Of a stretch of DNA of 38,133 nt, positions 1-38,133 are shown in pieces. The number at the start of each line of letters is the position of its first letter. Position 1 is the first letter of the stretch. A program made the position numbers and the translations under genes. The notes under the pieces are model-generated. The model was not told where the DNA came from. It saw nothing but the letters and a program-made list of their open reading frames with translations, and did not search any database. The stretch is from a bacterium. GTDB lineage: Bacteria > CAIJMQ01. The stretch is from NCBI GenBank assembly GCA_023135785.1, contig JAGLSL010000001.1, forward strand, positions 1-38,133, given 5' to 3'.

Positions 1-159
1 TTTTTCAATCTCTGCTGTTACACTGCGAATTATCTTCTTTAATTGAGGATGCGAGGTGGAATTTGAAAGAGAACGCAATGCCTGAAGGATGTTCACACCT
101 GCGTGAATTAGCGTAGCAAACTCGTGATAAAAATTAGATAATGTCTTTTGAGTTATCAT
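1..159 (-). CDS. Type II secretion system F family protein, 5' part only
   Basis: This gene runs off the left edge of the window, so only the first 53 residues are visible. The segment FYHEFATLIHAGVNILQAL at residues 11-29 matches the start of a T2SSF (GspF/PilC) domain, the inner-membrane platform protein of type II secretion and type IV pilus machines. The start ATG is preceded in frame by a TAA two codons upstream, so the N-terminal segment that often precedes the first T2SSF domain is absent. No clear ribosome binding site precedes the ATG. A pseudopilin gene elsewhere in the window is consistent with a secretion or pilus system in this genome. Family assignment rests on one short motif-rich stretch. 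Confidence 0.7.
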   Translation of the reverse strand, partial: MITQKTLSNFYHEFATLIHAGVNILQALRSLSNSTSHPQLKKIIRSVTAEIEK

Positions 160-507
160 TTTAAATTAATATATTTATAGATTACAAGGATTTTATGCTA
201 TAGATTGCAGAGATTCAACTACAACTCAAGATTACTACTAAAAAAAAATGATATACTTGCCCCGTTAATCCATAATTAGACAGGTGCAAAACATATAAAA
301 AAGCGGATTGATATACACATTTTGAAAAATTATTTTACTGTGTTATTATGAATTTCACGGACTTGACCCCGCTGAAGATTTAAAAAAATACTGGATATTT
401 GTCAACAGTGAAAACAACTGTCACGCTACATAATGTTTACGAGCAACTTGTTAAATCTTTTACGGGGTTAATATAATCCCAACGCGAACTTTTCGGCGAG
501 AAAGAAT
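160..507. other. Intergenic region between divergent genes
   Basis: This 348-base AT-rich spacer separates the leftward secretion gene from the rightward trpS. I see no open reading frame of useful length, no tRNA, and no T-box element (no specifier stem or conserved AGGGTGG-type bulge) although the downstream gene is an aminoacyl-tRNA synthetase. It contains a good promoter candidate for trpS near its right end. CCCCGTTAAT near 260 and CGGGGTTAAT near 462 are loosely complementary or repeated motifs of unknown meaning. Confidence 0.6.
448..477 (+). promoter_or_regulatory. Predicted sigma-70 promoter of trpS
   Basis: TTGTTA at 448-453 and a perfect TATAAT at 472-477 are separated by 18 bases. 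A start about 7 bases downstream would give a leader of roughly 24 bases before the trpS ATG, too short for a leader-based attenuator. Sequence match only. Confidence 0.5.
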
Positions 508-1506
508 ATGCGAAAAAGAATACTTACAGGCGACCGTCCTACCGGCAAACTGCATTTGGGACATTATGTCGGCAGTTTAAGAAACAGGGTCAAACTGCAG
601 GAAGAATATGAATGCTTTTTTATAATCGCCGATTTGCATACACTCACCACAAAATCCGACCCGCAAAGTATAGGCACAGTTTCCCAAAATATAAAAGATT
701 TAGTTCTTGACTATCTTTCAGTAGGCATAGACCCTGAAAAATCCACAATTTTTGTGCAATCCAAAATTCCGGAAATTTCAGAACTTGCAATACTTTTGTC
801 AATGTTGGTAAGCATATCAAGATTAGAAAGAATACCGACTCTGAAAGATATGATAAAAGCTTTGAAGATAGAAAATCCTTCTTATGGTTTGTTGGGATAT
901 CCCATTATACAAGCCGCAGATATTCTCGTCGTTAGAGCAAATCTCGTCCCCGTAGGCAAAGACCAAGAATCCCACGTGGAGCTTACAAGAGAAATTGCCA
1001 GAAGATTTAACGGTTTATATGGAGAAGTGTTCCCCGAAACGAAAGCATTAATAGGAGACGTCGCTACATTGGTGGGAACAGACGGTAAAGCAAAAATGAG
1101 CAAATCATTGAATAATTGTATATATCTTTCCGATTCTTGCGAAACAGTAAAAACAAAAGTTATAAAAATGTATACCGACCCTACAAGAATTCATCCAACA
1201 GACCCGGGACACGTAAAAGGAAATCCCGTATTTATATATCACGATGCTTTCAATAAAAATAAAAAAGAAGTCGAGGAATTAAAAGAAAGATATAAAAAAG
1301 GAGCTGTCGGAGACGTTGAAGTGAAACAAAAATTGAACAACGCCTTAAACGAATTTTTGGCTCCGATAAGAGAAAAAAGGAATAAGTTTGAAAACAACTC
1401 TGGGCTTGTAGAAGAAATATTAAATAAAGGAACTAAAAAAACTCAAACGGAAGCCAAAGAGACGTTACGCCTTGTTAAAAAAGCAATGGGATTGGATTAT
1501 TTTTAA
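508..1506 (+). CDS. trpS: Tryptophanyl-tRNA synthetase
   Basis: This class I aminoacyl-tRNA synthetase charges tRNA-Trp with tryptophan at the expense of ATP in the cytoplasm. The N-terminal signature [16 protein letters not shown] carries the HIGH-type motif (HLGH, residues 16-19). The second ATP-binding loop is an exact KMSKS at residues 196-200. The stretch [20 protein letters not shown] is characteristic of TrpRS and helps exclude the close relative TyrRS. At 332 residues the protein has the normal length for a bacterial TrpRS. The start is preceded only by a weak GGCGAGAAAG ribosome site. It appears to be transcribed alone, with a promoter just upstream and a hairpin directly over its stop codon. 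Confidence 0.97.
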
Positions 1507-1535
1507 GGATAGGATTTAAAAATAAACCTATCCTT
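1505..1535 (+). terminator. Hairpin over the trpS stop codon
   Basis: A perfect 9-bp stem (AAGGATAGG, 1505-1513, pairing with CCTATCCTT, 1527-1535) with a 13-base loop begins in the stop codon. There is no T-tract after it, so it is a weak terminator or an RNA-stabilising hairpin. Confidence 0.4.
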
Positions 1536-1558
1536 GATTACACAGATGACGGCTTTGC

Positions 1559-1625
1559 TGTCATTGCGAGCGACTAAAAGGAGCGTGGCAATCCCAGAGA
1601 TTGCTTCACTTTGTTCGCAATGACA
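1559..1625. repeat. Palindromic interspersed repeat (TGTCATTGCGA family)
   Basis: The element has exact 11-base inverted ends, TGTCATTGCGA (1559-1569) and TCGCAATGACA (1615-1625), around a GC-richer core containing GCGTGGCAATCCC. Elements with this border sequence are widespread, non-coding, MITE/REP-like repeats in many bacterial phyla (remembered, not searched). Only one copy is present in this window. Confidence 0.65.
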
Positions 1626-1656
1626 TTCCTGAGTAATCATATATTTATCGTTGAAC

Positions 1657-1685
1657 TTGACTTAAAGAATTCTATTTGTTAAATT
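1657..1685 (+). promoter_or_regulatory. Predicted promoter of the ferredoxin gene
   Basis: TTGACT at 1657-1662, a 17-base spacer and TAAATT at 1680-1685 form a reasonable sigma-70-type promoter about 75 bases upstream of the ferredoxin ATG. The -10 box matches the consensus at four of six positions. Confidence 0.45.
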
Positions 1686-1759
1686 CTCTAAAATTTGCAA
1701 AGAATTTCTATAAAGTTTAAATCCGACATAAAGTTGGAGTAAAAAGGAGGAAAATAAGC

Positions 1760-1951
1760 ATGAAAGTTAAGATTGACGAAGAACTTTGCACAGGATGCGG
1801 ATTATGTTCTGATAACTGCGCAGAAGTGTTTGAGTTAACAGATGATGTTGCGCAAGTAACAACTGACGAAGTGGCCCCCGAACATGAAGACTGCGTGAAA
1901 GACGCAATAGACGATTGTCCTGTGGAAGCCATAACAATTATAGAAGAGTAG
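1760..1951 (+). CDS. Single-cluster [4Fe-4S] ferredoxin
   Basis: This 63-residue acidic protein is a small electron carrier. Cysteines C10, C13 and C16 (CTGCGLC) together with C53 (followed by Pro) are arranged to hold one [4Fe-4S] cluster. The extra pair C20 and C45 occupies the positions that form a disulfide in Thermotoga- and Desulfovibrio-type monocluster ferredoxins. A strong AGGAGG site lies ten bases before the ATG. It sits directly upstream of the pyruvate:ferredoxin oxidoreductase genes and is the obvious electron acceptor for that enzyme. A strong terminator overlaps its stop codon, so it is probably made as a separate abundant short message. Confidence 0.93.
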   Translation: MKVKIDEELCTGCGLCSDNCAEVFELTDDVAQVTTDEVAPEHEDCVKDAIDDCPVEAITIIEE

Positions 1952-1978
1952 CGAAAATAAATTCGTTACTCTTTTTTT
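1945..1978 (+). terminator. Rho-independent terminator after ferredoxin
   Basis: An 11-bp stem with one G-U pair (AGAGTAGCGAA, 1945-1955, with TTCGTTACTCT, 1962-1972) and a 6-base loop is followed by an unbroken T tract. The stem begins inside the ferredoxin coding sequence. A TATAAT at 1983-1988 just after it could serve as the -10 box of a separate por promoter, though no good -35 is visible. Confidence 0.85.
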
Positions 1979-2008
1979 ATTATATAATTTTAGGAAGAGG
2001 GGCAAAAA

Positions 2009-2587
2009 ATGAAAGATATGGTGGAAATACGCTGGCATGGAAGAGGCGGTCAAGGAGCAAAAACAGCAGCTCTTTTATTTGCCGATTCAGCAATGAGTGC
2101 AGGTAAATTTATTCAGGCATTTCCGGAATATGGTCCGGAAAGAATGGGTGCGCCTGTTCAGTCCTTTGACCGTTTAAGTAATAAGCCGATAACTCTGCAC
2201 TGCGGGATAACCTCTCCGGACATTGTGGCTGTCTTAGACCCAACTCTTATGGCAACAGTTGATGTTATCGCAGGTCTTTCTGACGACGGAGTGATAATTA
2301 TAAACACTGCCTCATCGCCTGCAGAAATGAGAAAAGAAATGGGGATGAGCGGCAAAAAAATTTTTACAATAGATGCATCCGGAATATCAAAAGAAACTTT
2401 AGGCAGAGACATTCCAAATACTCCAATGTTGGGAGCTTTAGTAAAAGTAAGCGGACTTCTGGAGATAGAAAATGTACTTGAAGATACAAAGAAAAAATTA
2501 GAAAAGAAATTCAGGACAAAGCCCGAACTAATAGAAGGTAATATCCTTGCAATTAAGAGAGCATATGAGGAGGTCAAAGGTGAGTGA
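2009..2587 (+). CDS. porG: Pyruvate:ferredoxin oxidoreductase, gamma subunit
   Basis: PorG is the gamma subunit of the four-subunit 2-oxoacid:ferredoxin oxidoreductase, which converts pyruvate and CoA to acetyl-CoA, CO2 and reduced ferredoxin. The glycine-rich WHGRGGQGAKTAA near residues 9-21 and the segment EYGPERMGAPVQSF are hallmarks of the family (POR gamma domain, usual length about 190; this protein has 192). The ATG follows a GGAAGAGGGG site. A second in-frame ATG three codons later is less well spaced. The 3' end overlaps the start of porD, so the two are translationally coupled. Order gamma, delta, alpha, beta is the classic archaeal/Thermotoga-like arrangement. Confidence 0.95.
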   Translation: MKDMVEIRWHGRGGQGAKTAALLFADSAMSAGKFIQAFPEYGPERMGAPVQSFDRLSNKPITLHCGITSPDIVAVLDPTLMATVDVIAGLSDDGVIIINTASSPAEMRKEMGMSGKKIFTIDASGISKETLGRDIPNTPMLGALVKVSGLLEIENVLEDTKKKLEKKFRTKPELIEGNILAIKRAYEEVKGE

Positions 2588-2876
2588 AGACAAAAAACTG
2601 AAAGGATGGAAACAACTGCCTATAGGCGCAATACTGAATGCAGGAACAGCCAAAAATTATAAGACCGGCGATTGGCGAAATATTCGTCCCGTATGGAATA
2701 AAGAAAAATGCATAAACTGTTTAAGATGCTGGATTTATTGCCCCGATTCTTCAATCATAGTCAAAGACGGTAAAGTTGATGGAATAGATTTAGACCATTG
2801 TAAAGGCTGTGGTATTTGCGCCGAAGAATGTCCGGTTAAGCCTGAAAAAGCGATAACAATGGTACCTGAAAAATAA
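2580..2876 (+). CDS. porD: Pyruvate:ferredoxin oxidoreductase, delta subunit
   Basis: PorD is the ferredoxin-like subunit that carries electrons out of the enzyme. Two C-x2-C-x2-C-x3-C-P motifs are visible, C44/C47/C50/C54 and C74/C77/C80/C84, for two [4Fe-4S] clusters. I choose the GTG at 2580 because a strong GAGGAGG site ends about six bases upstream and because the resulting 98-residue protein begins MSEDKKLKGW, typical of PorD. Longer in-frame starts (ATG at 2565, TTG at 2547) lack a good ribosome site. The start lies inside the last codons of porG. Confidence 0.94.
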   Translation: MSEDKKLKGWKQLPIGAILNAGTAKNYKTGDWRNIRPVWNKEKCINCLRCWIYCPDSSIIVKDGKVDGIDLDHCKGCGICAEECPVKPEKAITMVPEK

Positions 2877-2891
2877 ACAGATGACAGAAAA

Positions 2892-2931
2892 CAGAGGACA
2901 GAAAACAGAAAAATCTGACTTCTGTCTTCTG
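2892..2931. repeat. Inverted repeat of the ACAGA-rich family
   Basis: CAGAGGACAGAA (2892-2903) pairs with TTCTGTCTTCTG (2920-2931), 11 of 12 positions, and is preceded by a related direct repeat AACAGATGACAGA. A related copy in opposite orientation lies upstream of hpf (33222-33289). It fills the porD-porA gap and ends just before the porA ribosome site. Confidence 0.5.
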
Positions 2932-2945
2932 AGAAAGAGGAACAT

Positions 2946-4124
2946 ATGCAAAAAAAACTTGCGATAACAGGAAATGAAGCCATGGCTTATGCTATGAAAC
3001 AAATAAACCCCGATGTTGTAGCTGCTTATCCTATAACTCCGGCAACCGAGATTGTCCAGATATTTTCACAGTATGTCGCAGACGGAGATGTTAACACAGA
3101 ATTTGTAGCAGTTGAAAGCGAACATAGCGCTATGAGCGCAACTATCGGCGCATCCGCTGCAGGTTCAAGGGCAATGACAGCCACTTCGTCTCAAGGTTTG
3201 GCCTTGATGTTTGAAATGCTCTATATTGCCTCAGCTCTACGCCTTCCGATTGTTATGCCCGAAGTCAACAGAAGCCTAAGCGCGCCGATAAATATCCACG
3301 CTGACCATTCGGATACTATGGGAGCAAGAGACTGTGGTTGGATACAGATTTACTGCGAAAATTCACAGGAAGCATACGATAGTTTGATTCAAGCTGTAAG
3401 GATTGCCGAAGAGAGCCTCTTACCTATTATGGTAACAATAGACGGCTTTATTATCAGTCACGCTATGGAAGTAGTAGAGACTTTTGATAATAAAGAAATT
3501 CAAGATTTTATCGGCAAATATAAACCAGCTCATCCCTTATTAGACGTTAATCATCCCATCACAATCGGAGCGATAGATTTCAACGACTACTATTTTGAGC
3601 ATAAACGTTCACAGATTGAAGCTATGAACAATGTAGAACCGGTTATCCTGAAAATTGATCAGGAATTTAAGAAAAATTTCGGGCGAGGTTACGGACTTTT
3701 TGAAGAATATATGATGCAAGATGCTGAAACTGCCATAGTAGTTATTGGTTCTACAGCAGGCACAGCAAAAGTTGCGGTAGACAATTTAAGAAAGCAAGGG
3801 AAGAAAGTAGGACTTTTAAGGCTTAGAGTTTTCAGACCTTTCCCGGCTGAAAAACTAAGCAAAGCATTATCTCATTTAAAAGCTGTTGCAGTATTAGACC
3901 GTTCTACCGGAATGAATGCATATGCAGGTCCCGTGTGTACAGAAGTTGCTTCTTCTCTATATACTCATTCGGATAAAAAACCTAAAATAATAAATTATAT
4001 CTATGGACTTGGCGGAAGAGATATCTTTGTAGAAGATATCCAGAAGGTCTATGTGGATTTAGAGAATGTCGCAAAAGGCGAGAAAATAGAAAAGCTCATT
4101 AATTATATAGGAGTAAGAGAGTAA
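2946..4124 (+). CDS. porA: Pyruvate:ferredoxin oxidoreductase, alpha subunit
   Basis: PorA supplies the pyrimidine-binding half of the thiamine diphosphate site of the oxidoreductase. The N-terminal AYPITPATEI (residues 27-36) and the following VESEHSAMSATIGASAAGSR are highly conserved in pyruvate-specific alpha subunits. ALRLPIVMPEVNRSLSAP and the C-terminal transketolase-like domain, with VLLRLRVFRPFP-type residues, follow in the expected order. The length, 392 residues, is normal. GAGG upstream of the ATG is the ribosome site. The sequence fits pyruvate better than 2-oxoglutarate or branched-chain oxoacid enzymes, though substrate choice is an inference. Confidence 0.95.
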   Translation: MQKKLAITGNEAMAYAMKQINPDVVAAYPITPATEIVQIFSQYVADGDVNTEFVAVESEHSAMSATIGASAAGSRAMTATSSQGLALMFEMLYIASALRLPIVMPEVNRSLSAPINIHADHSDTMGARDCGWIQIYCENSQEAYDSLIQAVRIAEESLLPIMVTIDGFIISHAMEVVETFDNKEIQDFIGKYKPAHPLLDVNHPITIGAIDFNDYYFEHKRSQIEAMNNVEPVILKIDQEFKKNFGRGYGLFEEYMMQDAETAIVVIGSTAGTAKVAVDNLRKQGKKVGLLRLRVFRPFPAEKLSKALSHLKAVAVLDRSTGMNAYAGPVCTEVASSLYTHSDKKPKIINYIYGLGGRDIFVEDIQKVYVDLENVAKGEKIEKLINYIGVRE

Positions 4125-4149
4125 AATAAACGCAAAAAGAGAAATTCCC

Positions 4150-4239
4150 AATTTCTAATGATAGACTATTTTAAAAAAGCTTTTGAGAAATTGGACATTA
4201 GATATTTCATTGGAAATTAGATATTAGTAATTAGAAATT
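4150..4239. repeat. Inverted repeat of the ATTAGTAATTAG family
   Basis: AATTTCTAAT at 4150-4159 is complementary to ATTAGAAATT at 4230-4239. The right half contains GATATTAGTAATTAGAAATT, nearly repeated (with GG for AG) at 23765-23788 before guaB3. It occupies most of the porA-porB gap and ends just before the porB GGGAGG ribosome site, so a folded transcript could influence porB translation (inference). Confidence 0.5.
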
Positions 4240-4255
4240 TTAGGGAGGTTAAATA

Positions 4256-5197
4256 ATGCCGAGTTTAAAAGAATTATCTAAAGAAAAGGAGCCACTTTCC
4301 GGTGGGCATAGATTATGCGCAGGATGCGGCGCCAGTATTGTTGCAAGACAAGTTCTTCTGGCCGCGCCAAAACCTTTGGTCGTAACTTGTGCTACCGGTT
4401 GTCTTGAAGTTGCTACAACTATATTCCCTTATACTGCATGGGAAATGCCATGGATGCATAGCGCTTTTGAGAACTCTGCAGCAACGTGTAGTGGAATAGA
4501 ATCCGCCTATCAATCCTTGAAGAAACAAGGTACGCTACCTGTAGATACAAAAGTAAATTTCATCGCATTTGGCGGAGACGGCGGAACATACGACATAGGA
4601 CTGCAATCTTTATCTGGCGCTATGGAAAGAGGACATAGAATGCTTTATGTATGTTATAACAATCAGGCATACATGAATACCGGCATTCAACGCTCATCAG
4701 CCACTCCAAAAGGTGGATTTACTACAACCTCACCTGTAGGCAAAGTAAATCCCGGCAAAGAACAATCCCGTAAAGATTTAACTGCAATTGTGGTTGCGCA
4801 TAACATCCCTTATGTTGCCCAAGCAGTTGCAGGCGACTGGAGAGATTTAACAACAAAAGTGCAAAAAGCGCTTTCAAAAGATGGTCCAAGTTTCATTAAT
4901 ATCCTTACTCCTTGCCGTCTTGGTTGGGGATACGCTCCCGAACTTACCCTCCAAATAGGACGACTTGCTGCAGAAACGTGTTTCTGGCCATTATACGAAG
5001 TAGAAGAAGGAGTATATAAGCTGACTTCCAAACCTAAAGAGAAAAAACCAATAATTGAATTATTAAAACTTCAAAGCAGATTCAAACATCTCTTCAAGAA
5101 AGGTAACGAAGCACTCCTCGCTGAAATACAGGAAGATGTTGACAAGAAATGGAAAAAACTGCTCTCTCTGTGTGACAATCGGGCAGAAACCAAGTAG
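4256..5197 (+). CDS. porB: Pyruvate:ferredoxin oxidoreductase, beta subunit
   Basis: PorB binds the diphosphate end of thiamine diphosphate and, with PorA, forms the catalytic site. The N-terminal HRLCAGCGAS (C21, C24) and later cysteine C49 (ATGCLEV) match the cluster-ligating cysteines of PorB. The thiamine motif GDGG (residues 107-110) is followed by YNNQAYMNTG (134-143). CRLGWGYAPE in the C-terminal part is also typical. At 313 residues it is of normal length. A strong GGGAGGT lies before the ATG. This is the last gene of the por operon; no obvious terminator separates it from the GH3 gene. Confidence 0.96.
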   Translation: MPSLKELSKEKEPLSGGHRLCAGCGASIVARQVLLAAPKPLVVTCATGCLEVATTIFPYTAWEMPWMHSAFENSAATCSGIESAYQSLKKQGTLPVDTKVNFIAFGGDGGTYDIGLQSLSGAMERGHRMLYVCYNNQAYMNTGIQRSSATPKGGFTTTSPVGKVNPGKEQSRKDLTAIVVAHNIPYVAQAVAGDWRDLTTKVQKALSKDGPSFINILTPCRLGWGYAPELTLQIGRLAAETCFWPLYEVEEGVYKLTSKPKEKKPIIELLKLQSRFKHLFKKGNEALLAEIQEDVDKKWKKLLSLCDNRAETK

Positions 5198-5265
5198 ATT
5201 AAATATCTTCGCGCCGCTGGCATAGCCTTGGGCGACGCGCAGCAAAGAAAATAGGAGGATACGCT

Positions 5266-7842
5266 ATGACGGTAGAAAGACATTTTGCTTGTTGTGGAAT
5301 TCTGTTTCCCCTTATGTTCGGTTTCTTTTTTAGTCTTATAGGAACCGTTTTTAGTCAAGGAAACTCTTTGCCAGTTTATAAAAACACTCAGATCCCCGTC
5401 GAGGAACGCATAGAAGACCTGCTAAGTCGCATGAGTCTGGAGGAAAAAGTCGATATGCTTAGTGGGACCGGCTTCGAATCTAAACCTAACGAACGATTAG
5501 GGATTCCATCCTTGAATATGACCGATGGTCCTGTGGGTGTGCGATGGGGAAAGGCAACAGCTTTTCCTGCCGGCATAGCTATGGCAGCCAGCTGGGATAC
5601 TGCCCTTGTAGAGCGAATCGGTCAGGCGCTTGCTCGGGAAACAAAAGCTAAGGGACGAAATGTATTACTTGGACCGTGCGTGAATATTCAACGTGTGCCG
5701 CACGCAGGCCGCAATTTCGAAAGCTTTGGTGAAGACCCATATCTGGCATCTAGAATGGCGGTATCTTATGTAAAAGGCGTACAGAGCGAGAAAGTCATTG
5801 CTACAACTAAACATCTCGCCTGTAATAATCAGGAATACGAAAGAGGTAGCATTGACACCAGAGTAGACGAACGCGCCCTGCGCGAAATCTATCTCCCTGC
5901 GTTCAATGCCGCAGTGCAGGAAGCTGATTGCTGGGCTATAATGTCGGCATATAATAGACTCAACGGTCATTATTGCAGTTCAAACACTGCCCTCCTCACC
6001 GATATTTTAAAGAATGAGTGGGGATTCCAAGGTTTTACAATGTCCGATTGGGGAGCCGTGCACAGCACAATCCCAACCCTATTCGCAGGATTAGATATAG
6101 AAATGCCGGAGGCAAAGTATCTGATAAAAGAAGATGTGCTGGAAGCAGTAAAAAGCGGGACGGTGAAAGAGTCTAAGATTGACGATAAAATCCGACGTAT
6201 GTTACGGGCAATGTTTGTAATGGAATTTTTTGATCAGCCTGCCCGCCAAGGCTTTACAGGAGGGAAAGAACCCGACACGGGCGCATTGGATACGCCAGAG
6301 CACAGAAAACTCGCTTTGGAGACAGCCCAAGAAAGCATTGTGCTAATGAAAAACGAGAGAAACCTTCTGCCCCTCGACATTAAAAAAATAAAATCTATTG
6401 CTGTTATTGGTCCTAATGCGGCAATATCCAGGACTGGAGGAGGTGGTAGCTCAAGGGTAATACCTTTTTACTCAATCAGTCCTTTGGAAGCCCTGAGGAA
6501 TAAAATCGGTAAGGACGTAAAAATTTATTACTCACCGGGAATGTTTATGGAAGAGGATATGCCTCCCATTGAATCCGCCTATTTGCGCCCTCCTGAAGGA
6601 GAAGAGGAAACCCAAGGATTGTTGGGTGAATATTTTAACAATATGGAATTTAAGGGTGAGCCTATAATTCGCAAAATAGACAGACAAATCAATTTCCAGG
6701 GGGGGAATGATTTTCCTAAAGGCATCCCAGCCGACTATTTCTCTGTGCGATGGACAGGGAAACTTGTTCCGCCAAAATCAGCGAAATATATACTAAGCAT
6801 CAGCAGTGATGACGGTTCCCGTCTTTATCTGAACGGTAAACTTTTACTCGACAACTGGGGTCCCCATGCCTTACAGACCAAATCAGCCACTGTTGAACTA
6901 AAGAAAGGCAAACCGGTCGACATCAAGGTGGAATTCTGTGAAGAGGCTGGCGAAGCAGCGGTAATTTTGGGTTGGGATATAGCCCTTGATAATGTTAACC
7001 CTGCAACGGAAACAGAAGCAGTGAAGCTTGCCAAAAAATCGGATGCGGCAATTGTTTTTGCGGGTTTATCCAATCACATTGAGGGCGAGGGTTCCGATCG
7101 TAAAGACCTCTCTCTACCTTCCAGCCAGGAAAGTTTGATTAAAGCAATCGTAAAAGCTAATAAAAATACCGTTGTAGTCTTGAATAGCGGATCTCCAATA
7201 TTAATGAATGACTGGATTAATCAAACACCAGCCCTTTTGGAAGTATGGTATTCCGGACAAGAAGGTGGAAATGCGATTGTTGATGTGCTCTTCGGCCAGA
7301 TCAATCCTTCCGGAAAACTGCCTATGACTTTCCCGAAAAAGTGGGAAGATTTTCCATCTTACGGTAACTATCCCGGCGAAGACGGCGTTGTTTATTATAG
7401 AGAAGGTATTTTTGTCGGATATCGCCATTTTGATAAAGAGGACATTGAACCATTGTTCCCCTTTGGACACGGACTTAGCTACACAAAATTTTCCTACAGC
7501 GACATAAAAATCACACCAAGAAAAGTTAGTAAAGAGAAAAATGTGGAGGTGAGTTTTAATTTAAAAAATAGCGGTTTGCGTGAAGGCGCAGAAATTGTTC
7601 AGCTTTACCTGCAAGACATAGAATCTAGCGTGGAAAGGCCAAGCAAAGAACTAAAGGGATTCCAAAAAGTTTATCTAAAGCCCGGCGAGGAAAAACGCAT
7701 CAGTTTGACTATCAAGTCTTCTGATATGAAATTCTTTGATATATGTAGAAAAAGTTGGATGGCAGAAGCAGGTAAGTTCAAAGCAATGCTCGGTAGTTCT
7801 TCAAGAGATATTCGTATTGAAGGTGAATTTGAATTAAAATAG
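5266..7842 (+). CDS. Secreted glycoside hydrolase family 3 with PA14 insert (beta-glucosidase-like)
   Basis: This 858-residue protein hydrolyses beta-linked sugars from non-reducing ends. An N-terminal hydrophobic stretch (about residues 11-30) looks like a signal peptide. The GH3 N-domain carries the nucleophile Asp261 in GFTMSDWG. The second domain holds the candidate acid/base Glu in IEGEGSDR (Glu606 or Glu608). A PA14 carbohydrate-binding domain (about 449-572, starting GLLGEYFNN) is inserted between them, as in KglB/BglX-type enzymes. A fibronectin III-like domain ends the protein (about 745-850). AGGAGG precedes the ATG. Base composition looks more GC-rich than the neighbouring genes, which may mean horizontal gain. 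Exact substrate cannot be told. Confidence 0.93.
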   Translation: MTVERHFACCGILFPLMFGFFFSLIGTVFSQGNSLPVYKNTQIPVEERIEDLLSRMSLEEKVDMLSGTGFESKPNERLGIPSLNMTDGPVGVRWGKATAFPAGIAMAASWDTALVERIGQALARETKAKGRNVLLGPCVNIQRVPHAGRNFESFGEDPYLASRMAVSYVKGVQSEKVIATTKHLACNNQEYERGSIDTRVDERALREIYLPAFNAAVQEADCWAIMSAYNRLNGHYCSSNTALLTDILKNEWGFQGFTMSDWGAVHSTIPTLFAGLDIEMPEAKYLIKEDVLEAVKSGTVKESKIDDKIRRMLRAMFVMEFFDQPARQGFTGGKEPDTGALDTPEHRKLALETAQESIVLMKNERNLLPLDIKKIKSIAVIGPNAAISRTGGGGSSRVIPFYSISPLEALRNKIGKDVKIYYSPGMFMEEDMPPIESAYLRPPEGEEETQGLLGEYFNNMEFKGEPIIRKIDRQINFQGGNDFPKGIPADYFSVRWTGKLVPPKSAKYILSISSDDGSRLYLNGKLLLDNWGPHALQTKSATVELKKGKPVDIKVEFCEEAGEAAVILGWDIALDNVNPATETEAVKLAKKSDAAIVFAGLSNHIEGEGSDRKDLSLPSSQESLIKAIVKANKNTVVVLNSGSPILMNDWINQTPALLEVWYSGQEGGNAIVDVLFGQINPSGKLPMTFPKKWEDFPSYGNYPGEDGVVYYREGIFVGYRHFDKEDIEPLFPFGHGLSYTKFSYSDIKITPRKVSKEKNVEVSFNLKNSGLREGAEIVQLYLQDIESSVERPSKELKGFQKVYLKPGEEKRISLTIKSSDMKFFDICRKSWMAEAGKFKAMLGSSSRDIRIEGEFELK

Positions 7843-7874
7843 GTCCTGTTAATTTTTAATAAAGAGAACTCTTA

Positions 7875-9839
7875 ATGAAAGATAAAAGTTTTTTAGACAG
7901 CAGATTAAAAGCGGAAGAAATAAAACATTTAACAGAGACTGCGCAACTGTGCAGGGGCGATATTATTAAAATGACGACTCTTGCCGGTTCGGGACATCCG
8001 GGCGGTTCATTATCATCAATAGATATACTTACTACTCTTTATTCCTACGCAAAAGTGGACCCAAAAGAACCTTATCATCCGTTAAGAGACCGAATCATAA
8101 TCTCGTGCGGACATATTTCTCCGGGCGTATATTCAACATTGGGAAGATTGGGATTCATAAATATCGACGATGTGATATCAGGTTTCCGAAATGAGAAAAC
8201 TCTTTTTGAGGGACACGTCGTAAGAGATGTCCCCGGCATAGAGTGGTCAACCGGTAATTTAGGACAAGGACTTTCAGCAGGTTGCGGTTTTGCCATTGCA
8301 TCAAGAATTAAGAAAGAGGACTGGAATGTTTTTGTGGTAATGAGCGACGGAGAGCAAGCAAAAGGACAAATTGCCGAAGCAAGAAAATTTGCCAAGAAAT
8401 ATAACCTTACAAACCTTACCGTTATTATAGACTACAATCAACTCCAGATTTCGGGATGGATTCATGATGTAATGCCTCAGAATATAAAAGCAAATTATGA
8501 AGCCGACGGATGGAAAGTTCTGGAGATTAACGGACATGATTATAAGCAAATCTACGAAGCCCTTAGAGAAGGGGCTCACAGTAAGAACAAGCTAGTTGCC
8601 ATTATTGCCCGAACCACTATGGGCAAAGGTATATCGTTTATAGAAAATAAATGGGAATTTCACGGTAAAGCGTTAAACATAGAACAATATAAACAGGCTA
8701 TAAAAGAATTAGGGCTTGTAGATGACTTAACTAAATACAGTAAAAGGAGAGAAAAAATTCATCCTTTGTTGCCGGGAAAAAGACCGGAAGAAAAAATAGA
8801 CATAGATGTAGGCACTCCATTTATATACGGACCTGAGGAAAAAACAGACAACAGAAGCGCATTCGGAAAAGCACTGGCTGATATCGGTAAACGTAATTTC
8901 CCTGCCCGCTTCGCAGCAGGCGGGCAAATAGGCAGGAATGTACCCGGCAAAAATCCTTTGGTTGTTTTGGATTGTGATTTGTCCACATCCGTAAAGACGG
9001 CTTCATTTGCAAATAACTGTTCTTGCAATTTTCTACAAGGAGGCGTTCAAGAGCATAACACTGCCACAGTTGCAGGAGCGCTTTCTACGGAAGGAATTGT
9101 AACCTTTTTTGCTGATTTTGGAGTATTCGGTATTGACGAGACCTATAACCAGCACCGACTAAACGATATTAATAATTCCAACCTTAAACTAATGTGCACC
9201 CATTGCGGATTAGACGTTGGAGAAGACGGCAAAACACACCAGTGCATTGATTACATAGGAGCGATGAGGAATCTGTTCGGATTTAAAATTATCGTCCCTG
9301 CCGACCCCAATCAGACCGATAGAGCTGTAAGATATATAGCTAAAAAAAGAGGTAACTTTATCGTTGCTATGGGGAGGTCAAAGCTTCCAATAGTTCTTGC
9401 AGAAGACTGCAGTCCATTATTTGGGGGGAAATATGAATTCCAATACGGCAAGGCGGACATTTTAAGAGACGGAAACGATGCTTCCATAATAACCTGCGGA
9501 GCCATTTCAGAAAAAGCCATCAAAGTTTCTGATTCTCTAAAAACAAAAGGGTATTCCGTCAGAGTTGTGAATATTTCATGCCCCTCTGATATAGACAAAG
9601 ACGCAATAAGACAAGCAGTTAATACGGGGCTTATCGTCACTCTCGAAGACCACCACAAAGAAACAGGATTAGGTTCTATTGTCGCGCAGGTAATAGCAGA
9701 AGAATCCCTCGTCGTAAAATTTGTAAAAATAGGCGTTGACCACTACGGCGAATCCGGAAAACCCGAAGAACTTTACAAGCTCTTTGGGATGGATGAAGCC
9801 GGCATAACTCAAACCGTATTATCTAATTTAAAAAAATAG
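7875..9839 (+). CDS. tkt: Transketolase with a short palindromic insert
   Basis: Transketolase moves two-carbon units between sugar phosphates in the non-oxidative pentose phosphate pathway, using thiamine diphosphate. SGHPGGSLSSIDIL near residues 38-51, the cofactor motif SDGEQ followed by IIDYNQ, and the catalytic Glu in GVQEHNT are all present. The three domains (PP, Pyr, C-terminal) are complete in 654 residues. In the linker between the first two, after SAFGKALADIGKRN, an extra stretch of about 18 residues (FPARFAAGGQIGRNVPGK) precedes NPLVVLDCDLS; other transketolases go straight from one to the other. The DNA of this stretch is a GC-rich palindrome. The ribosome site is weak. Rpe, encoded in this window, is in the same pathway. 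Confidence 0.95.
   Translation: MKDKSFLDSRLKAEEIKHLTETAQLCRGDIIKMTTLAGSGHPGGSLSSIDILTTLYSYAKVDPKEPYHPLRDRIIISCGHISPGVYSTLGRLGFINIDDVISGFRNEKTLFEGHVVRDVPGIEWSTGNLGQGLSAGCGFAIASRIKKEDWNVFVVMSDGEQAKGQIAEARKFAKKYNLTNLTVIIDYNQLQISGWIHDVMPQNIKANYEADGWKVLEINGHDYKQIYEALREGAHSKNKLVAIIARTTMGKGISFIENKWEFHGKALNIEQYKQAIKELGLVDDLTKYSKRREKIHPLLPGKRPEEKIDIDVGTPFIYGPEEKTDNRSAFGKALADIGKRNFPARFAAGGQIGRNVPGKNPLVVLDCDLSTSVKTASFANNCSCNFLQGGVQEHNTATVAGALSTEGIVTFFADFGVFGIDETYNQHRLNDINNSNLKLMCTHCGLDVGEDGKTHQCIDYIGAMRNLFGFKIIVPADPNQTDRAVRYIAKKRGNFIVAMGRSKLPIVLAEDCSPLFGGKYEFQYGKADILRDGNDASIITCGAISEKAIKVSDSLKTKGYSVRVVNISCPSDIDKDAIRQAVNTGLIVTLEDHHKETGLGSIVAQVIAEESLVVKFVKIGVDHYGESGKPEELYKLFGMDEAGITQTVLSNLKK
8897..8939. 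repeat. Palindromic element inside the transketolase gene
   Basis: An inner perfect stem TGCCCGC (8903-8909) / GCGGGCA (8920-8926) is nested in outer arms CCTGCC / GGCAGG, all much more GC-rich than the surrounding gene. It is translated in frame and coincides with residues that the transketolase family does not need. This resembles the Rickettsia palindromic elements in behaviour, though not in sequence as far as I can tell. Confidence 0.6.
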
Positions 9840-9892
9840 GCATCTTCAACAATTTCTAAAGTTATATTAACTTCTTCAAAAGAAAAATACTT

Positions 9893-10819
9893 ATGGAATT
9901 AGGACTTGTTATTCCTGAATTAGAAGAATGTTACCAAAAAGGAACATTCTATAAAACAATAGAAATACTCCAAAAGGCCGAAATTCATAAAATAGAAGCG
10001 CATGCTTCGTTTCTATTGAACAAAACTCACCAAAAACTTTCTCAATTAAATCAGGATTTAGAAAAAAGAAATATAATTATCTCTTCTATCCATGCTCCTT
10101 TTGGCGAAGATAAAGACCTTTCAAGCTTAAGTTCCATAATAAGAAAAAAGGCAATAAACCAACACATTGCTGTTATGAGGCAGATGGACATTATAAAAAC
10201 ACAGGTCCTTACAATTCATCCCGGCGGTAGAGTAAAACAAGATACAGATATTCCCGTCAGAGAAGAACTCTTCAAGGAAAGTTTAGAAATACTCCTTAAA
10301 AATGCGGAACAGCTCAACATAAAACTTGCCGTTGAAAATATGCTGCCATTGCATCCCTTATACAAGATCGAAACACTAAAGAAGATATTAGACGAATTTC
10401 CTTCACCTTTTCTGGGGGTCTGCTTGGATACCGGACACGCCAATGTTGGCAAAGGAGTGATTGAGACATTTAATGTAATAAAGGAAAAAATGTTTGACTG
10501 TCATGTTCACGATAACGACGGGACAAAAGATATGCACTTACAACCGCCCTATGGCAAAATTAACTGGGCAGAATTTTTCAGCGCTGTAGAAAATATAAAA
10601 TTCAAAAGGCCTTTAATGATTGAATCGCTCCCCTGGCAGGGAAGGGAACTAAGCTGGATGTTCAAGGAAGTAAGAATGTTAAAAGATAATCAAATATTAG
10701 AAAAAGATTCTCCCAAAAAACACTTTCTAAGATGCCGTAAATGTAACCATTTCATTTACAACGCAGAATCCGAACCCATCTGTTATTGTAATTTCTGTAT
10801 ACAAACCGCTCAAGTTTGA
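9893..10819 (+). CDS. Xylose isomerase-like TIM barrel protein with C-terminal zinc ribbon
   Basis: The first 265 or so residues form an AP-endonuclease-2/sugar isomerase TIM barrel. Candidate metal ligands are visible in order: Glu of LAVENM, Asp/His of CLDTGHAN, His of CHVHDNDG and Glu of MIESLPW. Proteins of this type include sugar epimerases, isomerases and endonuclease IV; endonuclease IV itself is unlikely because its longer conserved motifs are missing. The tail adds C281-x2-C284 and C299-x2-C302 (plus C297), a small zinc-ribbon arrangement not usual in the family. It follows transketolase by 53 bases, which hints at a sugar-related role. The precise substrate is unknown. Confidence 0.75.
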   Translation: MELGLVIPELEECYQKGTFYKTIEILQKAEIHKIEAHASFLLNKTHQKLSQLNQDLEKRNIIISSIHAPFGEDKDLSSLSSIIRKKAINQHIAVMRQMDIIKTQVLTIHPGGRVKQDTDIPVREELFKESLEILLKNAEQLNIKLAVENMLPLHPLYKIETLKKILDEFPSPFLGVCLDTGHANVGKGVIETFNVIKEKMFDCHVHDNDGTKDMHLQPPYGKINWAEFFSAVENIKFKRPLMIESLPWQGRELSWMFKEVRMLKDNQILEKDSPKKHFLRCRKCNHFIYNAESEPICYCNFCIQTAQV

Positions 10820-10875
10820 AGAACAACTACAATAAGTAATATAATTGCGCGTTAAGAAGAGGAGGTAAATCAATT

Positions 10876-11397
10876 ATGAAAGTTGCGATTGTATATTTTT
10901 CGTTAACCGGAAACACAGAAAAAGCCGCTATAGAAATAGAAAATCAGCTTGAAAAGAAAAACATACAAGTTTCCCGCATAAAATTAGAAGGAAATTTCGG
11001 AACTTTTTTCACCAATTCATTTAAAGCTCTCTTCCGTGTAAAGGCAAAAACCGAACAGCTCCAATGGGACATGAAAGAATTCGACTTTATTATTATAGGC
11101 AGTCCCGTCTGGGCATTTTCTCCAACACCCCAAGTCAACACCTTCTTAAAAAAATGCAGTGGGTTAGAAGGCAAAAACGGAGCTATTTTTGTAACATACG
11201 GCAGTGGGACAGGTAAGGATAGAGCATTAAGAATTATGAAAAAAGAATTATTACTAAAAGGATTAAAAGAGGTTTATTCTTTTTCTTTATCTGATAAAAT
11301 AACCTCAGGAGACATGGATAAACTGAATAAAAAGGTCGAATTTATTCTTGCGTCTTCTCCTATATCTTATAAAACAAGTGAGGTGAAAAATGAGTAA
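10876..11397 (+). CDS. Flavodoxin-family protein
   Basis: The first strand and phosphate loop VAIVYFSLTGNTEKAA are those of a flavodoxin, an FMN-binding one-electron carrier. IIGSPVWAFSPTPQVNTFL matches the second FMN contact loop (the usual GSPVW), and IFVTYGSGTG the third. At 173 residues it fits the long-chain or multimeric flavodoxin-like group. A strong GAGGAGG precedes the ATG. The last 8 bases overlap the start of the receiver-domain gene. In an organism with pyruvate:ferredoxin oxidoreductase it could be an alternative electron carrier, but a menaquinone- or heme-related flavodoxin-like role cannot be excluded. Confidence 0.85.
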   Translation: MKVAIVYFSLTGNTEKAAIEIENQLEKKNIQVSRIKLEGNFGTFFTNSFKALFRVKAKTEQLQWDMKEFDFIIIGSPVWAFSPTPQVNTFLKKCSGLEGKNGAIFVTYGSGTGKDRALRIMKKELLLKGLKEVYSFSLSDKITSGDMDKLNKKVEFILASSPISYKTSEVKNE

Positions 11398-11761
11398 AAA
11401 AACTATTCTATTAGTAGAAGATGACGACATTATCAGGCTTTCATTAAAAACTATACTTGAAGCCATTCCTGATTATGAAGTAATAGAATCCCCCAATGGA
11501 GCAAATGCCCTTGCCCTACTTTCATCCAAGAAACCTCAGATAGATGCTGCGGTATTGGACATTATGATGACCGGGCACGGCGGTTCAGTGGGCGATTATC
11601 TCAAGAAAGACCCCCAATATGATAATACGCTTATCATTTACCATACCGGTCTGAACAAAAACCAGTTCGATAATAAAATTCTTGAAGGGGCATTATATGT
11701 TAATAAGGGAAAAGAAAGTATCAATAAAATAGCAGAAATTCTAAAAGAACAATTGGGATAA
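11390..11761 (+). CDS. Stand-alone response regulator receiver protein
   Basis: A single REC domain of 123 residues with no output domain. The acidic pocket (Glu10-Asp11-Asp12), phosphoacceptor Asp57 in AVLDIMM, switch Thr86 and Lys106 in YVNKG are all in place, so it should be phosphorylatable. Such CheY-like single-domain proteins act by binding a partner or as phosphate shuttles. No histidine kinase is near. It overlaps the upstream flavodoxin gene by 8 bases, so it is translated from the same message, and yajQ follows after 27 bases. Confidence 0.92.
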   Translation: MSKKTILLVEDDDIIRLSLKTILEAIPDYEVIESPNGANALALLSSKKPQIDAAVLDIMMTGHGGSVGDYLKKDPQYDNTLIIYHTGLNKNQFDNKILEGALYVNKGKESINKIAEILKEQLG

Positions 11762-11788
11762 ACTAGTAAAACTATTGAGGAGTAAATT

Positions 11789-12286
11789 ATGGCAAATTTT
11801 TCTTTTGATATAGTATCCGAAGTCGACCTGCAGGAAATGGACAACGCGATAAATCAGGCAAACAAAGAATTGATACAGAGGTTTGATTTTAAAAATAGCG
11901 TATCTTCTATCGCCTACGACCGCAAAGAGAAAAAAATCACTTTGGTCTCCGATAATGATGCAAAGTTGCGTTCTCTTACCGACATTTTAACTACCAGGAT
12001 GGCAAAAAGAAACATCGCTCTGAAATCTCTGAAATTTAATAAACCGGAAAATACATTTCAGGGTCATGTTCGCCAAACAGTGGAAATATGTATGGGCATT
12101 GAGAAGGAAAAAGCGAAACAGCTAATAGGAATTATAAAAGAGCTTAAGCTTAAAGTACAAACTCAAATTGAAGGTGAAAAAATAAGAGTCAGCTCAGCGA
12201 AAAAGGATGAACTGCAGGAAGTTATCGCGCATTTAAAAAAGCTGGAAGACTTTCCCATTCCGCTTACTTTTTCTAATTATCGTTAA
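11789..12286 (+). CDS. yajQ: YajQ family nucleotide-binding protein
   Basis: The 165-residue sequence starts MANFSFDIVSEVDLQEMDNAINQ and ends LEDFPIPLTFSNYR, with HVRQTVEICMGIEKEKAKQL in the middle, all characteristic of YajQ (UPF0234). Some members bind cyclic di-GMP and alter transcription regulators; others bind nucleic acid or act in phage-related processes. The two ferredoxin-like RNP domains expected for the family fit the length. GAGGAG lies before the ATG. It is the last gene before tRNA-Ser and the accessory island. Confidence 0.95.
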   Translation: MANFSFDIVSEVDLQEMDNAINQANKELIQRFDFKNSVSSIAYDRKEKKITLVSDNDAKLRSLTDILTTRMAKRNIALKSLKFNKPENTFQGHVRQTVEICMGIEKEKAKQLIGIIKELKLKVQTQIEGEKIRVSSAKKDELQEVIAHLKKLEDFPIPLTFSNYR

Positions 12287-12401
12287 TCAAGCAAATATCT
12301 GCGTTGAATACATTTTTGAATTACTAAATGTTAGAATGGCTGTGAGATGTTTTAAAGTAACCTTTGTTAACCATTATTAACTCGTATTAACGATTTTACT
12401 G

Positions 12402-12437
12402 GTCCCCCTACATTTCTCTGAAATGAAACAGGGGGAC
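12402..12437. repeat. Hairpin directly upstream of tRNA-Ser
   Basis: GTCCCCCT (12402-12409) pairs perfectly with AGGGGGAC (12430-12437), and the interior adds ATTTC/GAAAT. No T tract follows on either strand. It may help end yajQ transcription or mark the processing point of the tRNA precursor. Confidence 0.55.
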
Positions 12438-12445
12438 TGAAAAAA

Positions 12446-12535
12446 GGAGAGGTGGCCGAGTGGCTGAAGGCAGCTGCCTGCTAAGCAGTTGTGGGGGTAA
12501 CTCCACCCCGGGTTCGAATCCCGGCCTCTCCGCCA
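12446..12535 (+). tRNA. tRNA-Ser (anticodon GCT)
   Basis: A full cloverleaf with long variable arm: acceptor GGAGAGG pairs with CCTCTCC, the anticodon loop CTGCTAA (anticodon GCT at 12480-12482) closes on a 5-bp stem, the T arm GGGTTCGAATCCC is canonical, and CCA is encoded. It reads AGC/AGT serine codons. The palindrome that follows starts inside its last four bases. Confidence 0.97.
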
Positions 12536-12584
12536 TGAACCACTCGCAAAACTTTCTATCGAAAATTTCACTCGGGTTCATGGC
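12532..12584. repeat. Palindromic element abutting tRNA-Ser 3' end
   Basis: Perfect 10-base arms GCCATGAACC (12532-12541) and GGTTCATGGC (12575-12584). The left arm includes the discriminator base and CCA of the tRNA. CCATGAAC/GTTCATGG arms also occur in the element at the far right edge of the window, which sits inside a tRNA-Gln copy, suggesting one repeat family with affinity for tRNA genes. A second, wider pair, CACTCGCAAAA (12541-12551) with TTTTGCGAGTG (12617-12627), encloses its right arm. Confidence 0.55.
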
Positions 12585-12588
12585 ACAG

Positions 12589-12620
12589 CCCTTACGTTTT
12601 TAAAAAGTAAGGGGGTTTTT
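12589..12620 (+). terminator. Terminator downstream of tRNA-Ser
   Basis: CCCTTAC (12589-12595) pairs with GTAAGGG (12607-12613), with further T/A pairing in the loop, and is followed by GGTTTTT. A good Rho-independent terminator for the tRNA transcript. Confidence 0.7.
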
Positions 12621-12634
12621 GCGAGTGTGTGAAT

Positions 12635-12679
12635 GCCCTGTACCCGAACTTTGCGAAAGCAAAGTGAGTGGTTCTGGGC
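12635..12679. repeat. Nested hairpin upstream of the accessory island
   Basis: Outer GCCC/GGGC arms enclose a perfect CTTTGC-GAAA-GCAAAG hairpin (12649-12664). Further small inverted repeats (ACGTG/CACGT near 12700) continue to about 12780. No coding sequence is visible between 12621 and 12788. Confidence 0.4.
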
Positions 12680-12788
12680 AAAGTTAGAAATTTAAACGTG
12701 GCTGTCACGTGTAAATTATGTAGTAATTTATTACGTAACGCCACCGAAGAACGCGACAGCGGGCAAGCAACGAAAAATTTGAAACCCC

Positions 12789-12833
12789 ATGCTCATAAAA
12801 GTAAAAGTTTCAATTGATGATTTGATAAAATAA
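12789..12833 (+). pseudogene. 5' scrap of yggU fused to an HTH-protein tail
   Basis: The first 20 bases from the ATG match the two larger yggU copies at 19 positions and encode MLIKVKV, the start of those proteins. The frame then continues VSIDDLIK and stops. That tail resembles the last residues of XRE-type helix-turn-helix regulators (KALGVSIDDLIK), and the bases GTTTCAATTG are shared with the HTH-like remnant ahead of the helicase gene. I read this as a recombination scar joining two gene ends, not a working gene. Confidence 0.6.
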
Positions 12834-12837
12834 AAAT

Positions 12838-15462
12838 ATGAATAATTCTTCAGAGTTGTTTAAAATACCACCAAAATTCCTTGCGAGTATTGAAGAATGC
12901 GAAAAACAAATAACACAAACATTAAGACGATATCTGACTAATTTCCCACATTTTACAGACCATTCTATAGACCATTCTAAAAGAGTTTTAAAAAATACTA
13001 CTAGTCTCTTAGGGGAAAATATCAATTGCTTAAATGATGAGGAAAAATACATTTTGATAATGTCATGTTATTTACACGATGTGGGGATGATTCCATCCGA
13101 ACGCGATAAGAAAAAAATAGAAAAAAACGACGACTATAAAATATATAAGCAAGAGGAGCAAGGTAAAAATTTAGCCGATTATATTAGACACATACATCAT
13201 GAGCTAAGCTTTAAGTTTATTATTGGGAACTGGAAAGAAATAGGCATCATTAAAAATTATGCAGAAATTATAGCATTAGTTTGCAAAGGGCACAGAATCG
13301 AAAACTTATTAGATTATGATTTATTTGACCCAAAAATCAAAGTTAAAACTGATTATATTTGCATACCATTCCTTGCAGGACTATTACGTCTGGCAGATAC
13401 ATTAGATATAACTAATGACAGGGTTCCCGATATGTTATTCAACAAATACGTGCCTTTGGGCAAAATTAGTAAAAAAGAATGGCTAAAGCATCGCGCAAAT
13501 TACAAGCTTGAGTTTGAAAACGGCACGATCATTATTAAATCTGAGTGTGAACGTAGAGATTTATATGATACTTTGTTACTTCAATACGAAAATATTAAAA
13601 AGGAACTAAAATATTTTCGGAAGATTATATCGCGTTTACCTGGGATAAAATTAAAAGTGGATTATTACAATGTCGAACACGATATCAAGGTCTTCGGGTT
13701 TACTCCCAAGAATATAGGATTTACTTTTGACCTAAATAAGATTATTAGTATATTTGCTGGAAAGAGACTTTATCCCTCAAGTGACATTGCTATTCGCGAA
13801 GCTTTGCAAAATTCTATTGATACTTGTAGATTAAAAAAGAAAATAGACACCTCTTTTTCCCCACATATATTAGTATCCTTAAATAGAAATAATTTAACTA
13901 TAGAAGATAATGGCATGGGAATGGATGAGCTGATAGTTGAAAATTATTTTGCAAACCTAGGACATAGTTTTTATAGTCAAACATCTATTTCCTCAAAATA
14001 CGAGGCTATAAGCGAATTTGGTATTGGTGTACTAGCATATTTTTTATTGTGCGAATGCTTTGAAGTAGAAACTAAAATGGAAGACAAGAAATCTTTGAAA
14101 TTTAGGGTTACACAAGAATCAAATAGGAACTTCTCTTTTTATAAAACAAATCGAAAAAAAACGGGAACAAAAATAACATTCTTCTTAAAAGAACCCCTAT
14201 CTCTCGACGCCTTAAAGGCAAAAATAGATAATTATATAAGGTTTGTTGAGATACCAATTACACTTATAGAAGATTCTACTCGAATAAGTTGTGAAGCTCA
14301 AAAATTGGAACTTAGTATCAAGGGCGAACTGAGTGACAAGATCAAAGTTGTAGAGGAAGATGTAATCAATAAGTTAGTACTATTAGAAGAAAAAATTAAC
14401 ACAGATAGTTATTCTGGTATATGCGCTTTGATAGTTGCCAAGGAGAAGGGCAAAATACTAGTTCCGCTAAGCTTATTTTCTTTTCTAAGAAATCCAAGAG
14501 ATCTGTCAGTAAGTATATGCCACAAAGGTATTTTTGTGCACGATTTTTTCCCCAATCGAAATTTCTTTGGAAAAATAAATATAAACAAAAAACAGAAATT
14601 GAATTTAAACCGAAACGGCATTTTGAATGCTGATTACATACGTGAAATTATTTCAGATTTTCAATATACAATATTCAGTAAATTGTTTGCAAATTGGCAT
14701 GCTTTAAGCAAAAGAAGAAGAGTAGAGCTAACAAAGCAGTTTATCGAGTCATATATGCCATTAGTTATAGGCTGTACTAAAAATGTACAGAACCTACTTA
14801 TTAAAAATTTCGTTGTTACAATTTATAAAAACAGCAAAAAATATCATATCTTTCTAAATAACTTATTAGAAAAAAATGCTTGTTTTATTTTATGCCAGGG
14901 ATTATTTGAGAAACAATGGATATCCGGTGGAAGCTATGAGGCAAAGAAATTGATAAATTCTAGGTTGCCTATTTTCCCAGTAAAATATTCTAGTATAGGA
15001 GAAGAACAAGAGTTTTATCTTGATTTATTACTTAATTTTAAAACAAAAATAAAGTGTGAAACCGAGGTGGCATACTATGTTATTTACCCAGGACGAACTA
15101 GAAATCGTAAACGATTCCCATATTCGCATAGTATCGAATTGTTACAATTTGAAGGTTCTTATATTGGTGCATATCCAGGTATCAAGATAAAAGTAGCGTT
15201 TAATATTAACCATCCTTTAATACAATTTTTTGTAAATAAAGAAGCTAGTATTATAAGTAACAAAAAGATAAATAGCTTAGTGGAAGATTTTTTTGAGGAA
15301 CTACGCGATTTTGTATATTATGAGAACGAACGAGATGCTGATAGAATGAAAAAGGAATTTAAAGGATTAATGAAAGTTCTAGCCAAGGTCAATGCAGATA
15401 TGAAAAGCAATCTTAAATTAAGCAAGAAAGATTTCCCGTTATGGGTACAAAAGAAATTGTGA
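12838..15462 (+). CDS. HD-domain protein fused to an Hsp90-like (GHKL) ATPase
   Basis: This 874-residue protein has two recognisable parts. The N-terminal 200 residues hold an HD phosphohydrolase-like domain: H42/H46, the H80-D81 pair in CYLHDVGMIP, H118-H121, and the closing Asp187 in LLRLADTLD. Residues about 285-470 form a GHKL ATP-binding fold: N-box EALQNSID (321-328), G1 box DNGMGM (357-362) and G2 box FGIGVLAYF (394-402). The C-terminal 400 residues match nothing I know. No signal peptide or membrane span is seen. The DNA looks more AT-rich than the flanking core genes. Its position as sole large cargo between two yggU copies suggests an acquired, perhaps anti-phage, ATPase; function is not established. 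Confidence 0.8.
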   Translation: MNNSSELFKIPPKFLASIEECEKQITQTLRRYLTNFPHFTDHSIDHSKRVLKNTTSLLGENINCLNDEEKYILIMSCYLHDVGMIPSERDKKKIEKNDDYKIYKQEEQGKNLADYIRHIHHELSFKFIIGNWKEIGIIKNYAEIIALVCKGHRIENLLDYDLFDPKIKVKTDYICIPFLAGLLRLADTLDITNDRVPDMLFNKYVPLGKISKKEWLKHRANYKLEFENGTIIIKSECERRDLYDTLLLQYENIKKELKYFRKIISRLPGIKLKVDYYNVEHDIKVFGFTPKNIGFTFDLNKIISIFAGKRLYPSSDIAIREALQNSIDTCRLKKKIDTSFSPHILVSLNRNNLTIEDNGMGMDELIVENYFANLGHSFYSQTSISSKYEAISEFGIGVLAYFLLCECFEVETKMEDKKSLKFRVTQESNRNFSFYKTNRKKTGTKITFFLKEPLSLDALKAKIDNYIRFVEIPITLIEDSTRISCEAQKLELSIKGELSDKIKVVEEDVINKLVLLEEKINTDSYSGICALIVAKEKGKILVPLSLFSFLRNPRDLSVSICHKGIFVHDFFPNRNFFGKININKKQKLNLNRNGILNADYIREIISDFQYTIFSKLFANWHALSKRRRVELTKQFIESYMPLVIGCTKNVQNLLIKNFVVTIYKNSKKYHIFLNNLLEKNACFILCQGLFEKQWISGGSYEAKKLINSRLPIFPVKYSSIGEEQEFYLDLLLNFKTKIKCETEVAYYVIYPGRTRNRKRFPYSHSIELLQFEGSYIGAYPGIKIKVAFNINHPLIQFFVNKEASIISNKKINSLVEDFFEELRDFVYYENERDADRMKKEFKGLMKVLAKVNADMKSNLKLSKKDFPLWVQKKL

Positions 15463-15545
15463 TCAAGAGAGATTTCACAATTCTCATTACTTTGGACGGA
15501 ATATCAGGTACAATAGTAAAAATCCAAGAAGAACTCATAGAATAA
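15459..15545 (+). CDS. Very short ORF overlapping the HD-ATPase stop
   Basis: A GTG start overlaps the preceding TGA (GTGA), giving a 28-residue product with the stretch TILITLDGISGTIVKIQEEL. The overlap is typical of translational coupling, but there is no ribosome site of its own and no family I recognise. It may be the trimmed end of a longer gene left at the module border. Confidence 0.2.
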   Translation: MIKRDFTILITLDGISGTIVKIQEELIE

Positions 15546-15591
15546 TATAAAACTACTAAAATCATATCTTGTCTGATAAGTATAAAACCCT

Positions 15592-15801
15592 ATGCTCATC
15601 AAAGTAAAAGTCACCACAAATTCAAAGAAAGAAGAAGTCATTCAAAAATCCGAAGATAGTTTCCAAGTTAAAGTAAGAGCAAAACCGATACAAGGCCAAG
15701 CAAATAAAGCTGTAACTGAAGCGCTTGCTTCGTTTTTAAAACTCCCCGAAAATAAAGTCCGATTGGTGAGAGGTTTTAAAACGCCAAAGAAATTATTATA
15801 G
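15592..15801 (+). pseudogene. Second copy of yggU (DUF167), altered 3' end
   Basis: Sixty-nine codons are nearly identical to the intact copy at 20461-20679: I count about 14 base differences in 207. The five in the first 50 codons are all silent, and the rest cluster in the last 17 codons. This copy ends KKLL-stop, where the other ends NKLFEIK. DUF167/YggU proteins are small, widely conserved and of unknown function; the core QVKVRAKPIQGQANKAV is present here. The divergence pattern suggests it came with the accessory module from a related genome, not from a recent tandem duplication. It may still be translated. Confidence 0.7.
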
Positions 15802-15848
15802 CTATTGAAAATCAATTAAAATAAAAGATTATCTAACGAGGGGTAAAT

Positions 15849-16703
15849 ATGGGAACAACAAAAATCGCTTTATTTAAAGGTAAAAAAGTTAGGAAGACCC
15901 TGTATAAAAATGAGTGGTGGTTTGTGGTAAATGATGTAGTGGAGGCGCTTACTGATACGCCGAATGTTACGGACTATATTAAGAAATTTCGGATTAGAAA
16001 CGAAGAGCTCAACAAAGGGTGGGGACAAATTGTCACCCCCCTTTCCGTCCCGACCGCTGGCGGCCCGCAGATGTTAAATTGCGCCAACACTGAAGGCATT
16101 TTTCGCATAATTCAATCCATTCCGTCCCCTAAAGCCGAGCCTTTTAAACGTTGGCTGGCAAAAGTAGGCTATGAGCGAGTGCAAGAAATTGAAGATCCAG
16201 AGTTGGCAACCAAAAGAACCAAGATGCTCTATAAACTTAAGGGGTATTCTGAAAGCTGGATAGAAAAGCGAATGCGCGGTATTGCTATCCGCGAAGAACT
16301 TACAGATGAATGGCAAAAGCGCGGTGTAAAAGAGCAAAAAGAATACGAAATTTTGACCGCCGAAATTTCTAAAGCCGCTTTTGGTGTGACACCGAGTGAA
16401 TATAAAAAACTAAAAGGACTGAAACGGCAAAATTTGCGCGACCATATGGATGACTTGGAATTGATTTTCAATATGCTTGGCGAGCGAGTGACAACCGAAA
16501 TTTCTCAACAAGAAAAGCCGGATACCTTTGTAAAAAATAAAAAGGTGGCAAAAAGAGGCGGAGGCGTTGCCGGAAATGCCCGAAAACAAACAGAAAAAGA
16601 GATCGGTAGGAGCGTGGTTTCCCCAAAAAATTACCTGCAAACGCCGGAAAGCCGGAAACAGCTCAAGGCAAAGAAGTTCACCCCGTTAGATAAAAAAAAA
16701 TAG
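15849..16703 (+). CDS. Bro-N / DinD-like protein
   Basis: The N-terminal 110 residues (IALFKGKKVRKTLYKNEWWF, then DVVEALTDTPNVTDYIKK) are a Bro-N domain, found in phage antirepressors and baculovirus BRO DNA-binding proteins. KAEPFKRWLAKVGYERVQEIEDPEL and the C-terminal GGGVAGNARKQTEKEIGR with VVSPKNYL resemble the DNA-damage-inducible DinD family, of similar length (284 residues here). It starts after a GAGGGG site. It is followed by a degraded HTH-like frame and the helicase gene. Such proteins commonly sit in mobile or defence regions. A regulatory or DNA-damage role is plausible but unproved. Confidence 0.85.
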   Translation: MGTTKIALFKGKKVRKTLYKNEWWFVVNDVVEALTDTPNVTDYIKKFRIRNEELNKGWGQIVTPLSVPTAGGPQMLNCANTEGIFRIIQSIPSPKAEPFKRWLAKVGYERVQEIEDPELATKRTKMLYKLKGYSESWIEKRMRGIAIREELTDEWQKRGVKEQKEYEILTAEISKAAFGVTPSEYKKLKGLKRQNLRDHMDDLELIFNMLGERVTTEISQQEKPDTFVKNKKVAKRGGGVAGNARKQTEKEIGRSVVSPKNYLQTPESRKQLKAKKFTPLDKKK

Positions 16704-16705
16704 AT

Positions 16706-16855
16706 ATGGAAATAAGAGAAATTTTGCAGGGGATTATACGCGATTTTTCAGCGACACTTGAGCGAGAACTTAATCGTCAACTAAGTGAAGCATAGAAATT
16801 TATGACAAAAATTGCCAAAGCGCTGGGCGTTTCAATTGGGAATTTAATAAAATAA
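16706..16855 (+). pseudogene. Degraded small frame with HTH-regulator-like tail
   Basis: A 29-codon frame (MEIREILQGIIRDFS...) ends in TAG at 16793-16795. The same frame then continues as KFMTKIAKALGVSIGNLIK to a TAA three bases before the helicase ATG. KIAKALGVSI is the usual closing helix of XRE-type regulators. The whole looks like the 3' remnant of a regulator gene with one in-frame stop, or two tiny peptides. The last part resembles the tail fused to the first yggU scrap. Confidence 0.4.
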
Positions 16856-16857
16856 CT

Positions 16858-19596
16858 ATGAGTACGATAAATAAAATTATTGGATATTGGCTTGACTGTA
16901 TTAAGCAAGAAGATGTTTTGGCAAAAGACATTTCTATAAATGTGCGAACAAAAGCAACGCTCTATCCTTTTAGTTATGACCCTTTTATTTTTAACAAATC
17001 AGAAAACGAAGTGTCAGTTACTGATGAAAAAATAGTCAAATTAATAAAAGGTTCGAAAGTTCAAAATAAGGAAATATATTACGGCTATCCTCTCTTATTT
17101 TATTTTGATAGCAAAAAACAAGAAAATCGTGTGGCTCCACTTTTTGTAACAAAAATAAGTTTTACTGAAGACGAACAAAATATTTTTCTACACAAAGATG
17201 ACCCAGTCCCAAATTGTGGAATACAAGCATTAAATAAAATGGGGTTGAGAACAGAAGAAATCGCAGAAATAAATCAAGAATTTGAAAAAATATTTAAAGG
17301 AGATATTTCTGATTCAAAAACACTCGTTAAAAAATGTTTGGATATTCTTCTTGAAGAAACAAATTTTTCGATCAACGAAGAAATAAATCCTCTAAAATTA
17401 ACAAACACAGAGAAACTTTCTAAAATAATGGGTGCTGGTCTGTATAATAAAAGTTTAATTTTTGTTGGCGAAAACACTCTTTTTAATATGAGTCTTATTA
17501 AGGACTTGATGAATTTAAAAACAAGAACGGATACGGAAGAAACAGCACTTTCTTTTATAACGAACCAAACTGAACATATTGATAATACTATCAATTCTAA
17601 TAATCCATTAGTGTTGCCGTTTCCGTTAAATGACTATCAGATTAGCGCACTTAAAAGCGTGTTTGAAAACAAACTATCTGTAATTACTGGACCACCAGGG
17701 ACTGGAAAAAGTCAATTTATAATGAATTTACTTATAAATTTATTTTTGAATGATAAAAAAGTTTTATTTGTAAGTCATACAAATGAAGCTGTTGATGTAG
17801 TTAACGAAAAAATAAATAGTGATTTTCAGAATTTACTTTTTCGTACAGGTAAAAAAGAACTTAGGCAAGATTTAACGAAAAAATTTAATGAGCTTTCTTT
17901 AGATTCTCAAAAAAAGAGAAATATAACTACAATATCACTAAAAAGAGTTGGTATTCTTTGGCAAAATATTATAGACAATAAAAAATTACTTTTGAAGATT
18001 GATGAGCTTGAAGGAAAGGTAAATGAATTATATGAATTAAAAAAACTCAAAAGTGGGATAATTTTATTTTTTAAATTTAAATACTATTTGTGGAAACTGC
18101 AAAGAATGCCTCAAAAAATAAATGTGGAAAAGGAAATTAAAAGAATAGAAGAAGATTTTTTCAAATTATCAAGAGAATATGTAAAATCTATCTACGCAAA
18201 CAAAATGCTTGGCAAATGGGGAGCGTCCAATAAGGCAAAAGATTTTTTACACGAAGTTGAAACTACAAGCTTCCACGAAGACATAGGCGATCATTCTTTT
18301 ACTAAAGCTCTTGAGGTGTTGAAAATTTGGTCATCAACACTCAAATCTCTTAATAGAACTTTTCCCCTAAAAGCTGGTATTTTCGATTATGTAATTTTTG
18401 ACGAAGCATCACAAATAGATTTACCCTCCGCCGCTCCCGCTCTTTATAGAGCAAAAAAAGTAGTTGTAGTAGGAGACCCTATGCAACTTTCACATATCGC
18501 TGGAATTACTAAAGATTTAGACAAGGGAATCGCGAAGACATATAATCTGCAAGAACAAGAAGAATTATATCCATCAAAAATAAGATACTATGATGTTTCG
18601 CTTTATCGCTGTGCAGAATCCTGTTTAAGCAAACCGCCTGTTTTGCTTGCTAAACATTATCGGTCAGAAGATCAAATAATTGATTTATGTAATCAGGTAT
18701 TTTACAGTGGAAAATTAAGTATTGCTTCAAATCTTAACTATTCAAATTGGCCAAGCAGTTTGCCTCTAGGGATTAAGTGGGAAGATTGTAGTGGGACAGT
18801 AATGAGGCCTCCAAGCGGTAGTAGGGTGAATAGAGATGAAGCATTACAAGTAAATAATGTTTTTCAAGGGATTATAAAAGAAATTAAAGATTCAAATTTA
18901 TCAATAGGAATCGTAACTCCATACTCACAGCAACAAAAAGAAATATATCGCATAATTACACAAGCAACCCCGCAAGATATTATTGAAAAACATAATGTCA
19001 AAATACTTACAGCTCACAAGTTTCAAGGTTCTGAAAAAGATATTATGATTTTTTCTACAGTTCTTTCTTCCAAGGGAAACGGGAACAATGATCGTTGGTA
19101 TAACGCTCATCCCCAAATACTCAATGTGGCGTTGTCACGAGCAAAATATCTTTTATATATTGTTGGAGATAAACAATTTTGCTATACGAGAAATGGAATC
19201 TTAGGGAAGATTGCAGAAACTTATGATAAAATTAAAAAACAGGAAGAATTTGAAGAACAATATTTTTCTGGCAATTTTGATTCACCAACAGAACTTTTAC
19301 TCTATCAAAAATTGCAAAAAATTGATTTTGAATCACTCGGTTATAAACTCATCCCAAAATTTGTTACGAAAAGATATACTTTAGATTTTGCCTTGGCGGG
19401 AGAAAGAAAATTAAATATTGAATGCGATGGTTTTGGGAATCATAATATAATTGACGGATTACCAGTAATTGAGGACATCGAGAGAGATGAGTATCTTGTA
19501 AAAGAAGGGTGGGAAGTATTAAGATTTCCAAATCATCAAATAATCACAAAAATAGATTTTGTGATTAAAGAAATTTTGGAAAAGATTAAAAAATAG
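16858..19596 (+). CDS. SF1 (UPF1/DNA2-like) helicase with C-terminal DUF559/Vsr-like nuclease
   Basis: The 912-residue protein has helicase motifs in order: Walker A GPPGTGKS (about 279-286), VSHTNEAVD, Walker B DEAS (515-518), VVGDPMQLSHIAG, TAHKFQGSEKD (about 718-728) and NVALSRAKYLLYIVGD. The region between Walker A and B is long and partly coiled-coil. The last 100 residues are a PD-(D/E)XK nuclease of DUF559/Vsr type: Asp843, Glu855-Cys-Asp857-Gly, then RDEYLVKEGWEVLRF. Helicase-Vsr fusions are typical of anti-phage systems, but I cannot match this to a named one. The start ATG lies two bases after the HTH-like remnant and has no strong ribosome site. The gene is strongly AT-rich. Confidence 0.88.
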   Translation: MSTINKIIGYWLDCIKQEDVLAKDISINVRTKATLYPFSYDPFIFNKSENEVSVTDEKIVKLIKGSKVQNKEIYYGYPLLFYFDSKKQENRVAPLFVTKISFTEDEQNIFLHKDDPVPNCGIQALNKMGLRTEEIAEINQEFEKIFKGDISDSKTLVKKCLDILLEETNFSINEEINPLKLTNTEKLSKIMGAGLYNKSLIFVGENTLFNMSLIKDLMNLKTRTDTEETALSFITNQTEHIDNTINSNNPLVLPFPLNDYQISALKSVFENKLSVITGPPGTGKSQFIMNLLINLFLNDKKVLFVSHTNEAVDVVNEKINSDFQNLLFRTGKKELRQDLTKKFNELSLDSQKKRNITTISLKRVGILWQNIIDNKKLLLKIDELEGKVNELYELKKLKSGIILFFKFKYYLWKLQRMPQKINVEKEIKRIEEDFFKLSREYVKSIYANKMLGKWGASNKAKDFLHEVETTSFHEDIGDHSFTKALEVLKIWSSTLKSLNRTFPLKAGIFDYVIFDEASQIDLPSAAPALYRAKKVVVVGDPMQLSHIAGITKDLDKGIAKTYNLQEQEELYPSKIRYYDVSLYRCAESCLSKPPVLLAKHYRSEDQIIDLCNQVFYSGKLSIASNLNYSNWPSSLPLGIKWEDCSGTVMRPPSGSRVNRDEALQVNNVFQGIIKEIKDSNLSIGIVTPYSQQQKEIYRIITQATPQDIIEKHNVKILTAHKFQGSEKDIMIFSTVLSSKGNGNNDRWYNAHPQILNVALSRAKYLLYIVGDKQFCYTRNGILGKIAETYDKIKKQEEFEEQYFSGNFDSPTELLLYQKLQKIDFESLGYKLIPKFVTKRYTLDFALAGERKLNIECDGFGNHNIIDGLPVIEDIERDEYLVKEGWEVLRFPNHQIITKIDFVIKEILEKIKK

Positions 19597-19977
19597 TTTC
19601 AGTCGCTCGCTCCGCGAGCAATCCAGTTTTTTTCGGACGGACGGCGGAGCAAAAGGGCAAAAAGGAAGGGGGTTTGGAAGGAATTTTTGCGCTTTTGCGA
19701 TTAAAATTAGAGCGTTTCCGCTTTTCTCTGATTAAGAGAAACACAAAACAGATAAATTTTCTTTTCCTTTTAAAAGAAAAAATGGGGGCAGAAATAAATT
19801 AAAAAAATGTATTAAAAAAATTTCTGTTTTGGTTTCGCCGAAGCTCGCAAGAGCGGAGGCAGACCTAATATCCGAAGCTCTGCTTTGCAGGGTAAAGGCG
19901 AGTTTCGCTCTTACTTCGTCGGGACTACGGCGGACAAAGTCCGCCAAATTCTTATCAAATCATAAAATTTAAAAATC
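19597..19977. other. Intergenic region rich in GC hairpins
   Basis: This 381-base spacer has no credible gene. It mixes AT-rich stretches with GC-rich inverted repeats: GCTCGCTCCGCGAGC near 19607, TTTCTCT/AGAGAAA near 19722, TTTTCTTTT/AAAAGAAAA near 19758, several CTTCGG/CCGAAG-type motifs between 19838 and 19920, and a perfect GGCGGAC-aaa-GTCCGCC hairpin at 19929-19945. The last lies about 30 bases before the HEPN-like gene. The first hairpins may end helicase transcription. Confidence 0.5.
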
Positions 19978-20445
19978 ATGAATCAAATAATCAGGGAAAA
20001 ATTAAGTTTGTTTAGGGGAACTATTATTTCAGATGCAACGGTAATAGAAAGGGCGCTTGGTTGGAAACTCAGGACATATTTTTTCCCTAAAACTAACCAA
20101 CAAGCATCAGATTTTCTTTATTATATTATAGAAACATCCCATTTCAGTTTTGATAAAAAGATCTCGCTCTACGAGCAAATCCCATATTTCAAAAAGTTAA
20201 AGCAGTATTCAAAAATAAAAAACTCCTTAAGATTTGTTCAACAATTAAGAAATGCGTTAGCTCATTGGGATTTAGACGAAAAGATGAGTAATAAGAATGA
20301 AATTGTTATTTATAGCCCAGTTACTTTTAAGAGATTAAAATTAAATAATGAAATAATGGGGAGATTTCAAGAACACGAAAGAATTCTTTTAAAAGCATTT
20401 GGTTGGGAACAAACCCTTAGAGCAAAATTAGAAGAACAGAGTTAG
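19978..20445 (+). CDS. Small alpha-helical protein with HEPN-like RNase motif
   Basis: A 155-residue protein with no strong family match. The only diagnostic motif is RNALAH (residues 91-96), an R-x4-H with a polar residue after the Arg, which is the catalytic motif of HEPN ribonucleases. The rest looks helical and charged. HEPN proteins act as toxins or as effectors of abortive defence and often lie next to helicase-nuclease genes, as here. There is no MNT-type nucleotidyltransferase antitoxin beside it. It has no obvious ribosome site. Assignment to HEPN is tentative because a single short motif can occur by chance. Confidence 0.5.
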   Translation: MNQIIREKLSLFRGTIISDATVIERALGWKLRTYFFPKTNQQASDFLYYIIETSHFSFDKKISLYEQIPYFKKLKQYSKIKNSLRFVQQLRNALAHWDLDEKMSNKNEIVIYSPVTFKRLKLNNEIMGRFQEHERILLKAFGWEQTLRAKLEEQS

Positions 20446-20460
20446 CTGTAGCAAATTCTC

Positions 20461-20679
20461 ATGCTCATTAAAGTAAAAGTCACCACAAACTCAAAGAAAG
20501 AAGAAGTTATTCAAAAATCCGAAGATAGTTTCCAAGTCAAGGTAAGAGCAAAACCGATACAAGGCCAAGCAAATAAAGCTGTAACTGAAGCGCTTGCTTC
20601 GTTTTTAAAACTCCCAATAAAAAAAATACGATTGGTGAGAGGTTCTAAAACGCCAAATAAATTATTCGAGATAAAATGA
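20461..20679 (+). CDS. yggU: DUF167 / YggU family protein, intact copy
   Basis: A 72-residue protein with the family core SFQVKVRAKPIQGQANKAVTEALA and the C-terminal LVRGSKTPNKLFEIK. YggU proteins are conserved across bacteria and archaea; their biochemical function is unknown. Its last four bases (ATGA) overlap the dtd start, so the two are coupled, and this is presumably the resident chromosomal copy. Two partial copies lie 4.9 kb and 7.7 kb upstream, bounding the accessory modules. Confidence 0.88.
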   Translation: MLIKVKVTTNSKKEEVIQKSEDSFQVKVRAKPIQGQANKAVTEALASFLKLPIKKIRLVRGSKTPNKLFEIK

Positions 20680-21125
20680 AAACTGTAATCCAAAGAGTCA
20701 AAAGCGCAAAAGTAGAAGTTAACAATAAAGAAGTCGCGAAGATAAAAGGCGGGCTTTTGCTTTTATTAGGAATAGGAGCGAAGGATACCTTGCAAGATAT
20801 AGATAAATTGGTAGATAAGGTTCTAAATTTGAGGATATTTGAAGATACTGCTGGCAAAATGAATCTCTCCCTAAAAGATATAAAGGAAGACCTTTTAGTA
20901 GTTCCACAATTTACGCTATATGCTAATACCAATAGCGGAAGACGACCTTCCTTTGAGAAAGCGAAAAATCCCAAAGAGGCAAAAGCATTATTTGAGGAGT
21001 TCTTGGGAAAATTAAAACGGCAGGGGTTTTCTCCGCAAACTGGAATATTTGGCGAGCATATGGTTGTCAGCTTAGAAAATGATGGACCTGTAACGATAAT
21101 TCTTGAGAGTGAATGTGACAAGTGA
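20676..21125 (+). CDS. dtd: D-aminoacyl-tRNA deacylase
   Basis: Dtd hydrolyses D-amino acids (and glycine mischarged on tRNA-Ala) from tRNAs. The 149-residue protein has the family features in order: MKTVIQRVKSAKVEV at the start, LLVVPQFTLYA (usual SQFTL) and NSGRRPSFEKA in the middle, and ENDGPVTIILES with the Gly-Pro chiral-selection motif at the C-terminus. The start overlaps the yggU stop by four bases. It converges on rpe, and a large inverted repeat fills the gap between them. Confidence 0.95.
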   Translation: MKTVIQRVKSAKVEVNNKEVAKIKGGLLLLLGIGAKDTLQDIDKLVDKVLNLRIFEDTAGKMNLSLKDIKEDLLVVPQFTLYANTNSGRRPSFEKAKNPKEAKALFEEFLGKLKRQGFSPQTGIFGEHMVVSLENDGPVTIILESECDK

Positions 21126-21242
21126 GAAGTTAAAAGTAAAAAGGTAAAACTACAAGTCAAAAGATAAAATTTAAATAATAAAAACAGTTATTTTTGAATT
21201 TTTAATTGTGGTTTTGACTTTTGCGTTTTTACTTTTAAGTTC
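21126..21242. repeat. Large imperfect inverted repeat between convergent dtd and rpe
   Basis: The left arm from 21126 (GAAGTTAAAAGTAAAAA, then a CAAGTCAAAAG part) is complementary with gaps to the right arm ending at 21242 (GTTTTGACTTTTGCG, then TTTTTACTTTTAAGTTC). It fills the entire gap and touches both stop codons. T-rich ends on both strands would allow a bidirectional terminator role. Confidence 0.55.
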
Positions 21243-21948
21243 AGATGAGATTCTTCAGTTTCTGCAGAGCTTCTTTAGGGTTTTTTGAGCGAAAAAAGTA
21301 ACTTCCCACCACTAATACATTTGCTCCAGCATCTGTTGTTTTACTAATTGTATCCTCATTCACACCGCCATCAACTTTTATATCTTTGGAAAAGATACTT
21401 CTTATATTTCTTATCTTATCAATAGCGGAAGTAATTAGAGCTTGACCTCCAAAGCCCGGATTTACGGTCATTACAAGAACTTCGTTTAATTCATCTGCAA
21501 GATTTTCGGCAAAAAAGGGCGTCGGCGGATTTAGAGCAAGAGAAACTTTTACTCCTTTTGTTTTTATCATGCGAATAGTTTCTCGAAGTTTATCTTCGTC
21601 CATGTCTACGGTTGTGCGAGGGTAAACGCCATCCTTGGGCACAGGCGAGTTTTTGCCCGGATATTCTTCCACATGAAAAGCAATCAAGCTAGCTCCAGCA
21701 TTTATAAAATCGTTTATATATTTAGACGGTTTTTCAATCATCAAATGAACATCTAGCGGTAGAGATGTTACCTTTTTTATTGATTCCACAACTACAGGGC
21801 CAAATGTAAGATTGGGAACGAAATGCCCGTCCATCACATCTAAATGTATTCTATCGGCTCCGGCGTCTTCGCATTTTTTGATTTCTTCCTTTAATTTGGA
21901 AAAATCAGAAGACAAAATAGACGTTGCAAAAATTATTTTTCTTTCCAT
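21241..21948 (-). CDS. rpe: Ribulose-phosphate 3-epimerase
   Basis: Rpe interconverts ribulose 5-phosphate and xylulose 5-phosphate in the pentose phosphate pathway, alongside the transketolase encoded upstream. The TIM barrel motifs ATSILSSDFSKL, HLDVMDGHFVPNLTFGP, LDVHLMIEKP, VNPGFGGQ and KVDGGVNEDT with VVGSYFF give the catalytic aspartates and phosphate site. I use the ATG at 21948 because homologues begin at this point; the frame could extend 13 codons upstream. A loop after IAFHVEE is about 20 residues longer than in well-known enzymes (YPGKNSPVPKDGVYPRTTVD). The gene stands alone on the minus strand between convergent and divergent neighbours. Confidence 0.94.
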   Translation of the reverse strand: MERKIIFATSILSSDFSKLKEEIKKCEDAGADRIHLDVMDGHFVPNLTFGPVVVESIKKVTSLPLDVHLMIEKPSKYINDFINAGASLIAFHVEEYPGKNSPVPKDGVYPRTTVDMDEDKLRETIRMIKTKGVKVSLALNPPTPFFAENLADELNEVLVMTVNPGFGGQALITSAIDKIRNIRSIFSKDIKVDGGVNEDTISKTTDAGANVLVVGSYFFRSKNPKEALQKLKNLI

Positions 21949-22005
21949 TTTCAAGTGTATTATAAAGATAAAATCATCAATTGACAATAAAACAGTATAA
22001 ATTAG

Positions 22006-22170
22006 GATTCAGAATATCAGATTATCAGGTCTCCGACGCGCCATAGCCGCTTTGGCGACGGAGCGTAGTAGATATCAGGAGAAAAGGATATCAGGTTGTT
22101 TTTATAACATTTCCCTGATACACTGATAACCTAATATACTGTGTCCTGATTCCTTGATATCCTGATAGCC
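22006..22170. repeat. Cluster of GATATCAGG-type inverted repeats
   Basis: Repeated ATATCAG / GATATCAGG words on the left (22011-22096) face CCTGATAC, ATAACCT and GATATCCTGATAG on the right (22114-22169). Embedded at 22031-22063 is a GC-rich hairpin with CTCCG/CGGAG ends and core GCCATAGCCGCTTTGGCGAC; a looser relative lies at 5211-5240 before the GH3 gene. Together these fill the gap between divergent rpe and coaD. A TATAAT follows at 22171-22176. Confidence 0.5.
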
Positions 22171-22234
22171 TATAATAGGTTTGGACAAGTTGTTATTATG
22201 GTGATAGAATTCTTCAGTAAGGAAAAACATAAGC

Positions 22235-22726
22235 ATGACTAAAAGAGTTATTTATCCTGGCACTTTTGACCCTATAACCTTAGGGCATTTAGACCTTATA
22301 AAAAGAGCTGTCGGGATATTTGACGAACTTATTATTGCAGTTGCTTCGAATCCGCATAAAAATCCTTTGTTTTCTATCGATGAAAGAATAAATATGTTAA
22401 AAGAAGTAACAAAGGGTATTAATAATATAGAAATCGATTCATTTGAGGTGCTTCTTATCGATTATGTAAGAAGTAAAAAATGTAACATCGTATTAAGAGG
22501 CATAAGGGCTATATCGGATTTCGAATATGAGTTCCAGATGGTTTTATCCAACAGAAAACTTGCTCACGATATAGAAACGATATTTATGATGCCCTCAGAA
22601 AATTATTCTTATCTTAGTTCCAAGATAATAAAGGAAATGGCTTCTTTGGGAGCTAATTTAAGCGGGTTTGTTCCGTCAATTGTCGAAAGGAAACTTAAGG
22701 AAAAAATAGCAAAAGGTAAAAACTAG
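22235..22726 (+). CDS. coaD: Pantetheine-phosphate adenylyltransferase
   Basis: CoaD transfers AMP from ATP to 4'-phosphopantetheine in coenzyme A synthesis. The N-terminal [16 protein letters not shown] has the T/HxGH nucleotidyltransferase motif (Thr10, His18). [18 protein letters not shown] and the late [13 protein letters not shown] complete the family signature. At 163 residues it has normal length. The ATG follows an AGGAAAAA site. The pseudopilin gene starts 11 bases after its stop, so the two probably share a message, which looks fortuitous rather than functional. Confidence 0.96.
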
Positions 22727-22737
22727 CGGAGGTTAAA

Positions 22738-23391
22738 ATGGATAGAAAACACGGCTTCACATTAATCGAGCTTTTGGTTGTTGTTGCAATCATGGGAATT
22801 CTCGCAGGTATTTTAATGCCTGCTTTAAGCAGAGCAAGAGAAGGAGCGAGAAGGGTAACTTGTATTAATAATTTGAAGCAGTTCGGACTTGCTTTAAATG
22901 AATACGCAAATGATAATTTTGAGACTCTTCCCCCAACTTATGGTCCACAAGAAGCCAACAATATGATAAGAGACACTACACATTCAGAAATAGGGTTGGG
23001 ATATTTAATGGAAAAATATCTCGGCAGTAATTTCGGACTTTTTGTATGCCCGTCAAGCAGTTACTCAAACGATGCTAAAGAGATTCAGTCCCTATGGGGA
23101 AATCCTTCTTTACAGGATATAAATAGCGCTTATATTTACAGGGCAAGATCGGGAGGACTACCAAATTTTACAGGAAGTATAGATGGCAATAAAGCTTTAG
23201 TTATGGACTATAACTTATCGGGAGCAACTCCTCCATTATTAAATCATGAAGGCAAGTATGTTCATATCGTTTTTTTTGACGGACATGCCAAAGGTTTTTC
23301 TAATACAGACAGACTTTTAACTATATCTACCATACCCCCGCAAGACAAAGACTATGTTTTCTCGGAAGCGGATAAACTATCCGGACAATAA
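22738..23391 (+). CDS. Type II secretion-like pseudopilin with H-Xn-DG tail
   Basis: Residues 1-30 are a type IV prepilin leader and hydrophobic helix: KHG^[20 protein letters not shown], cleaved after Gly6, with Glu at mature position 5. The C-terminal [18 protein letters not shown] resembles the H-X9-DG motif of the prepilin-processing-associated proteins that are greatly expanded in Planctomycetes, Lentisphaerae and Omnitrophota. The 217-residue protein would be exported and processed at the inner membrane. The strong CGGAGG ribosome site supports the ATG. No other secretion genes are adjacent except the truncated F-family gene at the left edge. Confidence 0.9.
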
Positions 23392-23796
23392 AGGAAAAGT
23401 AAATTACCCCGCCATAAAGGGCGGGGCATTAAAAGATGACAAAAGGGGAGTTTATCCCTGTGAAACTTGTCCTCGTGAAAACGGGGAACAGGGACAGGAA
23501 TAACATGGTCATCCTCTTTTTCATCCCCGTTCCCGTATTAAATACGGGACATTCTGCCTGATTCTTGATAAAAATCTTTGAGAGTTTTATTTGATTTTGA
23601 TATTTGACTTTTGCCCTGAACCACCCGACATCGTCGAGGCAGGAGAACAAGCTCGGTATTAGGGTTCAAATTGTTATATCACTTCCCTATTTTCTAATAT
23701 CCTCTACCTTTCCGACGTGACATCGGAGCAGACAGACAATTCCCAATGAATATTTAATTAGGAATTGGATATTAGTAATTGGAAATTAAAAGTTGT
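23392..23796. other. Intergenic region between convergent genes with several palindromes
   Basis: This 405-base spacer lies between the pseudopilin and guaB3, whose 3' ends face each other. It has no credible gene. It starts with a perfect hairpin CCCCGCC/GGCGGGG (23407-23426), a likely transcription stop. A GC-rich block (GTCCTCGTGAAAACGGGG, then ACAGGGACAGG) follows, and CCCGTATT-a-AATACGGG (23532-23548) is a perfect 17-base palindrome. The last 55 bases hold a relative of the ATTAGTAATTAG repeat found between porA and porB. Confidence 0.55.
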
Positions 23797-24957
23797 TTAT
23801 TTCCCCATTCCAACTCTTTGGACACGCTGGAAAAGTTTCCCTTCTGTCTGAATAGACGGAGCAATTATTATTTCCACCTTGTGCATTTCTTTTATGTTTT
23901 TTGCTCCTAAATTGCCCATAGATGTTTGAAGCGCGCCAACAAGATTCTGCGAACCATCATCAGTGCGGGCAGGACCAAAGATAATCTCTTCTAAAGGTCC
24001 TGTAGTTCCTACATATATGCGGGTTCCACGAGGTAGATTAGGATGAGGAGTTGCCATTCCCCAGTGGTGACCTTTTCCTGGCGATTCTTTAGCTCTTGCA
24101 AGTATCGAACCTATAATAGCCGCATCGGCTCCGCAAGCAATGGCTTTGCAAAGGTCTCCGCCGGTTCTCATGCCTCCATCAGCAATAACCGGAATATATT
24201 TTTTTGTTTTTTTATAATAAAAATCTCTTGCTGCAGCAACATCGCACATGGCGGTCACCTGTGGAACGCCTATCCCCAACACACCTCTTGTAGTGCATGC
24301 CGCGCCCGGTCCAATACCCACCAACACCGCAGAAGCTCCTGCCTGCATAAGTGATAATCCAACCTCATAAGTAACACAATTCCCAAGCATCACAGGTATT
24401 TTCATCTGGCTACAGAATTTCTGCAAATCAACGGGCTTATACTTTGTAGAAATATGTTTTGCGGTGAGTACGGTAGATTGAACAACAAATATATCCGCAC
24501 CGGCATCTTGGGCAATTTTGCCCAAAGTGGGAGCTTTTTGAGGAATACAGGAGACAACAGCCGGAACATTTGCCTTCTTTATTTCTTTTATTCTTTTTGC
24601 CACTAACTTCTCTTTTATCGGCTCTTCGTATATACGCTGGACCAAACGCGTGGCTTCCGTCCCGCTACTTTTAACAATCTTCTCAATAACTTTATCGGGG
24701 TTTTCATATTTGGTCTGCACACCTTCAAGATTAAGGATTGCAATACCGCCCAATTTACCCATTGCTATGGCAAATTTCGTGTCAACTACTCCGTCCATTG
24801 CGGCTGCTATAACAGGAACATCAAATTTAAAATCTCCAATCTGCCAATTAGTATCTACTTCTTCGGGGTTTATAGTAATAGAGCCGGGAGACAAAGCAAT
24901 CTCGTCAAAGCCATAGCCTTGTCTTGCCTTTTTATTAACACCAATAAAATTACTCAT
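23797..24957 (-). CDS. guaB3: GuaB3-type IMP dehydrogenase family protein
   Basis: This 386-residue TIM-barrel protein belongs to the IMP dehydrogenase/GMP reductase superfamily. The active-site loop [20 protein letters not shown] contains the catalytic cysteine, and [28 protein letters not shown] is the phosphate-binding region. The CBS pair of classical GuaB is missing, and the ending [24 protein letters not shown] is typical of the GuaB3 group. The ATG at 24957 follows an excellent GGGGAGG site, so I reject the longer upstream frame. It is the last gene of the minus-strand cluster, 16 bases after metK. Whether it makes XMP or has another role is not certain. Confidence 0.88.
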
Positions 24958-24973
24958 AAAAACCTCCCCTTTT

Positions 24974-26143
24974 TTAATTTTTAATTTTACTTGCAAATAA
25001 TTTAGCTTTATCTGTCTTTTCCCAAGTAAAATCTTTATCGTTTCTACCAAAATGCCCATATGTAGCGGTCTTTCTGAAAATTGGTCTGCGTAGTTTTAGA
25101 TAATCGATTATTTCACTTGGGGAAAGATTAAAATTATCGCGGATTATTTTCGTTATTTTTTCATCCGAAATTTTACCTGTTCCTTTTGTATCTACAAAAA
25201 CAGAAACAGGTTCTCTTAAACCTATAACATACGCAAGTTGAATCATGCATTCTTGCGCCAATTTGCCCGCAACAATATTTTTAGCCAAGTATCTTGCCAT
25301 ATAAGCCGCAGAACGGTCAACTTTCGTCGAATCTTTGCCGGAAAAAGCTCCACCGCCATGCGGGATATTTGCTCCGTATGTATCAACAATCAGTTTTCTA
25401 CCCGTCATACCCGTATCTGATTGAGGTCCGCCGATAACAAATTTACCAGTTTCGTTTATTGAACATATTGTTTCCTTGGAGTTATAAAGCTTACCGAGGA
25501 CAGGGATAATAACTTCTTTCTTTATTTTCTCCTTAGAAGCATTAGTAATTTTTTGTCCTGATTTATCTAAGATTTCTTCGGTATGTTGCGTGGCTATAAC
25601 TACTCTTTTAACCGCAACAGGTTTGCCGTTTTTATATTGCACCGTGACCTGACTCTTGCCATCCGGTCCTATAAAACCAAGTATCTTCTTTTTACGCACC
25701 TCTGCTAATCTTAAAGTTAATTTGTGAGCGAGCATAATAGGTAGCGGCATTAATTCTTTGCTTTCATTGCAGGCATATCCAATCATTGCTCCCTGGTCAC
25801 CGGCACCACCCTTGTCTACGCCCATCGCAATATCCGGCGATTGCATACCTATGGCATTTAATATCCCACAGTTTTCGTAATTAAAACCATATTTAGAATC
25901 CGTATAACCTATGTCTTTTAAAACTCCACGCACGAGACTATTAAGGTTCACATATCCTGTAGTCGTTATTTCTCCGCCAACTATTACAAGTCCAACAGTT
26001 ATAAAGGTTTCGCAAGCAACACGTCCCATTTTGTCCTGTTTTATCACTTCATCTAAAACTGCGTCGGAAATCTGGTCGCAAACTTTGTCAGGATGCCCTT
26101 CTGTAACCGACTCGGAAGTCAGTAAAAAATCCCCTTTTTTCAT
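24974..26143 (-). CDS. metK: S-adenosylmethionine synthetase
   Basis: MetK makes S-adenosylmethionine from methionine and ATP. All signature segments are present in 389 residues: [20 protein letters not shown] at the N-terminus (ATP-site His in GHPDK), [12 protein letters not shown] in the first third, and [19 protein letters not shown] for the phosphate-binding loop. An AAGGAGTT site precedes the ATG. Only 25 bases separate it from the sugar nucleotidyltransferase upstream, too little for a SAM riboswitch, so its control must come from the operon promoter. The final residues are normal. Confidence 0.97.
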
Positions 26144-26168
26144 ATTACAACTCCTTTATTGAAGATTC

Positions 26169-26915
26169 TTAAGAATTTGAAATAGACTTAAATTCTTCCT
26201 TTGCCTTATTATACGAATTCATATCTCCTATATCTAACCATTTGCCGGAGAATTCATAGCCATAGACCTTCTCTTTTGCAACCAACCATTGCATGAAATA
26301 CCCCGGAGTATCGGGATTGTTTTCTTCATCAAGATACTTCTTTATTAATTTAAGCCCCTCTCTCGGGAACACGTAGAGACAAATTGCTATCAGGTTAGAT
26401 AACGCTTTCTGTGGCTTTTCCACAAAATCTGTTATTCTATGGTCGGAATCCAATTTAACATTGCTGTATTTATGAACCAGAGACAGGTTATCAATTCTGA
26501 AAAGGCCTATACAAAAAGATTTCTTCCGTTTACAGAAATCGTGAAATTTCTGCAAATCGAAATCTAAGAGATTGTCCCCTGCTATGACCAGAAGATTGTC
26601 ATTTATTTTTTCTTCTCTAATCGCAAGTTCCATATCCTTTATCGCTCCCATCCTATTGCTGTCATCAGTTGTGCCGTTATTTATCAATGTAATCGGTTTT
26701 TTAGATTTATAGTTTTTCTTCCATTCCTCAAACTTGGAATAGAATTTCTGATTGACTATTATATAGGATTCCTCAATATCGGGTATTGCTTCTATTTTTT
26801 CCAAAATATACTCCACCACCGGGCTTCCGCTTACATCCAATAGGGGCTTCGGCGTTGACTGCGTAAGCGGATACAACCGAGTCCCATAACCGGCAGCAAG
26901 AATTAAAGCTTTCAC
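26169..26915 (-). CDS. Sugar-phosphate nucleotidyltransferase
   Basis: The 248-residue protein starts KALILAAGYGTRLYPLTQSTPKPLL, the nucleoside-diphosphate-sugar pyrophosphorylase signature (GxGTRL...PKPL). VIAGDNLLDFD holds a metal-binding Asp, and FVEKPQKAL is the usual EKP motif. It is of the short, RmlA-like type without an acyltransferase C-terminal domain, similar to glucose-1-phosphate thymidylyl- or uridylyltransferases. It follows the PGI/PMI gene by 24 bases, so it may activate a hexose phosphate made by that isomerase, such as for surface polysaccharide. Base and sugar preference cannot be read from sequence alone. Confidence 0.9.
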   Translation of the reverse strand: MKALILAAGYGTRLYPLTQSTPKPLLDVSGSPVVEYILEKIEAIPDIEESYIIVNQKFYSKFEEWKKNYKSKKPITLINNGTTDDSNRMGAIKDMELAIREEKINDNLLVIAGDNLLDFDLQKFHDFCKRKKSFCIGLFRIDNLSLVHKYSNVKLDSDHRITDFVEKPQKALSNLIAICLYVFPREGLKLIKKYLDEENNPDTPGYFMQWLVAKEKVYGYEFSGKWLDIGDMNSYNKAKEEFKSISNS

Positions 26916-26939
26916 TATATTTACTCCATTTGTATATTG

Positions 26940-28004
26940 TTAGTTGGACAAACCTTCTTTTAAACTCAAAATAGATTTAATCTCTGTCGGGTCTACGTCG
27001 TTTAGAATAGCAAGATAAAAAGAAACATAGTCACCGATGTATACAAGAGAAAGAATGCGCGAAAGTAAATTATTTCCCCTTGACTGCACTTCCAGTATTT
27101 GACTTGCTTTGTCTTTAAGAATAGCCAAGGTTATATTTATTCTTTTTTGCATTCTTTCCGGTTCTCCCTTGTCTCTTAAAAGAATCAAAGAGAATTTCCC
27201 TAACAACTCTTTGCCACCTTCCCATCCCATTATTTCATTGTGATTAAGTTCGGAGAAAAGCTCACAGTAAACAGGACTTTTGCTGTTTTCGTTTATCTGC
27301 GTTTTCCATCTCACACCCACACCTTCAAAATAATCGGAAGTGGTATAAACCAACGGAATAGTCTGATATATTGCCTCTGCTAATTTTTTGGATATATTTT
27401 TATCCTTTGGGATGTCAATGCCTATTTCTTCCCTTAAATCTTTTAACGTCTGGATAGCTTCGGAAAACTCGCTGTCTTCAATATCGACAAATCCTAACAT
27501 TTTTATAACCAAAAGTTGCGGGAAAAACAGGTAACCCAAAGCCGCTCTTGGAGAAATCCCAACTTCCGGCACCGGTATACAAACAAAACCATCCTGTTTT
27601 GCTAATGCTGTAAGCTCTCCGCCAGAACTTATGACTATTATTTTACTTTTTGCTTCCTTCGCTATCTTATAAGCGCTTAATGTTTCTTCCGTATTGCCTG
27701 AATAACTTACACAGATAAGCAATGTATCTTCACCGACCCATTGCGGGAGAGTATAGCTTCTATTTACCATTAACGGTAAATTGATTTTATCCCTTAGAAA
27801 GTTTTTCAGTAAATCACCTCCGACACTTGAGCCGCCAAGCCCTGAAACGATAATATTTTTTACATTTTTATATTCCGGGGGAATATTTACGTTTTTCATT
27901 AACTCAATCATTTTCTCCCCCTGATAGGGAAATTCATGGAGAAGTTTTCTCATATTGAATTTATCAAATGTCTCTATTGTTTTTGTATCATCTACGTTGT
28001 TCAT
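26940..28004 (-). CDS. Bifunctional phosphoglucose/phosphomannose isomerase
   Basis: The N-terminal SIS domain has IIVSGLGGSSVGGDLL and LLICVSYSGNTEETLSAYKIA, the sugar-phosphate loops of the fused PGI/PMI family, which interconverts fructose 6-phosphate with glucose 6-phosphate and mannose 6-phosphate. The C-terminal ELNHNEIMGWEGG contains the conserved Glu and His of this group. At 354 residues it is a typical archaeal/candidate-phylum version, distinct from classical GPI. It lies between EI of the PTS and a sugar nucleotidyltransferase, linking sugar uptake control, glycolysis and sugar activation. Confidence 0.9.
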   Translation of the reverse strand: MNNVDDTKTIETFDKFNMRKLLHEFPYQGEKMIELMKNVNIPPEYKNVKNIIVSGLGGSSVGGDLLKNFLRDKINLPLMVNRSYTLPQWVGEDTLLICVSYSGNTEETLSAYKIAKEAKSKIIVISSGGELTALAKQDGFVCIPVPEVGISPRAALGYLFFPQLLVIKMLGFVDIEDSEFSEAIQTLKDLREEIGIDIPKDKNISKKLAEAIYQTIPLVYTTSDYFEGVGVRWKTQINENSKSPVYCELFSELNHNEIMGWEGGKELLGKFSLILLRDKGEPERMQKRINITLAILKDKASQILEVQSRGNNLLSRILSLVYIGDYVSFYLAILNDVDPTEIKSILSLKEGLSN

Positions 28005-28028
28005 ATTTCTCCTTCCTTGTATCTATTG

Positions 28029-29771
28029 TTATGATTTTTTATATAAGAGCTTCAACGACTCTTTCACAGATTTTAAATAATTGACAACTTTTTCGGTGGA
28101 ATCAAACGACATAGCTTTCTCGGCAATCTTTCTTGCTTCTTCTATGCTAACAGAACGAATTATCTGCTTTACCTCAGGAATGGCAACCGGTCCCATAGAA
28201 AGCTCGTCGACTCCTAAACCCAAAAGCATTAAAGTTAAATTTATATCTCCGGCTATTTCGCCACATACTGCTATTTTTATCCCTTTACGATGACCGCAAT
28301 CTATTATATGTTTTATAAACCGCAAAACTGCAGGTGAAGCGGGTTGATATAAATAAGCTATCTTTTCATTTATCCTGTCTACCGCCATAGCATATTGAAT
28401 AAGGTCATTTGTTCCTATAGAAAAAAAATTCACTTCTCCTGCAAGTAAATCGGCAGTTATTGCGGCCGAAGGTGTTTCTATCATTGCTCCAACTTTTATA
28501 TCTTTGGAAAATTCTTTTTTATCTTTTTTGAGTTCTCTTTTTACTTCTTCCAAAATTTTATTTGCTTGCCTTAACTCCTGGAGCGCGGAAATCAATGGAT
28601 ACATAATAGAAACTTTTCCATACATAGAAGCTCTAAGAATCGCTCGCAGTTGTGTTTTGAATATATCCGGTCTGGCTAAACAGAATCTTATTGCCCTCCA
28701 TCCTAAGAAAGGATTGATTTCTTTCGGCGTTTCTAATATGGAAGCGAATTTATCTCCGCCCAAGTCCAGAGTTCTTATTACCACGGGAAGGGGATAAATT
28801 CTTTCGGCTACATATTTATATGCCTGGAATTGTTCTTCTTCCGAAGGTATATCCCCCCGGTTAAGGAAGAAAAATTCCGTTCTATACAGGCCGACGCCCT
28901 CTGATCCGTATCTTTCCAGCAGGTCTACTTCTTTGGGCATTTCAATATTAGCCATTAACGAAATTCTATGTCCGTCAGTTGTTTGAGCAGGGGCTTTTTT
29001 TAGTTTATTTAATTTCTTTTCTAAAACAGCCAATAGTTTTCTTTTCTTAAGATAGCGCGCCAAAGTGCTTTTCTGAGGATTGGTAACTATAACTCCCTCA
29101 TGACCGTCAATAATAATATTTTTTCCATTTTCTACCTTTTGAGTGATATCTCCCAATCCAACCACAGCCGGGATAGTTAGAGAACGGGCCATAATAGCAG
29201 TGTGAGATGTCCTGCCGCCAACATCTGTGGCAAACCCCAACACGTTTTCCTTGTCCATCTGCGCTGTTTCCGAGGGGGAAAGATCGTGAGCAATAATGAT
29301 AACTTTATCATTTAAATTCGCCAAAGTTTTTTCTTTTTTCCCTAAAAGATTTTTTAGAATTCTTCTTCCGACATCTTTGAAATCTTGCGCTCTTTCTCTA
29401 AGATAATTATCTGCAATGTTAGAAAAAGTTTTTCCGATTTTTTCCAAAACTTGCGCAACTGCATACTCTGCATTTATATTATTTTCTTCTATGATTTTTA
29501 TAGTTTTTTCTCTTAATGTGGGATCATCTAATATTAAAAGATGCGCTGAGAAAATATCGGGATAGGATTCCCTCAATTCTGTTTCTACTTTTTTCTGTAT
29601 CCCCGCTAATTCTTTTCGCGTTAGAGCTAACGCGTCCATATACCGTTTGATTTCTAAAGTAATTTCTTTCTGGGAAATTTTATACTTTGGAATTGCAAGA
29701 GCCTCTGATTTTAAAACAAACGCCTTGCCTGCTACTATGCCGGGGGAAGCGGGAACACCTTTTATAAGCAT
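28029..29771 (-). CDS. ptsI: PTS enzyme I (phosphoenolpyruvate-protein phosphotransferase)
   Basis: Enzyme I takes phosphate from phosphoenolpyruvate and gives it to HPr. The phosphorylated histidine is His190 in GGRTSHTAIMARS. The PEP-binding TIM barrel has VGLYRTEFFFLNRGDIPSEEEQ, DLGGDK and the C-terminal FSIGTNDLIQYAMAVDR with VCGEIAGD. At 580 residues it is complete. The ATG overlaps the HPr stop codon as TAATG, so the two proteins are translationally coupled. A GXGX-type standard EI rather than the longer nitrogen-PTS EI, because it has no GAF domain. Confidence 0.97.
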   Translation of the reverse strand: MLIKGVPASPGIVAGKAFVLKSEALAIPKYKISQKEITLEIKRYMDALALTRKELAGIQKKVETELRESYPDIFSAHLLILDDPTLREKTIKIIEENNINAEYAVAQVLEKIGKTFSNIADNYLRERAQDFKDVGRRILKNLLGKKEKTLANLNDKVIIIAHDLSPSETAQMDKENVLGFATDVGGRTSHTAIMARSLTIPAVVGLGDITQKVENGKNIIIDGHEGVIVTNPQKSTLARYLKKRKLLAVLEKKLNKLKKAPAQTTDGHRISLMANIEMPKEVDLLERYGSEGVGLYRTEFFFLNRGDIPSEEEQFQAYKYVAERIYPLPVVIRTLDLGGDKFASILETPKEINPFLGWRAIRFCLARPDIFKTQLRAILRASMYGKVSIMYPLISALQELRQANKILEEVKRELKKDKKEFSKDIKVGAMIETPSAAITADLLAGEVNFFSIGTNDLIQYAMAVDRINEKIAYLYQPASPAVLRFIKHIIDCGHRKGIKIAVCGEIAGDINLTLMLLGLGVDELSMGPVAIPEVKQIIRSVSIEEARKIAEKAMSFDSTEKVVNYLKSVKESLKLLYKKS

Positions 29772-30034
29772 TATTCTTCCTCTTCTTGTGAAAGGAAATC
29801 TTCTATTGTCTTTAAAGCGTCATTTTCGTCTTTGCCGTTGACTACAATTTTTACTGATGAACCATACTCCAAAGCTAACGACAATATTTCAAGTATGCTT
29901 TTACCGTTGGCTTTTTCTCCGTCCTTTTCTAAAAAAATTTCAGAACTAAAGTTAGCCGTCAATCTAATAAATTTACCGGCAGGTCGGGCGTGCATCCCCC
30001 ATTTATGTTTAATCTTTAAGTTTTTTTCTATCAT
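29771..30034 (-). CDS. ptsH: PTS phosphocarrier HPr
   Basis: This 87-residue protein carries phosphate from enzyme I to EIIA proteins. The active His15 lies in KWGMHARPAG. Ser46 in NGKSILEILSLA is exactly where HPr kinase phosphorylates regulatory HPr proteins in Firmicutes and many other phyla. No hprK gene is visible in the window, so use of Ser46 cannot be shown here. The C-terminus is unusually acidic (SQEEEE). It follows the EIIA-Man gene by ten bases. Confidence 0.95.
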   Translation of the reverse strand: MIEKNLKIKHKWGMHARPAGKFIRLTANFSSEIFLEKDGEKANGKSILEILSLALEYGSSVKIVVNGKDENDALKTIEDFLSQEEEE

Positions 30035-30044
30035 TATTCTTTAC

Positions 30045-30431
30045 CTACCATTTTGTTATCGATTTTTTGCCAATTTTTTCCAACTTTGAAGCCAAATCGC
30101 CAATGTTAAATGCGGAATTACGATATGTTGCCAATGTGAAAATCATCGGTAAATTCATCCCTGTTACCACTCTTACGGGATATTCTTTACGCATATTTAT
30201 ACACATTGAAGATGCGCTACTCCCAAAAACATCAGTAAGAACCAGAACACCATCTTTGGATGAAACCTTTTCAACTGCTTTGTCCAATCTCTCTCGCAAA
30301 TTTGCCGGTTCTTCTTCCTGTCGAGTAGTAACTACCACAACTCCCTTTTTAATGTCGCCTATAATCTTTCTGGCTGTCGAAATAAGTCCTTTCGGAAAAT
30401 TTCCATGCCCGGTAATTACTATACCTATCAT
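30045..30431 (-). CDS. PTS EIIA component, mannose family
   Basis: A stand-alone EIIA domain of 128 residues. The N-terminal MIGIVITGHGNFPKGL contains the phosphorylated His9 of the mannose/sorbose class, and VLVLTDVFGSSAS and VVTGMNLPMI are the other conserved segments. No EIIB, EIIC or EIID is encoded in the window. In genomes with a similar cluster this protein is thought to be regulatory or to serve a transporter encoded elsewhere (inference). It shares the operon with HPr and EI. Confidence 0.92.
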   Translation of the reverse strand: MIGIVITGHGNFPKGLISTARKIIGDIKKGVVVVTTRQEEEPANLRERLDKAVEKVSSKDGVLVLTDVFGSSASSMCINMRKEYPVRVVTGMNLPMIFTLATYRNSAFNIGDLASKLEKIGKKSITKW

Positions 30432-30529
30432 GTTATCCTTCTTGTAGACGGTTTATCACGTACAAAAAGAAGTTTCTTTTATAAACTCCCCTAACGCAAA
30501 ACACATGGAAAATCGGAACTATGTTGCGA

Positions 30530-31609
30530 TTAGAATTCTCTTCTGTATTCTTCTTTTTGCATAATTTTCGTTGCTGTTTCCAACATCTGTAATGCTTCCG
30601 AAATGGGAATACCCCAGAAATTTCTGCCTATGATTCTGCCTTCCCCGCCTGCATCCATTATAATTTTCGTGGACTCGGTTACTGCTTTTGAGGCATCGCC
30701 TTTTACCTTAGAACCGCCCGAGAAAATGACTAAAGTCCTTTCACCAGCGCCAATCACTATCTTTGTTCTTTCCACATGCTGTTGATAAGTCAACAAAGAA
30801 TCATAATTTGGTTTTTCGCCTTTAGCTTTCATTTCTTTCTCATATTCAAACAGTGTTTCTTTTTTGGGTTCTAGTTCCAGATATTTGCCTGCTTCAGGAA
30901 TTTTTTTCATGTATTCCTTCGTTATAAAGTTGTCGTATGCTTCTCTCTTGCTAGGGTCTACAACACTTGGGAATTTGGTTTTCACTATATCCGCTCCGAG
31001 AGATTCTGCGGAGGATACGGCATAATGACACCACAAAAGACTATTTGCCTGTGTCGTATCAGGAAGCGGTCCGCGAGGATAACTCCACAACACAAGAGGA
31101 AGGCCAAACCTATGAGCTTCATCTCTTACTTCTGCTACCCGTTCAACATCATTTCCTATATCTTCGGAACCAAGATAAAAAGTTAAACCCACTGCTGTTG
31201 CGCCTAATTTAACTGCATCTTCAACCGAACCAAACATCGTGTGGCGCGGATAGTTTAAATCATTTGCTTTTCCTGTATAGAAATGTCCGTCTAACTTTAC
31301 CATTAGAGGAACGTGAGGAGCTATATCGTGTTGGTATTTTTGCGCCTGTCCTATAGACAAAACCAGCGAAGAAAAATTGCCCTTATTAGCCAATTCAATT
31401 ACGGCTTCGGGTCTTGCTGAACGCTCCCACTTAAACTCGTGACCTGGTCCATGTTCTACCAGTTGGTCAAAGGGAAGCCCAAGAAAGGTTCCATAGCCGG
31501 GACCATTCTGATAAAACATCCTGTGAATTTTCTCTGCTCTGCTTCTATCAATCGCCGCTTTTGATATAAAAGTTCTCAAAGTCGGCCTATTTTGTAATAT
31601 GTTTGACAT
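30530..31609 (-). CDS. Class I fructose-bisphosphate aldolase, DhnA/FbaB type
   Basis: This 359-residue protein belongs to the DeoC/DhnA aldolase family, which cleaves fructose 1,6-bisphosphate by a Schiff base. Lys210 in SLGADIVKTKFP is the expected Schiff-base residue. VLWSYPRG and the C-terminal VIFSGGSKV with GGEGRIIGRNFWG form the phosphate-binding part of the barrel. It is adjacent to tpiA, whose substrate it produces. Some family members act in other aldol reactions (aromatic amino-acid or autoinducer pathways), but the neighbourhood favours glycolysis or gluconeogenesis. Confidence 0.88.
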   Translation of the reverse strand: MSNILQNRPTLRTFISKAAIDRSRAEKIHRMFYQNGPGYGTFLGLPFDQLVEHGPGHEFKWERSARPEAVIELANKGNFSSLVLSIGQAQKYQHDIAPHVPLMVKLDGHFYTGKANDLNYPRHTMFGSVEDAVKLGATAVGLTFYLGSEDIGNDVERVAEVRDEAHRFGLPLVLWSYPRGPLPDTTQANSLLWCHYAVSSAESLGADIVKTKFPSVVDPSKREAYDNFITKEYMKKIPEAGKYLELEPKKETLFEYEKEMKAKGEKPNYDSLLTYQQHVERTKIVIGAGERTLVIFSGGSKVKGDASKAVTESTKIIMDAGGEGRIIGRNFWGIPISEALQMLETATKIMQKEEYRREF

Positions 31610-31636
31610 CTGTTAATCCTCTTTGTTTATTACTAA

Positions 31637-31678
31637 ACCACTTGGTGTTCAGGTCTGTGAACCCACTGTAGTTCATAG
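31637..31678. repeat. Palindromic element at the tpiA 3' end
   Basis: GTGAACCCACTGTAGTTCAT with flanks resembles the right half of the double palindrome at 38085-38108 (16 of 24 positions by eye). It fills the aldolase-tpiA gap and includes the tpiA stop codon. Confidence 0.35.
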
Positions 31679-32434
31679 TTGTTTTTTAAATTGAACAATA
31701 CGGCTGAAACTTTCGCTATTTAAAGCCGCGCCGCCAACCAATGCTCCGTCAATATTTTCCTGACTCATCAAAATATCTACATTGTCGGGCTTCACACTGC
31801 CACCGTAAAGAATAGAAATGCTATCGCTCACTACAGAAGAGTAAATTTTAGAAAGTTGGGTTCTTATTACAAGATGCATTCCATCCGCCACATCGGGAGT
31901 AGCTGTTTTACCTGTGCCTATAGCCCATACAGGTTCATACGCTATGATTATTTTCAACATATCTTCTTGTGAAATTCCTACTAAACCATTAGTAATTTGA
32001 TTTATAACTGTATCTTCAGCAACACCCTTTTCTCTTTCCTCCAGCGTTTCCCCGACACAAACTATCGGCGTAAGACCAATGCTTAGGGCAAGTTTTATTT
32101 TCTTATTTATTAACTCATCGGTTTCGTGAAAATATTTCCTTCTTTCAGAATGACCTATAATCACAAATTCACATCCGACGTCTTTTATCATAACAGGAGA
32201 AATTTCTCCGGTATATGCTCCTTCTTTTTCGGGATAAATATTCTGAGATCCAAGCTTTATGGGGCTATCTTTGATTACTTCGTGCACACTTAAAAGCGAG
32301 GTATAAGTGGGGCATAGAATAACTTCTACATCCTGCACAAGAGCAAGACTCTTTTTTAAATTTTCAGCTAATTGGACCGCCTCTTGCGTCGTTTTATACA
32401 TCTTCCAATTACCTGCAATAATATTTTTTCTCAT
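31673..32434 (-). CDS. tpiA: Triosephosphate isomerase
   Basis: TpiA interconverts glyceraldehyde 3-phosphate and dihydroxyacetone phosphate. The family signatures are all visible in 253 residues: GNWKMYK at the N-terminus (Asn, Lys), IIGHSERRKYFHE (catalytic His), AYEPVWAIGTGKTATP (catalytic Glu and mobile loop) and ILYGGSVKPDN (phosphate site). The start ATGA overlaps the stop of the EIIA gene by four bases, so the two are coupled. The stop codon lies in a small palindromic repeat. Confidence 0.97.
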   Translation of the reverse strand: MRKNIIAGNWKMYKTTQEAVQLAENLKKSLALVQDVEVILCPTYTSLLSVHEVIKDSPIKLGSQNIYPEKEGAYTGEISPVMIKDVGCEFVIIGHSERRKYFHETDELINKKIKLALSIGLTPIVCVGETLEEREKGVAEDTVINQITNGLVGISQEDMLKIIIAYEPVWAIGTGKTATPDVADGMHLVIRTQLSKIYSSVVSDSISILYGGSVKPDNVDILMSQENIDGALVGGAALNSESFSRIVQFKKQL

Positions 32435-32907
32435 TGAACTTTATCCTTTTTTTCTCTATCTTCTATTACTTTATAGATATCTTCTGAGGTTTTAGCCTTA
32501 GTTAAACTGTCCCTGAAAATCTTATCTTTTAAAAAGCGAGATAATCGCGCTAAAACTTTAAGGTGCAACTGACCATGTTCCGGAGAACTCACAAGCAAGA
32601 AAAATAAATGGACAGGCTTGCCATCAATTGAATCAAACTCTATTCCTTTTTTAGAATAACCAATTGCCAGCATTACACTTTCAGCAACAGGGCATTTGCC
32701 GTGAGGAATGGCAACGCCATATCCTATACCCGTAGAGCCAATTGATTCCCTTGCCGATAAAACCTTAACAATTTCACACTTATCTTTTTCCTGTATTTCG
32801 TTTGAAGTCAGCAAAAGTTCCGTTAATTCCTGCAATGCTTTTTCTTTCGTGTCCGCTTTCAAATTTACAGATATAGCTTTAATATTAAGATGGTCTTTTA
32901 TTATCAT
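32431..32907 (-). CDS. PTS EIIA, fructose/nitrogen (PtsN-like) type
   Basis: A 158-residue PTS EIIA type 2 domain. The phosphorylated His69 sits in YGVAIPHGKCP, and VHLFFLLVSSPEHGQLHLKVLARLSR is the second conserved segment. It is stand-alone, without transporter domains, and lies four bases after the hibernation factor gene, an arrangement like rpoN-hpf-ptsN of other bacteria. A regulatory role in nitrogen, potassium or stress signalling is therefore as likely as sugar transport. Confidence 0.9.
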   Translation of the reverse strand: MIIKDHLNIKAISVNLKADTKEKALQELTELLLTSNEIQEKDKCEIVKVLSARESIGSTGIGYGVAIPHGKCPVAESVMLAIGYSKKGIEFDSIDGKPVHLFFLLVSSPEHGQLHLKVLARLSRFLKDKIFRDSLTKAKTSEDIYKVIEDREKKDKVQ

Positions 32908-32911
32908 ATTT

Positions 32912-33208
32912 TTAGTCCTTATGTTTTGTTATTTTATCCCGATATTTTTTTACCTGCTTTTCTGCTTTGCTCAATGCTTCCTCAAAAGAAGAAAGAATGT
33001 CTCCTGCCTCTGCTTCTGCATGAATAACAGCGCCTTTTATCGGGACGTTTATTTCGGCGAAACACACATACTCTTTCTCTTCTTTTAAAACTATATCCAC
33101 TTCCCCTGTTACCTTAATGAATCTTTCCAATTTAGCGCACTTTTCCTCTATAAGCTCTCTCAATTGCTGTGATATTTCCGTTTTTTTATGCGTTATCTTT
33201 GTCTCCAT
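32912..33208 (-). CDS. hpf: Ribosome hibernation promoting factor, short form
   Basis: The protein binds the 30S decoding region of idle ribosomes. METKITHKKTEISQQLRELIEEKCAKLERF is the typical N-terminal beta-alpha part and EINVPIKGAVIHAEAEAGDILSSFEEALSKAEKQVKKYRDKI the C-terminal one. I take the ATG at 33208, preceded by GGAAGAGAAG; it gives 98 residues, the normal length of the short (HPF/YfiA-like) type without a dimerisation tail. A longer frame adds 14 residues that homologues lack. It leads the PTS and glycolysis cluster. Confidence 0.92.
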   Translation of the reverse strand: METKITHKKTEISQQLRELIEEKCAKLERFIKVTGEVDIVLKEEKEYVCFAEINVPIKGAVIHAEAEAGDILSSFEEALSKAEKQVKKYRDKITKHKD

Positions 33209-33221
33209 CGTATCTTCTCTT

Positions 33222-33289
33222 CCTTTCTGTGTTCTGTTTTCTCTGCCCACCGTCTTTTTGGAGGGTATTTATCTCTCTGTCATCTGTTG
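33222..33289. repeat. ACAGA-family repeat, minus orientation
   Basis: Read on the minus strand, CAACAGATGACAGAG (from 33289) and GAAAACAGAACACAGAAAG (to about 33223) match words of the element at 2877-2931. It separates tRNA-Ala from hpf. Confidence 0.35.
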
Positions 33290-33293
33290 AAAG

Positions 33294-33366
<73 letters not shown>

Positions 33367-33405
33367 TATTGGAAGAGCGTATTTTATTAAATTTTTAAAC
33401 AAAAA

Positions 33406-34020
33406 TCAAATGAACAGGGCATTGTCTTTTATATACTTTTCTACGACTTCTGGAACCAATGTTTTTATGGTTTTACCCTCTTTAATTCGTTTCCGAATAT
33501 CCGAAGAAGACACCTCAATTGACACTCCTTCAACAAAAATCATTTTTTTGCGATATTCCTCGTTAAGTTTTTCAAGGGAAAAATTGGGCCTTTGTACCGC
33601 TATAAAATGCGAAAGTTCAAGTATTTTTAACGGGTCTTTCCAGTTAGGCAAATCCAAAGCCATATCAGCCCCGGAAATAAAATAAAGAATCGCATCCTTA
33701 CCATAAATTTCTTTTATTTGTTTTATGGTGTCCAGCGTGTAAGACGTGCCTTTTCTTTTGATTTCAATATCCGACACCTCAAATCTTTCCCGCCTTGACG
33801 AGCCTAATAAGGCGAGACAGGCTTCATCGGCAATTGCAAGTTCTATCATTTTTATGCGATGAAGGGCACCTGCAATGTCTTCCGCATTCTTATGCGGGGG
33901 ATTGCCTGAAGGAATAAAAATTAATTTATCCAATCCAAAATCATCCAACACCTTACGGGCTATCTTAAGATGCCCGATATGTATTGGATTAAAAGTCCCG
34001 CCGAATAAACCTAATTTCAT
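33406..34020 (-). CDS. nadD: Nicotinate-nucleotide adenylyltransferase with a short palindromic insert
   Basis: NadD adenylates nicotinate mononucleotide in NAD synthesis. The N-terminal GLFGGTFNPIHIGHLKIA is the GxFxPxHxGH motif; IPSGNPPHK, SGADMALDLPNWKDP and the late VSSSDIRKRIKEGK are also present. The protein has 204 residues. Between AIAD and RFEVSDIEIKRKGTSYT there are about 12 extra residues (EACLALLGSSRRE) where homologues usually have one to three. The DNA there is palindromic and GC-rich, as in the transketolase gene. The stop is followed by tRNA-Ala; the secreted PLD nuclease gene lies upstream. Confidence 0.94.
   Translation of the reverse strand: MKLGLFGGTFNPIHIGHLKIARKVLDDFGLDKLIFIPSGNPPHKNAEDIAGALHRIKMIELAIADEACLALLGSSRRERFEVSDIEIKRKGTSYTLDTIKQIKEIYGKDAILYFISGADMALDLPNWKDPLKILELSHFIAVQRPNFSLEKLNEEYRKKMIFVEGVSIEVSSSDIRKRIKEGKTIKTLVPEVVEKYIKDNALFI
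33789..33823. repeat. Palindromic element inside nadD
   Basis: CCCGCCTT (33789-33796) pairs with AAGGCGAG (33809-33816) at 7 of 8 positions; an alternative inner pair is GCCT-aata-AGGC, and AGCCT/AGGCT extends it. It codes in frame for residues absent from other NadD proteins. Sequence differs from the transketolase element, so they may be two families. Confidence 0.5.
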
Positions 34021-34090
34021 TGTTTTTTACCTCTTCACTTTTAATGTAGGATTATTTTCCGATAAAACACTAATTTTTTCAAATGTTCTC

Positions 34091-35092
34091 CTATCTAATA
34101 CTCTCAAAATATCGTAAATATTCTTGGGCTAATGCGATAGAATGGATTATTAGAACGTTTTCCCTGTTTTTTTTAAAAGCTGATTTTGTGGCATTTAGGG
34201 AACCAGTGATAACTGTTTCGCCGTCAATAATAAAAAATTTATGGTGAAACGGAAAACAATAATTTTTATCTTTTCTTACATCTATATCCATAATTTCAAG
34301 CCGGGGATATTTGCTGTAAGCGCCGATTTGGTCATGTTCCATAATACCTCTTACCTCGATTCCTCTGTTTGCTTTTTCTATCAAAATATCCGCTATATCG
34401 GGATGAGTCAGAGTAAATTGCGCAAAATATATGCCGGTTTTTGCGTTTTGTAGAAGTTTCTTTATTCTCGCCAACGAAACCTCGCCGTTTTCGGGAGTAA
34501 AATAAACTTCTATTGTCTCGTTTTCATTAAGATAAATCTCGTTTCCGCGTTTCGCTGAAGGCGTGCTTCTAATCCCTTTCCATAGTTTTTCAAATTCTTC
34601 TATATAGAGTTTGGCTAACTGCTTTGATTCGATTACCACAGAATCATTGTTTGCATAAACAGCGTAAACGTTGGGATTATAAGAGCCCGTCCAGACTAAT
34701 TTCTCATCTATAACACAGAATTTATTGTGCATTAGACCACCTGTTATGGTATCTTTTTTCACGATACCAAAATTCTTAAGTTGAGGATAAAACGACCCGC
34801 CTTCAAATAGCCTGCTCTCATCCATCACTATTTGGACTGGCACTCCTCTCAGATACGCTTTTATCAGGGAAAAAGCTACTTCTTCGCTTTTTATTGCGTA
34901 AAAACACGCATTTATGCTCTCGTTAGCATTATCAATATATTCGCTAAGTTTATTGTTTAGGTTTATGGAATCAGCAAAAAATATTTTGATATAAGAAGAA
35001 TCATCTGCATTTTGTCCAAATAAAGAATCGGAAGAAAAAACTACTGTTGCTATGATTAATAAAATTAGTAAAACTTTTCTATAGACTGCCAT
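34091..35092 (-). CDS. Secreted phospholipase D-family nuclease-like protein
   Basis: After an N-terminal hydrophobic segment that looks like a signal peptide (about residues 6-26), the 333-residue protein has two PLD repeats, each with a full HxK(x4)D: HNKFCVIDEKLVWTGS in the first and HHKFFIIDGETVITGS in the second. This Nuc/PLD fold cuts phosphodiester bonds in DNA or phospholipids. The start overlaps the last 14 bases of comEC, so it is translated with the DNA uptake channel. That pairing favours an extracytoplasmic DNase over a lipase (inference). Confidence 0.88.
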   Translation of the reverse strand: MAVYRKVLLILLIIATVVFSSDSLFGQNADDSSYIKIFFADSINLNNKLSEYIDNANESINACFYAIKSEEVAFSLIKAYLRGVPVQIVMDESRLFEGGSFYPQLKNFGIVKKDTITGGLMHNKFCVIDEKLVWTGSYNPNVYAVYANNDSVVIESKQLAKLYIEEFEKLWKGIRSTPSAKRGNEIYLNENETIEVYFTPENGEVSLARIKKLLQNAKTGIYFAQFTLTHPDIADILIEKANRGIEVRGIMEHDQIGAYSKYPRLEIMDIDVRKDKNYCFPFHHKFFIIDGETVITGSLNATKSAFKKNRENVLIIHSIALAQEYLRYFESIR

Positions 35093-36650
35093 TTTTAAAT
35101 CCTTTTATTAATTCCTTTACTTTTGGATAATATATAAACAAAGAAAGTGCGAGATAATATATAAATACCATTTTCACATCAAGTTTAGGAATTTCGCTTT
35201 GCACAAAAGACCATGACGACATTATTTCGGATATTTTTAATAATAAAAACAATAGGAAATTTACCACAGCTGCGAAGAAAGGGGATGAAAAAGGGAAAAC
35301 CAATATCGAGAGCAACAGAACAAATCCGCTTGCTAAAATTAAAGTTACAAGAGGAATTACAAATAAATTGCTGACGGGACCTATCCAAGATATGTATCCG
35401 AAATAATATACCACTAAAGCAAGACTTCCCAACCAGGCCGCGACCGAAACAAGAAATATCTTTAAAGTAATTAAAAGCGAATTTCTAAAAAACGACAACG
35501 GCCAAATCGGTTGTCTTCCTTTTTGCTTCCGGTAAAGAACAACGGGCAGGTTAAGAAGATTCTCAAGCCGCGGAGTTATTAAAACAATACTTAAAACGGT
35601 GATAAAAGATAGCTGGAATCCCGCTTCAAAAAGAGAATACGGATTCCACAAAAGAATTAAAAAACAAGCCGTCGCCAAAGTTATGAATACATCCGTCTTG
35701 CGGCGGATTATATACCCAAAAAGAAAAAGATTCACCATTAAACCAGCTCTTACGACCGGAACTTTTAACCCTGTAATAAAAACGTAGATTATAATTAGAA
35801 TAAAAGTGAAACTAAAGGAAATTCTTTTGGGAATGTTTAATAATTTGAAAATGATCAGGAAAACACCGCTTATTATCACAACATGAAGCCCTGAGATTGC
35901 AAGAACATGAGCAACGCCGATTTTGGCAAACATTTCCCGGATCTGTCGCGGAATAGCGCCTGACTTAAACATCATTGCTCCCAACAAGGGAGAATAATTC
36001 GGCGAAACATATGCCTGCAAATTATTTGCTAATATCCGCTTTAATTTTAAGGTTCCCTTGATAAACGGATTTGCTTTGCCTTCGCCAAGAAACTGAAGCC
36101 TTTTCCTATCGTTGACATTAATAGTCGCGGAAATTTTTTGTCTTTTAAGATAATTTCTAAATCCCTCATCTTCAGGAATACGTAAAACTCCATAAAATTT
36201 ATATTTTTCGCCGTAGAAAATATCTTTTTTGGAAGATTTGGCTCTCACAAGAACATGACAATCCTCCAGGTCAACTTCTTGTTTAGCTGAATCTGGAAAT
36301 TTAATAGTATCTATTTTAATTACAAAATTCGTCTGCCATTTTTTTATTTCCGGTTCCGAAATAATTAATCCTGTTAATATAACCGATTTGTTTTTAGCTT
36401 TTTCTATGGCAGAATCGGCTACAAAAAAACAACTGTTCGTATAAAAGATAGAAAACAATAAGAGGGATGCATACAAAATTAAAGGTCGTATCAGGAAATA
36501 TTTTTTAAGGGCAAAAAAACCACTTAACAGCAGAAAAAATACCGACAACAAACAGATTAGAACAGGGAAAGTATTAGGTATATATGCCCCTATTATAATC
36601 CCCAAGATGTAAATCAGAGCTACTTGGACTAAACTCGGAATTTGAATCAA
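35079..36650 (-). CDS. comEC: ComEC/Rec2 DNA uptake channel, short form
   Basis: The 523-residue membrane protein has N-terminal transmembrane helices, the extracellular DUF4131-like/OB region (residues about 85-200) and the Competence domain with IGVAHVLAISGLHVVIISG, followed by eight or so helices. It ends after the last helix; the metallo-beta-lactamase nuclease domain found at the C-terminus of many ComEC proteins is absent. Start is a TTG at 36650, since an in-frame TAA lies three codons upstream and no ATG is near; no ribosome site is seen. It carries a strong promoter and overlaps the PLD gene by 14 bases. Confidence 0.9.
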   Translation of the reverse strand: MIQIPSLVQVALIYILGIIIGAYIPNTFPVLICLLSVFFLLLSGFFALKKYFLIRPLILYASLLLFSIFYTNSCFFVADSAIEKAKNKSVILTGLIISEPEIKKWQTNFVIKIDTIKFPDSAKQEVDLEDCHVLVRAKSSKKDIFYGEKYKFYGVLRIPEDEGFRNYLKRQKISATINVNDRKRLQFLGEGKANPFIKGTLKLKRILANNLQAYVSPNYSPLLGAMMFKSGAIPRQIREMFAKIGVAHVLAISGLHVVIISGVFLIIFKLLNIPKRISFSFTFILIIIYVFITGLKVPVVRAGLMVNLFLFGYIIRRKTDVFITLATACFLILLWNPYSLFEAGFQLSFITVLSIVLITPRLENLLNLPVVLYRKQKGRQPIWPLSFFRNSLLITLKIFLVSVAAWLGSLALVVYYFGYISWIGPVSNLFVIPLVTLILASGFVLLLSILVFPFSSPFFAAVVNFLLFLLLKISEIMSSWSFVQSEIPKLDVKMVFIYYLALSLFIYYPKVKELIKGFKNGSL

Positions 36651-36728
36651 TGTTTTTTAGGGATTGGGTTTTTATTTTTTACTTATCAGAAAGCATTTTA
36701 ACAAAACTCTTAACAGCAGAAAAAGCAA

Positions 36729-36757
36729 ATTTAATAAAAGCTTGAGAGCATTGTCAA
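36729..36757 (-). promoter_or_regulatory. Predicted promoter of comEC operon
   Basis: On the minus strand a perfect TTGACA (36757-36752), a 17-base spacer and TTAAAT (36734-36729) point at comEC. Its -35 box lies inside the spacer of the opposing promoter for the Cys-rich gene, so polymerase can occupy only one at a time. Confidence 0.5.
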
Positions 36758-36770
36758 TCTATGATATATT
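36742..36770 (+). promoter_or_regulatory. Predicted promoter of the Cys-rich gene and yjbQ
   Basis: TTGAGA (36742-36747), exactly 17 bases, then TATATT (36765-36770). A start near 36777 gives a leader of about 27 bases with a GGAGGA ribosome site. Overlaps the opposing comEC promoter. Confidence 0.5.
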
Positions 36771-36803
36771 CCAAGTCCACAATTAAACGGAGGATCTATA
36801 CAA

Positions 36804-37031
36804 ATGTTTGTAGAACCGGAAAAAAGAGAGAATTGTTGTACTTATGGCAGATTTTATAATTATAGAACTATAGGTGTTCAGAAAACAGAAAGAGAAGCGG
36901 TTAAATGTTTACTCAAAGGAAACGTTTACGACCCGGAGTACATCAAAAATTACTGTGCGGGTCAATTTAAAAACTGCGAGCTTTACAAGAGAGAAGTAAA
37001 AATAGCGGACTGGAGAGAAAAGAAAGAATAA
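36804..37031 (+). CDS. Small cysteine-containing protein of unknown function
   Basis: A 75-residue soluble protein with five cysteines (C11, C12, C35, C51, C58) and the aromatic stretch CCTYGRFYNYR. The spacing does not match a standard ferredoxin or zinc ribbon but could bind a metal. I do not recognise the family. The ATG follows GGAGGA with good spacing, and the stop overlaps the yjbQ start (TAATG), so it is real and coupled to yjbQ. A good promoter lies upstream. Confidence 0.75.
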   Translation: MFVEPEKRENCCTYGRFYNYRTIGVQKTEREAVKCLLKGNVYDPEYIKNYCAGQFKNCELYKREVKIADWREKKE

Positions 37032-37426
37032 TGTTTGTAACAATAAATATAAGCACGAAATCACCAGAAGAATTTATAGATATTACATCGTTAGTTGAGA
37101 ATAAAGTAAAGGCATCAGGAATAAAAGAGGGCGTAGTAACCGTATTTATCCCGCACACAACCGCAGCAGTTACAATAAACGAAAACGCCGACCCTTCGGT
37201 TGTAGAAGATATAATTTCTCACCTGGATAAGATAATCCCGCCAAGAGGCAACTATTCGCATATGGAAGGCAATTCCCACGCGCACATAAAATCATCCCTT
37301 ATCGGTTCGTCAAGACAGATAATAATCCAAAACGGACGACTAAAACTCGGCACATGGCAGGGAATTTACTTCTGTGAATTTGACGGTCCAAGAAAAAGAG
37401 AAGTGTGGGTGAAGACTAGCGACTAA
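37031..37426 (+). CDS. yjbQ: YjbQ / UPF0047 family protein
   Basis: This 131-residue protein has the UPF0047 core: GVVTVFIPHTTAAVTINENADPSV, then GNSHAHIKSSLIGSS and GTWQGIYFCEFDGPR with conserved His, Glu and Asp residues that bind a metal. Members of the family show weak thiamine-phosphate synthase activity when overproduced, and the true function is debated. It is the second gene of a two-gene unit. The stop codon lies inside the first copy of a 22-base direct repeat that flanks the next gene. Confidence 0.93.
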   Translation: MFVTINISTKSPEEFIDITSLVENKVKASGIKEGVVTVFIPHTTAAVTINENADPSVVEDIISHLDKIIPPRGNYSHMEGNSHAHIKSSLIGSSRQIIIQNGRLKLGTWQGIYFCEFDGPRKREVWVKTSD

Positions 37427-37444
37427 AGCAGTCCCTTGCGTAAA
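37423..37444 (+). repeat. 22-bp direct repeat, copy A
   Basis: Exact 22-base match (core AGCAGTCCCTTGCGTAAA) to 37780-37801. This copy covers the yjbQ stop codon. The two copies bracket the GIY-YIG gene. Confidence 0.8.
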
Positions 37445-37447
37445 GTA

Positions 37448-37720
37448 TTATATAGTTTTCGATTTCTGCGATGAAAGAGTTATTCTCAACATCTGTCTCA
37501 ATGTTGATTTGCCTTTTGAAGTTTTAAAATATTCCTCACGACGCAATGCGTCCTCTTTACTTAAATGTGCTTCATAATACACAAGTTCTAATGGCCTTCT
37601 TATTTTAGTACTCGTGTTGCGCCCCGAGTTATGGTCTTTTATGCGTTTTTTGAGGTTTTCACTAAAACCAATGTAAAAATTATTATCCTTTAAACTCAAC
37701 AAAACATATACGTAGAACAT
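37448..37720 (-). CDS. GIY-YIG domain protein (UvrC N-terminal-like, YhbQ family)
   Basis: The 90-residue protein starts MFYVYVLLSLKDNNFYIGFS, with the VYV and YIG halves of the GIY-YIG motif, then LKKRIKDHNSGRN (catalytic Arg region), LVYYEAHLSKEDALRREEYFK (catalytic Glu helix) and the closing KTSKGK. This is the stand-alone UvrC-like nuclease family common in candidate phyla, usually of unknown role. I take the ATG at 37720 because upstream residues are repeat-derived. There is no clear ribosome site. A 22-base direct repeat flanks the gene on both sides, which suggests a mobile cassette. Confidence 0.88.
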   Translation of the reverse strand: MFYVYVLLSLKDNNFYIGFSENLKKRIKDHNSGRNTSTKIRRPLELVYYEAHLSKEDALRREEYFKTSKGKSTLRQMLRITLSSQKSKTI

Positions 37721-37733
37721 GCTTATTAATATA

Positions 37734-37784
37734 TTTAGGGGATGGCCCCAAACCACATAGGATTTAGGGCCGTGAACCCCTAAA
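37734..37784. repeat. Double-stem palindrome between GIY-YIG gene and tRNA-Gln
   Basis: Perfect outer arms TTTAGGGG (37734-37741) / CCCCTAAA (37777-37784) and inner GGCCC (37744-37748) / GGGCC (37767-37771). The central ACCACATAGG resembles ACCACGTAGG in the element at 38062-38083. Its right arm runs into copy B of the direct repeat. Confidence 0.5.
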
Positions 37785-37801
37785 GCAGTCCCTTGCGTAA
37801 A
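37780..37801 (+). repeat. 22-bp direct repeat, copy B
   Basis: Exact copy of 37423-37444, here between the GIY-YIG gene start and tRNA-Gln, partly inside a palindrome arm. Confidence 0.8.
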
Positions 37802-37877
37802 CACTCGTAAATTCTGTCGCTTCGCTTCACAATTTACTTCGCACGTTTCGGGATAAATTTTGTTACACAAAATTGAG

Positions 37878-37949
37878 CTGCCCAGCCTGGACTCGAACCA
37901 GGAAAGCCAGCTCCAAAAGCTGGTGTGTTACCGATTACACTACCGGGCA
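37878..37949 (-). tRNA. tRNA-Gln (anticodon TTG)
   Basis: Acceptor TGCCCGG pairs with CTGGGCA (one G-T), the anticodon arm CCAGC-TTTTGGA-GCTGG gives TTG, and the T arm CCTGGTTCGAGTCCAGG is canonical. Discriminator G is present; CCA is not encoded. The first 19 bases, split in two, recur at the right end of the window. Confidence 0.96.
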
Positions 37950-38053
37950 ATATATTGGACTATTCTCTTAACTTCAGTATTAAAATCTTTTGTCTATTTT
38001 GTTCCCAAAAATTTAAACCTAATGCATTTTAGCAAACACTTATATTAGGTTTG

Positions 38054-38133
38054 CCGATTATGGTGAACCACGTAGGGTTCACCACCATGAACTCTACGTA
38101 GTTCATGGCACTACCGGGCAATATATTGGACTA
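38054..38133 (-). pseudogene. Partial tRNA-Gln copy interrupted by a palindrome
   Basis: The last 25 bases (38109-38133) exactly repeat 37938-37962, which is the 5' part of tRNA-Gln plus 13 upstream bases. The 7 bases next in the tRNA (CCGATTA) are found at 38054-38060, so a 48-base insert (38061-38108) sits between two parts that are contiguous in the real gene, in the D arm. Beyond CCGATTA the match ends. The window stops exactly at the end of the repeat, so an assembly-end artefact is possible. Confidence 0.5.
38062..38108. repeat. Double palindrome in the tRNA-Gln copy
   Basis: Two adjacent hairpins with perfect 8-bp stems: GGTGAACC/GGTTCACC (38062-38069, 38076-38083) and CCATGAAC/GTTCATGG (38085-38092, 38101-38108), both with ACGTA in the loop. 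The second stem matches the arms of the element beside tRNA-Ser. Confidence 0.65.

Follow-up and report, generated by a model that had tools for sequence, protein, structure and literature searches.

A genome-wide family of short palindromic repeats, present in frame in the transketolase and other protein genes of two bacterial congeners

The stretch of DNA analysed here (38,133 nt; the window) carries, inside its transketolase gene, one member of a real, genome-wide repeat family, which is more extensive than a first, sequence-only reading of the window had reported. Comparison with related genomes supports the view that selfish palindromes may add residues to the loops of housekeeping enzymes, as the longer palindromes of Rickettsia do. 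Protein genes with frequent in-frame insertions of palindromes have been described chiefly in Rickettsia and Wolbachia, which are both intracellular; the family described here would be another such system, apparently of independent origin, in a bacterium that is not related to either.

The palindrome claimed in transketolase by the sequence-only reading is present, and its bounds, together with those of the other features of the window, are given in Table 1. The full 36-nt stretch reads CCTGCCCGCTTCGCAGCAGGCGGGCAAATAGGCAGG, and RNFPARFAAGGQIGR is an example of a peptide that spans it. In the same-family genome G003 the site is empty and reads GTAATTTTAATATG, and the more distant transketolases in an alignment of homologues likewise have no insert. 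In the congener G001 (Candidatus Omnitrophota bacterium in its deposited record, JAHJCU010000004.1), this place is taken by another hairpin, 33 nt long, CAAGCAGGCGGG, in a protein 97% identical to that of the window. Thus the close relatives do not all carry the same segment with no repeat elsewhere: the segment is absent from one and represented by a different copy in the other. Transketolase was not found in G002, and the order of insertion at this site rests on G003 and more distant relatives only. The extra segment had been put at about 18 residues, a figure that arises because human transketolase is 18 residues shorter in this region; compared with near relatives, the segment is real but amounts to 12.

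Table 1. Features of the window that carry, or lack, a copy of the element.
Feature	Position	Strand	Description	Basis
Transketolase gene	7875..9839	+	654 aa, frame intact	Pfam Transketolase_N, Transket_pyr, Transketolase_C
In-frame insert in transketolase gene	8901..8936	+	36 nt, residues 343-354 = PARFAAGGQIGR	Empty site in relative
Canonical 24-nt element	8901..8924	+	CCTGCCCGCTTCGCAGCAGGCGGG	Imperfect hairpin: T-G wobble and internal mismatch (DNA fold)
12-nt tail of transketolase insert	8925..8936	+	CAAATAGGCAGG	Directly after 24-nt element
Second in-frame copy	6238..6264	+	27 nt, CCTGCCCGCCAAGGCTTTACAGGAGGG, PARQGFTGG	9-residue gap in G003 orthologue (70% identical, L070)
GH3 beta-glucosidase-like gene carrying the 27-nt copy	5266..7842	+	PA14 and Fn3-like domains	Pfam
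Empty porA site	3966..3982	+	CATTCGGA / TAAAAAACC, junction 3973/3974	G001 filled: 24-nt element, DLPASQQAG
porA, 2-oxoacid:ferredoxin oxidoreductase alpha subunit, without element	2946..4124	+		Pfam POR_N, PFOR_II

An AlphaFold2 model of the transketolase (mean pLDDT 86.9, built on an alignment of 22 relatives) places the insert between a helix at residues 326-341 and a strand at 362-366, each the first of its kind in the Pyr domain, with the segment 344-358 (the insert and its edge) being one of only two in the model with a pLDDT below 50. Since Pfam also puts the insert inside the Pyr domain, we read it, on the model, as a loop of that domain and not as part of the linker between the PP and Pyr domains. 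Of the earlier proposal of a tolerated loop in that linker, it is the loop that survives and the linker that does not.

To describe the family we gathered 84 distinct copies from G000 (the window's genome) and G001. Aligned, they consist of constant, C/G-rich arms, CCTGCCCGC and GCAGGCGGG, flanking a highly variable core, and the exact canonical 24-nt sequence accounts for 10 of the 84; the common forms are 24, 25 (with one extra A), 27, 33 and 39 nt long. The element strand folds as an imperfect hairpin with wobble pairing and one internal mismatch. The 24-, 27- and 33-nt forms examined are free of stop codons in all six frames, and a copy in a protein loop would therefore add 8-11 residues and leave the gene unbroken; across genes, in-frame copies encode 8-16 extra amino acids. 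Searching the genomes for other copies, as the sequence-only reading had suggested, found dozens, in genes and in spacers. The 14-mer CCTGCCCGCTTCGC, at two mismatches or fewer, occurs 42 times in G000, 45 times in G001 and twice in G003, as against 3 (G000) and 2 (G001) for the reversed 14-mer at the same threshold, and the reversed sequence of the whole element gave 0 matches both in 793 kb of G001 and in the window. BLAST against the window's own genome gave 9 matches (E≤1e-3) besides the transketolase copy. Together with the counts above and their far lower controls, these put the transketolase palindrome beyond chance. The genomes compared here are draft assemblies, mostly or wholly metagenomic.

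We then used filled and empty sites to examine the history of individual copies, aligning orthologues from G000, G002, G003, G004 and G005 at the protein and DNA levels and naming genes by Pfam. Among the aligned genomes, sites in the genes for phosphofructokinase (PfkA), valyl-tRNA synthetase (ValS), phenylalanyl-tRNA synthetase beta (PheT), a DEAD helicase, PorA, UvrC, an RseC-like protein, a LarC-like nickel insertion protein and V/A-ATPase A are filled only in G001, and for the first seven of these, up to the RseC-like gene, G000 has the empty site; a copy in DNA ligase, filled in G001, was compared with G003 only. The reverse, a site filled in G000 but empty in G001, is seen in a gene of the Sua5 family (24 nt), in an AsmA-like gene (48 nt) and at one intergenic 24-nt copy; a 48-nt copy in L107 is compound. 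In ParB, V/A-ATPase B, CoaBC, RecJ and transketolase, both congeners have a filled site where other relatives have an empty one. The insertion junctions are exact, save for occasional neighbouring substitutions, and no target-site duplication was seen at the aligned filled and empty sites in either the DNA or the protein alignments. Aligned 'insertions' that were not clean (GatA-like, IspE N-terminus, Band_7) were kept out of the key evidence. A short gene of G000 (L109 1496-1640, G000:C2) has a 33-nt copy, and a 20-nt deletion relative to G001 breaks its frame, so that it is a pseudogene or else was misassembled.

Another way to view the family is through the lengths of the copies that genes retain. 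Over a contiguous 793 kb of G001, with genes called by a simple script using codon use and every copy placed, 22 copies lie inside genes, 23 between genes and 3 at gene edges. All 22 of the intragenic copies are divisible by three (24 nt in seven, 27 in five, 33 in eight and 39 in two), compared with 12 of the 23 intergenic ones, among which 25-mers, with 10 copies, outnumber every other form; this difference gives Fisher P=2e-4, and the intragenic copies set against an expectation of one third give P=3e-11. No 25-mer lies wholly inside a gene among the 22 intragenic copies, and one overlaps a predicted gene edge. The intragenic copies of G001 occupy all six settings of frame and strand. Copies are also rarer in genes than expected, with 46% of them there compared with 89% of the sequence being coding, a shortfall that the loss of many insertions would produce.

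We consider it highly probable that these are copies of a short REP-like palindromic family, usually 24-39 nt long, which spreads as selfish DNA and is found in genes and spacers, with frame kept in genes. Insertion would be roughly indifferent to genes, and purifying selection would then remove copies that break the frame or are badly placed; what moves may be a hairpin of single-stranded DNA, with an HUH/REP-type transposase, or one of another kind, acting on it in trans. The flanks of the 84 copies have a weak preference only: an A tends to precede the element, and A/T-rich bases tend to follow. As a candidate mobiliser we considered RAYT (Y1_Tnp). Genes for Y1 (HUH) transposases are present in G000, G002 and G005, and none was found in G001, the genome with most copies; no good copies of the element lie beside the Y1 transposase genes of G000, and the candidate was rejected. 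The analysis found no enzyme that would mobilise the element.

The spread of a selfish family has to be weighed against rival readings. Loop-length variation is common among transketolases and homologues differ in the region of the insert, so that the segments could be ordinary lineage-specific loop insertions and the transketolase palindrome a coincidence; however, each genome has dozens of copies of the sequence, some of them in spacers, reversed controls give 0, and the congeners have exact empty sites. We count this explanation, to which we give almost no credence, as refuted. The elements might instead be kept for a function, as mRNA hairpins that tune expression, as protection of transcripts or as useful peptide loops. 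Their hairpins are stable, and some intragenic copies (in transketolase, ParB, CoaBC and V-ATPase B) are common to both species, but the congeners differ in where their copies lie, copies occur in every frame and on both strands, the genes that carry them are unrelated to one another and hold fewer than their share, and the transketolase loop has the very low model confidence expected of a disordered loop. We regard maintenance by function as very improbable.

A closer rival, though still an unlikely one, is that copies arise with no transposase, by template switching, hairpin-primed synthesis or gene conversion between copies. Errors of this kind would account for nesting in hairpin loops, for rapid change of the core and for the lack of target duplications; the cores do vary greatly while the arms stay constant, the 33-nt insert of G001 and the 36-nt insert of the window differ though the protein around them is 97% identical, and nested copies occur within hairpin elements in L108 and RecJ. 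Against this, copies of 24 and 25 nt are found in identical form at many unrelated sites whose flanks have little in common, and a discrete mobile unit therefore fits better than local errors. Replication errors could nonetheless reshape copies after insertion. Returning to the selfish family, a further and less likely possibility is that units of 3n nucleotides (24, 27 and 33 nt) with no stops and no target duplication form a gene-compatible branch shaped for tolerance, with the 25-nt sister surviving only outside coding sequence, and that the system may be widespread.

The nested copies bear on how the transketolase insert may have reached its present form. In L108 a 24-nt copy sits within a 33-nt element, after base 21, whereas in G001 this 33-nt element is uninterrupted; in RecJ a 39-nt element has a 27-nt copy at the apex of its hairpin. 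The 12-nt tail of the transketolase insert is probably, judging by comparison with G001 and with the nested copy of L108, a remnant of an older 33-nt element of the kind found in G001. A 33-nt element would have entered the transketolase gene before the split of the two species, and in the window's lineage a 24-nt element would have nested in it after base 21, giving 57 nt. Deletion between two CCTGCCCGCTT repeats, 21 nt apart, would then leave 57-21=36 nt, the length of the present insert. The predicted 36-nt product agrees with the window at all but three positions (33 of 36), and the three mismatches are all in the last 12 nt. From this we infer that nesting followed by repeat-mediated deletion could explain the insert.

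The likeness to Rickettsia that the sequence-only reading drew, of a repeated palindrome making new protein segments in loops, is borne out by the dozens of copies and by their presence and absence among relatives. Rickettsia palindromic elements (RPEs) are ~100-150 bp long and lie in frame in genes (PMC3767692, PMC2229807); they occupy unrelated conserved genes and spacers, and different elements may share one site in orthologues (PMC3767692; PMC2229807). Protein-coding palindromes occur in Wolbachia as well, as cited there. The present family is like these in being a repeated palindrome found in frame in conserved protein genes and in spacers. It differs from RPEs in its length in genes, 24-39 nt (48 nt in the compound copy of L107), in its exact presence and absence between congeners, in its nested copies and in a lineage unrelated to Rickettsiales, and, compared by length and behaviour, it is distinct from the described RPE families. 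In size and form it agrees instead with REP elements, which are imperfect hairpins of 20-40 nt in many copies, some of them intragenic (PMC3733652). Unlike REP elements, however, it has no GTAG/CGTC tag, with none conserved within 15 nt on either side of the 84 copies, and no linked RAYT (Y1) transposase adjoining it in G000 or found in G001; about half of its copies are inside genes, many of them conserved. ERIC and the Correia/NEMIS MITEs are also small, non-autonomous palindromic repeats capable of fusing in frame with genes, but they are ~100-170 bp long and most have target-site duplications (PMC2229807), whereas the present elements are shorter and have exact empty sites without such duplication. 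The family thus has the behaviour of RPEs and the size of REPs, and lacks the tag of REPs, the length of RPEs and the duplication of MITEs. We found no earlier report of palindromic insertions in Omnitrophota or candidate phyla in the literature, of which our coverage was incomplete.

The significance of the two congeners is that, being at different stages, they give a view of selfish DNA creating new protein segments. The system allows tolerant proteins and loops to be counted and the frame filter to be tested directly, and it opens a search for the enzyme that inserts a 24-nt hairpin without target duplication.

In a sample of 386 genomes, some others also have several copies with these arms, among them G007 and G294, which are outside the class; the copies examined in G007 and G219, two genomes outside the class, are mostly in spacers. 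Elements with these arms also lie in frame in putative transposase-like genes of G294, outside the class (L309 884-907), and of G005, a distant class member (L313 1541-1573), and two matches to the element pattern are in viral contigs.

Some copies lie within larger repeats in both congeners. Several of the intergenic 25-nt copies of G001 (L144, L145, L138, L140) are embedded in a longer repeated sequence, TAACTCGTAAAG[element]CGTAATTCGTAA, and may belong to a compound repeat. Other intergenic repeats of G000 (L112, L120, L129, L131, L121) start with GTAGTTGCC or TGTAGTGGC and resemble GTAG-tagged REPs, and some of these GTAG-REP-like repeats contain copies of the present element. Within the window, the GH3 gene stands between porB and transketolase, as it does in G003, and is absent there from G001 (L069, L070), where the space from porA to transketolase could hold porB only. 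Farther along, positions 12838-20445 hold genes for an HSP90-like ATPase, a possible Bro-N-like protein and a helicase with a nuclease-like tail, and, judged by eye from the translations, this looks like a mobile or defence region.
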